DNA of 64,000 nucleotides from Spirochaeta cellobiosiphila DSM 17781. GTDB lineage: Bacteria; Spirochaetota; Spirochaetia; DSM-17781. The first letter of the stretch is position 1; each line of letters starts with the position of its first letter. The DNA lies in the NCBI RefSeq assembly GCF_000426705.1, contig NZ_AUFW01000007.1, forward strand, positions 186,001 to 250,000. Reading direction: 5' to 3'. Made by a program: the position numbers and the translations under genes. Below, in pieces: positions 1 to 64,000 of this stretch. The notes under the pieces were generated by a model that was given only the letters and a program-made list of their open reading frames with translations, searched no databases and was not told the origin of the DNA.

Positions 1-3000
1 ACTCTAAACCTCCTAACATTAATGTAAATTCAATCATACTTTCAGCTTGTATTTCGTCATCTATTCCAGGTATTACAAATCTATATAGATTATTATCATT
101 CACATAGGGAGATAAAGTTCTAGCCTCTATATTTGCTTGAGGGATAAGTTCACTTATAAAACTTGTTAGCCATAAACCAGTATTAATAATCTGAGATAAG
201 TTTTTAGGGGCTATATCATAATTTAATAAAACTGGCTGAGACTGATAATTCTTTGTACTGTTTATAACCTCCAACGTTATATCTTCATCTCTCAAACGTT
301 CTGATCCATCAAATATAGAAATCGCTGAAAAGTCTCTTCTTTCTTCATTCCCATCTATGTATTCAGTACTATCGTTTATAGAATCAGAAGCCCAAACTGG
401 AGTTAGAATGTTTAAACCTAAATTTGAGATTCTGTATTCATTTGTAGAGTCCATAACATTCCCAGCAAGATCTTTTATCGAATCAGATGAAGCTAAAATC
501 TTACCATCAATTATCTGATCAGCAGTTAAAGTATGGCTCAGTGTCAAGAAAATACCCCGGCCGCCCCTAGTATTAGCTATGCCTTTAGAATCCTCTCCCC
601 TATCTATTACTTGTAAACTTTTAATGGATATACCAGGTAAATTATTCAAATTAAAATCACTAGCTTCAACATCTTCTGCCACACTACCAACTGTATAAAC
701 AGGCTCATTAAAATAAACATAAACTACATCACTATTTGCTGCAGCCAGAGAAAAGGATATTTCTGGTGGCTCCTTCTCAATGGCATGTAATGATGTAAAG
801 CTTCTTAACAAGTTTCCAGCTCTATCAGTAATATAGGCTAAGCTCTCATCATAGTTTACCCATAAGTTACTTAATCTATTCCAATTGTGACCCCCACTTG
901 GGTCAATTGTTAAAGTATAATAAGGATCATCCACTGTACCATTAGCAGTGCCATCAGAAGTAAAAAGTAAGTTAGAGACAGAAGAGGATGCTCCATCAGT
1001 ATAGGAACTAAGCAAGGGAGTTACACCTGCTTCTTCAAAAGAAAAAGCTAAATAGGGAGCATCAGTTTGTAAATAAATAGGATAAGTAAATGAAGAATCT
1101 CTAATCCCACCAGTACTATCTGGATGATTAAGAGCATCCCAATAAATTGTCTTATCCCATGAAGATAAAGAATCCCATCCTTCAGAATAATTATCCAGGA
1201 AGTGAAATTCCATTTTATTAACCTTGTTGGTGGAACTATCAGTAGCAGATACGATTTCATAAGCTTGATCAGCTCCTCCCCAAGTAATACCCGAATCATC
1301 TGGATTGGATATATAGGGAGCAACCTCAGGCCGCTCGATATCCCAGGGGGATACTTCTGTAATGGTGACCGTAGATTTGGCATCATAATTACTATAACCA
1401 GTGACAACTGTTGGTTCTAAAAGATTTCCTTGAGAATCCGCTATATTAGTATTTGAAGGGACAGTGATCGTGTAACCATTTGGATAGGTAATATCACTAG
1501 GATTTCCACTCCCATCATCATTATAAAAGTAACCAGGGTACCCATTGGCATCTTGATAGCCAACTAAAGTAATGACAACACCGTTCGGCCCATAGTCATT
1601 AGATATAGATCCTCGGCTTATACTATCTGTCCAAAGGGTTCCGTCTTTTGAACCACTTTTGTATTCCACAGTGTTAGTCGTTTCAAAAAAACCAACGACC
1701 TCCAAATGATTTATTCCATTCTGTAAAACATAACCACCCCAGTTACCACTTACCCCTGCGGTATCTGTTACTCGGATACTAGTCGTATCATCTGGCGTAG
1801 TATCAAAAGCACCAGTGGCATCCACATTGAATCCAGCCTCTGAGGAAGCATTATCCTTATCAATGCTTACAGGTTCTGAATAATGGAGCTGAAACGCATT
1901 ATGACCATCAAAAATAGTATCTCCTGAAGTCACATCCAAATCATGGCGTACCAGCTCAACAGCAACAAGCACAGGTCTTGTCTCATCTGTAATAGCAGTA
2001 TAAGAGGGAAAACTATTCGTTCCATAATTTGGTGATAGGTTATAAGCTCCTGAATCCCAGAAAACCCCCTTTAGAGTAGAAAGATAGGGAATAATACTTT
2101 GGGAAGTACCTTGACGATCTGTACTATAGGCCCCGCCAGTACTAGTTCCGTCAGCATCAGTATTCCATGTAGTGTTACTAGTCTTTATAAAGAACGTACT
2201 TAGATCGCCTTGTCCATCAGTGGTAATTAAATCAAAGGGATACGTACTTCCATCTCCATCATTATCTATATAAGAACCAGTAAAGTAGAGAGTAGAATCA
2301 CCGTTAACATAGAGATTGGCTAAAGCAGAACTTATCTCATTATTAGTGTTTTCAATGGGCTCAGAGAATGTAAGACGTATAATATTATCGGAAACAGTTT
2401 CTGCACTAAGTAAATAGGGAGCATCAAAATCAAAACCGACAGAACCTGGACTTAGAGGATCGTGAGTTGTGTTTCCTCCCCCATCAACAACATTGTTACC
2501 TTTTTGAGTAATGATATTCTCAGCTGCTGATATAATACCTCCGCTAACAGATATATTTGTAATAATAGAATTATAGACAAGAGAATACTGGGATCCTAAT
2601 GAAGGAGTGGTATCATTAAAAGTAGGTTTGAAGCTTGAGTTATCCTTTACATTTAGAGTTAATGATGTAGTAGCATTAAGATCACTCCCATTTACATATA
2701 GGTTTCGTCCTATATTAATTATGTCTCCATCAAGAGAAGCAGAGTCGAACAGACCAGTGAAGCTGGGACTACTAGTATCAAACATGGAGAGAGAGGGGAA
2801 GACACTTGTCTTATCAGGATATTCCCATTCATAATCTGTTCCGATCACACGATCGGTATCATTATTATTAAAATTACTTCCTAAGAGTATTAAATCATTT
2901 GTCAAAGTGATACTTAGAGAACCTGACAAGTTAACAGTCCCATTAAGAACAGCCCAATAATCAGCTGTAAAATCGGAAGCCATTGTAATTGTACAACCAG

Positions 3001-6000
3001 AAGCACTGATAACTAGACTATCTACAGTAAAGGCACCCCCAACATCAAAGGTCTTATTATTTGTATTGAGGATTTGTGTCCATTCCGAACCTGATGTAAT
3101 TGTGAAATTACCACCAATAAGATATGAAGCATCATCTAATTCAACATATCCATTTTCCAATGAAGAAGAGTCTGAACTAGTTAACACAACATTCCCGGTA
3201 GCCCCATTAGTGGCCCCACTGGTTGTTATTCCGGATAAAACAATGTCATTAGCTGTAAGATCAATAGTAGTAAAAGGATTTAAATATCCTATAACCCCAT
3301 CAATTTGAATATCACCATCACCAGTAGTGATAACAAGAGCAAAAGAACTGGCATTCGAACTTAGATTACCAGTAAACGTAGCCTTCCCATCACCAGAACT
3401 TGTGTCCAATGTAAAATCACTATTTATATAAACATCAGAGATGGTATAAAAAGCATTACCCGTCACATAGTGATTTCCATCAAAATAGGCAGCATTTCCT
3501 GTAATATCAACAACACCAATAGGAGTGCTGGATAAACCCAAACTATCATAAGTTGTAAGAGTTCCTGTACCTGTATCAATAGTTAAACTTACAAGTGTAC
3601 TTCCATATCGAGCTCCTTTAAAATCCACATTGCCATTAGTTACCAGACTTATGTCTGTGGCATCCGTTGAGCCTCCAGAACTCAATACAATCACACCCGT
3701 TATATCAGCCCCCAAATCAATGTTGGCACCAGCCCCCTCACCTGTACTATCGATATCACCATATAAGGATAGATTCCCAGTTGTATTTATATCCAGGCTT
3801 ACACCACCGTTACCATCACCTGTTCCAAGAAGGGCGTCTCCGAGAACAACTGAAGTAGCAGAAATATCTAAATGATCCAAGCTTAATATATTAGAGCTAG
3901 ACAAATCAACATTAGCCCCAGCAGCAAGGATAGTTAATCCATCATCCCAAGAGATTTCACTATTAAAACTTGTTCCAGTTTCGATGTAAATATCCTGGGA
4001 ACCAGTGATAGGAGCACTTTGAGAATCTAAAGTTATTGAGCCATTAGCGGCACTGGCATTTAAATCTAAAATAGTAGTGTATATACTTATAGAGCCTGCT
4101 ACGGCATCAGTATCACCATCAGTATTTATATCATCATTGAAGGTGAGAGTTCCCCCTATCAAATTCCCTGAAGAGCCAAAAGATAGATCTCCTCCTAATG
4201 TAATAATACGATTAAGGGATACATCATTAGATTCAATAACAGTAATATCACCTAATTCATTTCCTGCTGTTGAACCTAATGTATCACTGACTGTAATATC
4301 ACCACTAGAGCCAGCATCTAGTGTTAAAGCATTTACTTCACTGGTTACAGATATCACCTGATTATCAAATGTAATATCGTTACCACTGGAACTTCCATTA
4401 CTATCAAAGGTAAAAGTTCTTGAGAATCCATTGCCATCTAGTAATATGTTACCGGTCATAGAAATTAAACCACCAGCATTGTCAGCAGTAGTATCTATCA
4501 AAATATCACCAGTATCAGCAAAAAAAGTTATTTGAGTAACAGCATTAATATCTAAGTCATCTTCGATAGTTATATTTTCTACCTGAACAGTCCCCGAACT
4601 AATAATCAAATCATCTAAAGAATTAACACCGCCAATATCATCACCGATAAGGACAATCCCTGATCCAGTATTCATTGTTAAATCCCTGTCATTGATACTG
4701 GCATCCGCGTTTATGGTGTCATTTACTGTGATAGTCCCATCATTACTTGAATTAGCACTGTCTATTGTAAGGGAAGCAGATAGAATCACAGGACCGGATA
4801 AATTAATAAAACTACTCCCCTCATCCTGCATCATAAGGTTTCCATTCAAATAGATAGAGCCATCTGTAGTTCCTGTACTATTGATGGAAAGGGAAGACAA
4901 GACAGTAGCATCAAATAGAGAAATATCTCCACCTGTTGTCCCCTGTGAACTTAAGGATAAATCTAGATTAGGAGAACCATCACCTGTGATTGCTTTAGTA
5001 ATACTAATATCACCGCCGATACCATTATCACCATCCTCTGTATCAATGGAAACAGAACTACTACTAACGACAGAAATAGGTATATCAATATTTATGTCAG
5101 CCCCATCTGTTAGCAGATCTCCAGCCAATACTAGTGTGGGATTTCCTGAAACAAAATTAATAGTACTTGTACTATCTCCATTAATAGTACTAAGGGTATT
5201 ATTGATGAATAGAGAGCCTGTTCCCCCTGTAAAATCAAAACTAACAGGAATAGACAAAATGAGAGGAGTTGTCCATGACCATTCAAAATCACCTGATTCG
5301 GTTAATCCAATATAGAGTTGAGAGAAGTCTGATTGAAGTACATTGCTTAAGGATACATCAGTAATTCCCATTCCTGATCCAGCTGTTAAGTACGAGTTGG
5401 AATCTCCCATTCCTATATTGCTTGAACCATCTTCTGTTCCAATATATAGAGAGGCCCCTCCTGTAGAGGACTCAAAACTTGCTCCTAGAGTAATATCATC
5501 ATTCGCTCTCAGTTCAATGTCCGCACCATTACTATCGACTCCTGACAAAGAAAGAGCCGTAGCAGAATTATTAGCACTAGCTATAATTCTAATAACCCCT
5601 CCCGTTGATATGGCTCCACTTATAACAACACTATTAACAGCACTAGTAGAAGCTGTATCCATCATTGTAGAGGAACTAGTTCCTATTAATAAACGTCCTG
5701 AGGTAGTAATAGAACTAACAATCAAATCCTGTAAGTTATAGAGAACAAGATCTCCAGTGGCATTAACAGAATTTAAAGTAACATCATAGGCATCATCAAT
5801 AACCAAACTGTTTAGTCCTGTTATGGCTCCTGTTATATTAATATCACTCTCCCCAGTTCCCACTTGGCCTGATGACATAGTTAAGTCATAGTTAGATCCA
5901 CTGACAGAAGCTATAATTATGGCACCACCTGAAGCTGAAGAATTAGTATCAATAATTCCATTTGAACCAAGGGTTAGAACTCCTATAGTTAAATCACTAT

Positions 6001-7528
6001 CTGTTGTAATGAGAGAACCATATAAAGTGAGCGTGCTTAGGGTGTGACTAAATCCCCCGGTAAACGTAGCAATATCCGTATCTGCGTTGCCTAATTGAAC
6101 AGATCCTGTATTGTCTAAACTCACACTATTGGTCACAGTAATATTAGCTGTCGTGATTATATCAAAGGCTTTATTTGTCCCAATTGTTAAACTATCCATC
6201 ACCGTGTCGTTAGTAAAAGTAACTGAACCTGCAGTCTTTGATATGTTTATAGTGCCGTTATTTGTATTACTGAGATCTACTGTTTGAGATGCTGTTCCTG
6301 TTAGGTAAAGAGTCATTAAGGCATAACCTGTTATATTTCCGCTTATAGTAACATTTCCTGGAACAGTAGCAGACAAACTATTGATTATAGAAAAGGGAGA
6401 ATTTGAATTAAGCTCACCGCCAATTGTCAATACTATCGTATCAATACTGGCGTTACTGGAAATAGTCATATTACTTGTCACATCAACAGATCCATCACTG
6501 AGACTCACAGAATTCGCTAGTATCCAATCACCTGTTAATGACAGGGTATTTCCTCCTAGGCCAATGATATTGCCATCAGTAAAATTGAGAGTATCTATGG
6601 TTAGATTACTATTCAAAGTCACCGTGTCAGAAGTATTTGATACAGTGATAATACCTATATCACTAGTACTTCTGAGTGATTGGGCAACAGTTCCACTTAA
6701 CTCAAGAGTAAAAAGATTATCATTTGTTATAGTCCCACTAATATCAACATCACCTTGAACGACTATTGTTAAAGCAGAACTTACACTGAAGAGGGAAGTT
6801 GTATCAAAACTTCCTGAAACATCAATGATCCCGTTACCAATGCTCACATCATTAGCCAAGGCCCAATCCCCTGTAAAGAATAGAGTATTCCCACCTAAAG
6901 CAATTGTATTACCATTCAAAAGATTAAGAGTATCTAGTGTTAAATCACTATTAAGAGTTACAGTACCAGAAGTATTAGATACAGTAAGGATGCCTAAATC
7001 ACTTGAACTAGCCAAGGATTGAGTACCAGCTCCATTTAGTTCTAAAGTCAAAAAACTATCTCCAGTTATAATATCACTAAAACTAACGTTTCCACCTACT
7101 GTCAGAGAAACAGCTGATAATATCGTAAAAGGAGAAGAGGAAGTGACATTTCCACCCACTGTAATAGCCGTACTATTGACACTAAGGACATAATTGATAT
7201 CTAAGTTACCTGCTACATCAATAGTCCCATTTGTAATGGAGGAAGCACCAGAGATAGTCATATCATTGTTAATGATTAAGCCCTGTCCTGTTAAAGTTAA
7301 TGAACCACCTATCATCTCAAGTGATCCTACAGTAGTATCAATATCCAAGGTTGGGGAACCAGATAGGATATAAACATCATCAGCAGAAGTGGGTACTACT
7401 CCCGAAAGCCAATTGGTTCCCACACTCCAGTTACCAGAGCCTCCCCCCCAAAAGATAGTCGCCCCATTAGCAGAGGAAAGAGGAACAATGAATAAAATTA
7501 ATAAACAAAATCGTTTCAAGATGTACAT
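1..7528 (-). CDS. Giant secreted beta-helix/adhesin-like protein (3' end outside window)
   Basis: One frame stays open from the ATG at 7528 to the left edge, so at least 2,509 residues are visible and the C-terminus is missing. It begins with a signal peptide (MYILKRF, a hydrophobic run, then LSSANGA) followed at once by FWGGGSGNW...TNW, a motif common at the start of autotransporter-type passenger domains. Residues of roughly 40 to 1,650 are low-complexity Ser/Thr/Asn/Asp/Gly strands with recurring phrases such as GDISI, LTLD and ITG, as in filamentous-haemagglutinin-like beta-helices. Further on come repeats of the type APYLLSAETVSDN...LTFSEPIE, which resemble SbsA-type Ig-like domains. Cys is nearly absent. 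An in-frame TTG 9 nt upstream (7537) lies closer to the AGAGG box and could be the true start. The secretion route and ligand are unknown; adhesin or cell-surface role is inferred. Confidence 0.85.
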   Translation of the reverse strand, partial: MYILKRFCLLILFIVPLSSANGATIFWGGGSGNWSVGTNWLSGVVPTSADDVYILSGSPTLDIDTTVGSLEMIGGSLTLTGQGLIINNDMTISGASSITNGTIDVAGNLDINYVLSVNSTAITVGGNVTSSSPFTILSAVSLTVGGNVSFSDIITGDSFLTLELNGAGTQSLASSSDLGILTVSNTSGTVTLNSDLTLDTLNLLNGNTIALGGNTLFFTGDWALANDVSIGNGIIDVSGSFDTTSLFSVSSALTIVVQGDVDISGTITNDNLFTLELSGTVAQSLRSTSDIGIITVSNTSDTVTLNSNLTIDTLNFTDGNIIGLGGNTLSLTGDWILANSVSLSDGSVDVTSNMTISSNASIDTIVLTIGGELNSNSPFSIINSLSATVPGNVTISGNITGYALMTLYLTGTASQTVDLSNTNNGTINISKTAGSVTFTNDTVMDSLTIGTNKAFDIITTANITVTNSVSLDNTGSVQLGNADTDIATFTGGFSHTLSTLTLYGSLITTDSDLTIGVLTLGSNGIIDTNSSASGGAIIIASVSGSNYDLTMSSGQVGTGESDINITGAITGLNSLVIDDAYDVTLNSVNATGDLVLYNLQDLIVSSITTSGRLLIGTSSSTMMDTASTSAVNSVVISGAISTGGVIRIIASANNSATALSLSGVDSNGADIELRANDDITLGASFESSTGGASLYIGTEDGSSNIGMGDSNSYLTAGSGMGITDVSLSNVLQSDFSQLYIGLTESGDFEWSWTTPLILSIPVSFDFTGGTGSLFINNTLSTINGDSTSTINFVSGNPTLVLAGDLLTDGADINIDIPISVVSSSSVSIDTEDGDNGIGGDISITKAITGDGSPNLDLSLSSQGTTGGDISLFDATVLSSLSINSTGTTDGSIYLNGNLMMQDEGSSFINLSGPVILSASLTIDSANSSNDGTITVNDTINADASINDRDLTMNTGSGIVLIGDDIGGVNSLDDLIISSGTVQVENITIEDDLDINAVTQITFFADTGDILIDTTADNAGGLISMTGNILLDGNGFSRTFTFDSNGSSSGNDITFDNQVISVTSEVNALTLDAGSSGDITVSDTLGSTAGNELGDITVIESNDVSLNRIITLGGDLSFGSSGNLIGGTLTFNDDINTDGDTDAVAGSISIYTTILDLNASAANGSITLDSQSAPITGSQDIYIETGTSFNSEISWDDGLTILAAGANVDLSSSNILSLDHLDISATSVVLGDALLGTGDGNGGVSLDINTTGNLSLYGDIDSTGEGAGANIDLGADITGVIVLSSGGSTDATDISLVTNGNVDFKGARYGSTLVSLTIDTGTGTLTTYDSLGLSSTPIGVVDITGNAAYFDGNHYVTGNAFYTISDVYINSDFTLDTSSGDGKATFTGNLSSNASSFALVITTGDGDIQIDGVIGYLNPFTTIDLTANDIVLSGITTSGATNGATGNVVLTSSDSSSLENGYVELDDASYLIGGNFTITSGSEWTQILNTNNKTFDVGGAFTVDSLVISASGCTITMASDFTADYWAVLNGTVNLSGSLSITLTNDLILLGSNFNNNDTDRVIGTDYEWEYPDKTSVFPSLSMFDTSSPSFTGLFDSASLDGDIINIGRNLYVNGSDLNATTSLTLNVKDNSSFKPTFNDTTPSLGSQYSLVYNSIITNISVSGGIISAAENIITQKGNNVVDGGGNTTHDPLSPGSVGFDFDAPYLLSAETVSDNIIRLTFSEPIENTNNEISSALANLYVNGDSTLYFTGSYIDNDGDGSTYPFDLITTDGQGDLSTFFIKTSNTTWNTDADGTSTGGAYSTDRQGTSQSIIPYLSTLKGVFWDSGAYNLSPNYGTNSFPSYTAITDETRPVLVAVELVRHDLDVTSGDTIFDGHNAFQLHYSEPVSIDKDNASSEAGFNVDATGAFDTTPDDTTSIRVTDTAGVSGNWGGYVLQNGINHLEVVGFFETTNTVEYKSGSKDGTLWTDSISRGSISNDYGPNGVVITLVGYQDANGYPGYFYNDDGSGNPSDITYPNGYTITVPSNTNIADSQGNLLEPTVVTGYSNYDAKSTVTITEVSPWDIERPEVAPYISNPDDSGITWGGADQAYEIVSATDSSTNKVNKMEFHFLDNYSEGWDSLSSWDKTIYWDALNHPDSTGGIRDSSFTYPIYLQTDAPYLAFSFEEAGVTPLLSSYTDGASSSVSNLLFTSDGTANGTVDDPYYTLTIDPSGGHNWNRLSNLWVNYDESLAYITDRAGNLLRSFTSLHAIEKEPPEISFSLAAANSDVVYVYFNEPVYTVGSVAEDVEASDFNLNNLPGISIKSLQVIDRGEDSKGIANTRGGRGIFLTLSHTLTADQIIDGKILASSDSIKDLAGNVMDSTNEYRISNLGLNILTPVWASDSINDSTEYIDGNEERRDFSAISIFDGSERLRDEDITLEVINSTKNYQSQPVLLNYDIAPKNLSQIINTGLWLTSFISELIPQANIEARTLSPYVNDNNLYRFVIPGIDDEIQAESMIEFTLMLGGLE
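6480..7157 (-). repeat. 113-residue tandem duplication inside the giant surface protein
   Basis: Two adjacent blocks of the coding sequence align without gaps at a 339-bp offset (for example the ACATCAA segments at 6480 and 6819). Both encode the same order of phrases: L-x-L-E-L-(N/S)-G, then QSL, then LTVSNTSGTVTLNS or ITVSNTSDTVTLNS, then LGGNTL and TGDW. The offset is exactly 113 codons, so the frame is kept. The outer boundaries are approximate. This is a recent copy of a beta-helix unit. Confidence 0.75.
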
Positions 7529-7619
7529 AAACCGCAAACTACCTCTTAAAACATTATAATACTAACACCTATAATGATACACCAATAAGAATTAAATAAC
7601 GATATTAGAGATTTATGAC

Positions 7620-7649
7620 TTGTAGATTTTAATGTTAATAAGGTATTAT
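7620..7649 (+). promoter_or_regulatory. Predicted promoter of the lone receiver gene
   Basis: TTGTAG at 7620-7625, an 18-bp spacer and TATTAT at 7644-7649. The expected transcription start near 7656 lies past the upstream in-frame ATG at 7655 and so supports the ATG at 7685, which has AGAGG 7 nt before it. The promoter lies in the 156-bp gap shared with the divergent giant gene. Confidence 0.5.
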
Positions 7650-7684
7650 AAACTATGGTCGATACTGTAACTAGAGGTACCAAA

Positions 7685-8059
7685 ATGAATAAGGGCAATA
7701 TCCTCGTCGTAGAAGACGAGCGGATCATATCTCTGGAGATTCGCCTAATACTTCAAAAACTTGGTTACACAGTGATTGATATTCTTCCCACGGGAGAAGA
7801 AGCTTTAGATAAAGTTCTAAAAAATGAACCAGACCTTATCCTCATGGATATCATGCTTGATGGGGCCATGGATGGGATTGAAACTGTGGAAAAAATCCGC
7901 AAAAGATCTAATGTACCTGTCATATATATGACAGCATATTCAGATACTAAGACAAGAAGGCGGGCGGCAGCTACAAATCCCATACATTTTCTTGTCAAAC
8001 CAATACCAATGAAAATACTCGAAGAACTACTTCCTGACATTCTCTACAATCGTGTTTAA
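7685..8059 (+). CDS. Single-domain response regulator (receiver only)
   Basis: A 124-residue CheY-like receiver with no output domain. The acidic pair E10/D11, the phosphoacceptor D55 (in LILMDIML), the conserved Thr of YMTAYSD and the Lys of FLVKPIP are all present. The DGAMDGIE stretch after the phosphorylation site is typical of the receiver subclass that partners PAS/GAF-containing sensor kinases. I chose the ATG at 7685 because AGAGG sits 7 nt upstream; the longer frame from 7655 would start at or before the predicted transcription start. No kinase gene is adjacent. It is divergent from the giant surface-protein gene; whether it controls that gene cannot be told, since it lacks a DNA-binding domain. 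Confidence 0.85.
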   Translation: MNKGNILVVEDERIISLEIRLILQKLGYTVIDILPTGEEALDKVLKNEPDLILMDIMLDGAMDGIETVEKIRKRSNVPVIYMTAYSDTKTRRRAAATNPIHFLVKPIPMKILEELLPDILYNRV

Positions 8060-8136
8060 CTTAATAACAATATCACTGTATATCTTTACTTTATTACCCC
8101 CATTATCTAAAATGGCCCACACTATAAGGGGGGGAT

Positions 8137-9393
8137 ATGCAAGTTCAAGTATCACAAGCACGATTAGCAGGAGAAGTCTTAATTCCTGCATCCAAATCAC
8201 ATACTATTAGGGCATTACTTTTAGCCACAATGGCATCAGGAACAAGTCATATATATAACCCTCTTGACTCCTCGGACACAGAAGCTGCTTTGGCTGCCTG
8301 TCGTGGGCTAGGTGCTAACATAATTGAACATAAGGACTACTGGGAAGTCGAAGGAGTCTCAGGTGCCATACAAGCAGCAGACAATGTGATTGATACCATG
8401 AATTCAGGAACAACTCTATATTTAGCAGCCTCCTTAGCAGCTTTAGCTGATAATTGGACTGTATTCACAGGGGATGCTTCCATTCGTAATAGACCTATCG
8501 GGAATTTGCTGCAATCTCTTCAGGACTTAGGAGCTCAAAGTATATCAACCAAGAATAACGGTAAGGCTCCTTTCCTGGTTAAAGGGCCATTAAAGGGGGG
8601 AAAGACATCCATTGAATGTCCTACTAGCCAGTTTCTATCAAGTCTATTAATCGCTTTACCACTGGCTTCTGGAGACAGTGAAATATCAGTTCCTCTGCTT
8701 CATGAACGACCATATGTGGAAATGACCCTAAAATGGTTAGATGAACAGAAGATACAATATACTCACAACAGTGAAATGTCCCTTTTTACCATACCTGGGA
8801 ATCAAAAGTACAAAGCTTATACAAAATCTGTCCCTGGTGATTTTTCTTCGGCTACCTTTTTTCTATGTGCAGCGGCTATTTGTGGTACAACAATCACTCT
8901 TAAAGGTTTAGATATGACAGATAGTCAAGGAGATAAAGCGGTAGTACATATGATGGAAGATATGGGTTGTAAAATAAGTATAACCGAAGAAGCCATTACG
9001 ATTGATGGAAGCCATTTTCATGGAGCAACATTAGATCTTAATGCCACACCAGATGCTCTTCCCGCATTAGCAGCGGCGGCCTGTTTTGCTAAAGGAACCA
9101 CTTATTTAACGAATGTACCTCAAGCGCGTTTAAAAGAAACAGACCGTATTGCAGTAATGGCACAAGAATTAACCAAGATGGGGGCAGTAATAGAAGAAAA
9201 AGAGGATGGCCTAATCATTCATCAATCTTCTTTAACAGGTACAAATGTTAATGGTCATCATGATCATCGCATTATTATGGCATTGGCTATAGCCGGTTTG
9301 GGCTCAGAAGGGATAACCAGAATAGATACAGCAGAAGCAGTAAGTGTAACCTTTCCCAATTTTTTTGAACTAGTTGATTCTCTTAAAATTTGA
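8137..9393 (+). CDS. aroA: 3-phosphoshikimate 1-carboxyvinyltransferase (EPSP synthase)
   Basis: This enzyme joins shikimate-3-phosphate and PEP in the sixth step of the shikimate pathway. At 418 residues it has family length. Visible landmarks are the N-terminal PASKSHTIRALLLA (phosphate-binding Lys/Ser/Arg), NSGTTLYL (the NxGTxxR-type loop with Leu-Tyr-Leu after it), GDASIRNRP, TSQFLSSLL, PGDFSSATFF, and near the C-terminus LKETDRI and the HHDHRIIMALAI motif. The NSGTTLYLAA loop has Leu where many family members have Arg, which fits the class II, glyphosate-tolerant type, though this is by-eye only. A run of seven G lies about 4 nt before the ATG as ribosome binding site. It converges on the DHH gene with a 1-bp gap. 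Confidence 0.95.
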   Translation: MQVQVSQARLAGEVLIPASKSHTIRALLLATMASGTSHIYNPLDSSDTEAALAACRGLGANIIEHKDYWEVEGVSGAIQAADNVIDTMNSGTTLYLAASLAALADNWTVFTGDASIRNRPIGNLLQSLQDLGAQSISTKNNGKAPFLVKGPLKGGKTSIECPTSQFLSSLLIALPLASGDSEISVPLLHERPYVEMTLKWLDEQKIQYTHNSEMSLFTIPGNQKYKAYTKSVPGDFSSATFFLCAAAICGTTITLKGLDMTDSQGDKAVVHMMEDMGCKISITEEAITIDGSHFHGATLDLNATPDALPALAAAACFAKGTTYLTNVPQARLKETDRIAVMAQELTKMGAVIEEKEDGLIIHQSSLTGTNVNGHHDHRIIMALAIAGLGSEGITRIDTAEAVSVTFPNFFELVDSLKI

Positions 9394-9394
9394 T

Positions 9395-10693
9395 TTACCT
9401 TTCTCCTCTTAGGGTTGCAAGATAATCAGAACGGGTAATAAGACCAAGCACCTTGTTCTGATCATCTACTATGGTTAAATATTTTATATTTCGCAGAAAG
9501 AATATCTCTTCAACCTGTCCTAAACTCCAGGTTGGAGGGGCTGTAATAAATTTACCATTCATATAGGCGGTGACCGGAGCCTTCATAGCCCCTGACTTAC
9601 GTCCTTTCATTATGTTCTTGAGGGTTATAATTCCAACTATCACTCCCTCCTTATTGATTACAGGACCACCGGAATGGTCCAATCCTTCTAAATACATACT
9701 GGCTTCATATAGACTCCAATGAGCATGAATACATCCCACATTACGTGTCATCATAGAAGAAGCAAGGTAGTTATGTTCGATTCTTAATTCTATGTCATCT
9801 ATTAAGCTATCCAGATATTCTACTGTCACACAGGCATCAATGGTCGCGGAGGCTGCTTCAGGATGACCTACCACTTGATAATCCTCTAGCAAATCATTGA
9901 GGTTCATCCCACTAATTCCATGGCGAATGATCAACACCGCTTTCTTAGGTCCTTGATATAATAACACCATAATATCCGGGCTTTCTAAGGACATAACCTT
10001 GTCAGCAATAGGGGCTAAACCAAAAACCATCTCATCAAGAGGTATAAATCCATATAACAAAGAATACCCCTTTATAGATTTCCAATTCAGATGACTAACG
10101 GTATGATGTAACAAACTTCTGTCTTTGCTTTGTTTAATAGGATCCAATAAACGGTTAATCACTTTAAGCCTAGCACCACAGCGAACGAGATAAGCACCTG
10201 CCATATAATCCTGAGCATGACAATTATTATGGCTAAAATAACCAGTATCAGCTAATAATCCAGCCATAGCAATGGTCGCTTCTTCTGGAGTGATACTAAT
10301 ATTTTGAACCATTAACTCCTTCACAAGAATTGTGACATTGGCCCCATAGGGTTCTTCCATGAGTTTTCCAGAAGGAATATCACAAGGAATCTTTATGTGA
10401 TGATCATAAACACAGACCCTTTGTGCTTTGGGAACCAATTTAGCCCAATCACCTATTTTGCCCATTCTTCTTGTATCCAGGATACAAATAGTATAATCGT
10501 CTTGTAGAACCAATTCCTTTTGAGGCACAAAATCGAGATACTCTTCATACAAATTATAAAAAACTTTTGCCAAAGGATGAAAGCGCTTTGGCATAAGAGG
10601 AATAAATTGAGGATATATTTTTTTTGCTAAGACCATGGACCCAAGACAATCTAAGTCCATAAATTCATGACCAATGATGTATCCGTTCTTCAT
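9395..10693 (-). CDS. DHH-family phosphoesterase with a C-terminal CBS pair
   Basis: A 432-residue protein. DHH motifs are seen in order: GHEFMDLDCLGS (residues 8-19), ILDTRRMG (about 70), the namesake DHH in VYDHHIKI (about 96) and LLADTGYF (about 147). A middle DHHA1-like part follows, then two CBS motifs, about 315-370 and 378-432, the last ending VLGLITRSDYL. The same order (DHH, DHHA1, CBS, CBS) forms the front half of long CCA-adding/poly(A) polymerase-like proteins, but here no nucleotidyltransferase head follows. Likely roles are a nanoRNase/c-di-nucleotide phosphodiesterase or pyrophosphatase-like activity gated by adenine nucleotides bound to the CBS pair; the substrate is unknown. 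No Shine-Dalgarno is seen; the promoter abuts the start codon. Confidence 0.8.
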   Translation of the reverse strand: MKNGYIIGHEFMDLDCLGSMVLAKKIYPQFIPLMPKRFHPLAKVFYNLYEEYLDFVPQKELVLQDDYTICILDTRRMGKIGDWAKLVPKAQRVCVYDHHIKIPCDIPSGKLMEEPYGANVTILVKELMVQNISITPEEATIAMAGLLADTGYFSHNNCHAQDYMAGAYLVRCGARLKVINRLLDPIKQSKDRSLLHHTVSHLNWKSIKGYSLLYGFIPLDEMVFGLAPIADKVMSLESPDIMVLLYQGPKKAVLIIRHGISGMNLNDLLEDYQVVGHPEAASATIDACVTVEYLDSLIDDIELRIEHNYLASSMMTRNVGCIHAHWSLYEASMYLEGLDHSGGPVINKEGVIVGIITLKNIMKGRKSGAMKAPVTAYMNGKFITAPPTWSLGQVEEIFFLRNIKYLTIVDDQNKVLGLITRSDYLATLRGER

Positions 10694-10699
10694 ATTTAT

Positions 10700-10728
10700 A
10701 TATTAGATGACGATTATATACATGTCGA
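10700..10728 (-). promoter_or_regulatory. Predicted leaderless promoter of the DHH/CBS gene
   Basis: On the minus strand TCGACA (10728-10723), 17 bp, then TAATAT (10705-10700). Only six bases (ATAAAT) separate the -10 box from the ATG at 10693, so transcription should begin at or next to the start codon. No Shine-Dalgarno is present. A TATAAT further upstream (overlapping the spacer) could be a second -10 box giving a short leader. Confidence 0.45.
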
Positions 10729-10820
10729 ACAGTTATTAGCAAAAAAAAATAAACAAGGTATAAATATCTGGTTCTTTAGGTTACATTAGTATTATATAAA
10801 ATTTTTGTGTAGGAGAAAAT

Positions 10821-13028
10821 ATGGCAAAATCTATTCAGCAAAAAATCATGCTCCCGACTTTAGTCTTTATAGGTGCTACATTTATTGGATTATTCCTATT
10901 TAACTATATAAGCCAGCGTCGCGTTATACGACTAGGTATGGAGAGTAAGGTAGAGAACGTACTCTTTGATTTCTATAATAGAGCGATCTCGACTGCAAAG
11001 CAAAACGAATTTGCTACGGATATGCAAAACAAGGCGTATAATAACCTTATATACAAGCTAAGAGAAGAAGTAGAAAAAAAAGTTATTAGTAACAGAAACC
11101 TAGAAACAGCTATTCAATTAATGGATGTTTTTGCCTTAAGTTATGTCAATTCTGATGGGACAATACAATATTCCAGTTATGATGATTATGTTGGGAAGAA
11201 ACTATCAGAAGATCCAAACAGAAAAACCTACTTAGCCGGGTTAAACAGAAAAGGATACACTTACAGTTCTAGCATCTTTGATGATGATGGAATAAAGAAA
11301 GATTATGTTGTTTCCAATTCAGAAGGAAATGGATTAATCATTTTAACCATAAGACCTGAGAACCTTAATATATTACTTCAAGCGACAGACAATTCTATCC
11401 TCGTGAAAAACATGAAAGTCGATAACTATGCCGGTTATGGTTTTATCCTGGATATTACAGGAACTTTTATCTATCACCCTGATACAGCCTATATAGGTAA
11501 GAACATTGAGGAACTTAAGCTACCCCAAAAAGTTGTTGGAGAAACCTCTTCTGAATTCTATTATAAGTTGGACAATACATCAAAATTTCTTGCCTTTCGT
11601 CGGGGTGGAGGTTATTACTTTGGTGTAAGTGTAGATGTAGAGCCCTATTATGAAGAGTTAAACCATACTCTAATATTTGAAGTAATTTTTAGTGCTATAT
11701 GTATGATTATTCTAGGACTTACCAGTACAATTATTGTTCATATAAACGTTCTTAAACCTTTAAAAATGATTCGATCAAAAGTATGGGAAATATCTGATGG
11801 GGAGGGAGACCTAACTCATAGACTTCCCAAACGTAGTGATGATGAGTTAGGAGATTTAGCCAAAGGTTTTAATACCTTCATGGGAACTCTAGCTGAAATA
11901 ATTACAGAAATAAAAGAATCTTCCAAACAAACAGGATTCATAAGAGATGGACTTACTGCCAGTAGTGAGGAAACAGCTGCAACGATTGCAGAGATAACAG
12001 CCAATATAGGGTCTATAAAAGGACAAATCGAGTTTTTAGACAAGCATATTGGATCTACCACAGAAAAAGTTCAATCTATCCGATCAGAAGTGGATGTATT
12101 GGGAGCGGAAATAGAGAATCAAACAGCCTCTACAGAACAAGCCAGTGCTTCTATTAATGAGATGGTTTCCAGCCTTTCAAATGTTGCTAATATTACTGCA
12201 GTCAAAAAGAAAGCCACAGAAAAACTTAATATGACTACCCAAGAGGGAGGTAGTAAGCTCGAAGAAATGATTACTATGGTTCGTGAGATCCATAGAAACC
12301 TGGGATCCATTTCAGATATGGTAGGTCTTATCAATTCTATTGCTGCCCAAACAAATCTTTTAGCCATGAATGCTGCCATTGAAGCTGCACATGCGGGAGA
12401 TGCAGGAAGGGGTTTTGCAGTTGTAGCCGACGAAATTCGTAAATTAGCAGAAAATTCTGGTAAAAATGCCAAAAGTATATCCAAAGAACTAAAGGAAATC
12501 GCAAGTCGTATCGAAGTCGCTGCAACAACCAGTGATTCAACACGTGTAGCGTTTGATGAGATACAAAAAGAAGTTCATGGAGTAGATCAAGCCTTAAGCG
12601 AAATTTCATCAGCAACAGAAGAATTAAATGTTGGTGGTAAAGAAATACTAAATGCCATGATTACCTTGGCTGAAGTTAGTGATAAAGTGAAAACAGCTTC
12701 TCACATTATAGTAGATGACACAAAAACAATAGGTTCAGCAATGACTGACATAAGCCGTATTTCTAGTGAAGTAAGTGGATCCATGGATGAAATTCAAGCG
12801 GGATCCTCTGAGATAAAAAGCGGAGTTAATCACCTTAATAATTTATCCCAGAATCTCAATGAGACCACTTCAACATTAGAATCTCACGTAGGACAATTCA
12901 GAACTGAAACTAAAGACACTGACAAGGAGACACCTCACGGTGAAGTCTTTAAACCTGATGAGGAAGAACTTCCTTCAGAGAATGATTTTGAAGATGAAAC
13001 TGGAGTAACCAGCGAAGACGATCAATGA
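10821..13028 (+). CDS. Methyl-accepting chemotaxis protein
   Basis: A 735-residue chemoreceptor of the inner membrane. A first membrane segment (about residues 11-30), an extracytoplasmic Cache-like sensor (about 31-280, with [12 protein letters not shown] and [16 protein letters not shown]), a second membrane segment (about 283-305), HAMP (about 306-360, [11 protein letters not shown]... [13 protein letters not shown]) and the signalling domain follow. The hairpin tip [20 protein letters not shown] with [21 protein letters not shown] lies at about 500-545. The last 40 residues are an acidic tail (TDKETPH to SEDDQ) without a CheR-docking pentapeptide. AGGAG precedes the ATG. The ligand is unknown. 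It lies just before a second receptor gene, but a terminator between them suggests separate transcription. Confidence 0.93.
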
Positions 13029-13052
13029 CACCACATTCATTTCAAAAGAAAA

Positions 13053-13089
13053 GAGCTGTTGCAAAAACTTTGTAGCAGTTCTTTTTTTT
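13053..13089 (+). terminator. Rho-independent terminator after the first chemoreceptor gene
   Basis: GAGCTGTTGC and GTAGCAGTTC pair, with G-U wobbles, around a short A-rich loop and are followed by eight T. It lies 25 bp past the stop codon. Confidence 0.7.
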
Positions 13090-13269
13090 CCTCTAATGAA
13101 TGATCCTTTTAAAAAGAGTGAGTGGGGACCACTGACTAATTATTTTAAATTATTTACATCAAGTAACATAGCCCCAGAGGAAAACTCAGTATATTTCTTA
13201 AATTCTGCAAAAGACAAGAATTATTCTTGAACATATATTTTATTAAACATTCATTAATCAGTCATAGAA

Positions 13270-13297
13270 TTGTTAAAAACAATAACTATACTATAAT
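13270..13297 (+). promoter_or_regulatory. Predicted promoter of the second chemoreceptor gene
   Basis: TTGTTA at 13270-13275, 16 bp, TATAAT at 13292-13297, then AGAGG and the ATG at 13313. No sigma28-type flagellar promoter was recognised in the 284-bp gap. Confidence 0.5.
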
Positions 13298-13312
13298 AAT
13301 AGAGGTACATAA

Positions 13313-15403
13313 ATGAAAAATAAAAGAAAGCATCATAACCTAACCAAAAGGTTTGTCTTAATAATAGGCCTACTTTTTATTTTGATGTTTGTCATACAAA
13401 ACTTTCTTTCGATAAAAAGTGTACAGCAATCTACAACAAAAGATTACCAGAGTTTTAGTAATGCAATTTTGCAAGCCAATGCCACCAACCTAACTACCAA
13501 TAATAGTAAGTACACACAGCAAGTTCGTATTTATACAAAAGACAGTATTATGGATACACACGATCCTGAACAAATTATTGCCTGGTTGAAAACACAAGAA
13601 GGAATACGAAGTGGCGACTTTACCTATGCCATGTATATTGATCCTGATGGAGTCGCCCATAGTGATACTGGAGCCACAGAAAATGTTGCGAACCAGGCTT
13701 TCTTTAAAGAAATGTTCATTAATGGTGCAAATCAATATATTGGTGATCCTATTATGTCTTCTATATCAAACTCAATGATCATTCCCATCACAAAAGGAAT
13801 GTTTAAGGGAAATGGAGATGGCTTCATGGCTGTAGCTCTGCCCCTGGAATCCATACAAAAGAAAGTAGATGGTATATCTGTAGGTGCCAAGGGTTATGCC
13901 TTTTTACTTGCTGGAGATGGAACAGTACTATCTCATCCCGATAAATCTTTTGTACTAAAAAAGAACTTTGTTACAATGAGTGATAAAGAATATAAAGGGT
14001 TATCTAAGGTAGCCAAAGACATGATTGCAGGGAACTCAAATACAGAATGGATAAATGATGGATCTCGTGGTCGTAGTTTTATTACCTATATCCCCATCAA
14101 TAAAACCCCTTGGTCTCTTGCCTTAGTTATTCCTGAGAATCAAGTATATAAGACAGCTTCAAATTTACAGATTAATATAATCTTTATTAGTGTCATCATT
14201 GTTCTTATACTCCTCATTGTCTCTGGATTTTTAATTCAATCATCACTAAAACCTTTAAAGAACGTTGAAAAGACTATTCACGGTATTGCAACAGGAAATG
14301 CAGACCTCACCCAGAGAATTGAAGTTAAGAGCCGCAATGAAATAGGTTCTGTCACATCAGGATTTAATAGCTTTGTAGAGAAGCTCCAAACTATTATGCA
14401 AGAAGTGAAATCATCAAAGGATCAGCTTTCAGAAGCAGGAAGTGAACTTGACATTAGTACAAAAGAAACATCCTCTTCTATTACTGATATTATTCAAAGT
14501 ATTAATAGTATCAGCAAACAAATCGCCTCCCAGGCCACTGGTGTTGATAGTACAGCTGGTGCTGTTAGGAAGATAGCCGAAAATATTACTACCCTCGAAA
14601 AGATGATAGAAAATCAGTCTGCTGGTGTTACAGAAGCCTCTGCTGCTGTTGAAGAAATGATTGGGAATATCACAGGAGTCAATGGTTCTGTCGAAAAGAT
14701 GGCCCTATCCTTTGAAGAACTAGAAGAGAAAGCCAAGAGCGGGATTGAAAAACAAGAAAGTGTTAATGAACGAATTGGTCAGATAGAAAATCAGTCACAA
14801 ATGCTTCAAGAAGCTAACACAGCCATTGCAAACATTGCCAGTCAAACGAACCTATTAGCCATGAATGCGGCCATTGAAGCTGCCCATGCTGGTGATGCAG
14901 GAAAGGGTTTTAGTGTTGTCGCAGATGAGATTCGCAAATTATCTGAAACATCAACTATCCAATCTAAAACCATTGGAGAACAGTTAAATAAGATTCGTGA
15001 TTCCATTGGTACCGTTGTTGATGCTTCTGCCGAATCCAGTGAAACTTTTAATGCCGTTGCAGAAAGTATCCGTTTAACAGATCAGCTAGTCCGTCAAATC
15101 AAAAATGCCATGGAAGAACAACAACAAGGATCTAAACAGATCAGTATCTCCCTATCCAGTATGAATGACAGTACTTCCGAAGTATACTCTGCATCTGCTG
15201 ATATGTCGAAAAACAATAGTGAAATATTAGAAGAGATAAAACGCCTTCAACAAGCTACAGACATTATGCAAGAAACCATGACTAGTATGTCTTCCGGTGC
15301 CAGTCAAATAAGTCAAACCGAATCATCCCTAATTGAAATTGTTTCTAAAATGAAGGAAGCCATTGATAGAATAGGAAATCAAATAGACCAGTTCCATGTA
15401 TAG
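13313..15403 (+). CDS. Methyl-accepting chemotaxis protein with dCache sensor
   Basis: A 696-residue receptor. The N-terminus is basic, then a membrane segment (about residues 13-32). The extracytoplasmic region (about 33-283) has dCache features, among them [14 protein letters not shown] and [19 protein letters not shown], the latter typical of the membrane-proximal Cache fold. The second membrane segment is at about 286-310, HAMP at about 311-365 ([18 protein letters not shown]), and the conserved tip [20 protein letters not shown] near 505-530, followed by [26 protein letters not shown] lies 7 nt before the ATG. The sensor differs from that of the preceding receptor, so the two probably respond to different ligands. 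dCache domains often bind amino acids or other small molecules, but the ligand here is not known. Confidence 0.93.
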
Positions 15404-15407
15404 AATA

Positions 15408-15451
15408 AAAGCTATTGAACGTAGTCATAAACTAGTTCAATAGCTTTTTTT
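15408..15451 (+). terminator. Terminator between convergent chemoreceptor and htpG genes
   Basis: A perfect 13-bp stem (AAAGCTATTGAAC with GTTCAATAGCTTT) around a 14-nt loop, then a T run. On the minus strand the same stem is followed by a shorter T run, so it may also serve htpG, whose stop codon is at 15460. Confidence 0.85.
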
Positions 15452-15459
15452 ATATGAGA

Positions 15460-17334
15460 TTAGAGAGCTCTACCAATAACTCGATTTAATCTTGTTACAA
15501 ACCCAGTTGGATCTTTAAGTTCTGCTCCTTCTGCAAGGAATGCTTGATCTAATAGGAGATTGGCTACATCAGTAATAAACTCTTTATCTTTTGAATCTTT
15601 TATCTTTAATACAATGTCATGATTAGGATTTATCTCCAGGATAGGCTTGATTTCTCCCATTCCCATTGATTGGCCCATAGCCTTCATCATTTGTTGCATT
15701 TGAAGACTAGGATCATTTGCATCCATTATTATACAAGAAGGACTATCAGTTAATCTGTTTGAGGCTACAACATCCTTTACTCTTTCACCAAGGGCGTCTT
15801 TAACCTGTTTGATAAAAGGTTCAACTTCTTTTTCCTTCTCTTTGTCTTCTTCAGTTTTAAGATCTTCTGCCGCATCAGACTTGTTAATAGCTTTAAGGTC
15901 AATTTCATTGTATTTACCAATAGAAGGAATAACAATGTCATCGATGTCATCATTCATGATAAGAACTTCTAAGCCTTTTTTCTTATAAGCCTCTAGAAGG
16001 GGAGACTTTCTTAATACCTCTTCCTTATCACCAGTTATGTAATAAATAGCTTTTTGGTCTTCTGGCATTCTATCTTTATAAGAAGCTAAGCTTGTATAAC
16101 CTTCTACAGAAGTAGATTTGAATCTAACAAGTTCAAGAAGAGTATCTCTGTTAGCATAATCAGAATAAAGACCTTCTTTAAGAGGTCTATTGAACTCTTG
16201 GATGAACTCATCGTACTTCTTTTCATCTTTTTCTGATAAGTTCTTTAGTTCACTGAGAACTTTTTTGACAGAAGCATTCTTTATACTTGCAAGAACTTTG
16301 TTCTGTTGAAGAATTTCACGACTCACATTCAATGGAAGATCTTCTGAATCAATGACCCCTCTAAGGAATCTAAGGTAAGTGGGCATTAATTCTTTTTCAT
16401 CATCTGTGATAAATACTCTTTTTACGTAAAGCTTTACCCCAGGTTTATAGTCAGCTTGATATAAGTCAAAGGGGGCCTTCTTGGGAATAAAGAATAATGT
16501 TGTATATTCTAGTGTTCCTTCAGCCTTGGTATGAATGTGTAAAAGAGGATCTTCCCAATCCATTCCAAATGTTTTGTAAAACTCATTATAATCTTCGTCC
16601 TTTAATTCGGACTTTGATTTTTTCCATAGGGCAGAGGCATTATTGATCTGTTCATTTTTATGAACTTTCTTTTCTTTTCTATCATCGCCCTCACCTTCCC
16701 ATTCAGTGTCTTCATAATCAAGAAAAATAGGGAATGCTATGTGATTTGAGTATTTTTTTACAAGGTCCTTTAGTTTCCATGCAGAAGCATACTCTTTGCC
16801 TGCTTCATTAACAAAAAGAGTAATCTCTGTTCCTTGTTCGTCCTTTTCTGCATCAGCAAGATCATATCCAGTTTTCCCATCTGATATCCATTTACAGGCC
16901 TTGTCTTCTCCTGCCTTCTTACTAACAACTTCAATTTTGTCAGCAACCATGAAGGCTGAATAAAAACCGACACCAAATTGACCAATCAAATTAGAATCCT
17001 TTTTGGCGTCACCAGAAATGTTTTTTAGAAAGTTCTTAGTGCCAGAACGGGCAATTGTTCCAAGATTTTCAACAAGATCTTCTTGATTCATTCCAATCCC
17101 GTTATCAATAAATGTGATGGTACCAGCCTTTTCATCTAGCTTAATAGTGATCCTTGGATCGAATTTAAGTGATTTAAATTCATCATCAGTCAGATTCAGG
17201 TACTTCAACTTATCCAAGGCATCTGAAGCATTAGATACAATCTCTCGTACAAATATCTCTGAATGAGAATAGAGAGAATGGATAATAAGATGTAGAAGCT
17301 GGCTTACCTCAGTCTGAAAGGTATGTTGGGACAT
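15460..17334 (-). CDS. htpG: Molecular chaperone HtpG (Hsp90 family)
   Basis: A 624-residue cytosolic ATP-dependent chaperone of full family length. The N-terminal GHKL ATPase motifs are all seen: EIVSNASDALDKL with the catalytic Glu, DNGIGM, LGTIARSGT, and GQFGVGFYSAFMVA. The middle domain contains LYVKRVFI and the RGVIDSEDLPLNVSRE stretch that carries the conserved catalytic-loop Arg. The C-terminal dimerisation part follows a charged linker near residues 490-515 (TEEDKEKEKEVEP). AGGAG sits 7 nt before the ATG. No CIRCE-type operator was recognised in the 157-bp gap before it. Codon use is like the neighbours. Confidence 0.97.
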   Translation of the reverse strand: MSQHTFQTEVSQLLHLIIHSLYSHSEIFVREIVSNASDALDKLKYLNLTDDEFKSLKFDPRITIKLDEKAGTITFIDNGIGMNQEDLVENLGTIARSGTKNFLKNISGDAKKDSNLIGQFGVGFYSAFMVADKIEVVSKKAGEDKACKWISDGKTGYDLADAEKDEQGTEITLFVNEAGKEYASAWKLKDLVKKYSNHIAFPIFLDYEDTEWEGEGDDRKEKKVHKNEQINNASALWKKSKSELKDEDYNEFYKTFGMDWEDPLLHIHTKAEGTLEYTTLFFIPKKAPFDLYQADYKPGVKLYVKRVFITDDEKELMPTYLRFLRGVIDSEDLPLNVSREILQQNKVLASIKNASVKKVLSELKNLSEKDEKKYDEFIQEFNRPLKEGLYSDYANRDTLLELVRFKSTSVEGYTSLASYKDRMPEDQKAIYYITGDKEEVLRKSPLLEAYKKKGLEVLIMNDDIDDIVIPSIGKYNEIDLKAINKSDAAEDLKTEEDKEKEKEVEPFIKQVKDALGERVKDVVASNRLTDSPSCIIMDANDPSLQMQQMMKAMGQSMGMGEIKPILEINPNHDIVLKIKDSKDKEFITDVANLLLDQAFLAEGAELKDPTGFVTRLNRVIGRAL

Positions 17335-17491
17335 TTCACTTCTCCTATTTGTTTAAAATGTAGAATTTTGTGAAAATATAATGTTTTTTTTGACACCGGG
17401 CAAGCCAAAACAACTTGCTATAAAAGGGATAAACTGGATAATCTAAGTATATTATGTTAGACCCTGACCCTCTACCGAATAGGATGAAACA

Positions 17492-18763
17492 ATGGCCACA
17501 AGTATAGGTATTCTCATAATACTGATTCTTGTATCTGCCATGTTCTCATCCAGCGAAACTGCTTACACTAGTCTGACACCTGTCCAGATCAGAAGATTAG
17601 AGCAAAAACATGGAAGAAGAGGCAAAAATATTGCCAAATTAACCAATCGGCCGGATGTGTTAATCACTACAATACTTGTAGGCAATAATTTAGCGAATAT
17701 CGGAGCCTCAGCTATTGCCACAGAATTAACCATTCGTGTATTTGGTAATGCCTTTATTGGAGCCATGACAGGAGTATTAACTCTGATAATGCTTATCTTT
17801 GCAGAAGTAACACCAAAACAATTAGCTATTTATTACAACGAGCAATTAAGCTTACTCATGGAACCTATTATTGGCTTTCTCTGTTGGGTATTCCGACCCA
17901 TTACATGGATTATTAGCCTGTTTAGTAACATTCTTGTTAAGATAGTAGGAGGCAAGAAAAAAAGAACCTTAACTCTAGAAGGATTACTACAAATGGTTAA
18001 TCTGGCTGAAAACCTAGGTGTTGTCAAAACCCATGAAGAAGAAATGGTACGTAATGTATTTCGGATGAACCAAACACCAGTATCGGTTGTCATGACACAC
18101 AGAACAGAGGTTTTTAGCCTGGAAGAAAACCTGAAAGTAAAGGATGTTGTTGATCAGGTACTGAATGAAGGCTTTAGCCGTATCCCCTTATACAATAAAG
18201 ATCCCGAAGAAATAACAGGAGTTTTACTTAGTAAGGATCTCATGGAATCCTTTGCTTCAGGAGATACAGACATATCTTTAAGAGAATTAGCCGTTCCTCC
18301 TATTTTTGTTCCATTAACAAAGAAAGTTAATCAACTATTTTATCAATTCAGAAAAGAGAAGCTAAACATTGCTGTTGTCTTAGATGAATACGGTGGTTTG
18401 GCCGGTATCGCCAGTCGAGAAGATTTAATTGAAGAAATCATGGGTGAACTCTATGATGAAGATGAAGTAGCAGAAAAGGATAAAATTCACAATATAAAAC
18501 ACAATGTTTATAGAATTATGGGGGATACTCCATTCTATCAACTAGAAGATAAACTAAACCTCAAACTACCACATAGTAAGACTATTCAAACCTTAGGAGG
18601 TTTTATTATTGAACAGTTAGGGCGAATTCCGCAGAGGAATGAAGTTCTTATGACAACGCGGGGTAAATTCGTTGTAGAATCCATTTATCGTAACCGTGTA
18701 AAATCAGTTAAATTTTTCCCTAGAATTTATGATTTGGAAAATGACAAATCAATTGATAAATAA
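17492..18763 (+). CDS. CNNM/CorC-family (HlyC/CorC) membrane protein with CBS pair
   Basis: A 423-residue inner-membrane protein. The N-terminal CNNM (DUF21) domain of about residues 1-185 contains several hydrophobic segments and the family motifs SSSETAYTSL, LVGNNLANIGASA and FAEVTPKQLA. Then come LENLGVV-type linker sequence (EEEMVRNVF), two CBS motifs (about 200-315, with VMTHRTEVF and VVLDEYGGLAGIASREDLIEEIMGE split over them) and a CorC_HlyC C-terminal domain (LGGFIIEQLGRIP). Members are linked to Mg2+ or Co2+ efflux; older annotation as haemolysin is not supported. AGGAT lies 8 nt before the ATG. It converges with the M29 peptidase gene across a perfect 8-bp hairpin. Confidence 0.9.
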   Translation: MATSIGILIILILVSAMFSSSETAYTSLTPVQIRRLEQKHGRRGKNIAKLTNRPDVLITTILVGNNLANIGASAIATELTIRVFGNAFIGAMTGVLTLIMLIFAEVTPKQLAIYYNEQLSLLMEPIIGFLCWVFRPITWIISLFSNILVKIVGGKKKRTLTLEGLLQMVNLAENLGVVKTHEEEMVRNVFRMNQTPVSVVMTHRTEVFSLEENLKVKDVVDQVLNEGFSRIPLYNKDPEEITGVLLSKDLMESFASGDTDISLRELAVPPIFVPLTKKVNQLFYQFRKEKLNIAVVLDEYGGLAGIASREDLIEEIMGELYDEDEVAEKDKIHNIKHNVYRIMGDTPFYQLEDKLNLKLPHSKTIQTLGGFIIEQLGRIPQRNEVLMTTRGKFVVESIYRNRVKSVKFFPRIYDLENDKSIDK

Positions 18764-18767
18764 TCTA

Positions 18768-18795
18768 AACGCTGGGATCCTCGGATACCAGCGTT
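18768..18795. terminator. Hairpin between convergent genes, possible weak bidirectional terminator
   Basis: AACGCTGG and CCAGCGTT form a perfect 8-bp stem around a 12-nt loop. Neither side has a clear T run, so termination strength is uncertain. Confidence 0.45.
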
Positions 18796-18805
18796 AATTT
18801 AAGTT

Positions 18806-19951
18806 CTATTGAAAAGAACCTAATAAGTCAAAATCAATGATACCTTTATCCATCCACTTAACAGAAGAGCCATCGCCTAATTTGCTGACTATTGTTGGTT
18901 CAGAGATAATACCATCAAGGTGAATGAGTGCTGGGGCATCGTTGTCATAATTACTTCCAATGGCAATATGACAGGTACGGTAAGCCTTTTCATCGACCAA
19001 CATATTACCTATAACCTTAGCTTGTGGATTCAAGCCTATGCCTAATTCACCTAAATGACGGGCATTTTGCGCATAGTATTCAGCTTGTCCAGTAGGAACC
19101 TTACCTTCTTTTTCCCATTCATAGGCCTGTTTGGCCCCTATTTGAAGACTCTTTTCTAGTCGCTTTGCTTCTTCAGCACCTACTACATCAGTGACAAAAC
19201 CCTTCTCAACTTTGCATATAATGGGTGTATCTATTACGATGTCACCATCATAAGCACTAATCGAACCATTAAAGGCAATCTGACCTTGGGAAGTTCCATT
19301 TTCGGGACTAATAAAGGCTTCACCAGCAGGAAGGTTCCCTCCTTTTCCAGAGAGAGAGAAGTTACCATCATCCAGGAAGGCAATTCTTTCCTTTAATCCC
19401 ATTTCTAAATCAGTTCCTAATGGGCTAGTTATATGTACAAACGTTGAAGAATCTAGAACTTTTTTGACAAGAGAGGCTTCTTTTCTTAGTCGATGGTAAT
19501 CGATAGGAACTGATTTACTGAAGATCTCTGTTGTTATACCGGGACTCCAAAAACTTCTCGTCTTATGAATTCCGTACATAAGGTGGTGATAGATATGCTT
19601 TTGTTCCTTACCATCAACAACATAGGGATGCTCCATAGCCTCTTTATCTTTTCCCATCTTACCTTCACTCATGGATATAACCACATCAGGTTCTGACTTA
19701 AGAGCTCCAATAACGGCTTTATCTGTAAAGTCCAGTTGAGACTTTACCGGTTGAACAATAAGAACAGGATTTACTTGTTTTTTGATAGCGGCATCATAAA
19801 GGGCTTCTGAGATTCTCATCACATCTTGACAGGGATTAGTGACAATCAATAATGACTCTCCAGATCTCATAGCTAATACTTCTGTTATAGCTACTTCTGC
19901 AGCTTTTTGTGTATCAGGATCAAATTGATTCCATTGATTAAATGTATTCAT
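18806..19951 (-). CDS. Aminopeptidase, M29 (AmpT)-like family
   Basis: A 381-residue cytosolic metallopeptidase-like protein. The C-terminal half shows the family's metal-site features: [16 protein letters not shown] (with the Glu of PAGE), a later Glu in [13 protein letters not shown], then [11 protein letters not shown] and [10 protein letters not shown]. The N-terminal part, with [18 protein letters not shown], is the Rossmann-like half of this family. Such enzymes remove N-terminal residues from peptides; substrate choice is not visible. The gene is divergent from leuS and the two promoters lie back to back in about 110 bp. It has no Shine-Dalgarno and is predicted to be leaderless. Confidence 0.8.
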
Positions 19952-19957
19952 AGAAGA

Positions 19958-19986
19958 AATCTAAAAGTTCCCTTTGTCATAGTCAA
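19958..19986 (-). promoter_or_regulatory. Predicted leaderless promoter of the M29 peptidase gene
   Basis: TTGACT (19986-19981), 17 bp, TAGATT (19963-19958), then six bases TCTTCT and the ATG at 19951. The transcript should begin at or within a base or two of the start codon. Confidence 0.6.
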
Positions 19987-20026
19987 TATTTTTCCCAGAA
20001 AATGTATATTGAAAAATCTATTCGCA

Positions 20027-20055
20027 TTGACCGACATCCTCCGTACTAGTATGAT
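20027..20055 (+). promoter_or_regulatory. Predicted leaderless promoter of leuS
   Basis: TTGACC (20027-20032), 17 bp, TATGAT (20050-20055), then seven bases CTTCGCT and the ATG at 20063. No Shine-Dalgarno is present. This also decides the leuS start: the frame is open further upstream to 19907, but that part precedes the promoter and overlaps the divergent gene. Confidence 0.65.
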
Positions 20056-20062
20056 CTTCGCT

Positions 20063-22564
20063 ATGAGTAAATACGCCTTTAATGAAATAGAGCCGAAGTG
20101 GCAGAAATACTGGGAAGAAAATAAGATATTCAAAGTGGAAGAAGATCCCAGTATTCCAAAAGAAAAAAGATTATATATTCTGGATATGTTCCCTTATCCT
20201 TCCGCTGCGGGCCTCCATGTAGGACATCCAGAAGGATACACGGCAACAGATATTTGGGGTCGCTATAAACTCATGAATGGCTTCAATGTTCTTCATCCTA
20301 TGGGTTTCGACTCTTTTGGTTTGCCAGCAGAGAATTATGCCATAAAGACAGGAACACCTCCAAAGGTTACTACTGAGCAAAACATTGAACACTTTATTAA
20401 ACAAATCAAATCTTTGGGTTTTGGATATGACTGGGATAGAGAAATCCGAACTCATGATGAAGACTATTATCATTGGACTCAATGGATTTTCCTTCAACTG
20501 TTCAAGAAAGGATTAGCTTATGAATCCCAAATGCCTATTAATTGGTGTCCCAGTTGTCAAACAGGTTTAGCGAATGAAGAAGTCATAAATGGTAAATGTG
20601 AACGATGTTCAACTCAAGTCGAACGACGAAATATAAGACAGTGGGTTCTAAAAATAACAGCCTATGCTGATAGGTTACTTGAAGACCTTGATAATTTGGA
20701 CTGGCCAGAATCTGTAAAAGCTATGCAAAGGAACTGGATCGGTCGATCAGAAGGAGCTAATGTTACCTTTGAAGTTGCAGACTGTGATTTTAATTTAGAA
20801 GTCTATACAACAAGACCGGATACACTTTTTGGAGCTACCTATATGGTAGTGGCTCCAGAACATCCACTTATAGACAAAATGACCAGCCCTGAACAAAAAT
20901 CGGCTGTAAATGAGTATATAAAACAAGCGGCTCTTAAGTCGGATTTGGAACGAACAGACTTGGCAAAGAGCAAAACAGGTGTGTTCTCGGGAGCTTATGG
21001 AATTAATCCAGTCAATGGGAAAAAGATTCCTATCTGGGTTGCTGATTATGTTCTTATATCTTACGGATCTGGAGCTATCATGGCTGTACCCGCACATGAT
21101 ACACGTGACTGGGAGTTTGCCAAACAGTTCGACCTACCTATTGTCGAAGTATTGAAAGGTGGTGATGTTCAGCAAAAAGCCTACACAGAAGATGGAGTAC
21201 ATGTTAATTCAGACTTTCTTGATGGCTTAGGAAAAAAAGAAGCCATAACCAAGATGATCGAATGGTTAGAAGCTAATAAATGCGGAACAAAAGCTGTAAA
21301 CTACAAATTAAGAGACTGGATTTTCTCAAGACAAAGATATTGGGGAGAACCAATCCCCGTATTACATACAGCAGATGGTATCGTTCCTGTAGATGATAGT
21401 GAATTACCCATCACCCTTCCTAACGTTGATAGTTATGAACCTTCAGGAACAGGAGAGTCACCTCTTGTCAATATATCAGAATGGGTAGACGTAACTTATA
21501 AAGGGAAAGCGGCCAAAAGAGAAACCAATACAATGCCCCAGTGGGCTGGTTCTTGCTGGTACTATTTGCGTTACTTAGATCCCAAGAACAAGGATCGTTT
21601 TGTTGATCCTGAAAAAGAAAAATACTGGATGCCTGTTGATCTCTATGTTGGAGGAGCCGAACATGCTGTATTACATCTCCTCTACGCACGTTTCTGGCAC
21701 AAAGTATTATTTGATTTAGGTCTGGTAACAACTAAGGAGCCTTTTCAAAAGCTCGTCAATCAGGGAATGATAACGTCCTTTGCCTACCAACGAAAAGAAG
21801 GAAGCCTCGTTCCTATTGATGAAGTAGAGTCTCCTGAAACAGATAAATACATAGAGATAGCAACAGGGGAAGAGGTTCAGCAAGTTGTTGCTAAAATGTC
21901 CAAATCTCTTAAGAATGTAATCAATCCTGATGACATTATCAGTGAATTTGGTGCTGATACAATGCGTCTCTATGAGATGTTCATGGGCCCCCTAACAGTC
22001 TCAAAACCCTGGTCTACCCAAGGAGTCGTAGGTGTTCACCGCTTCCTTAACAGAGTTTGGAGGGCTTCCGATTGGGAAAGTACCACAAAGGAAGCGCCAA
22101 AACATTTGATTAAAAGCCTTCATAAGACTATTAAGAAAGTTAGCAGTGATACTGAAAATCTGGAATTTAACACCGCTATCAGTCAAATGATGATATTTGT
22201 AAATGATCTTTATAAAGAAGAAAAGCTTTATACAGAACTTTGGAGTCAATTCCTTTTGTTGCTTAGTCCTTATGCCCCTCACTTAGCAGAAGAGTTATGG
22301 CATAAACTAGGAAAAACAACCTCTATAGCCAAAGAACAATGGCCTAGCTACGAAGAAGACTTAACCAAAGAAGATACTATTACTTTAGTATTACAGATAA
22401 ATGGTAAAGTTAGAGCCAAAATCGATACAGAAGCGGATATTGACAAAGAACAGATGCTAAACATTGCTAAATCAAATGATCGAATAAAAGAATTCCTGGA
22501 AGGTAAGACTATTGTCAAAGAAATAGTAGTACCAGGCAAATTAGTCAATCTAGTGATCAAATAA
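20063..22564 (+). CDS. leuS: Leucyl-tRNA synthetase
   Basis: Charges tRNA-Leu with leucine in the cytoplasm. From the ATG at 20063 the protein has 833 residues, the family length, and begins [19 protein letters not shown] as usual. Landmarks in order are LHVGHPEGY (HIGH motif), two CxxC pairs in CPSCQTG and CERCSTQ (zinc module), the CP1 editing domain with [12 protein letters not shown] and [39 protein letters not shown], the KMSKS loop ([11 protein letters not shown]) and the C-terminal [13 protein letters not shown]. An upstream in-frame extension (to 19907) is rejected because it overlaps the divergent peptidase gene and its promoter. Its last 15 bp overlap the 3' end of the opposite lipoprotein gene. 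Confidence 0.97.
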
Positions 22565-23272
22565 TATATGCCCCTGGCTATCTAGCCAGAGGGCTTTTTT
22601 AATACCTACTTCATTCCAATATAATGTCTGTCCTATAATCAAAATCACATGATCACCTGGAACTTTAAGCCCTTGCCAGGGGTTACAGAAGTAAAATTGT
22701 TTATCACAACCTCTAGGAAGGACAACTTCCTTGTTTTCCAGACGTTTAAAAGCAAAATAGTTCATCTCTCCCTGCAATAACTTATTGATTAGATGATAGC
22801 TATTGAGTAAGTACAGATTCCCTTTTGTTACATCACAGGCTCTTTGGGCAAAACGTTCCCAATTGATATCTTGAACATTATAACCAGCTTCAATCCATTT
22901 AAGCATATAGTTCGTTATACAGCCCTGATCTTCGTCTAGCTCATAATAACCCTTTTTATCCCCCCAATATCCCATAGAAGCCAGGCTATCATTGTCAAAA
23001 CTATAATAATCAACCTGAACAAGAACCAGTTCATCTGATAGGAATAGAGACTCTGTGTTACCAGGATAAGTTATCTTCTCTTGAATTTGATTGCCTTCGT
23101 TCAACCAATACATATAACAATGATCAATTTTTGGAATAGCATATTGTCTGACAGGAATGGAGACATCCATAGCAGGAGATGAATCCAAAAAAGAACAGGA
23201 AGAAGATATTAATAAACATATGAAGATTATTGGCATATAATTAATACATAATCTTAAAACAATGTGATTCAT
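22550..23272 (-). CDS. Predicted lipoprotein of unknown function
   Basis: A 240-residue protein with an N-terminal hydrophobic segment and a lipobox-like LISSSC, so it should be lipid-anchored after cleavage before the Cys near residue 26. The mature part is rich in Tyr, Trp and acidic residues ([27 protein letters not shown]) and has five further Cys. I recognise no family. No clear Shine-Dalgarno precedes the ATG; the gap of 72 bp to the divergent next gene holds both promoters. Its 3' end overlaps leuS by 15 bp tail to tail and contains the leuS terminator. Confidence 0.7.
22570..22600 (+). terminator. leuS terminator, inside the opposite lipoprotein gene
   Basis: GCCCCTGGCTA and TAGCCAGAGGGC pair with a 2-nt loop and are followed by six T. 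The hairpin lies within the last codons of the lipoprotein gene on the other strand, encoding part of its ALWLDSQGH tail. Confidence 0.85.
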
Positions 23273-23305
23273 AAAAATTAATTGACTTGATTAAATAAGC
23301 CGTTA

Positions 23306-23334
23306 TTGTAAGAATCGGAGGAATATTCGATAAT
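23306..23334 (+). promoter_or_regulatory. Possible promoter with very short leader for the 475-residue protein gene
   Basis: TTGTAA (23306-23311), 17 bp, GATAAT (23329-23334), then 10 bases to the ATG at 23345. The expected leader is about 3 nt. A GGAGG lies inside the spacer, too far upstream (22 nt) to serve this ATG. Confidence 0.35.
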
Positions 23335-23344
23335 AGAAAATGCT

Positions 23345-24772
23345 ATGGAAAATACTACTAATGACTTTCAAGAGATATTAACCAAAAACCTTATTGCTAA
23401 GGGAAAAGAAATTGACTCAGAAGTAATGCCTCAGTTGAAACAGGAATTTCATAAATTCAAGGCGTCCTTCTCCTCTATATATCAAACATTGCTAAAGAAA
23501 GGACTCATCAATGAAGACCCTTATCAGTATGACCTTAAGATATCTGAAGTCACAGCACCAAGCAGAGATCCTTTCATGGAAAATGAAAGGGCTGAACAAA
23601 TGTCCATTCGACTAGCTAATTATGATTCTCAATTAGATTTCCTCTTAAACTATTACCAATTCAGTGCGGAATTTCTGAACCTAAGCCGCTTAAAGAAACT
23701 TATAAATTTTATCAAATATATACAATGGGATAAGTTATCAACAACAGCTTCAGATACGATAACACGCTCATTTGATGAACTTACATCACGTTTGAAAGGT
23801 GGTACCGATAATATTGTCACAGGAGTCATAGCCGACAACCAAAACATGGCAAAAAGTTCCTATGGGAAAATACTTAACTATCTAAAAGTTCAAACTGTTT
23901 ATGCAAAAGAGGCCTATAAACTTGAGATTCGCGTCAAAGTCATTCCTGAAGCTAAGATTACTGAACACCTGGCTCAAACAAATAAAAAGGAAGCCATAAG
24001 GCAAATAAAGCGTGTTTTTGCCCAAAACATGAAAGGTAGTAATTTTTTTCCTGAATTGGTAACTGAACTTCTTGAAGAAGATTACTCCATGGATAAAGCA
24101 AAATTACAAAACTCTTTATTACAAAGACTCAGTGTAAAAGAAAAAAAAGTAGAAAAGAAAGATAATTCAGCAGAGATGAAGGGGTATCTATTCGATGGAA
24201 TGAATGCTCTGGCTTCAACAAATGTTCCACTAGAACAGGCTATTAAAAAATTAAACGATAATAGCCAACTCCTTGAATCACGTAAGCAGAGTTTTTCCAT
24301 AAAATTTCGTAAATGGGTACGTAAAATGCTCGGCTTGGATAAAGAAGGAATCTTTTATGAAGCAGAAGAGGTAGATCCTTTTACTGGTGCTACCCGAACC
24401 AAGATGGTGAATTTCACAGAGTTCTCTGCAAAAGCAATGAATAAAGCCCGGTCCTTAGCATCAATACGTGCCAAACTTATTGGACAGAAAAATAAAGGAA
24501 TATCATATACAGAAGAGCAAATGCTTAGTTTTATTAGTACTAATCAAGATGATTTGACTGCTTTTTCCAGAACGATGAATGGATTAGATATATTCTTCAA
24601 AACAGAAGCATCAAGAGGAGAGAGAAACAGAATCCGGGGAATTAAAAACGAATTAGGCGTTATTAAAACTCAACTAGGTAAAGCCAATCAACTCCGCCAT
24701 GAATACACAGCAGTCAAAGAAGAAATGGAACAGCTTGAGAAGCTTGGTATTGATACCAGTACAATCCAATAG
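23345..24772 (+). CDS. Unrecognised 475-residue, helix-rich cytosolic protein
   Basis: No family is recognised. There is no signal peptide or membrane segment. The protein is highly charged and appears mostly helical: near the start EILTKNLIAKGKEIDSE, repeated Lys/Glu-rich stretches about residues 255-275 (KEKKVEKKDNSAEM), and a C-terminal coiled-coil-like run ending VKEEMEQLEKLGIDTST. A basic segment SIKFRKWVRKMLGLDKEG lies near residue 320. The gene is isolated between the divergent lipoprotein and the convergent pheA fusion, whose stop codon is 4 bp away. Its length and normal codon use argue that it is a real gene; spirochaete-specific conservation is a guess. Confidence 0.6.
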   Translation: MENTTNDFQEILTKNLIAKGKEIDSEVMPQLKQEFHKFKASFSSIYQTLLKKGLINEDPYQYDLKISEVTAPSRDPFMENERAEQMSIRLANYDSQLDFLLNYYQFSAEFLNLSRLKKLINFIKYIQWDKLSTTASDTITRSFDELTSRLKGGTDNIVTGVIADNQNMAKSSYGKILNYLKVQTVYAKEAYKLEIRVKVIPEAKITEHLAQTNKKEAIRQIKRVFAQNMKGSNFFPELVTELLEEDYSMDKAKLQNSLLQRLSVKEKKVEKKDNSAEMKGYLFDGMNALASTNVPLEQAIKKLNDNSQLLESRKQSFSIKFRKWVRKMLGLDKEGIFYEAEEVDPFTGATRTKMVNFTEFSAKAMNKARSLASIRAKLIGQKNKGISYTEEQMLSFISTNQDDLTAFSRTMNGLDIFFKTEASRGERNRIRGIKNELGVIKTQLGKANQLRHEYTAVKEEMEQLEKLGIDTSTIQ

Positions 24773-24776
24773 AGTT

Positions 24777-26489
24777 TTACCTACTATATTCACCTAAAAT
24801 ACGGAAAGTTAAAGCTACTTCCCTTAATTGAGTAATGGCTCTTTGGTATTTAGCTTTATCCTCAGGTAGATCAACATCTGTATAAAACATGTAAGTCCAG
24901 GGCTTACCATTAATAGGCCGCGACTCTAGCTTATGCATATTTACATCATTGTCTTGCAAAATAGCTAAACTACGAACTAGGGAACCTGGTGTATTTTGAG
25001 TAGAAAAGACAAAAGTAGCAGCATTGGCATTCACTATATCTGGTTCAGATCGTCCAGCTACAATATAAAACCGCGTGTAGTTCATCGGATTAGTTTCAAC
25101 ACCCGATTGAAGGATCTTCATTTGATAGACTTCTGCTGCCTTTACACTGGCAATGCCTGCCAGTGTCACATCACCCGTTTGAGCTATCTGCTTCACAGAA
25201 CCAGCAGTATCATAATAGGGAATCTTTTCCCATTCAGGATGACTATCAAGGAATTCCTTACATTGGGCTAAGCCCTGGGGATGACTGTACACCTTTTTAA
25301 TACTCTTCCAGTCAGCCAAAGGATGGCAGATAAGATTGTGCTGAATCCTAATCTGTTGCTCACCAATGATTTTGATATCAGGGTATTGTAATAATAAATC
25401 ATAGTTTTCATGTATGGAACCTCCTAGAGTGTTCTCCACTGGTAGAACACCATAGACGATTTCCCCTTTTAAAACGGCTTCAAAGACTTCCCTAAAACTA
25501 CTATATGCTATAGGTTCAGCTTTATTCTCATCAAAGTAAGTAAAAAGAGCCTTTTCAGAATAAGCCCCCCGTTCTCCTTGAAAGCCTATAGGCAGCTTCT
25601 CAGTAAACTCCTGGATAGTCTTATGAGATGAATTGATTTTTAAAGGCAACCTACTTAACTCCATATCCATCATGGCAGCTAGACCTATTATATTCATCAT
25701 TAACTCTTCAAATTGAAAAAGGTTTAAGCTATCCTTATTCTCATGAACTTCTAATATAATTCCATTTACACCCGTAAGAACTGAAGACAGAATTAGAGGT
25801 ATTACTTTCTCTTTAGACAAGGGCATAGAACTACAGTCTACAAAAAGAGGAAGATGACTAAGTTCTTTTATTTTAATGATACTTAGAGAATCCGATAATT
25901 CTGTGAGCAAATCCATAAACAAAATGATGTTTACATTATTATTATCCAGAAGTAAATGACTGGCCCACAACCAATCACTGATATTATTGAAAATAGAGCG
26001 GGGCAATAAAATAAGTCCAGATCTGCTTACAGGCCACTTATCCGGAAGGTAATTAAGCTGTATTGGTACATATTCTGGTATATTATCCAACTCTTCTTGA
26101 GAATTTATAACAACAATATAAGGAATTGATGATTGAGGAGCATCAAAGCTGTTGGCTATTCTAACAAAAGAAGCTCCATTGACTATCACACTTTGGAATA
26201 GATCAGGAGAAGGCTGATCTATTCCAATCGTTAATCGATTATCTCCGATCTGTAATGAACCAAGTGAAACTGTTGTATTATCCTTCTTAAAATGACGAAG
26301 GGATTTGGGGATAACAACTGAGGCAATAACATCTTTATCTGCACATAATCCAGATAAATCACCATCTATGGATACTATAGTATAAGCCCCAAAATTATGT
26401 TCCTCATAAGTACAGTCTTTTGAAGCAATACTATCATAGAATTTTTTACTTTGCTCTGAACTTATATTGTGTTTTAATGCAACGATCAT
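24777..26489 (-). CDS. pheA: Prephenate dehydratase fused to a degenerate DAHP-synthase-like domain
   Basis: A 570-residue protein. Residues about 301-570 are prephenate dehydratase, turning prephenate into phenylpyruvate for phenylalanine synthesis: GFQGERGAYSE, PVENTLGGSIHENYDLL, the catalytic-site NYTRFYIV, then an ACT domain (TPGSLVRSLAIL, and KLESRPINGKPW for Phe binding). Residues 1-285 follow the Thermotoga-type DAHP synthase: ferredoxin-like start MIVALKHNIS, then LGSLQIGDNRLTIGI, SHLPLFVDCS and GVNGIILEVHENKDSLN. By eye the metal-binding Cys of GPCS is replaced (IDQP, 90-93), the His of DPSH is Ser221 and the last Asp is Asn256; only Glu247 remains. The front half is therefore probably not catalytic. 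No chorismate mutase domain is seen. Its own promoter overlaps the end of the preceding gene. Confidence 0.85.
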   Translation of the reverse strand: MIVALKHNISSEQSKKFYDSIASKDCTYEEHNFGAYTIVSIDGDLSGLCADKDVIASVVIPKSLRHFKKDNTTVSLGSLQIGDNRLTIGIDQPSPDLFQSVIVNGASFVRIANSFDAPQSSIPYIVVINSQEELDNIPEYVPIQLNYLPDKWPVSRSGLILLPRSIFNNISDWLWASHLLLDNNNVNIILFMDLLTELSDSLSIIKIKELSHLPLFVDCSSMPLSKEKVIPLILSSVLTGVNGIILEVHENKDSLNLFQFEELMMNIIGLAAMMDMELSRLPLKINSSHKTIQEFTEKLPIGFQGERGAYSEKALFTYFDENKAEPIAYSSFREVFEAVLKGEIVYGVLPVENTLGGSIHENYDLLLQYPDIKIIGEQQIRIQHNLICHPLADWKSIKKVYSHPQGLAQCKEFLDSHPEWEKIPYYDTAGSVKQIAQTGDVTLAGIASVKAAEVYQMKILQSGVETNPMNYTRFYIVAGRSEPDIVNANAATFVFSTQNTPGSLVRSLAILQDNDVNMHKLESRPINGKPWTYMFYTDVDLPEDKAKYQRAITQLREVALTFRILGEYSR

Positions 26490-26494
26490 ACCCC

Positions 26495-26523
26495 AAACTA
26501 GTTCAGGGTATTTTTTCTGTCAA
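26495..26523 (-). promoter_or_regulatory. Predicted leaderless promoter of the pheA fusion
   Basis: A perfect TTGACA (26523-26518), 17 bp, TAGTTT (26500-26495), then GGGGT and the ATG at 26489. The -10 box contains the TAG stop codon of the upstream lytic transglycosylase gene. The GGGG is too close to the ATG to be a normal ribosome binding site. Confidence 0.5.
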
Positions 26524-27190
26524 GAAGAAGCTTAACCTTTTTGTGTGCCTTTGTTTGGTAGGCGGCTTTGGAAGGAGTTTTTATTAAAGCAACTTTAAAA
26601 GAATCTTCCAAAGTTGATTTATACTCAAGTATCTTATCAATATAGTTAAGTGTCATCTTTGGAGTTCCCCCTTGAGCGACTCTAGAAGCACCTGCATTAT
26701 ACATAGCAAGAGCCACAACCTCATTACCACCTTTATCAAGACAACCTTTTAAGTAGGATACACCAGTCTTGATATTTAATTCTGGATTAAAGAAATCTGC
26801 TTCAACCATATGGGGAAAGCTTCTGTTATTAAGTTGAAACAATCCTCTATCAATACTTGTAGGATTCTGATTAATTGCCTGAATATTGAAATCACTTTCT
26901 GCCCAGACTAAGGCGAATACCAATGAAGGAGATACCCCTTGCTTTATAGATTCATCTAAAATCATTTTTGTTAAACTTGGATTTCGTGTATATCCATTAA
27001 AAAACTTCTTTACAAGTTCCTTAGTAATAGGGTTATTATAATAATCTTCAAAGCTTCCCTTACTTGGCCAATGGTAGGATTCGTTTATATCTGGAACACT
27101 GACTACATTAGCTTCTTCTACAATGTGTTTATCACATCCGGCGATAATGATCGTAAAACATAAAAACAACAATGCACGCTGTACTGACAT
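26498..27190 (-). CDS. Lytic transglycosylase (SLT family) lipoprotein
   Basis: A 230-residue murein-cleaving enzyme. The N-terminus has a hydrophobic segment and lipobox IIAGC, so the mature protein starts at Cys19 and is membrane-anchored on the periplasmic side. The SLT domain spans about residues 85-190: VFALVWAESDFN with the catalytic Glu, DRGLFQLN, LNIKTGVSYLKGCL and ALAMYNAGASRV. It cleaves the MurNAc-GlcNAc bond to leave anhydro-MurNAc ends. GGAG lies 10 nt before the ATG. The basic tail (AHKKVKLLLDRK) has no known role. It is followed by the pheA fusion, which has its own promoter. Confidence 0.9.
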   Translation of the reverse strand: MSVQRALLFLCFTIIIAGCDKHIVEEANVVSVPDINESYHWPSKGSFEDYYNNPITKELVKKFFNGYTRNPSLTKMILDESIKQGVSPSLVFALVWAESDFNIQAINQNPTSIDRGLFQLNNRSFPHMVEADFFNPELNIKTGVSYLKGCLDKGGNEVVALAMYNAGASRVAQGGTPKMTLNYIDKILEYKSTLEDSFKVALIKTPSKAAYQTKAHKKVKLLLDRKNTLN

Positions 27191-27264
27191 TATTTACCGA
27201 CTCCATTTATCTTATATTTGCTTGGATTCTAGCTATCGAGAAGGAAAAATCAAGAACCAAACCA

Positions 27265-30200
27265 CTAATCTTGCAACATTTCTTCTAATTTTTGCAGAAT
27301 TTCTTCCGATTTGAAGGGTTTGTGGAGGAGACACAGCTCTTCACTAGCTATTCCATGCTTCTGAATATAATCATCAGCATAGCCAGAGATAAAGAGAGTT
27401 TTTATAAATTTGAAACGACTTTTTAATCTTTTAGCCAATTCTGGACCGCTCATTCCAGCCATAATAACATCGGTAATCAAGAACGGGGCTTTCGTATATG
27501 TCTGAGCATATTCCAAAGCCTGATTACCATTACATGCTTCCTTAACATCATATCCAGCCTGTCTGAGAACCCTTGAAGCAAACTCTCGTACAGGGGCTTC
27601 ATCTTCAACTAGTAAAATAGGGCATTCCCTATTATTGCTCACAAGACGAGAAGAAGATAACTTTTCCTTATCATCCTTGGATCCCTGTTGAATTGGCTTA
27701 AAATATATCTCAAAGCTTGTACCATATCCAGGTTTTGTCAAAATTTTTATATCTGCTTTCATTTGTTCAATGATCCCGTACACAGTGGCCATTCCTAAAC
27801 CTGTGCCCTGCCCATGACCTTTGGTAGTGTAAAAAGGTTCAAAGATATGAGCTTTAACCTCTTCCTCCATACCTTCCCCATCATCCTTTACTGTCAGTAA
27901 GAGATATTCACCAGGCAATAAAGCTCCACGGATTAGATATAAAGTTTCTTTTAACTGAACATTGCTAGTCTTAACGGTAAGATGACCACCACCGCCTAAA
28001 GCGTCCTTTGCATTGAGAACAAGATTCATCAATACTTGCTCCACTTGACTCTTATCACCTTTTATATAATCAGACTGGGCTTCCAAGTAAAAGTTCAAGA
28101 GAATATGCTCACCTAAAAATCTTTCGAAGAGAGTCTCCATTCCCCGAATGATTTTATTGAGACTTAAAGAGGATAGACTTACTGTCTTTTTTCTAGAAAA
28201 AGAAAGTAACTGATTGGTTAAAGAAGCCGCTTTGATTCCTGCTTCTCTGATTTCAGATATATCTGAATAATAAGGAGATTTTTCTTCTAACTCTGCTAGA
28301 ATTAATTCAGAATACCCATTTATTACAGTTAGCAAATTATTAAAATCATGGGCAATCCCTCCAGCCAAACGCCCTAAACCTTCTAGTTTTTGGTTTTGAA
28401 TCATTTGCCGTTCCAAGGATTTTCTAGGAGTATTATCAAAGACATATCCCCTAATGCTCTGCAAACATCCGTTCTCATCAAATGTCCCGATAATATTTGC
28501 TATAATATCAACAACTTTTCCATCTGGTCTAACCAATTGTGTTTCAAGGTATTCAAAACTCTTGGTTCTAAAAAATTGCTTTGCTAAACGCTTAAAGTCT
28601 TCATATAGGGGGAAATAATTCAACATACTACTCCCTATAGCCTGATTTGTATTCTTGTACCCAAAGATCCTGGCAAAAGCCACATTGCAATCAAGAACTC
28701 TCAATTTGTTGTTAACAATAAAATCACCAGTAAGATCATTTTCAAAGAAGTCTCTGTATCTTTTCTCACTTCTACGAAGCTTATCAAGTAAAAGTTCTTT
28801 GGTAGCAATTTGAATCTTCATCTTTTTATTTAGCTCTTGTAGGGCTTTAGTACGAACATTTACTGTGGCTTCCAGCTTCTCTGATTGTTTTCGTATTTCA
28901 CTTAATAGATAGGAGCTTTGTAATGCCACAGAGATAACAGAACGAATAGATTCAATTATAATAAAACAGGGTTTAACCAGTTCTAATACCAGTATTCCAA
29001 AAGATTCTTCAGCTCCAAATAATGGCAAAAACAAGGTAAAGGCTTCACTATCATGGGAATAATACTGTTCCCATAGCTTTTTTGCGGTATAAGCTTGGCC
29101 TTTGGGCCATTTAATCTTGTATTCTCCTCCAGGGTCTAATCGTAGGATCTCTCGCAAAGTCCAGTTCTTATCTGAATCCCAAAAAGATACACTTAAAGAG
29201 TGCACTCCAAACTTCTGGACTTCCTGAGCCATGGTATCCAAGAAATTCGTCATTGAATATTGGCTAGCAGACACACTTAACTTTTGATTGAGTTCATAAA
29301 AAGAAAGCTGTTCTTGATATTCTCGCAGACTATATTGATTAATGATAAAATGACCCAATACTCTTAAACGATCACGTAAGGCTTCTGTAGGAATATCTAA
29401 GAAAGTTGATAAATACTGATCAAAATGGCCAATGTACTCAATAATACGAGGCCATAAACTCAAATCCAGAATATGAAAGTAAGCCGACTTTATTAAGACT
29501 TGCAGACTATTAAAATTAACTTCCTTACTTTTTAAAGACTCCATAAGAGGTATAAGAAATTTGTCTATCCATAATTCTTTGGAAGGAAAAGAGGGTAATA
29601 AAAAGGGAGGCTTAAAATGTCCAATTAAGCAATCTGCCAACTCATCAAGAGAATGAATAGAAATATCATTCGTATTTTCTAAGAAGTAGTTGCCCGTTGA
29701 TTCACGCCATTCAATACTCCAAGGATAGCTTACATATTCTGTACAATAATCGGGGTATAAGATCTTTAAGACCGCTTCCATACCAGCATAATACCCACCC
29801 CGCTCTACGGTTGTAATATTTGGTATGGCAGACATAGTTTCTGGTATATTATCAAAACCGGTAATCCAGATATCATCTGGAATTTTATATCCACGATGAA
29901 CCAATTCTGCAGAAGCACCTAAAGCTAATTCGTCATTTATACAAAAGACAATATCAAAGTCGATATTCTTTTCAATCGCTTCTTTTACACCTTGCCCCCC
30001 ATCATAACTAGTGTGATTATTAAGAAAGATCTCACGATTACTGTCTATGGGAATACCTAATTGTTCTAAGGCAATATGAAAGCCTCGTAAACGATCTTTA
30101 ACAAAATCATGTTTAAGAGGTCCTGAAATAAATAGATATTTCCTATCTTTATTGGACTTTAGCACAAGATAGACGAGTTCTTTATAGGTACGAACATTGT

Positions 30201-30540
30201 CTATCAAAAGAGAATCATATCCCTCTAGAGGGCTTCCTATAAAGACTATAGGAATCAAAAAGTTTTCTTTTAAATAAAGAATCTCCTCAGCAAATTGTGT
30301 ATCCCTGTTGACAGTGGCCGTTATCAATATTAGACCATCAATCCCCAGTTTTAGTAGTTTAAGAACTTCCTGGCGCATAGAGAGTTCTTTCTGACTCTGG
30401 ACATTCTCAGTTCCAGCGGATACATAGATGATCTTAATATTTTTTTCACGAGCTATAGCATGTATTCCTTTAAGCATAAGAAGAGGAAAACGGCTATCAA
30501 AACCACCAATATAGACACCTATAACTTTTTGCTTTAACAT
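27265..30540 (-). CDS. Cytoplasmic hybrid histidine kinase with LacI-type sugar-binding sensor
   Basis: A 1,091-residue protein without signal peptide or membrane segment. Residues about 1-270 resemble the ligand-binding part of LacI/GalR regulators and periplasmic binding proteins (IGVYIGGFDSRFP, GIDGLILI, FDIVFCINDELALGA, IPDDIWITGFDNIP) but the helix-turn-helix is absent. A long middle region (about 270-590) contains a GAF-like part and a short coiled coil, then PAS (about 600-700), HisKA with GRLAGGIAHDFNNLL (His near 732), HATPase (QVLMNLVLNAKDAL, DDGEGM, GTGLGMATVYGI) and a receiver at about 965-1091 with phosphoacceptor Asp in FLITDVIM. It likely senses an intracellular sugar-like ligand. 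A lone receiver gene lies divergently 104 bp away and could take phosphate from it; this is inferred. Confidence 0.88.
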   Translation of the reverse strand: MLKQKVIGVYIGGFDSRFPLLMLKGIHAIAREKNIKIIYVSAGTENVQSQKELSMRQEVLKLLKLGIDGLILITATVNRDTQFAEEILYLKENFLIPIVFIGSPLEGYDSLLIDNVRTYKELVYLVLKSNKDRKYLFISGPLKHDFVKDRLRGFHIALEQLGIPIDSNREIFLNNHTSYDGGQGVKEAIEKNIDFDIVFCINDELALGASAELVHRGYKIPDDIWITGFDNIPETMSAIPNITTVERGGYYAGMEAVLKILYPDYCTEYVSYPWSIEWRESTGNYFLENTNDISIHSLDELADCLIGHFKPPFLLPSFPSKELWIDKFLIPLMESLKSKEVNFNSLQVLIKSAYFHILDLSLWPRIIEYIGHFDQYLSTFLDIPTEALRDRLRVLGHFIINQYSLREYQEQLSFYELNQKLSVSASQYSMTNFLDTMAQEVQKFGVHSLSVSFWDSDKNWTLREILRLDPGGEYKIKWPKGQAYTAKKLWEQYYSHDSEAFTLFLPLFGAEESFGILVLELVKPCFIIIESIRSVISVALQSSYLLSEIRKQSEKLEATVNVRTKALQELNKKMKIQIATKELLLDKLRRSEKRYRDFFENDLTGDFIVNNKLRVLDCNVAFARIFGYKNTNQAIGSSMLNYFPLYEDFKRLAKQFFRTKSFEYLETQLVRPDGKVVDIIANIIGTFDENGCLQSIRGYVFDNTPRKSLERQMIQNQKLEGLGRLAGGIAHDFNNLLTVINGYSELILAELEEKSPYYSDISEIREAGIKAASLTNQLLSFSRKKTVSLSSLSLNKIIRGMETLFERFLGEHILLNFYLEAQSDYIKGDKSQVEQVLMNLVLNAKDALGGGGHLTVKTSNVQLKETLYLIRGALLPGEYLLLTVKDDGEGMEEEVKAHIFEPFYTTKGHGQGTGLGMATVYGIIEQMKADIKILTKPGYGTSFEIYFKPIQQGSKDDKEKLSSSRLVSNNRECPILLVEDEAPVREFASRVLRQAGYDVKEACNGNQALEYAQTYTKAPFLITDVIMAGMSGPELAKRLKSRFKFIKTLFISGYADDYIQKHGIASEELCLLHKPFKSEEILQKLEEMLQD

Positions 30541-30644
30541 CTCATACGCTGAACCCTTACCATTTAATTAAACAATTTATGAGTATTCTCTCTAAAAATT
30601 ATATATAATAAGAGGGTGGGTCTGCCAATAATAGGGAGTTAAAA

Positions 30645-31007
30645 TTGTCAATTAAAGATATACTATACGCTGAAGACGAGTTTACAAACCGCAAATTGCT
30701 TCAAATTCAATTCGAAAAGAATGACCTTCAATGTGATCTGGCCCGTGATGGGAGAGAAGCTTTAGATTTAGCTACCTCAAACCAATATAAAATGATTATA
30801 TTAGACCAGTATATGCCTGGTTTAAATGGCGATGAAGTAGCTAGAACGATTAGACAGACAGATCCAAACATCCCCTTGATCGCCATAACAAGTGATGATA
30901 TGGAAATAGAGAATCTTCGCAAAGCAGGATTTAATGAAGTCTTCATTAAGCCCTTGAGAGGAACTGGACATATAGATAAAATCAAGGAATATATCAACAA
31001 GGTTTAG
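30645..31007 (+). CDS. Single-domain response regulator (CheY-like)
   Basis: A 120-residue receiver with acidic residues E10/D11, phosphoacceptor D54 in IILDQYMP, Thr in IAITSDD and Lys in VFIKPLRG. There is no output domain. The start is TTG, with AGGGAG 8 nt upstream; no ATG option exists nearby. It is divergent from the LacI-domain hybrid kinase and lies 10 bp before the peptide-type binding-protein gene, so these three probably form one functional unit. Confidence 0.85.
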   Translation: MSIKDILYAEDEFTNRKLLQIQFEKNDLQCDLARDGREALDLATSNQYKMIILDQYMPGLNGDEVARTIRQTDPNIPLIAITSDDMEIENLRKAGFNEVFIKPLRGTGHIDKIKEYINKV

Positions 31008-31017
31008 GAACATTATT

Positions 31018-32604
31018 TTGCGTAGATTAATTAGTCTTATAGTACTTTCAGTTCTTTGTTATCAAGGTTTTAGCGAGGACATGACAGTCCTCATCGACAC
31101 ATCAGATGTTGCTATGGATCCGGCACATGCCATTACAACAACAGAAGCACAATTCTTCACCGGCATTTATGAGGGTATAGTGACCTATGATCCCCAAACC
31201 CTTGAACCTCTTCCGGCAATAGCCTCTTCCTGGGATATATCAAAAGATAAGTTAAGATACACCTTTCACCTAAACCCAAATGCAAAATTCAGCGATGGCA
31301 CTCCTATTAAGGCACAAGATTTCTATGACTCCTGGATGAGATTAATCCTACCACAAACCAATGCGGACTATGCCTCCTTATTGGATATAGTTCAGGGAGT
31401 CAGAGACTACCGCCTGGGTAAGATAAAAGATAAAAAAACAGTCAAGATAACCGTAATAAATGACACCACTTTACAAGTAGACCTTGTTAGACCAGGAGCG
31501 CATTTTCTAAACATATTATGTCACCACAGCTTCATCCCCTACACATTAAATAAACAAGGAGATCCTAAATTCTCAGGGGCTTTCTATCCTGTAAAACAGG
31601 ACTATGGATACGATCTCATTAAAAATAACTACTATTGGGATAAAGCAAATGTAGCCTTGGATAAGATCAAATTAAAAGTAGTTGATGATCCTTCAGAGAA
31701 AACAGATATGTTTAATAAAAATCAGGCACAATGGGTTGCTGATGGTTTTGATTTTAATGGAGTTAGCTGGCGACCAGCCATTGTATACAATAGCTTATTT
31801 GCCACAAGTTACTTTTACTTTCAAGAGTCCAATGAGGTTTATAAGAACCCCAAAGTTAGACTGGGCTTAATCCAACTATTACCTTGGCAAGAAATACGAA
31901 AAAATCAGTATTATCAAACAGAAACCTTAGTTCCCGCTTTCCAATCCTACCCCAAAGTGGAAGGAAGTGCTCATACGGATATTGAAAAGGGAATGGCCAA
32001 CTTAAAAGAGGCCGGTTATCCAGAAGGAAAGGGACTTCCCACCATAAAAATCCTTATATCCCAAAGTGATGAGTTAAACAGGATCGCTCTCTTAATGAAA
32101 AACACTTGGGAAGAAAAACTAAAAGTCACAGTAGATATCGAACAAACACCTTATAACCAATATTACAGAGCCTTGGACGAAGATAGCTATACATTAGGAT
32201 CCATAAGCTGGATAGGAGATTTTGCAGATCCGCTTACTTTCCTACAAATGTGGACAAGCAACAGTAATCTTAACGATAGTCAATATTCAAATAAGGCATA
32301 TGATGACATAGTAGAGCAATCCTCTGGAGAACCCAGACCTGACCGCTTTAAAACACAAGCGGAGGCAGAAAAAATCTTACTCGATTCGGGTATCATTCTT
32401 CCCTTAGGGAATTCGGCAGTGTTTAATCTGATTGATACAAACTATATTAAAGGATGGTATGCAAATCCTTTAGATATACACCCTTTTAAGTATTTAGATT
32501 ATGGAGAAGGACTAATCATTCCTGGATTGGCCTTTATCGATTCCCGAAATACGCTGAACCCACTGGTGAATTTGATTCCGGAACAACATAGTTCCCACAG
32601 CTAA
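31018..32604 (+). CDS. Oligopeptide-type ABC substrate-binding protein (SBP_bac_5)
   Basis: A 528-residue secreted solute-binding protein. The start is TTG (RRLISLIVLSVLCYQGFSED, signal peptide ending FS-E). Family features are DPAHAITTTEAQFFTGIYEGIVTYDP, LPAIASSWDISKDKLRYTFHL, FSDGTPIKAQDFYDSW and, near the end, SWIGDFADPLTFLQMW and GWYANPLDIHPFKYL. No permease or ATPase gene accompanies it; it may share a transporter elsewhere or act as an extracytoplasmic sensor component with the receiver gene 10 bp upstream. The last 31 codons, after the usual family end, overlap the 3' end of the convergent VTT gene by 93 bp; this tail is unlike the family and may be a read-on after loss of the original stop. 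Confidence 0.87.
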   Translation: MRRLISLIVLSVLCYQGFSEDMTVLIDTSDVAMDPAHAITTTEAQFFTGIYEGIVTYDPQTLEPLPAIASSWDISKDKLRYTFHLNPNAKFSDGTPIKAQDFYDSWMRLILPQTNADYASLLDIVQGVRDYRLGKIKDKKTVKITVINDTTLQVDLVRPGAHFLNILCHHSFIPYTLNKQGDPKFSGAFYPVKQDYGYDLIKNNYYWDKANVALDKIKLKVVDDPSEKTDMFNKNQAQWVADGFDFNGVSWRPAIVYNSLFATSYFYFQESNEVYKNPKVRLGLIQLLPWQEIRKNQYYQTETLVPAFQSYPKVEGSAHTDIEKGMANLKEAGYPEGKGLPTIKILISQSDELNRIALLMKNTWEEKLKVTVDIEQTPYNQYYRALDEDSYTLGSISWIGDFADPLTFLQMWTSNSNLNDSQYSNKAYDDIVEQSSGEPRPDRFKTQAEAEKILLDSGIILPLGNSAVFNLIDTNYIKGWYANPLDIHPFKYLDYGEGLIIPGLAFIDSRNTLNPLVNLIPEQHSSHS

Positions 32605-33228
32605 TAAAGCGGTTAAAACAAACAAAATAATAGCAACAGTCCACTGCCGCTCTGCCAGAGAGGATCCCATTATCGTGCTGCCAATAATACCTGGGGCTCT
32701 TCCTATACCAGACAGAACAAGGAAGGAGATAAAGGATATTCTTGATACTCCTGCTACATAACACAAGGCATCCTTAGGAATTCCCGGGATAAGGAAAAAG
32801 AGGAAAAAACCTGCTTTAGCTTTGGAACTAGAAATTAGCTTCTCAAACTTTTCGACTGATTCCTTAGATAAGACCAATTCTACAAAGGGATAACCTAATA
32901 GCCTTGCCATATAAAAATTAAATACAGAACCTATCAGTATTCCAATGACGGAATAGATAGTCCCCCATAATGGTCCAAAAATATATCCTGCAGCTAACTG
33001 GGCCACTTCTCCCGGTATAATAAATATAACCACCTGAATAAATTGGATGCCAATAAAAGCTAAAGGTCCCCATTTCCCTTCCCTAAGGATGAAATCCTTT
33101 ATTTTGTCAGGATCTGTAAAAACTGGAATCCAGAGCTTTCTGGTAAAATAAGCTATAATAATGAGAAGAATAATTAAGAGAGGAAACAAAATTCCTAAAT
33201 ATGATCTACTTTTTAGTCTCTTCTTCAT
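32512..33228 (-). CDS. VTT/TVP38-family membrane protein (DedA superfamily)
   Basis: A 238-residue inner-membrane protein with about five hydrophobic segments. The VTT core is seen as GEVAQLAAGYIFGPLWGT, IGILIGSVFNFYMARLLG, then FFLFFLIPGIPKDALCYVAGVSRISF and SGIGRAPGIIGSTIMG. The re-entrant PGxPxD and GRxPG elements match the family, whose members are lipid scramblases or transporters in membrane homeostasis; the substrate is not known. The basic start MKKRLKSRS and the hydrophilic tail fit a cytoplasmic N- and C-terminus. It converges on the binding-protein gene with 93 bp of overlap and is divergent from carD. Confidence 0.85.
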   Translation of the reverse strand: MKKRLKSRSYLGILFPLLIILLIIIAYFTRKLWIPVFTDPDKIKDFILREGKWGPLAFIGIQFIQVVIFIIPGEVAQLAAGYIFGPLWGTIYSVIGILIGSVFNFYMARLLGYPFVELVLSKESVEKFEKLISSSKAKAGFFLFFLIPGIPKDALCYVAGVSRISFISFLVLSGIGRAPGIIGSTIMGSSLAERQWTVAIILFVLTALLAVGTMLFRNQIHQWVQRISGIDKGQSRND

Positions 33229-33260
33229 ACCTAATCTTAATATAATGCCTCTTGTCCGAT

Positions 33261-33289
33261 TTGACTACATCCAGCTTTTTTTATATAAT
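33261..33289 (+). promoter_or_regulatory. Consensus leaderless promoter of carD
   Basis: TTGACT (33261-33266), 17 bp, TATAAT (33284-33289), then seven bases TGCGGCT and the ATG at 33297. This is the best promoter of the window. The in-frame TTG at 33252 precedes it and cannot be the start of its transcript. Confidence 0.7.
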
Positions 33290-33296
33290 TGCGGCT

Positions 33297-33794
33297 ATGA
33301 CTGAAGCAAATCCGACTTTCTCAGAAGGTCAAAAAGTAGTTTACCCTTTACAAGGGGTTGGGCAAGTTAACAAAATCATGCAGAGAGTATTTAAAGGGAA
33401 GGAAACAACCTATTATGAAATATACTTAGCTGCCAGTGATATGACAGTTCTTGTTCCTATTGATAAAGCAGAGGAACTTGGTATTCGAGCCATTGTCGAT
33501 AAAAAAGAAGCTCAGACAGCTCTTAAGATTTTCCAAGAAGAACAAGACGTAGTTCCTGCTGATTGGAAAATGCGTTACCAGATGAACTTGGACTTACTAA
33601 AAAAAGGTTCTGTTGTTGATATCGCACAAGTAGTAAAAACACTTTATCATAGAAGTAAGGTGAAAGAGCTTCCTATTATGGAACGTCGGTTATTTGATTC
33701 TGCACTTAAATTATTAATTGATGAAATATCTTTCTCTCTTGATAAACCAAAGGAAGAAGTAGAACAGTTAATATTTGATAAATTGGAAGAATAA
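33297..33794 (+). CDS. carD: CarD/CdnL-family transcription regulator
   Basis: A 165-residue RNA-polymerase-binding regulator. The N-terminal RID (Tudor-like) domain is residues about 8-65: FSEGQKVVYPLQGVGQVNKI, YYEIYLAASDMTVLVPIDKAEELGIR. The C-terminal helical domain carries VADWKMRY-like sequence (DWKMRYQMNLDLLKKG, VVKTLYHRSK, LFDSALKLLIDEI) with the Trp that wedges the open promoter complex in this family. Members stabilise the open complex at rRNA and other promoters. Start ATG 33297 is chosen from the promoter position; it has no Shine-Dalgarno. nth follows 18 bp downstream. Confidence 0.92.
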   Translation: MTEANPTFSEGQKVVYPLQGVGQVNKIMQRVFKGKETTYYEIYLAASDMTVLVPIDKAEELGIRAIVDKKEAQTALKIFQEEQDVVPADWKMRYQMNLDLLKKGSVVDIAQVVKTLYHRSKVKELPIMERRLFDSALKLLIDEISFSLDKPKEEVEQLIFDKLEE

Positions 33795-33812
33795 GCTTTA
33801 GTTTTATCATCA

Positions 33813-34478
33813 ATGAACCATAAGAATGATAAATACTGGGATGAACTTTTTAATAAATTAGAATGCTTCGCTCAAGACATTGAAACACCATCAGTAAGTA
33901 TACTGGCTTTAGAAAAGGCAACACCTTTTATGTTGCTCATATCAACAATACTATCATTAAGAACGAAGGATGAAGTGACATTAGCTTCATCCCGTCGTTT
34001 ATTTAAAACAGCTTCCACTCCAGAAGAGATAATACAGTTACCAACAGCAACAATCGAAGAACTCATCTATCCAGCTGGCTTTTACAAACGTAAAGCGCAG
34101 CAGATTAAAAACATAAGCCATATAATAATAAGTAAACACAAGGGAGCTGTACCCCAGAGTAAGGAAGCCCTATTGGAGCTTCCCGGTGTTGGACTTAAGA
34201 CAACAAACCTTGTCTTAAGCTTAGCTTTTAACATACCGGCTATTTGTGTAGATACCCATGTTCATCGTATAGCTAACAGGATGGGATGGATTAGTACCAA
34301 GACAGCAGAGGAATCAGAACCAGCTTTATCAGCAGTTCTCCCATTACAATACTGGATACCGGTTAATGAATATCTTGTGGTATATGGACAAAATATCTGT
34401 AAACCGACAAGTCCCTATTGCAGTATCTGTATGTTCACTAATAGCTGTCCCAAAATCGCTGTTACAAAATCACGTTAA
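33813..34478 (+). CDS. nth: Endonuclease III (DNA glycosylase/AP lyase)
   Basis: A 221-residue base-excision repair enzyme that removes oxidised pyrimidines. The helix-hairpin-helix LLELPGVGLKTTNLVLS contains the catalytic Lys, followed by the catalytic Asp in CVDTHVHRIANRMGW. The 4Fe-4S loop is complete with C-x6-C-x2-C-x5-C (CKPTSPYCSIC to CP). No Shine-Dalgarno precedes the ATG. It is probably cotranscribed with carD; a weak internal promoter (TTGATA 33775-33780, 18 bp, TAGTTT ending 8 nt before the ATG) is possible. It converges with fusA over the fusA terminator. Confidence 0.95.
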   Translation: MNHKNDKYWDELFNKLECFAQDIETPSVSILALEKATPFMLLISTILSLRTKDEVTLASSRRLFKTASTPEEIIQLPTATIEELIYPAGFYKRKAQQIKNISHIIISKHKGAVPQSKEALLELPGVGLKTTNLVLSLAFNIPAICVDTHVHRIANRMGWISTKTAEESEPALSAVLPLQYWIPVNEYLVVYGQNICKPTSPYCSICMFTNSCPKIAVTKSR

Positions 34479-34486
34479 AGAGAGAT

Positions 34487-34516
34487 AAAAAAAGCTGCTC
34501 CCATAGGAAGCAGCTT
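34487..34516 (-). terminator. fusA terminator
   Basis: On the minus strand AAGCTGCTTCC pairs with GGGAGCAGCTT around TAT and is followed by a run of T. It lies 22 bp past the fusA stop codon. Confidence 0.85.
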
Positions 34517-34538
34517 ATATCTACATTTGCTATTAAAA

Positions 34539-36629
34539 TTATTTCTGTTCAGCAGCTTTCTTAGCTTGGTGTGATTTGATCAATTCATCAGAGATGGATT
34601 GAGGAACTTTACCATACTTTAAGAATTCCATTGAGAACTCAGCTTTACCTTGAGTAGAAGATCTCAAAGTAGTTGAGTATCCGAACATTTCACTTAATGG
34701 TACTTCCGCTTCAACAACACAGCTGTTTCCTTCATCAGAAGAAGAAGAAATCATACCACGTCGTTGGTTAAGAGAACCAAAGATATTTCCCTGGAACTCA
34801 TTTGGACCTTCAACAGTTACTTTCATGATAGGCTCAAGAATAATAGGATTACACTTCATGTAAGTTTCCTTGAATGCATTAAGAGCTGCAATCTGGAAAG
34901 CCATATCTGAAGAGTCAACAGCATGATACTGACCATCATTGATCATCATCTTAACACCTACTACAGGGAATCCGATCAATTGACCTTTTTCCATAGCCAT
35001 CTGGAAACCACGATCAACAGCAGGAATGTATTCTGTAGGAATAGATCCCCCTTTGATGTTGTTTTCAAATTCATAATGTCCTTCTTCCAGAGGGGACATT
35101 TCACCAGCAACTCGACCGTATTGTCCAGATCCACCAGTTTGTTTCTTGTGAGTGTAGTTGAAAGGAGACGAGCCGGAGATAGTCTCACGGTAAGCAACTT
35201 GTGGCATACCAGTTTCAACTTCTGCCTTGTATTCTCGTTTCATTCTTTCGATATATACATCAAGGTGAAGCTCACCCATACCTTGAATAATAGTCTGATT
35301 AGACTCTTGATCCACATAGGTTCGGAAAGTAGGGTCTTCCTTAGTAAAACGGTTAAGAGCCTTAGCCATGTTATCAGCAGCTTTCTTATCAACAGGAGTG
35401 ATAGAAAGGGAAATAACTGGTTCAGGTACATACATAGAAGTCATAGAGTAATTCAAACTTGAATCACAGAATGTATCTCCAGAAGCACATTCAATACCAA
35501 ACAAAGCAACAATATCACCAGAACCTGCTTCTGTAATATCTTCTGTATGGTTAGAGTGCATTCGGATAAGACGTCCAATCTTGAATCTCTTACCTGTTCT
35601 AATGTTTGTAAGTTCTCCACCCTTCTTAAGCATACCTTGGTATACACGAACGTAGGTCAACTGACCATATTGTCCATCTTCCAATTTGAAGGCAAGGGCA
35701 ACAGTCTTTTCATTGTCATCTGGCTTAAGAACTACTGGTTCTTCATCTTTGTCCAAGTCTAATGCTTCGTTTTTAACATCAGGAGGAGCAGGAAGGAATC
35801 GGGTAACAGCATCAAGTAATAACTGAACACCCTTATTCTTATAAGCAGATCCCATGAATACAGGTACAAGAGCTAGATCAAGGACACCTTTTCTAGCAGC
35901 TCGGTAAGCTACTTCTTCAGGAACTTGTTCTCCTTCCATGTGAATCATCATCAATTCATCATCGAAGTTAGCAAGTTCATCATAAAGGATACCTTGCTTT
36001 TCTTCTGCTTCCGCTTGAAGTTCAGCAGGAATGTCTTTTTCAATAAGATCAACTCCGCCTTCTCCTTCAAAATAGTAAGCTTTCATTCTAATTAAATCGA
36101 CAACACCTTCATGCTTGTCTTCCAATCCGATTGGAATTTGGAACAATACAGCATTAAGATTAAGCTTATCGACTAGCTGTTGTTTAACATTGTAAGGATT
36201 GGCACCAGTTCTGTCACACTTGTTTACGAAGGCAAGTCGTGGAACATTGTACCGTTTAAGCTGTCTATCTACAGTAATGGATTGTGACTGAACACCTGAA
36301 ACAGAACAAAGTACAAGTATAGCTCCATCAAGTACACGGAGAGCTCTCTCTACTTCAATTGTAAAGTCAACGTGTCCTGGTGTATCGATGATGTTAATAG
36401 GGTGATCTTTCCATGTTACATTTGTAGCGGCTGAGGCAATTGTGATTCCTCGTTCTTTTTCCAACTCCATAGAGTCCATAGTTGCGCCAACACCATCTTT
36501 TCCTCTGACTTCGTGGATGGCGTGAATCTTGTTACAATAGAACAAAATACGCTCAGTAAGAGTCGTCTTACCTGAATCGATGTGCGCACTAATTCCGATG
36601 TTACGCATTTTAGTAATATCAATACTCAT
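34539..36629 (-). CDS. fusA: Translation elongation factor G
   Basis: A 696-residue GTPase that drives ribosomal translocation. G motifs are complete: G1 [11 protein letters not shown]2 ERGITI, G3 DTPGHVDF, G4 NKCD ([12 protein letters not shown]) and the later domains with [19 protein letters not shown] and the C-terminal [12 protein letters not shown]. The Ser in AHIDSGKT (Ala in common bacterial EF-G) and the domain IV wording resemble the mitochondrial/spirochaete-planctomycete EFG1 branch, which usually has a second EF-G for ribosome recycling elsewhere; none is in this window. AGAGG lies 11 nt before the ATG. Its promoter has a TATAAT box at 36692-36697. Confidence 0.95.
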
Positions 36630-36691
36630 TTTAACCCAAACCTCTCTTGATAAATATGGGGGATTTACAGATCCAAAAATTATTCCGGCCT

Positions 36692-36721
36692 ATTATATAA
36701 GATTGAACATAAAGAATTCAA
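36692..36721 (-). promoter_or_regulatory. Predicted fusA promoter
   Basis: TTGAAT (36721-36716), 18 bp, TATAAT (36697-36692) on the minus strand. The leader is about 55 nt and includes the AGAGG ribosome binding site, unlike the leaderless genes nearby. Confidence 0.55.
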
Positions 36722-36783
36722 GTCCCGCCAGCTAATGCTATCTCCTTTTTATAGAAAGGCTTAGATTTAATCAATCACTAATG

Positions 36784-37428
36784 TCAGACTTCTCTCAAAT
36801 CAATGAGTATTTCTTGGTGAGATTTAAACGCCTTTTGAACGGTATCCACATCAACACCAGATAACTTGATGATTATAAGGCCGTGACTGGCTTCCTCTCC
36901 CAGGAAAGAACCAATACTTACCACATTGGCCCCAATAGAGCGTATGGTATCCGCAATATCAGCCAATTGTCCCTGTCTGTCAGGAGCCTCCAATGTTAAA
37001 CGTATCCCCTGCTCTCTAGCACCAAAGAGTTCGATAAAGGTCTTAAATATATCAGATTCTGTTATGATACCAACCAGGAGCTCTCCCTTTACAACTGGTA
37101 AGCCACCGATATTATTATCTGCCATGGTACGAGCTGCATCTTCAATGGGATCATCAGCGTTAGCGGTAATAACTTTTTTGGTCATAATCTCTTTTACTTT
37201 GAGCTTGGATAACAGATTAGTCATTTCATACACATTGAGAGTGGAAGCAGGACTGGGAGAGGCATAGAGTAGATCTTTCTCTGTGACAATACCAATGATC
37301 TTCTTATTTTTGTCTAAAACAGGTAAGCGATGAACCTTTTCTCTATTCATGAGTGCCTGGGCATCTGTAACAGCCATTTCTGCTGTAATGGTGATGGGAT
37401 TCTTGCTCATTCGACGGGCTACGTTCAT
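36784..37428 (-). CDS. CBS-pair plus ACT-domain protein (AcuB-like)
   Basis: A 214-residue cytosolic regulator. Two CBS motifs span about residues 1-135 (MSKNPITITAEM, KIIGIVTEKDLLY, IMTKKVITANADDP, LVGIITESDIFKTF) and an ACT domain about 140-200 (RLTLEAPDRQGQLADIADTIRSIGANVVSIGS). CBS pairs bind adenine nucleotides and ACT domains bind amino acids or act in dimers; the output is not visible. The start ATG 37428 is preceded by GGAGGAGG; the frame is open up to 37476 but that overlaps the -35 box. It lies downstream of the livKHMGF operon, separated by a terminator and a four-copy palindrome array. The neighbourhood hints at amino acid sensing, which is inference. Confidence 0.85.
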   Translation of the reverse strand: MNVARRMSKNPITITAEMAVTDAQALMNREKVHRLPVLDKNKKIIGIVTEKDLLYASPSPASTLNVYEMTNLLSKLKVKEIMTKKVITANADDPIEDAARTMADNNIGGLPVVKGELLVGIITESDIFKTFIELFGAREQGIRLTLEAPDRQGQLADIADTIRSIGANVVSIGSFLGEEASHGLIIIKLSGVDVDTVQKAFKSHQEILIDLREV

Positions 37429-37447
37429 ATAAAGTCCTCCTCCTTCA

Positions 37448-37476
37448 ATCGTAAACCTAGCCAAATCAACTGTCAA
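37448..37476 (-). promoter_or_regulatory. Promoter of the CBS-ACT gene
   Basis: Perfect TTGACA (37476-37471), 17 bp, TACGAT (37453-37448) on the minus strand. The expected start near 37441 leaves a 13-nt leader that is mostly the GGAGGAGG ribosome binding site. Confidence 0.6.
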
Positions 37477-37505
37477 ATTGTTAAATCACAGTAGACATAT
37501 AGATT

Positions 37506-37588
37506 TTAGAAGGGGCTTCTAAAATAGTTAGAAGGACCAGCTAAAACTTTTAGAAGGGCCTTCCAATATCTTTAGAAGGCTCTTCTAA
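37506..37588 (-). promoter_or_regulatory. Array of four 22-bp-spaced palindromic operator-like sites
   Basis: TTAGAAGG occurs at 37506, 37528, 37550 and 37572, each exactly 22 bp apart. Each opens a 17-bp dyad TTAGAAG-N3-CTTCTAA: perfect in copies 1 and 4, one mismatch in copy 3 (CTTCCAA) and two in copy 2 (CAGCTAA). The nearest copy is centred about 73 bp upstream of the expected start of the CBS-ACT gene, and 28 bp lie between it and the -35 box. Two helical turns per step put all sites on one face of the DNA, as for cooperative binding of a dimeric regulator. The regulator is unknown. Confidence 0.75.
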
Positions 37589-37612
37589 CTTTTAATATTA
37601 ATAATTAAAGCA

Positions 37613-37646
37613 CAAAAAAACCCATTAAGCCCTCGCCCAATGGGTT
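37613..37646 (-). terminator. Terminator of the liv operon
   Basis: On the minus strand AACCCATT pairs with AATGGGTT around a 12-nt loop and is followed by seven T. It lies 24 bp past the livF stop codon. Confidence 0.8.
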
Positions 37647-37669
37647 ACTTATTACTATATCTTATACTA

Positions 37670-38374
37670 TTAAAGGCCTAGATAAGCCTTCTTCACTTCA
37701 TCACTTTCCGCAAGTTCACTAGCAGATCCACCAAGCACGATAGAACCTGTTTCTAGTACATAAGCTCTATGAGCAATACTCAAGGCCATGTTAGCATTCT
37801 GCTCAACAAGTAAGATGGTGGTACCAGTCTTGTTAATATCTTCAATAATACTGAATATATCTTTTACCAGTAGAGGCGCCAAGCCCATAGAAGGCTCATC
37901 AAGCAATAATACCTTCGGTCGGCTCATAAGCGCCCGTCCCATGGCTAACATTTGCTGCTCCCCCCCACTTAAAGTACCAGACAGCTGATTATATCGCTCT
38001 TTTAATCTAGGGAATCGCTGATAGACATTTTCCAGATCTTCTGCAATGGCCTCATTGTCTTTACGAGTGTAGGCCCCTAGAAGTAGATTATCCCGTACGG
38101 TCATATTAGCAAAGACCCGCCGACCTTCAGGAACTTGGATCAATCCTTTGGGAACTAAGGCATCGGCGCTCATCTTGGCCACATCTTGTCCCATAAACTC
38201 TATGACACCCTTAGTGGGAGTTTCTAGACCGCTTAAGGCACGAAGAGTTGTTGTTTTCCCCGCTCCATTAGCCCCAATCAAAGTAACGATTTCCCCTTCA
38301 TTCACTTCAAAGCTGATCTCATGGAGAGCTTGAATATTGCCATAATGAACACTTAAGTCCTTTACTTTCAACAT
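37670..38374 (-). CDS. livF: Branched-chain amino acid ABC transporter ATPase (LivF)
   Basis: A 234-residue cytosolic ATPase. Walker A GANGAGKTT, Q-loop TKGVIEF to VPEGRRVFANMTV, signature LSGGEQQML, Walker B VLLLDEPSMGL and H-loop ILLVEQNA are present; the VPEGR and EQNA wording is typical of LivF rather than LivG. Start and the upstream livG stop overlap by one base (TAATG), so translation is probably coupled. It is the last gene of the livKHMGF operon, followed by a clear terminator. Confidence 0.95.
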   Translation of the reverse strand: MLKVKDLSVHYGNIQALHEISFEVNEGEIVTLIGANGAGKTTTLRALSGLETPTKGVIEFMGQDVAKMSADALVPKGLIQVPEGRRVFANMTVRDNLLLGAYTRKDNEAIAEDLENVYQRFPRLKERYNQLSGTLSGGEQQMLAMGRALMSRPKVLLLDEPSMGLAPLLVKDIFSIIEDINKTGTTILLVEQNANMALSIAHRAYVLETGSIVLGGSASELAESDEVKKAYLGL

Positions 38375-39171
38375 TATTCATCAACCTCCTGTCCTAGATA
38401 AGCTTTAACAACTTCCGGATTCTTACTTACTTCAGCAGGCAGACCTTCAGCAATAATACGGCCATAGTCTAATACGACAATACGCTCACAGATCCCCATA
38501 ACTAAATGCATGTCATGTTCAATAAGGAGAATTGTTAAATCAAACTTTTCTCTAATGAACCGAATAAGGGTCATCAACTCCTGAGTTTCTTGCGGATTCA
38601 TACCAGCGGCTGGTTCATCTAGTAATAATAATCGCGCTCCAGTAGCTAAAGCACGAACGATTTCCAACTTTCGCTGTTCACCATAGGGTAAATTAGAAGC
38701 AAGTTCATAAGCCTTTGAATCTATCTTGAAGATTTCCAAAAGCTTTAATGCTTCCTCCTTCATATTCTTTTCTGCTTTACGAAAGGCCGGTGTCCTTAAT
38801 ATGGCCTGGGCAACATTATACCCTGAAGAAAAATGGTAAGACACAAGAACATTTTCCAACACTGTTCGTCCTTTAAAGAGCCGAATGTTCTGGAACGTTC
38901 TCGCCATACCCATTCTTGTTACTTCGTGAGATTTCTTACCTGAGATCACGGCGAGAGCACTAGAGTCTTCAGACTTCTTGTGTAAAAACTCAATAGTCCC
39001 TTCGGTAGGGGTATACACACCAGTGATCATATTAAAACACGTAGTCTTTCCTGCTCCGTTAGGCCCGATTAAACCAACAAGCTCACCCTTCTTCATTTCC
39101 AGGTTAAAGTCAGAAACAGCCCGAAGACCACCGAATTGCATAGTAATATCTTTTGCTTTTAATATAACCAT
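38374..39171 (-). CDS. livG: Branched-chain amino acid ABC transporter ATPase (LivG)
   Basis: A 265-residue ATPase that pairs with LivF. Walker A GPNGAGKTT, the LivG-type insert around EFLHKKSEDSS, ARTFQNIRLF (Q-loop), signature LPYGEQRKLEI, Walker B LLLLDEPAAGMNPQE and H-loop LLIEHDMHLVM. The degenerate signature LPYGEQ in place of LSGGQ is normal for LivG. It overlaps the livM stop and the livF start by one base each (TAATG). Confidence 0.95.
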   Translation of the reverse strand: MVILKAKDITMQFGGLRAVSDFNLEMKKGELVGLIGPNGAGKTTCFNMITGVYTPTEGTIEFLHKKSEDSSALAVISGKKSHEVTRMGMARTFQNIRLFKGRTVLENVLVSYHFSSGYNVAQAILRTPAFRKAEKNMKEEALKLLEIFKIDSKAYELASNLPYGEQRKLEIVRALATGARLLLLDEPAAGMNPQETQELMTLIRFIREKFDLTILLIEHDMHLVMGICERIVVLDYGRIIAEGLPAEVSKNPEVVKAYLGQEVDE

Positions 39172-40163
39172 TATTCGTGAACCTCCTTGCTTTTGAACTT
39201 GGAAACAATCTTATCAAAGAGTCCTGTAATAGACCATTCTGAACTTCCCATAATCCCTTTAGGCCTGAAAAGCATCATTATTATAAGGAGAAGTGGATAA
39301 ATTACCAATCGGAAGTCCTTTAGGAAACGAAGAGCTTCCTGAAGATAGGTAAGAACAAAACCTGTTAATACCGTACCTGTAACAGATCCCATCCCCCCAA
39401 GAACAACAATAATGATGAAATCGACAGATTTCTGATAACCAAAGGAACTTGGATTCAAATAGCGATTAAGAGGGGCAAAGAGTCCACCAGCCATACCTGC
39501 TATAAAAGCAGATAGGACAAAACTAAACATTTTTGTATAAAAAACATTAACTCCCATAGAGTTGGAAGCAATCTCATCTTCCCGTATGGATATGATAGCG
39601 CGCCCATGACTGGAATTAATCAAGTTATGAATAAGAGCTATAACCAGCACCAGAATCACCATAACCCATACAAATCCATAGATATGGTTCTGCCTAACCA
39701 TGGAAGTAAACCCGGGGACTCCTTTCAGACCTGCAGCCCCACCTGTAATATTGGGAATGTTAATCATGATAACTCTAATAATCTCACCAAATCCCAAGGT
39801 TACTATAGCCAGATAATCACCAGTCAGCCTTAAGGTAGGGAACCCGATGAGCAATCCAAATAAACCCGCCATTAAGCCACCCAAGACCAAAGCTAGGGGA
39901 AGGGGAATAGGGGTATGCATCATAACAACTGCTGTTGTATAGGCTCCAATAGCCATAAAGCCCGCATGCCCCAAGGCTAATTGACCTGTAAAGCCCAGAA
40001 TCAAGTTAATACTAAGAGCTACAATAATGTTGATTCCCGCAGTGGTCATAATATGAACAGTATATTTATTAAAGACTTTGGCTTGTATAAGAAGGGTCAT
40101 CCCTACAATAAAAACAGCAGAGACTACAAAAAGTATTAAGGTATCACGAATATGTTTGTTCAT
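39171..40163 (-). CDS. livM: Branched-chain amino acid ABC transporter permease (LivM)
   Basis: A 330-residue inner-membrane permease with about eight to ten hydrophobic segments. Family motifs are SLNLILGFTGQLALGHAGFMAIGAYT near residues 55-80, GDYLAIVTLGFGEIIR, SIREDEIASNSMGVN and FIIIVVLGGMGSVTGTV. I take ATG 40163 (MNKHIRD) with GGTGTG just upstream; the longer frame up to 40226 lies inside livH. The start is one base after the livH stop. Confidence 0.94.
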   Translation of the reverse strand: MNKHIRDTLILFVVSAVFIVGMTLLIQAKVFNKYTVHIMTTAGINIIVALSINLILGFTGQLALGHAGFMAIGAYTTAVVMMHTPIPLPLALVLGGLMAGLFGLLIGFPTLRLTGDYLAIVTLGFGEIIRVIMINIPNITGGAAGLKGVPGFTSMVRQNHIYGFVWVMVILVLVIALIHNLINSSHGRAIISIREDEIASNSMGVNVFYTKMFSFVLSAFIAGMAGGLFAPLNRYLNPSSFGYQKSVDFIIIVVLGGMGSVTGTVLTGFVLTYLQEALRFLKDFRLVIYPLLLIIMMLFRPKGIMGSSEWSITGLFDKIVSKFKSKEVHE

Positions 40164-40164
40164 A

Positions 40165-41064
40165 TCACACCTTCTCCTTGATATTCTTACCCATAATACC
40201 TGTGGGTTTAATGAGCAGGATAACAATCAACAAACCAAAAACTACAGCATCAGCAAGCTGAGAATTAATGAATCCTTTAGTAAAGGTTTCTGCTAAACCC
40301 ATAACTAGTCCACCGATCATAGCTCCAGGAATGCTTCCAATACCACCTAATACAGCAGCAACAAAAGCCTTTAGACCTGGCATAACGCCCATATAGGGAT
40401 CGATTTGAGGGTAAGCCAGTGCATATAATATTCCTGCCGCAGCCGCCAGGGCAGAACCAATCGCAAAAGTAATTGATATCGTTCTATTAACAGATATTCC
40501 CATCAATGCGGAAGCGTCTTGATCATAGCTAACCGCACGCATAGCCTTACCTGGTTTGGTATGATCAACAATCCATGTTAATAAAAACATAAGTAAAATG
40601 GAAATAACAATAATCATTATCTGAATGTCACTGATACCTACGCCACCAATAAAATGACTCTTGGCATCAATTGTGGGAAAAGGACGCGGATTTGGTCCTA
40701 GAGCAGGAAGGACCCGAGCTCCATTTTGTAAAAACAAAGAAACACCAATAGCAGTAATTAATGAATTAATTCTTGGCATATTACGTAATGGTTTGTAAAA
40801 CAGACGCTCCACAATTACACCTGTGATAGCACTCAACACCATAGATACAACAAAGGCTATTACTAAGGTAAGAGGTGAGACTCCTAACCAGGTTAGAATA
40901 AAATACCCATAGAATGCTCCAAGCATTAAAATTTCACCATGTGCAAAGTTAATCAACATGATGATTCCGTAAACCATGGTGTAACCTAAAGCAATCAAAG
41001 CATAAATACTTCCTAAAGCTAAACCGTTAACCATTTGCTGTAGAATTTCTCTAATCAGCACCAC
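40165..41064 (-). CDS. livH: Branched-chain amino acid ABC transporter permease (LivH)
   Basis: A 299-residue inner-membrane permease. Motifs are NGLALGSIYALIALGYTMVYGIIMLINFAHGE in the first 50 residues, the REDDQ-like loop replaced by AVSYDQDASALMGI, and FVAAVLGGIGSIPGAMIGG. The start is GTG at 41064, with GGGAG 6 nt upstream; a second GTG follows at once. An 86-bp gap with a hairpin separates it from livK, as is common where the binding protein is made in excess. Confidence 0.94.
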   Translation of the reverse strand: MVLIREILQQMVNGLALGSIYALIALGYTMVYGIIMLINFAHGEILMLGAFYGYFILTWLGVSPLTLVIAFVVSMVLSAITGVIVERLFYKPLRNMPRINSLITAIGVSLFLQNGARVLPALGPNPRPFPTIDAKSHFIGGVGISDIQIMIIVISILLMFLLTWIVDHTKPGKAMRAVSYDQDASALMGISVNRTISITFAIGSALAAAAGILYALAYPQIDPYMGVMPGLKAFVAAVLGGIGSIPGAMIGGLVMGLAETFTKGFINSQLADAVVFGLLIVILLIKPTGIMGKNIKEKV

Positions 41065-41087
41065 AATAAACTCCCTAATTAAATAAA

Positions 41088-41112
41088 GGAGAGATTACAT
41101 TAGCAATCTCCC
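41088..41112 (-). terminator. Hairpin between livK and livH, possible partial terminator
   Basis: GGAGATT and AATCTCTCC pair on the minus strand and are followed by a T-rich stretch (TTTATTTAATT). It could lower expression of the permease and ATPase genes relative to livK or protect the livK mRNA 3' end. Confidence 0.55.
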
Positions 41113-41150
41113 CCTTATCGGTAATTTTGATAACTATAGTTTATATAGTA

Positions 41151-42290
41151 TTATGGATTAACAGTTCCTGCATAGGAAGTAGTTAATGCACCGTCCTTCT
41201 TTACGATTTCAACCATAACCGCAGACTTAATGGTGTCTCCAATGGAAGTAAAAGAAATATTACCGGTAACAAACTTAGCGTTTGTAGCAGCAATCTCTTT
41301 CTTAATAGCTTCAGGATCTGTACTTCCAGCTCTCTTTATAGCTTCAATAAGAATCTGAGCAGCATCATAACCTAAGGCGGCTAAGGCATTGGGAGTTTCA
41401 CCATAAGCTTCTGTATACTTATCTACGAAGGATCGTACATCTGCATCATCTGATTCTGGAGAATAGTGGTTAGAATAGTAAGATCCAATGATCTCATCAC
41501 CAGCACTATCTGTTATTGTATCCCAACCATCAGCACCTAACATGGGAACATCAAGACCAGCCGATTCAACTTGCTTAGTAATCAAAGCTACTGTTGAATA
41601 GTAATCAGGAAGAAAAAGAACATCAGGGTTTTGAGCTTTGATTTTGGTAATTTGAGCATTAAAGTCTTTATCCCCTGTGGCATAGGACTCAGAAGCGACA
41701 ATAGTGCCCCCTAATGATTCAAACTTAGCTGTGAAGTTTTTAGCCAATCCTACAGAGTAATCGTTTGCTACATCAAATAAGATAGCGGCTTTCATTGTTT
41801 TCAGATCTTCTGCTGCGAATTGCGCAACAACAGAACCTTGAAATGAATCAGAGTAACAAGCTCTGAAGATATAATCTCCAGCAGAAGTTACTGTATCATT
41901 GGTAGAGGTTGGTGTAATCATTGGAATCTGACTTTCCTGAGCCAAATCAACAATTGATAAAGTCATGGAAGAAGCTAATGCACCGACCAAACCTACTACT
42001 TCATCCTGGTCTACCAATTTTTTGAAAGCAGTAACTGTTTCACCAGCATCCAACTTATTATCTTCAACGATTAACTCGATCTGGTGACCTAACACTCCGC
42101 CTGCAGCATTGTACTCATCAACAGCCATTTGAATACCGTCACGAGTTGTAATACCATAGGTAGAAATAGGTCCTGATATAGGCATTATGGCACCAATCTT
42201 AATGGTATCACCTTCCCCCTGGCCGTTTGCAAATGTAAATACGGACGCAAGTAAAAAGGCGGACAAAAGAAACGCTTTAAGTTTTCTCAT
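41151..42290 (-). CDS. livK: Branched-chain amino acid ABC substrate-binding protein (LivK)
   Basis: A 379-residue periplasmic binding protein of the Peripla_BP_6 family. The signal peptide ends VFTFANGQGEGD, with no lipobox Cys. Motifs are IKIGAIMPISGPISTYG, GIQMAVDEYNAAGGVLG, LVGALASSMTLSI, MITPTSTNDTVTS, YIFRACYSDSFQG and ALGYDAAQILIEAI. It probably delivers Leu/Ile/Val or a related amino acid to LivHM; exact ligand unknown. AAAGGAG lies 9 nt before the ATG. It is the first gene of the operon, with a 564-bp AT-rich region upstream. Confidence 0.94.
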   Translation of the reverse strand: MRKLKAFLLSAFLLASVFTFANGQGEGDTIKIGAIMPISGPISTYGITTRDGIQMAVDEYNAAGGVLGHQIELIVEDNKLDAGETVTAFKKLVDQDEVVGLVGALASSMTLSIVDLAQESQIPMITPTSTNDTVTSAGDYIFRACYSDSFQGSVVAQFAAEDLKTMKAAILFDVANDYSVGLAKNFTAKFESLGGTIVASESYATGDKDFNAQITKIKAQNPDVLFLPDYYSTVALITKQVESAGLDVPMLGADGWDTITDSAGDEIIGSYYSNHYSPESDDADVRSFVDKYTEAYGETPNALAALGYDAAQILIEAIKRAGSTDPEAIKKEIAATNAKFVTGNISFTSIGDTIKSAVMVEIVKKDGALTTSYAGTVNP

Positions 42291-42854
42291 TCTCTTTTTC
42301 TCCTTTAAAAAATTCTACTAAAAACTGACTTTGTTAAGATTATGAGGACAACAAGGGATGAGTGTCAATCTTTTTGTATAAATATTCCCAGTATGTATAA
42401 ATAAACATTGTTCTTCATGAATAAAGATGTACCTTACTGAAACTACATTAAAGATTAAAGCATATAAAACTATCAAATATATTTACACTATTTATTTTAC
42501 ATAAAACAACTTAATGACATCATCTTCATTATTTTTAAATTAATTGGATTAATACTAATAATAATATATATTCTTACATAATACATTTTTATTCATTTAA
42601 TAAATTAATGTGTCAATTACAAAGCCCTTTATACGACATTACCTTACATTTATGTATAAATTGATGTATTGCCTATGACATATTCGTAACATGTATTTGT
42701 ATTTGAAACTTTTTGACACATATACACACTAATGTGTAATTTATTTCCATAAACTCTGGACATGTCACTTGTTCCTATGGTACCTAAGCCTTAATATCAC
42801 AATTAGCCCATGCGTGAGGGCTTAAAACAAACTCAATTCTTTAGGAGAAAAGAT
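42291..42854. promoter_or_regulatory. AT-rich intergenic region with divergent promoters
   Basis: This 564-bp gap holds the control regions of livK and the outer-membrane protein gene and no credible ORF. TGTATAAAT occurs at 42375, 42394 and 42653. For the plus-strand gene TTGACA (42713-42718), 18 bp, TAATTT (42737-42742) predicts a start near 42749 and a leader of about 105 nt. In that leader AGCCC and GGGCT can pair around ATGCGTGA (42807-42824), before the ribosome binding site TTAGGAG. No riboswitch class was recognised. Confidence 0.5.
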
Positions 42855-43979
42855 ATGAAAAAACTATTAGGACTGCTTTTGATAGCCAGTCTTGCTGGAA
42901 CTGCTCTATTCGCAGACGATGCACAGGTACTCCCTGCTGGTGTTATGAGACTTTACTTAGTTGAGGCTTTTAGCAATGTTGATGAAATATATGATAAGGA
43001 TGGGGAAGCACAAGATGCTAAAGAGGCATCCTACTCCATTTTCAATTCTGGCGCTGCTTTAGAATTAGGTGTCACAGAACAAATATCTGCAGCGGTTCAA
43101 TGGGCTCCAGGATATACAGTTACTAGTGAGTTTGATGGGGATCCTACTTATGGTTATGCAAGTATCTTAGCAGGTATTGAAAAAAATAGTGGAAGTGCTA
43201 ATGCAAGTGCAGCAAGTACGGTGTTAAAAGCTAATGATAAAGCTACAATAAATGAGCCACAAGATTTATTTGCAGGAGCTAAAATACAGATTCTTGGAAA
43301 TCAAGGTTATATTCAAAATGAAAAATTCCGATTTTCGATTGCACCAGGTATACAGATTCCAACAGCAAATGTAGATTACACTAAAGAAGTAGAGAACTAT
43401 TTAGACGGAAAAGATTATACACCTAGCTCTGGAAGCAGAGAAGTAATGGGATATGGTGGACGTATTTATGCTGATTATGTTTTCAATGAGATGTTTTTCA
43501 TAAATATATATAATCAATCTATTTATTTCCCTAAAACAAAAACAAAGGACTTTAAGTCTGCCTTAACAGATTATGCAGATGGTGCTTATGCCACTTATGC
43601 TGTTCAAGAAGGATACGAATTATCTCCTTCAAAACCAAGTGCTAGCGACTATGTAAAAGACCATGACTTTGAATATGGTTATGAACTTACTTTTGAATTA
43701 GAACCACATTTCAGCTACCCAGTTGCAAAGAAGATGGATTTTAATCTTGGTGTTCCTTTAACTTATGTTACTTCACCAGCTGTTAAAGTTGATGGAGAAG
43801 AAAGAAAAGATACTGACAAATACACCTTAACGATAGGTCCTTCTGTAGGATTATTCTTCACAACTATGATTCCTTTTGAAATTAAAGCACGGTATGTTCA
43901 ACCATTAGCAGGAAAGAACGCTAATAAGTCTTCTAATTTTGTCTTCCAAGTTCAGATCTACGGACAACTTTGGAAATAA
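42855..43979 (+). CDS. Predicted outer-membrane beta-barrel protein
   Basis: A 374-residue exported protein. The signal peptide (MKKLLGLLLIASLAGTALFA) ends before DDAQ. The mature part alternates polar and aromatic residues in the way of beta-barrel strands (YGGRIYADYVFNEMFFINIYNQS, MDFNLGVPLTYVTS, LTIGPSVGLFFTTM) and closes with FVFQVQIYGQLWK, close to the usual aromatic barrel end. A Ser/Ala/Asn-rich loop (SGSANASAAS) lies near residue 115. No named family is recognised; a porin-like role is inferred. I chose the ATG at 42855 for its AGGAG and signal peptide over an upstream ATG at 42810. A strong terminator follows. Confidence 0.75.
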   Translation: MKKLLGLLLIASLAGTALFADDAQVLPAGVMRLYLVEAFSNVDEIYDKDGEAQDAKEASYSIFNSGAALELGVTEQISAAVQWAPGYTVTSEFDGDPTYGYASILAGIEKNSGSANASAASTVLKANDKATINEPQDLFAGAKIQILGNQGYIQNEKFRFSIAPGIQIPTANVDYTKEVENYLDGKDYTPSSGSREVMGYGGRIYADYVFNEMFFINIYNQSIYFPKTKTKDFKSALTDYADGAYATYAVQEGYELSPSKPSASDYVKDHDFEYGYELTFELEPHFSYPVAKKMDFNLGVPLTYVTSPAVKVDGEERKDTDKYTLTIGPSVGLFFTTMIPFEIKARYVQPLAGKNANKSSNFVFQVQIYGQLWK

Positions 43980-44007
43980 AGAAGACCTCCTAAAAAGTCA
44001 CAATACC

Positions 44008-44046
44008 AAGCCTTTGTTGGTTACTCCAACAAGGGCTTTTTTATTT
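44008..44046 (+). terminator. Terminator of the outer-membrane protein gene
   Basis: AAGCCTTTGTTGG and CCAACAAGGGCTT pair around TTACT, followed by a T run. Confidence 0.88.
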
Positions 44047-44068
44047 CCTATAACAAATAAGATAAGTA

Positions 44069-44097
44069 TTGAGGTTTCAAATATTATCCTTTAGATT
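44069..44097 (+). promoter_or_regulatory. Predicted leaderless promoter of the phosphoribosyltransferase gene
   Basis: TTGAGG (44069-44074), 17 bp, TAGATT (44092-44097), then six bases ACTAAG and the ATG at 44104. No Shine-Dalgarno. Confidence 0.5.
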
Positions 44098-44103
44098 ACT
44101 AAG

Positions 44104-44628
44104 ATGAAACGCTACATCACTTATAACCAAATACATAAAACTGTTGCTACCTTAGCAGACAAGATTAAATCTACAGACTTTCAAACGGATGTCATTGTGG
44201 CCATAGGATCCGGTGGTTACATCCCCAGTCGAATGCTTAAGACTTTTATTAAGAAACCAATCCTAACTGTTGGTATTGCCTACTACGATGTAGACAATAA
44301 TCCCATGGATGAACCACACAAGATTCAATGGATTGATGAAGTTGAAAAGAAGCTCAAAGGCAAGCGCATCCTTCTTATTGATGAAGTGGATGATACAAGA
44401 GTTACTTTGGAATACTGTATAAAGGAACTATTGCGTCATGAACCTGAAGAAATTGCCGTTATGGTTCTCCACAATAAGAATAAAGACAAAAAAGGCATCA
44501 TTCCTGGTCAAGTAAGTCATTACTTTGCAGGAGAGCAATTAGGTGATGATTGGATCGTCTATCCATGGGATGCAGAAGATATTGAGTCCCATGATCAATT
44601 ATCTGGTGATTTAACAGAATTTAGCTAA
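44104..44628 (+). CDS. Purine-type phosphoribosyltransferase
   Basis: A 174-residue type I phosphoribosyltransferase. The PRPP-binding loop is RILLIDEVDDTRVTLE (about residues 86-101), close to the usual hydrophobic-DE/DD-x-DTG/R form; VAIGSGGYIPSRML near residue 40 is the PPi loop. The rest (IVYPWDAED at the end) resembles xanthine/guanine or hypoxanthine phosphoribosyltransferases that use a nucleobase and PRPP to make a nucleotide. Its place next to a BMP-family nucleoside-type ABC transporter supports salvage of purine bases. Which base is used cannot be read from sequence. Confidence 0.8.
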   Translation: MKRYITYNQIHKTVATLADKIKSTDFQTDVIVAIGSGGYIPSRMLKTFIKKPILTVGIAYYDVDNNPMDEPHKIQWIDEVEKKLKGKRILLIDEVDDTRVTLEYCIKELLRHEPEEIAVMVLHNKNKDKKGIIPGQVSHYFAGEQLGDDWIVYPWDAEDIESHDQLSGDLTEFS

Positions 44629-44649
44629 GAAAATGACTTACAGAAACAG

Positions 44650-44690
44650 AAGCTGGTGAAGAGTACAAACTCCTCAACCAGCTTTTTTTA
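44650..44690 (+). terminator. Terminator of the phosphoribosyltransferase gene
   Basis: AAGCTGGT and ACCAGCTT pair, with GAAGAGT and ACTCCTC extending the stem imperfectly, followed by seven T. The next gene, on the minus strand, ends 4 bp later and may share the hairpin. Confidence 0.75.
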
Positions 44691-44693
44691 TAC

Positions 44694-45614
44694 CTAACGC
44701 TCCCCTCTCTTGAAGGGCTCCCCTAAGAAAGCAGGAGAATGAAGACTTTTCTTATCACGTCTTAACCCATCCAAAAGCAGAACAGCTAATGTCGTAACAT
44801 AAGGGAGCATGGATAATAGATTAGGAGCTATTCCGAGGGGCTGTAAAATATACTGCAAGACAAATATTCCTCCGAAAAGAAAAGCACCTATAAAGGCTCT
44901 TTTGGGATTCCATAAGGCAAAGATAGTTAAAGCTACAGCAATCCAACCACGACCGGCAACCATACCTTCTACCCAGGAATTACTATAGGATAGAGCTAAG
45001 TTAGCTCCCGCTAATCCTGAAAAGGCTCCCCCAATGGCGATAGCCCCGTAACGATAAAAGGCAACAGAAATACCTTGCGACTCTGCCGCTTTAGGATTTT
45101 CGCCAACAGAACGAAGACGTATTCCTCCAATCGTTCTATAGAGAAATATCCAGGTAAAAAGGCCTAATACAATGGCAATATAAAAGAAAGGAGGTTGTTG
45201 AAACAATATAGGACCAAGGAAAGGAATATCACTCAATCCAGGAATATCAACCTTTTCAATCTTGGCAGTAAGGGGGCGGCCCACAAAAGGTTTACCCCAC
45301 ATACTGGATAATCCCACACCCAACATGGTAAGGGCTAATCCTGATACCGTTTGATTAACTCGTAATGATACAGATGTCAATCCATGGATAAGACTATAGA
45401 GGGAACCTGCAACAACAGCAGCCATAACACCCAACCAGGGATGACCGGTTGTAAAAGCTACTCCGAATCCAACGACTGCTCCAATAGACATCATTCCCTC
45501 TACACCCAAGTTAAGGACACCAGATCGCTCTGTAACAATTTCTCCTAAAGTTGCAAGTAATAAAGGAGTTCCAGCAATTAGCGCTCTTTGAAGTACTGTA
45601 ATTAATATATCCAT
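44694..45614 (-). CDS. Nucleoside-type ABC transporter permease, second subunit
   Basis: A 306-residue inner-membrane permease of the BPD_transp_2 family. The start LIAGTPLLLATLGEIVTERSGVLNLGVEGMM and later GGAFSGLAGANLAL, WIAVALTIFALWNP are hallmarks of the YufQ/NupC-like subunits that work with BMP-type binding proteins. It overlaps the stop of the first permease gene by one base. Last gene of the cluster transcribed from 48207. Confidence 0.9.
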   Translation of the reverse strand: MDILITVLQRALIAGTPLLLATLGEIVTERSGVLNLGVEGMMSIGAVVGFGVAFTTGHPWLGVMAAVVAGSLYSLIHGLTSVSLRVNQTVSGLALTMLGVGLSSMWGKPFVGRPLTAKIEKVDIPGLSDIPFLGPILFQQPPFFYIAIVLGLFTWIFLYRTIGGIRLRSVGENPKAAESQGISVAFYRYGAIAIGGAFSGLAGANLALSYSNSWVEGMVAGRGWIAVALTIFALWNPKRAFIGAFLFGGIFVLQYILQPLGIAPNLLSMLPYVTTLAVLLLDGLRRDKKSLHSPAFLGEPFKRGER

Positions 45615-46690
45615 TACGCCTTTCCTCCTTTGACTAGGCTTACCTTGTTTTTAAGAAAGAATTCTCCACCAATGAGGGCAATAAGAAGAATTCCATTAAA
45701 GACTTGAACAGTAGCAGCAGGTAAGCCAAAACTAATCTGAATAGCATCCCCACCAACGACAATACCAGCAAAGAAAATACTGGCTAGTATGGCATAGAGA
45801 GGATGTAATTTGGCTAACCACGCAACAATTATAGCAGTAAAGCCATAACCGGAACTAATGGTATCAGGATAGGTTAAGTGGTGATGAACACCTGCGACCT
45901 CACCGACTCCAGCCAATCCGGCAAGCCCTCCAGAGATTAACATCATATAGATCGTAGTTTTAACAAAATGTATTCCTGCATATTTTGCGGCTTCTTTGTT
46001 TTCCCCAATAACCCGTACTTCATAACCAAATCTAGTCTTTTTCATTAGTATGTAAATCAGTATCGCAGCTATAACAGCAATGACTAAGGTTACAATATGA
46101 ATCCGAGTCCCCTTTAATAAAGCCAATTGTACCTTTTTAGGAAAATCATCTGTATAAGGAAAACCAAATTGAGTCTTCCCCTTCCATGGTCCTATAACAA
46201 GGAATTTAACTAGTTCAGCAGCTATATAATTGAGCATTAGTGTTGAGATAACTTCATTCATTCCAAATCTTATCTTAAATAAGGCTGCTAATAATGCCCA
46301 GATACCGCCACAGATGAAACCGATTCCAAACATGATCAATAAAAGCATAGGACCAGGTAAGAAGGATAAATTTAAGGCAGCCCAAGTAGCACCAACAGCT
46401 CCCATTAGTAACTGACCTTCGGCTCCGATATTCCAGTATTTACCTTGAAAGACAACAATCAAACCTGTTGATATCAGGATTAAAGGAATGGCTTTTGCAA
46501 TGGTGGATTTAAATCCAAAAGCACTACCAAAAGAGCCTAAGAATATCTTAGCCATAGCATGAAAAGGATTAACCCCATTAGACAGAAAAATAAATCCAAT
46601 AATGATTAATCCTACTAACATACTACCAATAAAGGTTAGAAACGCTTGTTTGAAATTCTGTTCATATCTTTCTTGTATTAGTAATTTCAC
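45614..46690 (-). CDS. Nucleoside-type ABC transporter permease, first subunit
   Basis: A 358-residue inner-membrane permease, about nine to ten hydrophobic segments. Family motifs are GKYWNIGAEGQLLMGAVGATW, GMNEVISTLMLNYIA, YAGIHFVKTTIYMMLISGGLAGLAGVGEVAG and YGFTAIIVAWLA. These match the YufP-type subunit. It overlaps the upstream ATPase gene by 4 bp (ATGA) and the next permease by one base, so the three are one transcription unit. Confidence 0.9.
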   Translation of the reverse strand: MKLLIQERYEQNFKQAFLTFIGSMLVGLIIIGFIFLSNGVNPFHAMAKIFLGSFGSAFGFKSTIAKAIPLILISTGLIVVFQGKYWNIGAEGQLLMGAVGATWAALNLSFLPGPMLLLIMFGIGFICGGIWALLAALFKIRFGMNEVISTLMLNYIAAELVKFLVIGPWKGKTQFGFPYTDDFPKKVQLALLKGTRIHIVTLVIAVIAAILIYILMKKTRFGYEVRVIGENKEAAKYAGIHFVKTTIYMMLISGGLAGLAGVGEVAGVHHHLTYPDTISSGYGFTAIIVAWLAKLHPLYAILASIFFAGIVVGGDAIQISFGLPAATVQVFNGILLIALIGGEFFLKNKVSLVKGGKA

Positions 46691-48207
46691 TCAGATACTC
46701 CCTCAGTAGTTCCTGCCATCATCAATCCTATCTTTTCCATCGACCAATCTTTTTGTGACAAAATCCCCATAAACTCACCACTATGGATGACTGCTATCTG
46801 GTCACAGACTTCAAATAATTCTTCTAAATCTTCAGAAACTAACAAAACAGCCCCACCCTGATTACGTCTCTCAAGTATTTGCTTTCTAATATATTCTGTA
46901 GCGCCCACATCTAATCCATAGGTAGGATGACTGGCAATCAATAAATCTGGTTGTTGAACAATCTCTCTACCAAGTATTAGCTTCTGGATATTACCACCAG
47001 ACAAGTTTCTCGTTCTATGGACAATCCCAGGGGCAGAGACTTGAAAGAGATCCATCAACATCTCTGCATGGGTTCGAATGGATTTGTAATCAAGAAACAT
47101 GAAATCTGAAAAAGGTTTATTATGATGATGTTTGAGAACGGAATTTTCAAAAATCATTAAATTGGGTACAATACCAAAACGAATTCTTTCTTCAGGGACA
47201 TGCCCTACTCCCATATTGCTGATAACTCTGGCAGATTCATTAGTGATGTCCTTATCTGCAATAATAACTTGTCCACTGAGGGCCGGTCGCAAACCAGTAA
47301 TAGATTCAACTAATTCCCGTTGTCCATTCCCTGATACTCCGGCAATACCAAAAACCTGGTTTTTTCTTACTTCGAAGGATATATCCTTTACAGATTCTAA
47401 GCCTCTGTCATCTCGGACTCTAAGGTGCTTTACACTAAGAACAACATCACCAGGTTCTAATTCAGGTTTGTCAAAGCTAAACAACACTTCTCGCCCAACC
47501 ATCATCTTGGCAAGCTCAGAGGGACTAAAATCAGCACGATCCATCTCGCCAACCTTCTGGCCCTTTCTTAAAACTAGTGCTCTATCACATATGTTTAGGA
47601 TTTCTTCCATTTTATGAGTGATAATAATAATGGCATGGCCATCAGCTTTCATAACTCTTAATATCCGGAACAAGTCTTCTGCTTCTTGTGGAGTCAATAC
47701 AGAGGTAGGTTCATCTAGAATCAATAGATCTGCCCCATGCATCAGTGCTTTTACGATTTCTACTCTTTGAAGCTCTCCTGCTGATAGATGATAGATTTTT
47801 TCATCAGGATCAACATTGAGTCCATATTTTTCACCAAATTCCTTTATAGAATTTCGTATCTTTTTGATAGGATTAAAGAAAGGAATACCTCCCATACCCA
47901 TAGCAATATTCTCTGCTACCGTATGATTAGATACCAACATAAAATGCTGATGCACCATTCCTATCCCATAAGCAATAGAATCCTTAGGGTTTTTAAACCG
48001 GACAACTGTTCCATTTATAATCACCTGTCCTTCATCCTGATGGTATAATCCGTAAAGGATGTTCATCAAAGTAGACTTCCCAGCACCATTCTCACCCAAA
48101 AGTCCAAGTATTTCACCACCAAGAACTTTCAGATCAACATCTTTATTGGCATAAAAATCGTGAAACTTCTTGGAGATACCCTGCATTTCCAGAGTCTGGA
48201 TTCTCAT
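46687..48207 (-). CDS. Nucleoside-type ABC transporter ATPase with tandem ATP-binding domains
   Basis: A 506-residue protein with two ABC domains in one chain. The first has Walker A GENGAGKST, signature LSAGELQRVEI and Walker B LLILDEPTSVLTPQE; the second has VSGNGQRELVE in the Walker A position, signature LSGGNIQKLILGRE and LLIASHPTYGLDVGA as Walker B. The degenerate second half is normal for the RbsA/MglA/YufO group. It energises uptake by the two permeases. AGGAGG sits 7 nt before the ATG. A sulfotransferase gene lies between it and the binding-protein gene. Confidence 0.92.
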   Translation of the reverse strand: MRIQTLEMQGISKKFHDFYANKDVDLKVLGGEILGLLGENGAGKSTLMNILYGLYHQDEGQVIINGTVVRFKNPKDSIAYGIGMVHQHFMLVSNHTVAENIAMGMGGIPFFNPIKKIRNSIKEFGEKYGLNVDPDEKIYHLSAGELQRVEIVKALMHGADLLILDEPTSVLTPQEAEDLFRILRVMKADGHAIIIITHKMEEILNICDRALVLRKGQKVGEMDRADFSPSELAKMMVGREVLFSFDKPELEPGDVVLSVKHLRVRDDRGLESVKDISFEVRKNQVFGIAGVSGNGQRELVESITGLRPALSGQVIIADKDITNESARVISNMGVGHVPEERIRFGIVPNLMIFENSVLKHHHNKPFSDFMFLDYKSIRTHAEMLMDLFQVSAPGIVHRTRNLSGGNIQKLILGREIVQQPDLLIASHPTYGLDVGATEYIRKQILERRNQGGAVLLVSEDLEELFEVCDQIAVIHSGEFMGILSQKDWSMEKIGLMMAGTTEGVSE

Positions 48208-48294
48208 GACAGAGCCTCCTATAAATTGAGTAAATTATTGAGATAAAAGATAATTTTAGGGAGTATTCCTTTGTTATTCAATAGGATAAAGATA

Positions 48295-49272
48295 TTATGA
48301 TAAACCTTGTATCCTATAAAAGGGGGAAAACCATTGAGGTAATGTAAAATGACGATACTTGGGATCTATTTTTTCTAACTTTTGAACCCATAAATCTTCT
48401 CCACCATAACCATAGCCCAACATAAATTCCGAACAATGTTCCATCAATTTTGACACCCTATAACGCCCCCATTGGCGCCACCCTTGGTAGTTTCTAGAAT
48501 TTTTTTTGGAATGCTTTGGTTTAGTTAATCTATTACTATCATAATACGTTTGACCTTCCATGGATGATCCATCAACAGCATATTGAAGCATATTGGTAAA
48601 GTATCCATCCTTGGTCTCTTTGCTAAATAAATCTTCAAATCGATATATTCTGATGTTAGGTAGATTTTTACATCGCTCCATGACAAATCGATTTAGATAA
48701 TTATACCACCAGCAGTATTTTTCAAATTTATTCATATTATGCCATTTATCATGATAAGGGTCTTCTTTCAGATCTTCTGCAGAAACACTTAATCCCCAAT
48801 CAAAAGATCCATAAAGAATATACTCTGTTGTTGGAAGAGCTGAGGCCACCCAATTACGGGGATCTCTTATAATAAATATCAACTTCGAATCAGGAAATAC
48901 TTGGGGTATCAAATCAAATACGCCAAAAAGATGACCTGAAGATTCTATATAAAGCTCCTCAGCTCCTTTTTCGATATAGTGGGATCTCATCTTTCTAATA
49001 TAATGAATAGCTTCATCATCAGATATTTTTCCTTTTGCCCTTAAATTACTAAGAGTGTACATACTGTACTTTGGATTCAATTGTCCTAAGCTCATATGGT
49101 AAAGCCCAAAGTCTTTAATATTTTCCAGAAATAACTTTGGTTTTGTTAACCATAAGGTTCCAGGTTCATGAACAGAACGACATTGAGGAATCATTTCAGA
49201 TAAAGAATCCGCCAGAAATTGAGTTCCTGTTCGACCAGTGGAACTTATGAATACCATTTTCTTATCAGTCAT
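48295..49272 (-). CDS. Sulfotransferase-family protein
   Basis: A 325-residue protein. STGRTGTQFLADSL at residues 10-23 is the 5'-phosphosulfate (P-loop-like) motif for PAPS, and LIFIIRDPRNWVASAL (about 137-152) is the 3'-phosphate motif. HEPGTLW and the Trp/Tyr-rich CWWYNYLNRF fit carbohydrate-type sulfotransferases. It would move sulfate from PAPS to a sugar, lipid or peptide acceptor; the acceptor is not known. There is no signal peptide. It sits between the BMP binding-protein gene and the ABC ATPase gene, though it has no obvious link with nucleoside uptake, and the terminator of the former precedes it. No Shine-Dalgarno is clear. Insertion into an older operon is inferred. Confidence 0.8.
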   Translation of the reverse strand: MTDKKMVFISSTGRTGTQFLADSLSEMIPQCRSVHEPGTLWLTKPKLFLENIKDFGLYHMSLGQLNPKYSMYTLSNLRAKGKISDDEAIHYIRKMRSHYIEKGAEELYIESSGHLFGVFDLIPQVFPDSKLIFIIRDPRNWVASALPTTEYILYGSFDWGLSVSAEDLKEDPYHDKWHNMNKFEKYCWWYNYLNRFVMERCKNLPNIRIYRFEDLFSKETKDGYFTNMLQYAVDGSSMEGQTYYDSNRLTKPKHSKKNSRNYQGWRQWGRYRVSKLMEHCSEFMLGYGYGGEDLWVQKLEKIDPKYRHFTLPQWFSPFYRIQGLS

Positions 49273-49320
49273 ACTTAAAGGATCTCATATATTTACTAAT
49301 AAGCAAGAATCTAATTGTTA

Positions 49321-49354
49321 TTTTTTAATTAAAAAAGGAGCCCTAAGGGCTCCT
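49321..49354 (-). terminator. Terminator of the BMP binding-protein gene
   Basis: AGGAGCCC and GGGCTCCT pair around TTA on the minus strand, followed by a T run. It lies directly past the stop codon and separates this gene from the sulfotransferase and transporter genes. Confidence 0.88.
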
Positions 49355-49358
49355 TCAT

Positions 49359-50531
49359 TTATTCAGAAGGGACACTACCTAATACATTATCTACATAATA
49401 CATCATAGATAGTAATTGATCTTTAGTAGCCATAGTTCCTTCAGATAATTGAAGATTTCCTTCATTATCATAAAGTGGTCCTACATAAGGATCAAAAGAT
49501 TCTCGACCTTCTTTCATTTGTGCATATCGTTTTACAACAAGATCGTACACAGAGATAGTTCCAAGGTCAGGAGTCTCTACCATTTTAGCTTTAAGAGTTT
49601 CAACGTATTTAGGATTAACTAGTTCATCTACATTTTCACTAGCTCCCAATCGAGCGGCATCTTCTTTGGCTAACCACCATAAATCTTCGTTTGACCAGGT
49701 ACCGTTCTTGTAATCTGTTAAGATTTTATCATAAAGAGCAAACCAGTTGGAAATTTGTCCAGAAAGCAGTGTATCCTCACCATAAGACTGCATAGGAGTA
49801 TAGTGGCTGAAAGTATAGACATTTTTACCTTCTTCCATTAACTCTTGACCAACTTCAACAACGGCAGGGGTATCTTCTGTAAATGCCAGGACATCAGATC
49901 CTGCAGCTACAAGAGCCTGAGCTGCTTCTCTTGCTTTCTCAGGACCATACCAGGCATATGTCCATCTAACATCAACTTTGGCATCAGGATTAGTGGCCTT
50001 AACACCAAGAGCATAAGCATCAATGTGACGTACTAATTCAGGTGTTGGGAAAGCCGCCACATAACCAACTTTGTCTGTTTCTGTCATTGCACCAGCCATT
50101 AACCCATTTAGGTAGTACATCTGATAAAGCTCAGAAAAATAAGTACCTAAGTTAGGTGCTTGTTTATATCCTGAACAGTGCATGAAGGTTACATCAGGAT
50201 ACATTTCTGCAGCTTTAACAGTGGCATCCATATAACCAAAACTAGTAGTAAAAATGATGTCACATTTTTCTTCATTTATCAAACGATCGATATATCTTCC
50301 TGCATCACCTTCAGGTACTGATTCGATGTAAACAGAATCAAACCAATCGTATTTTTCTTCCAACATTTTCCTAACTTCTTCATGTGCATAAGACCATCCA
50401 AAGTCGGCTGTAGGGCCTACATAAATAAACCCTGCTTTGATCTTGCCGTCTGTTCTTTCTTCCTGTCCACCAGCAGCAAATACTGTGGCAGCCATGAGAA
50501 TAGAAAGGGCAACAAGAAGTAATTTCTTCAT
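49359..50531 (-). CDS. BMP-family (PnrA-like) substrate-binding protein
   Basis: A 390-residue exported binding protein. The signal peptide ends VFAAGGQEERTD, without a lipobox Cys. Family motifs are KAGFIYVGPTADFGWSYAHEEV, CDIIFTTSFGYMDATVKAAEMYPDVTFMHCSG, LNGLMAGAMTETDKVGYVAAFP and VLAFTEDTPAVVEVGQE. Proteins of this family bind purine nucleosides (PnrA of Treponema) or, in others, sugars. AAGGAG lies 7 nt before the ATG. It precedes the permease/ATPase genes with a terminator and a sulfotransferase gene between. Confidence 0.92.
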   Translation of the reverse strand: MKKLLLVALSILMAATVFAAGGQEERTDGKIKAGFIYVGPTADFGWSYAHEEVRKMLEEKYDWFDSVYIESVPEGDAGRYIDRLINEEKCDIIFTTSFGYMDATVKAAEMYPDVTFMHCSGYKQAPNLGTYFSELYQMYYLNGLMAGAMTETDKVGYVAAFPTPELVRHIDAYALGVKATNPDAKVDVRWTYAWYGPEKAREAAQALVAAGSDVLAFTEDTPAVVEVGQELMEEGKNVYTFSHYTPMQSYGEDTLLSGQISNWFALYDKILTDYKNGTWSNEDLWWLAKEDAARLGASENVDELVNPKYVETLKAKMVETPDLGTISVYDLVVKRYAQMKEGRESFDPYVGPLYDNEGNLQLSEGTMATKDQLLSMMYYVDNVLGSVPSE

Positions 50532-50569
50532 TAATATCTCCTTTTCAGCTTTAATTTTAACCTTATCGA

Positions 50570-51187
50570 CTATGCAGAGAAAATGTCAATCTGCAATACT
50601 CCAGCAATTCCTGTTAATATCATTTGTGCAGCCATAGCAGATAAAACCAGACCTGTAATCTTACTAAGGATAGCAATGCCCTGTTTACCAATTAGTTTTT
50701 CTATGGATCCAGCAACAAAAAGAAACAACATGGCACAAATGACAGCGAGAATCAAAACACCAAGAGTTACAATCCTATCCACTAATCCTGACGTTTCTAC
50801 TCCCATAACAAGTAGATATCCAGTTGTGGCTGGCCCGATTACCACAGGCATAGCTAAAGGAACGACAGCAATGTCCTCTTCCTGAATCTCCTTTTCTGAG
50901 TTGGACTTTTTATTACCCTGTACCAAATTCACAGCACTAAGCATTAGTAGGATACCTGTTCCTACCCTGAAGGAGTTTAGAGTTATCCCAAAAAGAGAAA
51001 AAATAGTGGGACCACCAAAAAATAAGACTATCGATATCAATATCACTGAGATCAAAACCTTTGAGGCTACTTTCCTTTTTTGGCTCAAAGAGTATCCCTG
51101 TGTAAGAGATAAAAATTTTGAGACAACAAAGAAAGGGGTCATAAGGAAAAAGAACTTCAAATATATGGATAAATATTCATTAAACAT
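50570..51187 (-). CDS. MarC-family inner-membrane protein
   Basis: A 205-residue protein from the ATG at 51187 with six hydrophobic segments. The family repeat is seen as FFLMTPFFVVSKFLSLTQG and, in the second half, PLAMPVVIGPATTGYLLVMG. The function of MarC proteins is not established; the old link with antibiotic resistance has been withdrawn. A frame start at TTG 51193 is possible, but the promoter position favours 51187. It lies 38 bp upstream of the BMP gene on the same strand. Confidence 0.85.
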   Translation of the reverse strand: MFNEYLSIYLKFFFLMTPFFVVSKFLSLTQGYSLSQKRKVASKVLISVILISIVLFFGGPTIFSLFGITLNSFRVGTGILLMLSAVNLVQGNKKSNSEKEIQEEDIAVVPLAMPVVIGPATTGYLLVMGVETSGLVDRIVTLGVLILAVICAMLFLFVAGSIEKLIGKQGIAILSKITGLVLSAMAAQMILTGIAGVLQIDIFSA

Positions 51188-51194
51188 AGACAAG

Positions 51195-51223
51195 AAAATA
51201 AACCATGTTCCATTTTATTTAAA
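51195..51223 (-). promoter_or_regulatory. Possible leaderless promoter of the marC-family gene
   Basis: TTTAAA (51223-51218), 17 bp, TATTTT (51200-51195), then seven bases CTTGTCT and the ATG at 51187. Both boxes are weak matches, but the spacing equals that of leuS and carD. Confidence 0.35.
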
Positions 51224-51271
51224 GCATTGTTTTCTCTAAATAAATAAACTATATTAGTTCAAGGAATAGTT

Positions 51272-52402
51272 ATGGAAGATTGGCATTCAAATCTTGAGCT
51301 TCTCAAACATTATGACGTACTCCAGAAGACAGGTATATGGGAACAACTTGATCTATTAAATGGAAAAATCAAGGATCAACAGGAACTTATATCTGAAGCC
51401 ATCGAGCTATTCCAAAAGGATAGTATTGACTCGATCATTGAGTATGTAACCAGTAAACTACTTAATAAGTTTGTTCCAGAGAACTTAGTATTTCTTCTTC
51501 AAGAAGGAGCTTTTTCGGACACCTTAAGAACTATCTGGTTCAAAAATATGAAGCCCTATGAAGGGACTGATCATATAAAATCCTTAACATCATGTACTAA
51601 ATTTTTTACAGAATTCCCCAATTCCATCAGCTTCAACTTATTAGAATACAAATTAGAAAATGAGTCTTTTATTAACTCTCTACGTTACTATAATCCTGAG
51701 ATCATAGTCCCCATAGTAGGGATTGGAGGACTCAACGGACTTATTCTCATTGGAAATAAGGTTATTGGCGAAGGTTTTGATAGAGAAGAAATATATTATT
51801 TAGATACACTCATGAAGTTTGCCTCTATGAGTATTCAAAACAACCTTAACCACCAAAGTGCCATTACTGATTTCAAGACCCGTTTATATAATCATTCTTT
51901 CTTTATTAGACGATTAGAAGAGGAATTAAGTCGTTTAGAACGCTATGATGAAGAAGCTGCTCTATTGGTACTTGATGTTGATAAATTCAAAGTCTTCAAC
52001 GATACCCATGGACATTTGGCAGGAGATCAGGTCCTTTATCATGTTTCACGTGCTGTGGAAGATACTATTCGTAAAGGAGATATTGCTGCCAGATTCGGTG
52101 GAGAAGAATTCGTAGTCCTTCTGGCTAGAACTGGGCAATTTGAAGCTTTCAAAGTAGCAGAACGTATTCGCAATAAGATTGCCGATATGACAGTAGATTT
52201 CCAAGGGAAGCAACTCAAAGTAACTGTTAGCATAGGTGGTTGTCATGTTAACAAACGCCGTTTGGTTCATGCTACAAAATTAATTGAGCAAGCAGATTCA
52301 GCTTTGTACAATTCCAAAGATAAAGGAAGAAATCAGACCAATTTCTTTGAACCCGGTTTTTACTTTCTCAGTAAAGTAGCTGCCTTACAATTATCAAGCT
52401 AG
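51272..52402 (+). CDS. Diguanylate cyclase (GGDEF) with N-terminal GAF-like sensor
   Basis: A 376-residue cytosolic enzyme that makes cyclic di-GMP. Residues about 1-200 are GAF-like (IVPIVGIGGLNGLILIGNKVIGEGFDREEIYYLDTLMKFAS) and the GGDEF domain spans about 200-365. The active site is GGEEF in RFGGEEFVVLLA, and RKGD five residues before it forms the inhibitory I-site (RxxD), so it should be active and product-inhibited. DIDG-equivalent VLDVDKFKVFNDTHGH binds substrate and metal. The predicted promoter is TTGTTT, 17 bp, TATATT near 51225-51255; AAGGA lies 7 nt before the ATG. Confidence 0.93.
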   Translation: MEDWHSNLELLKHYDVLQKTGIWEQLDLLNGKIKDQQELISEAIELFQKDSIDSIIEYVTSKLLNKFVPENLVFLLQEGAFSDTLRTIWFKNMKPYEGTDHIKSLTSCTKFFTEFPNSISFNLLEYKLENESFINSLRYYNPEIIVPIVGIGGLNGLILIGNKVIGEGFDREEIYYLDTLMKFASMSIQNNLNHQSAITDFKTRLYNHSFFIRRLEEELSRLERYDEEAALLVLDVDKFKVFNDTHGHLAGDQVLYHVSRAVEDTIRKGDIAARFGGEEFVVLLARTGQFEAFKVAERIRNKIADMTVDFQGKQLKVTVSIGGCHVNKRRLVHATKLIEQADSALYNSKDKGRNQTNFFEPGFYFLSKVAALQLSS

Positions 52403-52465
52403 ACAACTCTCCTGTACACCTGTTATATATTAAACATTATTAATAAATACTTAAGGCGGGTACAG

Positions 52466-53077
52466 ATGAAAAACGATTTAACCCTGATTACTCTCGACCT
52501 GGAGGGTGTTCTCGTTCCTGAAATATGGATAGGTTTTGCCGAACAAACTGGTATTGAAGAACTCAAGCTGACAACAAGAGATATACCGGATTATGATGAA
52601 CTCATGCAAAAAAGACTAAGAATTCTTAAAGACAAGGGCTATAAAATTCAAGACATTAAAAAAGTTATTGATAGACTTAGTCCTTTAGAAGGAGCAAAGG
52701 CCTTCCTTGATGAATTACGACATCGCACTCAAGTTGTCATACTTTCTGACACCTTTACACAGTTTGCCGGCCCTTTGATGGAACAGCTTAATTTACCTAC
52801 GATCTTTTGCAATACTCTCATTGTAGATGAAGAAGGTAATATTACAAATTACCGTTTACGTCAAAAGGATGGGAAAAAAATCGCTGTACAGAACTTTCAA
52901 AATATGGGCCTACAAGTTTATGCGGCTGGGGATTCCTTCAACGATACAGGGATGCTTTTGCAAGCAGAGCAGGGCTTTTTCTTTAATCCACCAGACAGTT
53001 GTATTAAGCAATTTCCCCAGATACCTATAACAAGGAACTATGAAGAATTACTTGTTAAGTTTAAGGAATATATTTAA
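52466..53077 (+). CDS. thrH: ThrH-like phosphoserine phosphatase/homoserine phosphotransferase
   Basis: A 203-residue HAD-family enzyme. Motif I is LDLEGVLVPE with the nucleophile Asp and Glu in place of the second Asp, as in ThrH. FAEQTGIEELKLTTRDIPDYDELM matches ThrH closely. Motif II is VILSDTFTQF, motif III the Lys near QKDGKK and motif IV AAGDSFNDTGML. ThrH removes phosphate from phosphoserine and can pass it to homoserine, linking serine and threonine synthesis. AAGG lies 10 nt before the ATG. Its last 17 bp overlap the 3' end of the opposite kinase gene. Confidence 0.9.
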   Translation: MKNDLTLITLDLEGVLVPEIWIGFAEQTGIEELKLTTRDIPDYDELMQKRLRILKDKGYKIQDIKKVIDRLSPLEGAKAFLDELRHRTQVVILSDTFTQFAGPLMEQLNLPTIFCNTLIVDEEGNITNYRLRQKDGKKIAVQNFQNMGLQVYAAGDSFNDTGMLLQAEQGFFFNPPDSCIKQFPQIPITRNYEELLVKFKEYI

Positions 53078-55391
53078 TTATTGCCGACTCAGCCGCCTTC
53101 AAGGCGGCTTCTAGCTCGATGATGTCATCAGATATACCCGCTGCGACAGCTTTTTTTGCCTTGGCTTCTATAATTTCACCTATATCACCTAATTGACGAA
53201 GAGATATGTTACGACAACTTCCTTTAATAGAATGAGATTCATATTCAAGACGTTGAAAATCACTTTCACTCAAAGCTTGTTTCATTGTATGGATTTGATT
53301 CTTCATTTTTTCCATTATTTGATTAAGCAATGTCTCAACCATTTCACCATCCCCCATGAATGTATCTAGAGCATCCTTATAATCAAAGATATAAGAATCA
53401 AGATTTTCCCTGGCGTTATCTATACTATCTAACTCATTGATTTCTTCTGTATCATAATCCAAACTTTTATCAGGCCACTTAAGTTGATTAATAACTTTCT
53501 CGATATCAGCTTTTTGAAAAGGTTTAGTGACAAAGCCAACCAAACCTGCTTTAAAACATTCCTCTTTTTCAGAAGGGAGGGCATTTGCTGTAACAGCAAT
53601 AATAGGATTATGAAATCCTTCAGATATTAATTGCCTGGAGGCATCAAGACCATTTAGCCTTGGCATATGCATATCCATAAAAACTATATCAGGATGGTAT
53701 TTTTGTGTTAATTCTACTGCTTCAATACCATCATATGCCAAAATAACCTTATATCCCAATTTTTTAATTATAGCCTCAAAAAGGGTTATATTAACCTCAT
53801 TATCTTCCGCAATCAAACAAGTTAGGGTTCGCTTATTCTCTATAGGCTCAGGTTCAGATTCTGTAATAATGGTTAATTCTTCTTCAAAATCAGAGACATT
53901 TGAAATCACCCTAAATAGAGTCTCAAACAATTCTCTACGCTTAACTGGTTTTATTATGTAATCGTCAAACCAATGAAGCATTCGCATTTTTGCAGTTTCA
54001 GGGCTAACACCAGCACTGTTCATAAGAATCATTTTCAGATTACCAAGCAAGGGATTATCCCTAATCTCGTGAGCTAATCGCCACCCATCCATGACAGGCA
54101 TATTTTTATCAATAAGGGCAACATCAAAATGGATTTGACTTTGTGTCCACATTGATATTTGGCTTAGTGCTTTCTTACCAGAATCAGCTTCATAAACAAG
54201 GCATCCCCATTCTTCTAAGTACTGCTTTATAATGCGGCGGGACATATCATTATCATCAACTAACAGAACTGTTGTCCCTTTGAAGAAATTACTGGGAAGA
54301 TAGTGGTACAGATTAGATTGCTCTTGTGTCTCAACAGGAATATTAAAAAAGAATTCCGTACCTTGACCAAATACACTTTTCACATCGATATAACCATCCA
54401 TTAATTCCACAAGGTTTTTACAGATGGCCAAACCCAATCCTGACCCACCATATATTCGTGTTGTAGAATTATCTATTTGGGAAAAAGATTTAAAAAGCAA
54501 TCCCACCCTATCTTCTGGAATACCTATCCCCGTATCTTTAACCCCCAATCTCAAATAGGGAGTTTCTTTTTCAATCTTAGCTAATGAAACAGTTACCAAG
54601 ATTTCCCCGGAAGATGTGAATTTTACAGCATTATTGAACAAGTTTAGAATAACTTGCCTTAATCTAATAGGATCTCCCACTAATAAGTGCGGAACTTCTT
54701 TGTCAAACTCTAAACCAACCTCCAATCCCTTATTAAAGGCCTGAAGTGAAACCATATCAACAGTTTGTTCTAGTAATTCAAATAGATCGAAGGGAATAGA
54801 TTCTAATTCCAAACGTCCGGCTTCAATTTTTGAATAATCCAGAACATCATTAATTAAATCTAGTAATATTCTACCAGCAAAAATGATTTGATCAGAATAC
54901 TCCTTTTGCTCTTCATTCAAATCTGTTTCACTAAGTAGACTAGAAAGTCCATTAATCGTGTGAAGAGGGGTACGGATCTCATGACTAATATTGGCAAGAA
55001 ATTCTGATTTACTCTGAGTGGCTCGTTCAGCTTGTAGTACGGCTTCCTCTAAAACGAGTCTTTCCTCATGATGAGTAGTGATATCCACCATAAAAATAAT
55101 AATCACATCACTAAATGATCTAGTTTTTAGAGAAAAAGTAAGATCCTTGTCTTGCTTGGTTTTAAAGACAAAATCACCTCTTTGTGATTTATCATTTCCG
55201 ACCCATTTTTTAAAATGCTCCCACTCAGAAAGGTGGAGGAACCAAGTAAATTTTGTACCAAGAACTTCTGACTCATCATAACCCATCCATTTATAGAATT
55301 GATCATTTGTCTCTTGAATCCGCCCTTCTTTATCTATAAAGACAACAGGAAAAGGAATTAAAGAAAACCAATTATCACAATGGATGTCCAA
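53061..55391 (-). CDS. Hybrid sensor histidine kinase: PAS-HisKA-HATPase-REC-REC-HPt
   Basis: A 776-residue cytosolic kinase. PAS at about residues 8-110 (FVVFIDKEGRIQETNDQFYKWMGY-type), HisKA with NISHEIRTPLHTIN (His near 135), HATPase (LNLFNNAVKFT, DTGIGIP, GGSGLGLAI), first receiver about 373-490 (phosphoacceptor in VALIDKNMPVMDG), second receiver about 522-640 (IVFMDMHMPRLNG) and a C-terminal HPt with YESHSIKGSCRNI (His near 718). All relay residues are present, so a full His-Asp-His-Asp relay is possible. The start is TTG at 55391, within the end of the upstream receiver gene (17-bp overlap), which points to translational coupling and a shared role. Confidence 0.92.
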   Translation of the reverse strand: MDIHCDNWFSLIPFPVVFIDKEGRIQETNDQFYKWMGYDESEVLGTKFTWFLHLSEWEHFKKWVGNDKSQRGDFVFKTKQDKDLTFSLKTRSFSDVIIIFMVDITTHHEERLVLEEAVLQAERATQSKSEFLANISHEIRTPLHTINGLSSLLSETDLNEEQKEYSDQIIFAGRILLDLINDVLDYSKIEAGRLELESIPFDLFELLEQTVDMVSLQAFNKGLEVGLEFDKEVPHLLVGDPIRLRQVILNLFNNAVKFTSSGEILVTVSLAKIEKETPYLRLGVKDTGIGIPEDRVGLLFKSFSQIDNSTTRIYGGSGLGLAICKNLVELMDGYIDVKSVFGQGTEFFFNIPVETQEQSNLYHYLPSNFFKGTTVLLVDDNDMSRRIIKQYLEEWGCLVYEADSGKKALSQISMWTQSQIHFDVALIDKNMPVMDGWRLAHEIRDNPLLGNLKMILMNSAGVSPETAKMRMLHWFDDYIIKPVKRRELFETLFRVISNVSDFEEELTIITESEPEPIENKRTLTCLIAEDNEVNITLFEAIIKKLGYKVILAYDGIEAVELTQKYHPDIVFMDMHMPRLNGLDASRQLISEGFHNPIIAVTANALPSEKEECFKAGLVGFVTKPFQKADIEKVINQLKWPDKSLDYDTEEINELDSIDNARENLDSYIFDYKDALDTFMGDGEMVETLLNQIMEKMKNQIHTMKQALSESDFQRLEYESHSIKGSCRNISLRQLGDIGEIIEAKAKKAVAAGISDDIIELEAALKAAESAIIKYIP
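53092..53108. terminator. 17-bp palindrome at the thrH/kinase 3' overlap
   Basis: GCCGCCTT-C-AAGGCGGC is a perfect 8-bp dyad 15 bp past the thrH stop and inside the last codons of the kinase gene (coding Ala-Ala-Leu-Lys-Ala-Ala). It may end thrH transcripts, but the T run is weak. Confidence 0.45.
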
Positions 55392-56616
55392 GGATCTCTA
55401 CACCTTTTTTAATAATATCTAATGGTTTCACAGGTTTGATAAGATAGGACTTGACTCCATATTCCCGTGCTTTTAAAACAGTTTCCATTTTGCTTAAGGC
55501 ACTAAGTATAATAACCGGAAATGTAGCATTATACTTTTTTATAGCCTCTAATACATGGAATCCATTAATATCAGGCATCATTAGATCCAAATATAATAAA
55601 TCCAGATCTGGAGGAACATTAGATAAAAACTCTCGACCATTACCATATGTATACAATGTCGCTTGTGTATTAGAATAAGCCTTTTTTACGATTCCATGCA
55701 CGATAGGATCGTCATCAACAATCGCAATCTTCAGTGACTTTATATCTACCAGTTTTTGAAGTTCAATAGGATCCTCATATCTATTCATACGAATCCCAGT
55801 TTCACCGGCTTCTGCATTTTCTGGACCAGTAACGAGTTGCTGTTGTTTTGCCCTTAGCTGGTTTTGATCGGAACCCGCTCCTATAAAGCCATTAAGGGCT
55901 AAATCCAAAGAAGGAAATACTTTTATTTTTGGTGTTTCATTTAAAGTAGATATCAATGCATCGGAAGTCGTTAAAACTCTTATTCGATCCTGACGATCAT
56001 TTACAAGAGACAGAAGTTCCTCAAATAGCAGATGACACTTGTCCTCATCTTTATCATTCCACTGTATATCGCTAAACATGACTAAGATTAAAGGAAGTCT
56101 TATACTATAAAGCTCCATTAGTTCTCGAATTTTATAGTTGACTAATCGTATTTTCTCTCTATTAAAACCTCTGGCAATCTCAACAAATACAATCTGATCA
56201 TTCATATGAACATCTACAATACTGGATGTTTCATCTAAGGGGATATCGACTTTTAGCATGTCAGTAACAGCACTTAGTAAGTCAACAATTGTACAAGGTT
56301 TTCGAAGTATTTTTTTGACACCGTACCTGGCAATGTCCATTAATTTTTCTTTAGGTATTTGACCAGATACAAGTAAGGTAGGAATATTACTCACATTAGG
56401 AGATTTTGCTTTGTCAGCCAGAAGAGAGTCTCCATCTCTTCTGGTTAAGAAAAAATCCATGATCACCATATCGGGAGCTTCCGAATGGATTTTATTATAG
56501 CCATCAAAACCATTATTTGCAGACACTATATAAAAACCATAATCAGATAATGTCTTTTTCAGGAATTCCCTAAACAGAGGAGATTCATCGATGATCAGGA
56601 TTTTCTTCTTTATCAT
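55375..56616 (-). CDS. Dual-receiver response regulator with an unrecognised middle domain
   Basis: A 413-residue protein. A first receiver at 1-122 (IIDESPLFREFL, phosphoacceptor in MVIMDFFLTRRDG, KILRKPCT) and a second at about 292-413 (AIVDDDPIVHG, LLYLDLMMPDINGF, YLIKPVKP). The middle part, about 135-240, with IVFVEIARGFNREKIRLVNYKI and LILVMFSDIQW, has alternating strands and helices like a STAS-type or further degenerate receiver fold, which is only a guess. No DNA-binding or enzyme output domain is seen. It overlaps the hybrid kinase gene by 17 bp and lies 20 bp after pepD. Confidence 0.85.
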   Translation of the reverse strand: MIKKKILIIDESPLFREFLKKTLSDYGFYIVSANNGFDGYNKIHSEAPDMVIMDFFLTRRDGDSLLADKAKSPNVSNIPTLLVSGQIPKEKLMDIARYGVKKILRKPCTIVDLLSAVTDMLKVDIPLDETSSIVDVHMNDQIVFVEIARGFNREKIRLVNYKIRELMELYSIRLPLILVMFSDIQWNDKDEDKCHLLFEELLSLVNDRQDRIRVLTTSDALISTLNETPKIKVFPSLDLALNGFIGAGSDQNQLRAKQQQLVTGPENAEAGETGIRMNRYEDPIELQKLVDIKSLKIAIVDDDPIVHGIVKKAYSNTQATLYTYGNGREFLSNVPPDLDLLYLDLMMPDINGFHVLEAIKKYNATFPVIILSALSKMETVLKAREYGVKSYLIKPVKPLDIIKKGVEILGHPL

Positions 56617-56636
56617 TTAAACAGTTATAACTCTCT

Positions 56637-58091
56637 TTATAGTTTTTCTAAAACATAATTCAACAATTTGTAGGAGCGTACTGTAGAAGAAACGGATAAC
56701 TTTTCTTCAGGAGTATGGACTCCAACTAAATCTGGTCCAAAGGATATCATTTCCATCCCTTCATATTTTGATCCAATTATACCACACTCAAGCCCTGCAT
56801 GAATAACACTTATCTCAGCTTTTTTTCCTTCTAAAACTTCAAAAGCCTCGCCAAATATTTTAGAAAGTCTGGAATTCCAATCTGGTTCCCAAGCTGGATA
56901 TTGATTTTCAATCTTATAAGTCCCTCCTGCACTAAGGAAGGCGGTTTTTATACGATCAGCTACATGGTCCCTTCTCGACATTACACTAGATCGTTGACTG
57001 GATAAAACACTGACATTTGACCCATCAATCTTAATAGCCGCAAAATTTGTTGAAGTTTCAATGAGGCCTGGAATTTCTTTAGATCTACTGACAACACCAT
57101 TTGGTAAGCAAAATAATAAATTGATCAGTTTTGTTGCATCTGACTTGAGAAAAACTTTTTGAGGGATAACATCAAGTATCTGCACATCCATTTTAAAGGA
57201 ACTTTCAAGATCGCCTAGTTCATTTCTTATTGTAGACTCATATTCATCAATGAAAGACCTAACTTGAGGGATAGATTCTGTTGCCACTAATATTGTGGCA
57301 AAAAACTCTCGTGGAATAGCATTATGTTTATCCCCACCTTCTAAATGAGCTAGATCATAGGACAAATCTTGAGCTAAATACCATAAAGCCCGTACTCCTA
57401 TCTCATTAGCGTTGCCCAAGGGAAGATGAATATCAGCTCCAGAATGCCCACCTTTTAATCCAGTGACCTTAATTTGAACGGGAACAAGATCACTGGGAGC
57501 ATCAACCCACGAAATAGGAAGGATTCCACTTGCAATATTACCACCAGCGCAACCGACATAGAGGATTCCTTCTTCTTCAGAATCCATGTTTATAAGGATT
57601 CGACCCTTTAATATAGAATCAGATAAATTAGTAGCTCCAACCAAACCAGTTTCTTCTTCTGTTGTAAAAAGAAACTCAAGAGGTCCATGTTTTACAGTAG
57701 AATCTTTCATCAAACAAAGAGCTGAAGCTACAGCAATACCATTATCAGCCCCTAATGTCGTACCTCTAGCCTTAAGCCAATCTCCTTCTTGATACACATC
57801 AAGGGGGTCCTTAAGAAAATCATGTTTTGTATCTCGATTCTTTTCACAAACCATATCAACATGGCATTGAAACACTACTATAGGAGCCTTTTCTCTGCCT
57901 TTTGCTCCTGGTTTACGCACTACCAGATTATGGGCACTATCTGATTCATATTCAAAACCCAACTTTTGGGCTTCTGATTCTATATATTTAAGGATAGCCG
58001 TTTCATTACCAGATCCATGGGGTATCTCAGTAATGGTCTTAAAGGCTTCCCATAAAGCTTTTGGTTCTTGGTTAATCCAATCACTGCTCAT
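56637..58091 (-). CDS. pepD: Aminoacyl-histidine dipeptidase (PepD/M20 family)
   Basis: A 484-residue cytosolic metallopeptidase that cleaves Xaa-His dipeptides such as carnosine and other dipeptides. Metal ligands and catalytic residues are seen in FQCHVDMVCEKN (His, Asp), TLGADNGIAVA (bridging Asp), TTEEETGLVGA (catalytic Glu and ligand Glu), INMDSEEEG and the late HAGLECGIIGSK. GLKGGHSGADIHLPLGNA is the dimerisation-domain motif. AGGAG sits 7 nt before the ATG. It follows the unknown 310-residue protein gene by 13 bp and precedes the receiver gene by 20 bp, forming one transcription unit. Confidence 0.94.
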   Translation of the reverse strand: MSSDWINQEPKALWEAFKTITEIPHGSGNETAILKYIESEAQKLGFEYESDSAHNLVVRKPGAKGREKAPIVVFQCHVDMVCEKNRDTKHDFLKDPLDVYQEGDWLKARGTTLGADNGIAVASALCLMKDSTVKHGPLEFLFTTEEETGLVGATNLSDSILKGRILINMDSEEEGILYVGCAGGNIASGILPISWVDAPSDLVPVQIKVTGLKGGHSGADIHLPLGNANEIGVRALWYLAQDLSYDLAHLEGGDKHNAIPREFFATILVATESIPQVRSFIDEYESTIRNELGDLESSFKMDVQILDVIPQKVFLKSDATKLINLLFCLPNGVVSRSKEIPGLIETSTNFAAIKIDGSNVSVLSSQRSSVMSRRDHVADRIKTAFLSAGGTYKIENQYPAWEPDWNSRLSKIFGEAFEVLEGKKAEISVIHAGLECGIIGSKYEGMEMISFGPDLVGVHTPEEKLSVSSTVRSYKLLNYVLEKL

Positions 58092-58104
58092 TTAACAACT
58101 CCTA

Positions 58105-59037
58105 CTACGACATGATAAGAACCTGCGAAGTAGCTGAGCGCCAACGGGCTAAAGCTTCCTCATAGGTATGGTTCGTAGTGTAGGTTAAAAGGTTTTCTTC
58201 TACTACCCCCCCAGCATAACCGGGAAACCTGAATATAGGATTTCCTATGATACCCAGAATCTCAGCTTCAGGAATCCCTCTATCTAATAACCAATGAGCA
58301 AATGTCAGCTCCATTACTGGAATAGCATTGTATTCTTTATCAACTAGATAACCACAACCATCCAATAGCATTTCAAAAGGACTTTTAGAAAAATGAAATA
58401 CGCGACTGGGAGGAATACGTGGATCAAGAATTTGTTCCTCAATGAGAGCTTCAGTCATATGACCAAACATGGCATGAATGCCTTCCCAATCCAAATCTGT
58501 TCTAAATATCATTGCGGCTAAATCTGTTCGATTTGAGTTCTTATGAAGTAAAGCAGGAATATCATAGTTTACTATATATAGATCATCTTTATGCTTTATC
58601 GTTTGGCCATTTAAAGTCATCATATCAAAGGGATCAACCCATAATTTAACTAATTCTTCAGGGGTGATACCTAATATTCTTAGAGCTTCAAAAGCTCCCA
58701 CAATATGGGCATCTTCAAAGGGTACACTAAAAAACTGAGTAAAAGCTTGAGCCATGTAAGGTGTAAAGGTTTTCTTACCTAAGGAAGCAAAATGATATTT
58801 GACAGCATAATGGTTCTCAATAATCTTGCGATCATTAATAAAGGAACCGGGAAGATTAGCCATATACACAATTTTTACATGGCCCTTATAAGCTGGGTTG
58901 TTCATAAAAACCCTCATCAAAACAGATTCGACTTCGACTCCATTTGATTCTGGTCGTAGATAGACAAACAAATCTCTGCAGTTTTCATTGCATGGTCCCG
59001 CATAGGGAACTATTACAGTTGGTAATCTTATCGCCAT
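58105..59037 (-). CDS. Conserved-looking 310-residue protein of unknown function
   Basis: No family is recognised. The protein is soluble and without signal peptide. It starts MAIRLPTVIVPYAGPCNENCRDLFVYLRPESNGVEVESVLMRVF; three Cys are close together or near (CNENC and a later DGCGY). Other well-formed segments are VKIVYMANLPGSF, VGAFEALRILGITPEELVKLWVD and NPIFRFPGYAGGVVEENLLTYTTN. The regular composition suggests a real enzyme-like fold. It opens the run with pepD, dual receiver and hybrid kinase. A GTG in frame at 59040 is an alternative start; TAGGAT lies 7 nt before the ATG and AGGA is also at ribosome-binding distance, so leader status is unclear. Confidence 0.7.
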   Translation of the reverse strand: MAIRLPTVIVPYAGPCNENCRDLFVYLRPESNGVEVESVLMRVFMNNPAYKGHVKIVYMANLPGSFINDRKIIENHYAVKYHFASLGKKTFTPYMAQAFTQFFSVPFEDAHIVGAFEALRILGITPEELVKLWVDPFDMMTLNGQTIKHKDDLYIVNYDIPALLHKNSNRTDLAAMIFRTDLDWEGIHAMFGHMTEALIEEQILDPRIPPSRVFHFSKSPFEMLLDGCGYLVDKEYNAIPVMELTFAHWLLDRGIPEAEILGIIGNPIFRFPGYAGGVVEENLLTYTTNHTYEEALARWRSATSQVLIMS

Positions 59038-59157
59038 CACCCCAATCCTAGATTGATGAAATTAGTAACTAAGGTTATACTCTCTGGTGTTTAATTCTAA
59101 TACATACAACATATTGTTGTCGAACATCTATTTTATGAAAAGGCAGGCATCCTATTA

Positions 59158-60456
59158 ATGCAAAGAAAAATTTTTATTGTCTTCCTTCTTTTTCTCGGTT
59201 CTTTATTGTTTTCAGAACCGTTGAAAGTGGGAGAAGTGACCTATAATATAGAAGGGAATAGTCGGGAATATTTCTTAGAAAATTTCCTAAAATTAAGAGT
59301 AGCAGAACCTTTTGAAACAGAAGAGGACCTAGAGATTTACCTAAAAGATAAAAAGCAAGATCTCATCAATCTCAGGTTATATGATTCAGTAGAAATTTTT
59401 CATCGAATTAATAGTGATCACACAGTGGATATCGATGTAAATCTTGATGATACTTGGAACTTAATACCTATTGCTGTACCCCTTTATAACTCCAATGAAG
59501 GATTCAAAGTATCCTATAAAATATACTACAGTAATGTATTAGGTACTTTGATGAATAGTAAAATTGAAGGAAAATACAACTGGTATCCTGGTGATAATAT
59601 AACTGATAGTTTATTTAATATTAATGAACCGAGAAACTGGTATTCAACATTCACATTATCTGATATCCGTATAGGATCCACAACATGGTCAGTGTCTACA
59701 GGAATAGATTATTCCACTGAAGAATCAGCAAATGAAAATAATCCGGATGAACTGGATATCAAGTTCTCTTATTACTCAGTAGATGCAGCTATTGGAACTA
59801 GTTTTGATTTACCAGGAAGATTTTCCTGGGGGCCTTCAATTAGTATCACACGAAATTTTAATTATGATATTGAAAAAGATGTCAATGATTCAGTGAAAGG
59901 AAACAATTCCTTGGACTTTGGATTTGATCATTCTCTCAATTACAATAAAGTAAATTGGATGGGCAACTTTAAAGAAGGATACTCATTTGCTTTAGGTAAT
60001 GCCTATGCCATTTCATCTGATGCAGATGATGTAGACATAAATTTAACAACATCAGCACGTTATTACAAACCTTGGAAATTCTTAGGTTACAGTACTAGCT
60101 TTGAAACATTTTATACCTTTGGTCATCCCAAATACAGTGTAGGTGATAAGGTGAGAGGTGTAGCAGACAATAGGATGACAGGAAATCAAGGTTTGTTTTT
60201 ACAAAATAACTTAGCCATTAAACTCATTGAACCTCGAGGTTGGGAATTACAGGCTATTCCCTTCATAGATATGGGAATAGCCTGGGAAGATGATAAAACA
60301 ATAGAAAAGAACGACTTCAAAATGGGTGCTGGTACGGAATTTGTAATTTACCCTGGTTTTACAAAAAGCTTCCTCTTCCGTTTAAGTGGAGGTATATCCC
60401 TACTGGATTCTACTATTGATCCTGAAATAGATATGACTGCTTCCCTTTCCTTTTAA
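59158..60456 (+). CDS. BamA/Omp85-like outer-membrane protein with one POTRA-like domain
   Basis: A 432-residue exported protein. The signal peptide ends LLFSE; a POTRA-like domain follows at about 22-95 (VGEVTYNIEGNSREYFLENFLKLRVAEPF and LIN LRLYDSVEIF-type strand) and then a beta-barrel of alternating strands to the C-terminus, which ends ...MTASLSF with the terminal Phe that marks outer-membrane barrels. It is about half the length of BamA, which has five POTRA domains, so it is more likely a short Omp85 or surface-antigen relative (for example lipid or protein translocation) than BamA itself. GGCAGG lies about 10 nt before the ATG. It overlaps bcp by 4 bp tail to tail. Confidence 0.8.
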   Translation: MQRKIFIVFLLFLGSLLFSEPLKVGEVTYNIEGNSREYFLENFLKLRVAEPFETEEDLEIYLKDKKQDLINLRLYDSVEIFHRINSDHTVDIDVNLDDTWNLIPIAVPLYNSNEGFKVSYKIYYSNVLGTLMNSKIEGKYNWYPGDNITDSLFNINEPRNWYSTFTLSDIRIGSTTWSVSTGIDYSTEESANENNPDELDIKFSYYSVDAAIGTSFDLPGRFSWGPSISITRNFNYDIEKDVNDSVKGNNSLDFGFDHSLNYNKVNWMGNFKEGYSFALGNAYAISSDADDVDINLTTSARYYKPWKFLGYSTSFETFYTFGHPKYSVGDKVRGVADNRMTGNQGLFLQNNLAIKLIEPRGWELQAIPFIDMGIAWEDDKTIEKNDFKMGAGTEFVIYPGFTKSFLFRLSGGISLLDSTIDPEIDMTASLSF

Positions 60457-60467
60457 AGGAAGGGAAG
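60440..60467. terminator. Hairpin at the convergent end of the BamA-like and bcp genes
   Basis: CTTCCCTTTCC and GGAAGGGAAG pair with one bulge around TTTTAAA, spanning both stop codons. T runs are weak on both sides, so this is a possible bidirectional terminator. Confidence 0.45.
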
Positions 60468-60905
60468 TATCTCTTCATTATGAGAAGCGGTTTTTACTTT
60501 CTTAAATATTTTAAAGATTTTTCCTTCTTCATCAATCAAGAAAGTGGACCGCTTTACTCCAACAACAACCTTTCCATACATATTTTTCTCACCCCAGGCA
60601 TCGTATTGCTCCATTACTTTGTGGTCTGGATCAGACAAAAGATCAAAAGGAAGATCAAATTTGTCTATGAATTTCTGATGACTAGTAGTTGAATCAGGAC
60701 TAACTCCCAATATAACCGTTCCTGTTTGACTTATAGCTTCATATCCAGCTCTTAGGGAACAGGCCTCTTTTGTACAACCGGGAGTATTATCTTTTGGGTA
60801 GAAATATAGAACGACCTTTTTTCCTTTATACTCACTTAACTTAATCAAGGTCCCGTTTTGATTGGATAATTCAAAATCCGGGGCTTGTTGTCCTAGTTCT
60901 AACAT
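60453..60905 (-). CDS. bcp: Peroxiredoxin, BCP/PrxQ family
   Basis: A 150-residue thiol peroxidase that reduces H2O2 and organic peroxides. The active-site motif YPKDNTPGCTKEAC has the peroxidatic Cys (about 44) and a second Cys five residues later as resolving Cys. ILGVSPDSTTSHQKF and KVVVGVKRSTFLIDEEG are also typical. AAGGAGAG precedes the ATG. It is likely cotranscribed with the lipase-like gene upstream on the same strand (62-bp gap). Confidence 0.95.
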   Translation of the reverse strand: MLELGQQAPDFELSNQNGTLIKLSEYKGKKVVLYFYPKDNTPGCTKEACSLRAGYEAISQTGTVILGVSPDSTTSHQKFIDKFDLPFDLLSDPDHKVMEQYDAWGEKNMYGKVVVGVKRSTFLIDEEGKIFKIFKKVKTASHNEEILPFL

Positions 60906-60967
60906 TTTATCTCTCCTTAATAAAAGAATACTAATAATATAAATGGCTGACTACAGGACATCACATA

Positions 60968-61876
60968 TTAATATCCTTCTTCGTATAAGAACCTAACAAT
61001 TTTTAAGATGAATAAATCTGCGTCAAATTCCCTGTTCGCTAACAAACCTAATCCTACAACATCAATATGGGTTATTCCCTTCTTAGTATGCATTAAATCA
61101 TTTACTGTTCCCAAATATGTACCCCACTTAGAGGAATAGATAGAGACAACTCCATCATTAGGCCCCTCCCTGTCTAAAATAACTTTCCAAAAAAACTTCA
61201 GAGGTATATGGAAGTAATGGTCAGTCATATCTGCCCCAAATGAATAATATTTTACTTTTGGCGAGTCAGGATTATCACGATTAAACTGGATCATAGCCTT
61301 TCTCGTCATAGAACGAATGACTTCTTTATAATTAGGGTTAGTATCGCCAATAGCACGCCCACCTGCATTAACAAGAAGTTCAAAAGCGGTATTATAGAAG
61401 AGCCAATGGGTTAATAAAAACTCTGCAGAACTCGCCCCTCTATTAGGAGTACAGATCATTGTCAGAGTGGCAATGTGGCTATCCATACCCAATTGTGAGA
61501 TGGCGTATCGTGTTTCTAAGCCACCTTTGGAATAGGCAATGACATTAACTTTATCATATTGAGGATGGTCTATAAGAAAAGCGAGGATTTGTGCCTTCAT
61601 TTTAGCCGCGTTATCTTCAATAGTACCGAAAGAATCTGTGTCGGCATAAAAAACTTCATATCCATTCTTTTTAAGATATTTTGTTATACGTACAGTAAAA
61701 TTGGGATAGGGAATATCATAACGCTCAAATAAACCATGGGCTACATAGATAGGATATTTAGTTATATGATCTTCATCAACAGAATTAGAGGCAGAATCAG
61801 GAATGGAGCTACAGGATATTGAGAAAGTTAGTATTAGTGCAACTATTAAAACTATTTTTACATTTTTGACATTCAA
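60968..61876 (-). CDS. Lipase-like alpha/beta-hydrolase lipoprotein
   Basis: A 302-residue protein with a hydrophobic N-terminus and lipobox-like FSISC, so lipid-anchored outside the inner membrane. The fold shows YPIYVAHGLFERYD (oxyanion-hole HG), nucleophile elbow AYSKGG (usually GHSxGG in this lipase family), TPNRGA and GPNDGVVS with the acid Asp, and a His in THIDVVG. This is the triacylglycerol-lipase-type family that acts on lipids or esters; the Ala-Tyr-Ser-Lys elbow is unusual. The start is TTG at 61876; there is no suitable ATG. It follows pheT after a strong hairpin. Confidence 0.78.
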   Translation of the reverse strand: MNVKNVKIVLIVALILTFSISCSSIPDSASNSVDEDHITKYPIYVAHGLFERYDIPYPNFTVRITKYLKKNGYEVFYADTDSFGTIEDNAAKMKAQILAFLIDHPQYDKVNVIAYSKGGLETRYAISQLGMDSHIATLTMICTPNRGASSAEFLLTHWLFYNTAFELLVNAGGRAIGDTNPNYKEVIRSMTRKAMIQFNRDNPDSPKVKYYSFGADMTDHYFHIPLKFFWKVILDREGPNDGVVSIYSSKWGTYLGTVNDLMHTKKGITHIDVVGLGLLANREFDADLFILKIVRFLYEEGY

Positions 61877-61912
61877 AATTTAAAAACCACCACCGGGAAA
61901 TATTAAATAAGC

Positions 61913-61938
61913 AGGAAAGGACTTGCAAGTCCTTTCCT
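61913..61938 (-). terminator. Terminator of pheT
   Basis: A perfect 26-bp palindrome with half-site AGGAAAGGACTTG, 9 bp past the pheT stop. The following stretch is T-rich (TTATTTAATATTT). Confidence 0.7.
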
Positions 61939-61947
61939 CATAGTCAT

Positions 61948-64000
61948 CTATTGCTTAAGAGGGAATCCTGCTTTATCTAAGGTAGCGATAAGATCTTGTT
62001 CTGCTTTATGCAAGAAATCATGAGTTAACGTTCCTTCTCTATCTAAAAAGCTGGCTCTCAAGGTAATACAACGACCACCTTCTTCAGGTATATAGACATC
62101 ATAAATCTTTATATCTACCATTTCTTTAAGTCGTAATTTCTTAGCAGCAGACAATACATCCGCTACGGGAGTATGATCAGAAGCCAAAACAGTACAGTCA
62201 AAAGTAGAACCTTGATACTTTGGTAATGGTTGATATTTTGTTTTATCTTTTAAAGGTTGATCCATAAAATCTGTTACATCTAATAATGCCATCACAAGAT
62301 TACCCTTGATCTTAAAATTACGGGTCATAAGAGGATGGATGGTTCCAATAAATCCTGCTGTCTTACCCATCACCCTAATATCTAGAAATTCCCTAGGATG
62401 CTTACCCATCCAATCAGACGGAACGTGGGGATTAGGGAATTTGGGTTTAGCTTCAGAAATCTGGGCATTCACTCCCATAAAGTTAAGAAGATCATCAAAA
62501 AGATTAAGCATTTCCATAAAAGGCGATTCACTTTTCGAATAATAAACGACACCCAACTGATGTCTTTCATTACTAAAGTTCTTTGGATCACTCCAATAAG
62601 ATCGGCCTAATTCAAACAAACGGAAAGAAGAATAGTTCTTTTGATTTAAAGCCGCTTTTTCTAATAAGGAAGGAACTAAGGAAGGACGCATCCTATCTAA
62701 TTCAGGACTTAAAGCATTCGCTAAGATCAATTCTTCATTGAGGACATGCCAATCTGCATTTTTAAGGAGCTTGGGTCCCACGATAGGATAAGTATAGATC
62801 TCTAAAGCACGACCTCTTAATATAAGGAAGTCCTGGATCCGTCTGGCCATCTTTTTGGCAGGGGATAATTCAATAGCCGTTACTTCATTAAAAGGAGCTT
62901 TAGGTTGAAGCTTGTCAAATCCATGGATACGGCCTACTTCTTCAATAAGGTCTGCATCAACTTGCACATCCTTTGTGGCCCTAAAGCTTGGAACAGTTAC
63001 CATCAGATTTTCCCCTTCTGTAGTAACTTCAAACTCAAGAGATTCTAGATTCTTTGCTATCTCCTGACTATTTAAGTCTGTCCCTAATACAGAGTTAACC
63101 CTCTTAGGGGATAGTTCAATCTTCAATTCAGGTGTCTTTATAACACCATCAGAGACAATCTGACCGACAACCTTGGCTTCGGGACAGCTTTCAAGAACTA
63201 ATTCCATCACTCTCAAGACGGTACGTTCTAATTGATTTGTATCAAGAGATTTTTCGTAACGTTGACTGGAATCAGTGCGAAGACCTAAACGGGTAGAAGT
63301 ATGTCTGATTCGTACATCAACCCAATTCGCTGCTTCAATAAAGATACGGGAAGTGGTTGGTTTAACACTGCTTGTTAATCCACCCATAATACCTCCAATA
63401 ACGGAGGGACCCTCTGCATCACAAACCATGGTATCGTCCGCAATGATATCCCGTTCCATATCATCCAATGTCGTAAATTTTGTATCCTCACCCATTTTGC
63501 GAACAATAATTTGTCCTCCCCGGATCGTATCCCTATCAAAAATATGATTAGGCTGACCAAGTTCAAGCATGACATAATTACTGATGTCAACAATGTTGCT
63601 AATAGGACGTAAACCACAGGATATTAATCGCTGTTGTATCCATTTTGGACTGTCTTTGACTGTCACATTTTCCATACTCAATCCATAATATCCTACGCAA
63701 GCTGTACCTTCTTTAACAGAAACAGAGACGGGATTTACATCAGAAGTAAAATGAGACTTCATTTTTGCTTCCCATTCCGAGCTAAAAGCTTTCTTCAAGG
63801 GATTACCAAAGACAGCAGAGAATTCTCTAGCCATTCCATAATGTCCCCACAGATCAGGTCGATGGGTAATGGATTTATTATCTATATCAAGAAGGATATC
63901 TGACTGTAATTCCAGATATTCTGACATTGTCTGACCAATAGAAGCTTCATCATTAAGAATGAGAAGACCTTCATGCCCCTCACCTAAGCCTAATTCATCT
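61948..64000 (-). CDS. pheT: Phenylalanyl-tRNA synthetase beta subunit (5' end outside window)
   Basis: The frame runs open to the right edge, so the first part (roughly the tRNA-binding domain) is missing. The visible part begins DELGLGEGHEGLLIL and continues with DIDNKSITHRPDLWGHYGMARE, the B3/B4 core (VKEGTACVGYYGL, SNIVDISNYVMLELGQPNHIFD, GGIMGGLTSSV), B5 (AVFGT-type ...RVNSVLGTDL), and the C-terminal FDX-ACB anticodon-binding domain (LPKYQGSTFDCTVL, RCITLRASFLDREGTLTHDF). It forms the alpha2-beta2 enzyme with PheS, whose gene is expected beyond the edge. It ends with a strong hairpin. Confidence 0.95.
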   Translation of the reverse strand, partial: DELGLGEGHEGLLILNDEASIGQTMSEYLELQSDILLDIDNKSITHRPDLWGHYGMAREFSAVFGNPLKKAFSSEWEAKMKSHFTSDVNPVSVSVKEGTACVGYYGLSMENVTVKDSPKWIQQRLISCGLRPISNIVDISNYVMLELGQPNHIFDRDTIRGGQIIVRKMGEDTKFTTLDDMERDIIADDTMVCDAEGPSVIGGIMGGLTSSVKPTTSRIFIEAANWVDVRIRHTSTRLGLRTDSSQRYEKSLDTNQLERTVLRVMELVLESCPEAKVVGQIVSDGVIKTPELKIELSPKRVNSVLGTDLNSQEIAKNLESLEFEVTTEGENLMVTVPSFRATKDVQVDADLIEEVGRIHGFDKLQPKAPFNEVTAIELSPAKKMARRIQDFLILRGRALEIYTYPIVGPKLLKNADWHVLNEELILANALSPELDRMRPSLVPSLLEKAALNQKNYSSFRLFELGRSYWSDPKNFSNERHQLGVVYYSKSESPFMEMLNLFDDLLNFMGVNAQISEAKPKFPNPHVPSDWMGKHPREFLDIRVMGKTAGFIGTIHPLMTRNFKIKGNLVMALLDVTDFMDQPLKDKTKYQPLPKYQGSTFDCTVLASDHTPVADVLSAAKKLRLKEMVDIKIYDVYIPEEGGRCITLRASFLDREGTLTHDFLHKAEQDLIATLDKAGFPLKQ

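Follow-up and report, generated by a model that had tools for sequence, protein, structure and literature searches.

The spirochaete Spirochaeta cellobiosiphila makes its prephenate dehydratase (PDT) as the C-terminal half of a longer protein, the N-terminal half of which is a decayed type I-beta DAHP synthase (DAHPS). The decay is probably the result of a gene replacement. In this model, a Phe-type I-alpha DAHPS was gained, and the older DAHPS domain was left as a decayed passenger upstream of the only PDT in the genome. The original prediction described a PDT fused to a dead DAHPS. The dead type I-beta domain is real; the fusion itself turned out to be ancestral and widespread, and only its decay is new.

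The gene lies in a window of 64,000 nucleotides, which is the whole stretch of DNA that was analysed. The parts of the gene and its neighbours are listed in Table 1.

Table 1. Features of the fusion locus, with positions in the window.
Feature	Position	Strand	Basis
Putative lipoprotein, 240-aa ORF	22550..23272		no Pfam match
475-aa ORF, convergent with the fusion	23345..24772	plus	no Pfam match
570-aa fusion ORF: decayed type I-beta DAHPS, PDT and ACT	24777..26489	minus	one open frame
ACT domain with GSLV and ESRP (residues 486-570)	24780..25034	minus	sequence motifs, Pfam, pLDDT
Intact PDT domain (residues 298-480)	25050..25598	minus	Pfam PDT E 4.7e-60; 2qmx E 4.6e-52; pLDDT >90
Linker (residues 277-297)	25599..25661	minus	pLDDT about 40-65
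C-terminal half-barrel remnant, beta5-alpha8 (residues 157-276)	25662..26021	minus	pLDDT about 67-86
N-terminal half-barrel remnant, predicted disordered (residues 67-156)	26022..26291	minus	alignment and pLDDT
Ferredoxin-like domain remnant of the DAHPS (residues 1-66)	26292..26489	minus	Pfam DAHP_snth_FXD, alignment, pLDDT
Lytic transglycosylase (SLT) gene	26498..27190	minus	Pfam SLT E 5e-18
1091-aa protein with histidine kinase and receiver	27265..30540

The prephenate dehydratase half

The PDT and ACT domains together occupy residues 301-569 of the fusion ORF, with the Pfam matches at 301-540. The PDT match is far above its threshold (Pfam PF00800, 202.9 bits against a cut-off of 25.2), and the NCBIfam model PRK11898 gives 222.6 bits against a cut-off of 219. 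The motifs PVENTLGGSIHENYD and NYTRF, the latter including the catalytic TRF, are all in place. The ACT match (E 0.00048) falls under the Pfam cut-off, as it does in the intact relatives, which are likewise just under it. The domain carries GSLV and ESRP, the motifs with which PDTs of the GALV/ESRP type bind Phe.

The L-Phe-inhibited PDT of known structure, 2qmx, matches by sequence and is also the top match in a fold search. In an AlphaFold model made from 44 sequences, pLDDT exceeds 90 over most of the PDT-ACT half. This half should still produce phenylpyruvate under the control of Phe. It is the sole PDT in the S. cellobiosiphila genome. The linker before it contains no Met beyond residue 276.

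What is left of the DAHP synthase

The N-terminal part can be recognised as a DAHPS in several ways. Residues 160-274 match the type I-beta NCBIfam model PRK08673 with E 2.4e-12, scoring 46.7 bits where the cut-off is 335, and the second model of the TIGR01361 and PRK08673 pair gives 40.1 against 267.75. Intact relatives score 472-484 and 393-402 bits on the two models. Solved DAHPS structures are found as well, 1rzm with E 1.7e-8, and 1rzm and 4grs with E of about 1e-8 to 4e-9. When the ORF is aligned by hhalign with a profile of intact fusions, the two are colinear over residues 1-569 (E 1e-109). Since the alignment runs from end to end at this significance, a DAHPS origin by chance is not credible, and on sequence grounds the N-terminal part is a type I-beta DAHPS by descent.

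Part of the enzyme is missing. Counted against an intact relative (L002), the S. cellobiosiphila protein lacks about 62 of 335 conserved columns, and 67% of the remaining DAHPS positions are altered; the PDT is 61% identical to its consensus. The deletions coincide with catalytic motifs, namely the GPC unit (beta1-alpha1-beta2), the RT of KPRTSP and the QIGARN loop, all absent from residues 67-156, and the CERGIRT and SDG loops, absent from residues 157-276. Among the metal ligands, the Cys and the Asp of the SDG loop are deleted, the His (H271) is replaced by Ser as DPSH becomes DCSS, and the Glu is retained. Of the substrate motifs, KPRTS is reduced to QP--SP, KRG is changed to PRS, and CERG is gone. 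The 17 catalytic and substrate positions tested are invariant in 29 of 29 intact rows.

These losses agree with the original prediction for the metal Cys and His and for KPRT and KRG, and CERG can be added to them. Its claim that only Glu247 and some Arg were left holds for Glu247 (E297; Glu247 in the S. cellobiosiphila protein) and the Arg of KRG, and Asp268 and a few other residues are kept as well. Two of its alignments were mistaken. GPCS was thought to have become IDQP; GIDQPSPDLFQ aligns instead with GG-AYKPRTSPYSFQ, so that IDQP is what remains of the KPRTSP region. Likewise, the metal Asp was not changed to Asn256, as the aspartate of SDG is deleted.

The ferredoxin-like domain is a marginal match (Pfam DAHP_snth_FXD, E 0.035 and 14.4 bits, short of the cut-off of 27). 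It has lost a 6-residue loop, where intact relatives have IREIAGEE, and residues 31-60 have a pLDDT of 41-47. In the same AlphaFold model, residues 30-156 reach only 30-55, a level typical of disorder. With the beta1-alpha1-beta2 unit also gone, there is no complete (beta/alpha)8 barrel, and the near-complete barrel once proposed for residues 1-285 does not hold. In the intact homologue from Marispirochaeta, modelled with the same rows, the DAHPS part is mostly at pLDDT 80-93, with dips at 61-80, 131-140 and 241-250. In the fold search PDT comes first, and DAHPS structures follow at 1e-11 with a poor superposition (rmsd about 11 A).

One explanation for such a damaged gene would be an error of assembly or sequencing in an intact gene, and the assembly is indeed a draft of 29 contigs. 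The chance of this is negligible. An error process is ruled out by the many in-frame deletions and the heavy change of the DAHPS half, next to a conserved PDT in a frame that stays open.

The intact fusion in relatives

The search covered sixty relatives and, in a second step, 394 class genomes, 322 of which have a match. An intact, colinear DAHPS-PDT fusion of about 630 residues is found in about 43 of the 60, and in most of the 322 the open frame is colinear and about 630-700 residues long. The original prediction had called for a search for the same fusion, and its intact version proves to be nearly universal in the class. Named records with it include Spirochaetales, Sphaerochaeta, Candidatus Marispirochaeta associata and Desulfobacterales. 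The fusion is ancestral in this spirochaete class. The series of decay stages described below suggests that, in these bacteria, the intact protein catalyses the Phe-controlled entry step and a Tyr-type enzyme is its counterpart.

Outside the class, the intact fusions of Desulfobacterales (L165-L192) show about 47-54% identity. In Anaerolineae (L194-L202), DAHPS and PDT are separate adjoining genes, possibly a state before the fusion.

Stages of decay

Several members of the class have lost the DAHPS domain to different degrees. G026, a one-contig genome from another family, encodes a full-length fusion of 626 residues with a dead barrel (L072, 2382-4259, minus strand), in which GPC, KPRT, KRG, CERG, DPSH and EVH are lost. 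In G082 and G070 only a stub is left, and the stub of G082 matches the final part of the barrel. Finally, G012, G037, G056, G099 and G394 have PDT alone. In G056, G037 and G099, upstream translations place a lytic transglycosylase directly before the PDT-only gene. G047 and G064 belong to the same family as G099 and have kept the intact fusion.

The PDT tree requires four separate decays. S. cellobiosiphila and G026 differ in their deletions, and of 121 residues changed in both, only 11 are the same in the two proteins. A single decay common to these two was considered and set aside as absent from the best tree; the AU test does not reject it (p-AU 0.18). No close relative of S. cellobiosiphila, of the same family or order, is present among the genomes searched.

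The separate courses of decay bear on whether the barrel could have kept catalysis with other ligands or taken up a new reaction, for example that of chorismate mutase. The S. cellobiosiphila genome, which is 96% complete, contains TyrA (C25:9790-10125) and PDT and gives no match to the chorismate mutase families PF01817 and PF07736, nor was a chorismate mutase seen beside tyrA. Since there is no such match, a mutase must be hidden somewhere. Even so, a catalytic barrel is highly improbable here. The protein lacks two of the four metal ligands and has Ser in place of a third, and the alternative metal ligands that would speak for an active enzyme were not found, no other cluster being conserved. 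The structure prediction leaves half of the barrel unfolded, and G026 has decayed in a different way.

Replacement by a second type I-alpha enzyme

The intact DAHPS that the original prediction proposed to look for elsewhere in the genome exists, in two type I-alpha copies. Two stand-alone type I-alpha enzymes are also found in G026, G012, G037, G056 and G099. Genomes with the intact fusion have one, except G047, which has two. The extra copy (I-alpha-a, AroG-like) forms a clade of its own with support of 100/100. Among the 394 genomes it was seen only in S. cellobiosiphila, G026 and the families f13 and f31, which include G047 and G064. These are the families with decay, and every other member has the Tyr-type enzyme alone. 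An apparent stop in the G064 match was merely that gene's own end.

The two copies differ at one motif. Every I-alpha-a protein has FLSVTK, as in the Phe-regulated E. coli enzyme 1gg1, and every resolved protein of the old copy, I-alpha-b, has F[ILV]G, as in the Tyr-sensitive 6agm. In S. cellobiosiphila, G000a has FLSVTK, and G000b has Gly at that position, which corresponds to Ser219 of yeast Aro3. In DAHPS, Ser at this position goes with sensitivity to Phe and Gly with sensitivity to Tyr (PMC10349828). Read from this one motif, I-alpha-a would be of the Phe type and I-alpha-b of the Tyr type.

Carriage of I-alpha-a is associated with decay of the fusion, with 7 of 8 against 2 of 39 genomes (Fisher p 4e-6, kinship ignored). 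Correcting for kinship by paired contrasts leaves only 1-3 independent contrasts, so a sign test is unable to reach significance. The decayed genomes without I-alpha-a in the assembly are G082, a draft, and G020. G047 and G064 carry I-alpha-a together with an intact fusion, which suggests that the gain came first and the decay later.

The proposed process starts with an ancestor in which a bifunctional protein joined a type I-beta DAHPS to a Phe-regulated PDT. An AroG-like type I-alpha DAHPS with the Phe-sensing Ser motif would then have been acquired and have taken over the Phe-controlled entry step. Because of this, the fused DAHPS half would have become redundant, free to lose its active-site loops by deletion and to drift in sequence. 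The dead half would persist in frame, as stops and frameshifts are selected against and in-frame deletions are not. It would thus be retained as a passenger, since it lies upstream of the genome's sole PDT in one chain.

Is the remnant under selection?

Two apparent signs of function in the remnant were rejected. The first is its open frame of 285 codons. The same chain and frame continue into the genome's sole PDT, so openness is no evidence that the DAHPS remnant functions. The second is its strong hydrophobic patterning, which is significant against shuffling (p<0.001). Most of this signal vanishes against a neutral codon simulation at the same divergence, where the observed difference of 0.54 compares with a simulated 0.47 +/- 0.05, and 4 of 60 simulations reach the observed value. 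The dead DAHPS part has a GC content of 0.33, compared with 0.40 for the PDT. Some structural constraint on the remnant is possible. Decay is favoured, because the hydrophobic pattern is little above the neutral expectation, and the remnant presumably has no present function.

A tentative alternative, with a small chance of being right, is that the remnant gives structural or oligomerisation support. In this model, the half barrel (residues 157-276) packs on the PDT and is needed for stability or assembly, its catalysis gone. The region is predicted with moderate confidence, and the last part of the barrel is exactly what survives in the stubs of G082 and G070. The C-terminal half of G026, simulated with an assumed equilibrium GC of 0.6, is clearly better patterned than neutral drift would leave it (none of 60 simulations reaches the observed value), making this protein a better candidate than that of S. 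cellobiosiphila for a re-used pseudoenzyme. For S. cellobiosiphila, however, the signal in the C-terminal half alone is weak, as 12 of 60 neutral simulations reach it, and sister genomes (the five with PDT alone) manage at the same locus without the domain. It is doubtful to the same degree that the half barrel, its catalysis lost, has been re-used as a partner of the Phe-controlled PDT, stabilising or tuning it. If it were true, the relatives, with their intact, dead full-length, half-barrel, stub and lost forms, would be natural intermediates on the way from an enzyme domain to a regulatory domain.

The original prediction favoured a different role, in which the dead DAHPS acts as an allosteric sensor, or docks on the intact DAHPSs, and links control of entry and exit. 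The Tyr ligands of the Thermotoga maritima enzyme are H29 and S31, and the loop missing from the fusion ORF corresponds to its Tyr-site loop. In the alignment, the intact relative L002 already has Arg and Ile at these two positions, so the ligands differ even in the undecayed parent, and S. cellobiosiphila has lost the loop itself. In addition, the N-terminal half is predicted to be disordered, and related lineages have discarded the domain. Docking meets a further difficulty. The intact DAHPSs of the genome are type I-alpha, another subfamily, and therefore no interface for a type I-beta partner is expected on them. In favour of a sensor, the same chain has an ACT domain of the Phe-binding type, Song et al. 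2005 suggest that a dead fused domain could turn regulatory (PMC1173090), and working DAHPS fusions show regulation between their domains (PMC12202928). On balance, a sensor or docking module is quite improbable, and the passenger model is preferred.

Genome context

The SLT gene ends 8 bases before the start of the fusion. Upstream translations show that it adjoins the locus in relatives too, even where the DAHPS domain is missing (L074, L075, L085). On the other side, homologues of the convergent ORF, 470-471 residues long, are found at the same place in L064, L070, L072 and L080, from several families of the class.

Farther away, the 1091-residue protein combines a LacI-type periplasmic-binding-like domain with PAS, histidine kinase and receiver domains. 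It has no obvious signal peptide, and from its domains it is possibly a cytoplasmic sugar-sensing kinase.

Comparison with known systems

Two solved enzymes represent the halves of the fusion. T. maritima DAHPS (1rzm, 3pg9) belongs to the family ancestral to the N-terminal part; its metal site and effector domain are intact, and it has no PDT. The PDT of Chlorobium tepidum (2qmx) has the same fold as the C-terminal half and lacks the N-terminal domain.

The closest counterpart is the intact fusion of spirochaetes and Desulfobacterales. It shares the order of domains and the PDT-ACT half, and in spirochaetes the locus as well, whereas it is about 62 residues longer and has all DAHPS catalytic residues. 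In the open literature searched, no description of a DAHPS-PDT fusion or its decay in spirochaetes or Desulfobacteria was found, and no paper on a pseudoenzyme DAHPS besides the S. oneidensis case in PMC1173090.

Taken together, the class shows all stages: both halves working, both working with a second Phe-type enzyme, a dead full-length domain, a dead and shrinking one, a stub, and none. This series makes it possible to test how a bifunctional protein is dismantled after gene replacement. It is also a caution against taking an open frame as sufficient evidence of function in a domain that precedes an essential one.

Precedents for such decay exist, and the statement that no such pseudoenzyme fusion had been described is contradicted by one of them. 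In Shewanella oneidensis, an aroA-I-beta pseudogene is fused to aroQ-pheA (Song et al. 2005, PMC1173090). As in S. cellobiosiphila, a dead type I-beta DAHPS domain is carried on a working PDT chain, but in S. oneidensis it sits at the C-terminal end and the chain includes a chorismate mutase as well. Pseudomonas syringae has a disrupted tyrA-aroF fusion, with a dead aroF half on tyrA (Song et al. 2005, PMC1173090). In P. syringae, as proposed for S. cellobiosiphila, one catalytic domain was discarded, the other kept, and a replacement gene gained. The enzymes in P. syringae are prephenate dehydrogenase and EPSP synthase. Thus the kind of event is already known, while this instance and its graded series are, as far as seen, new.
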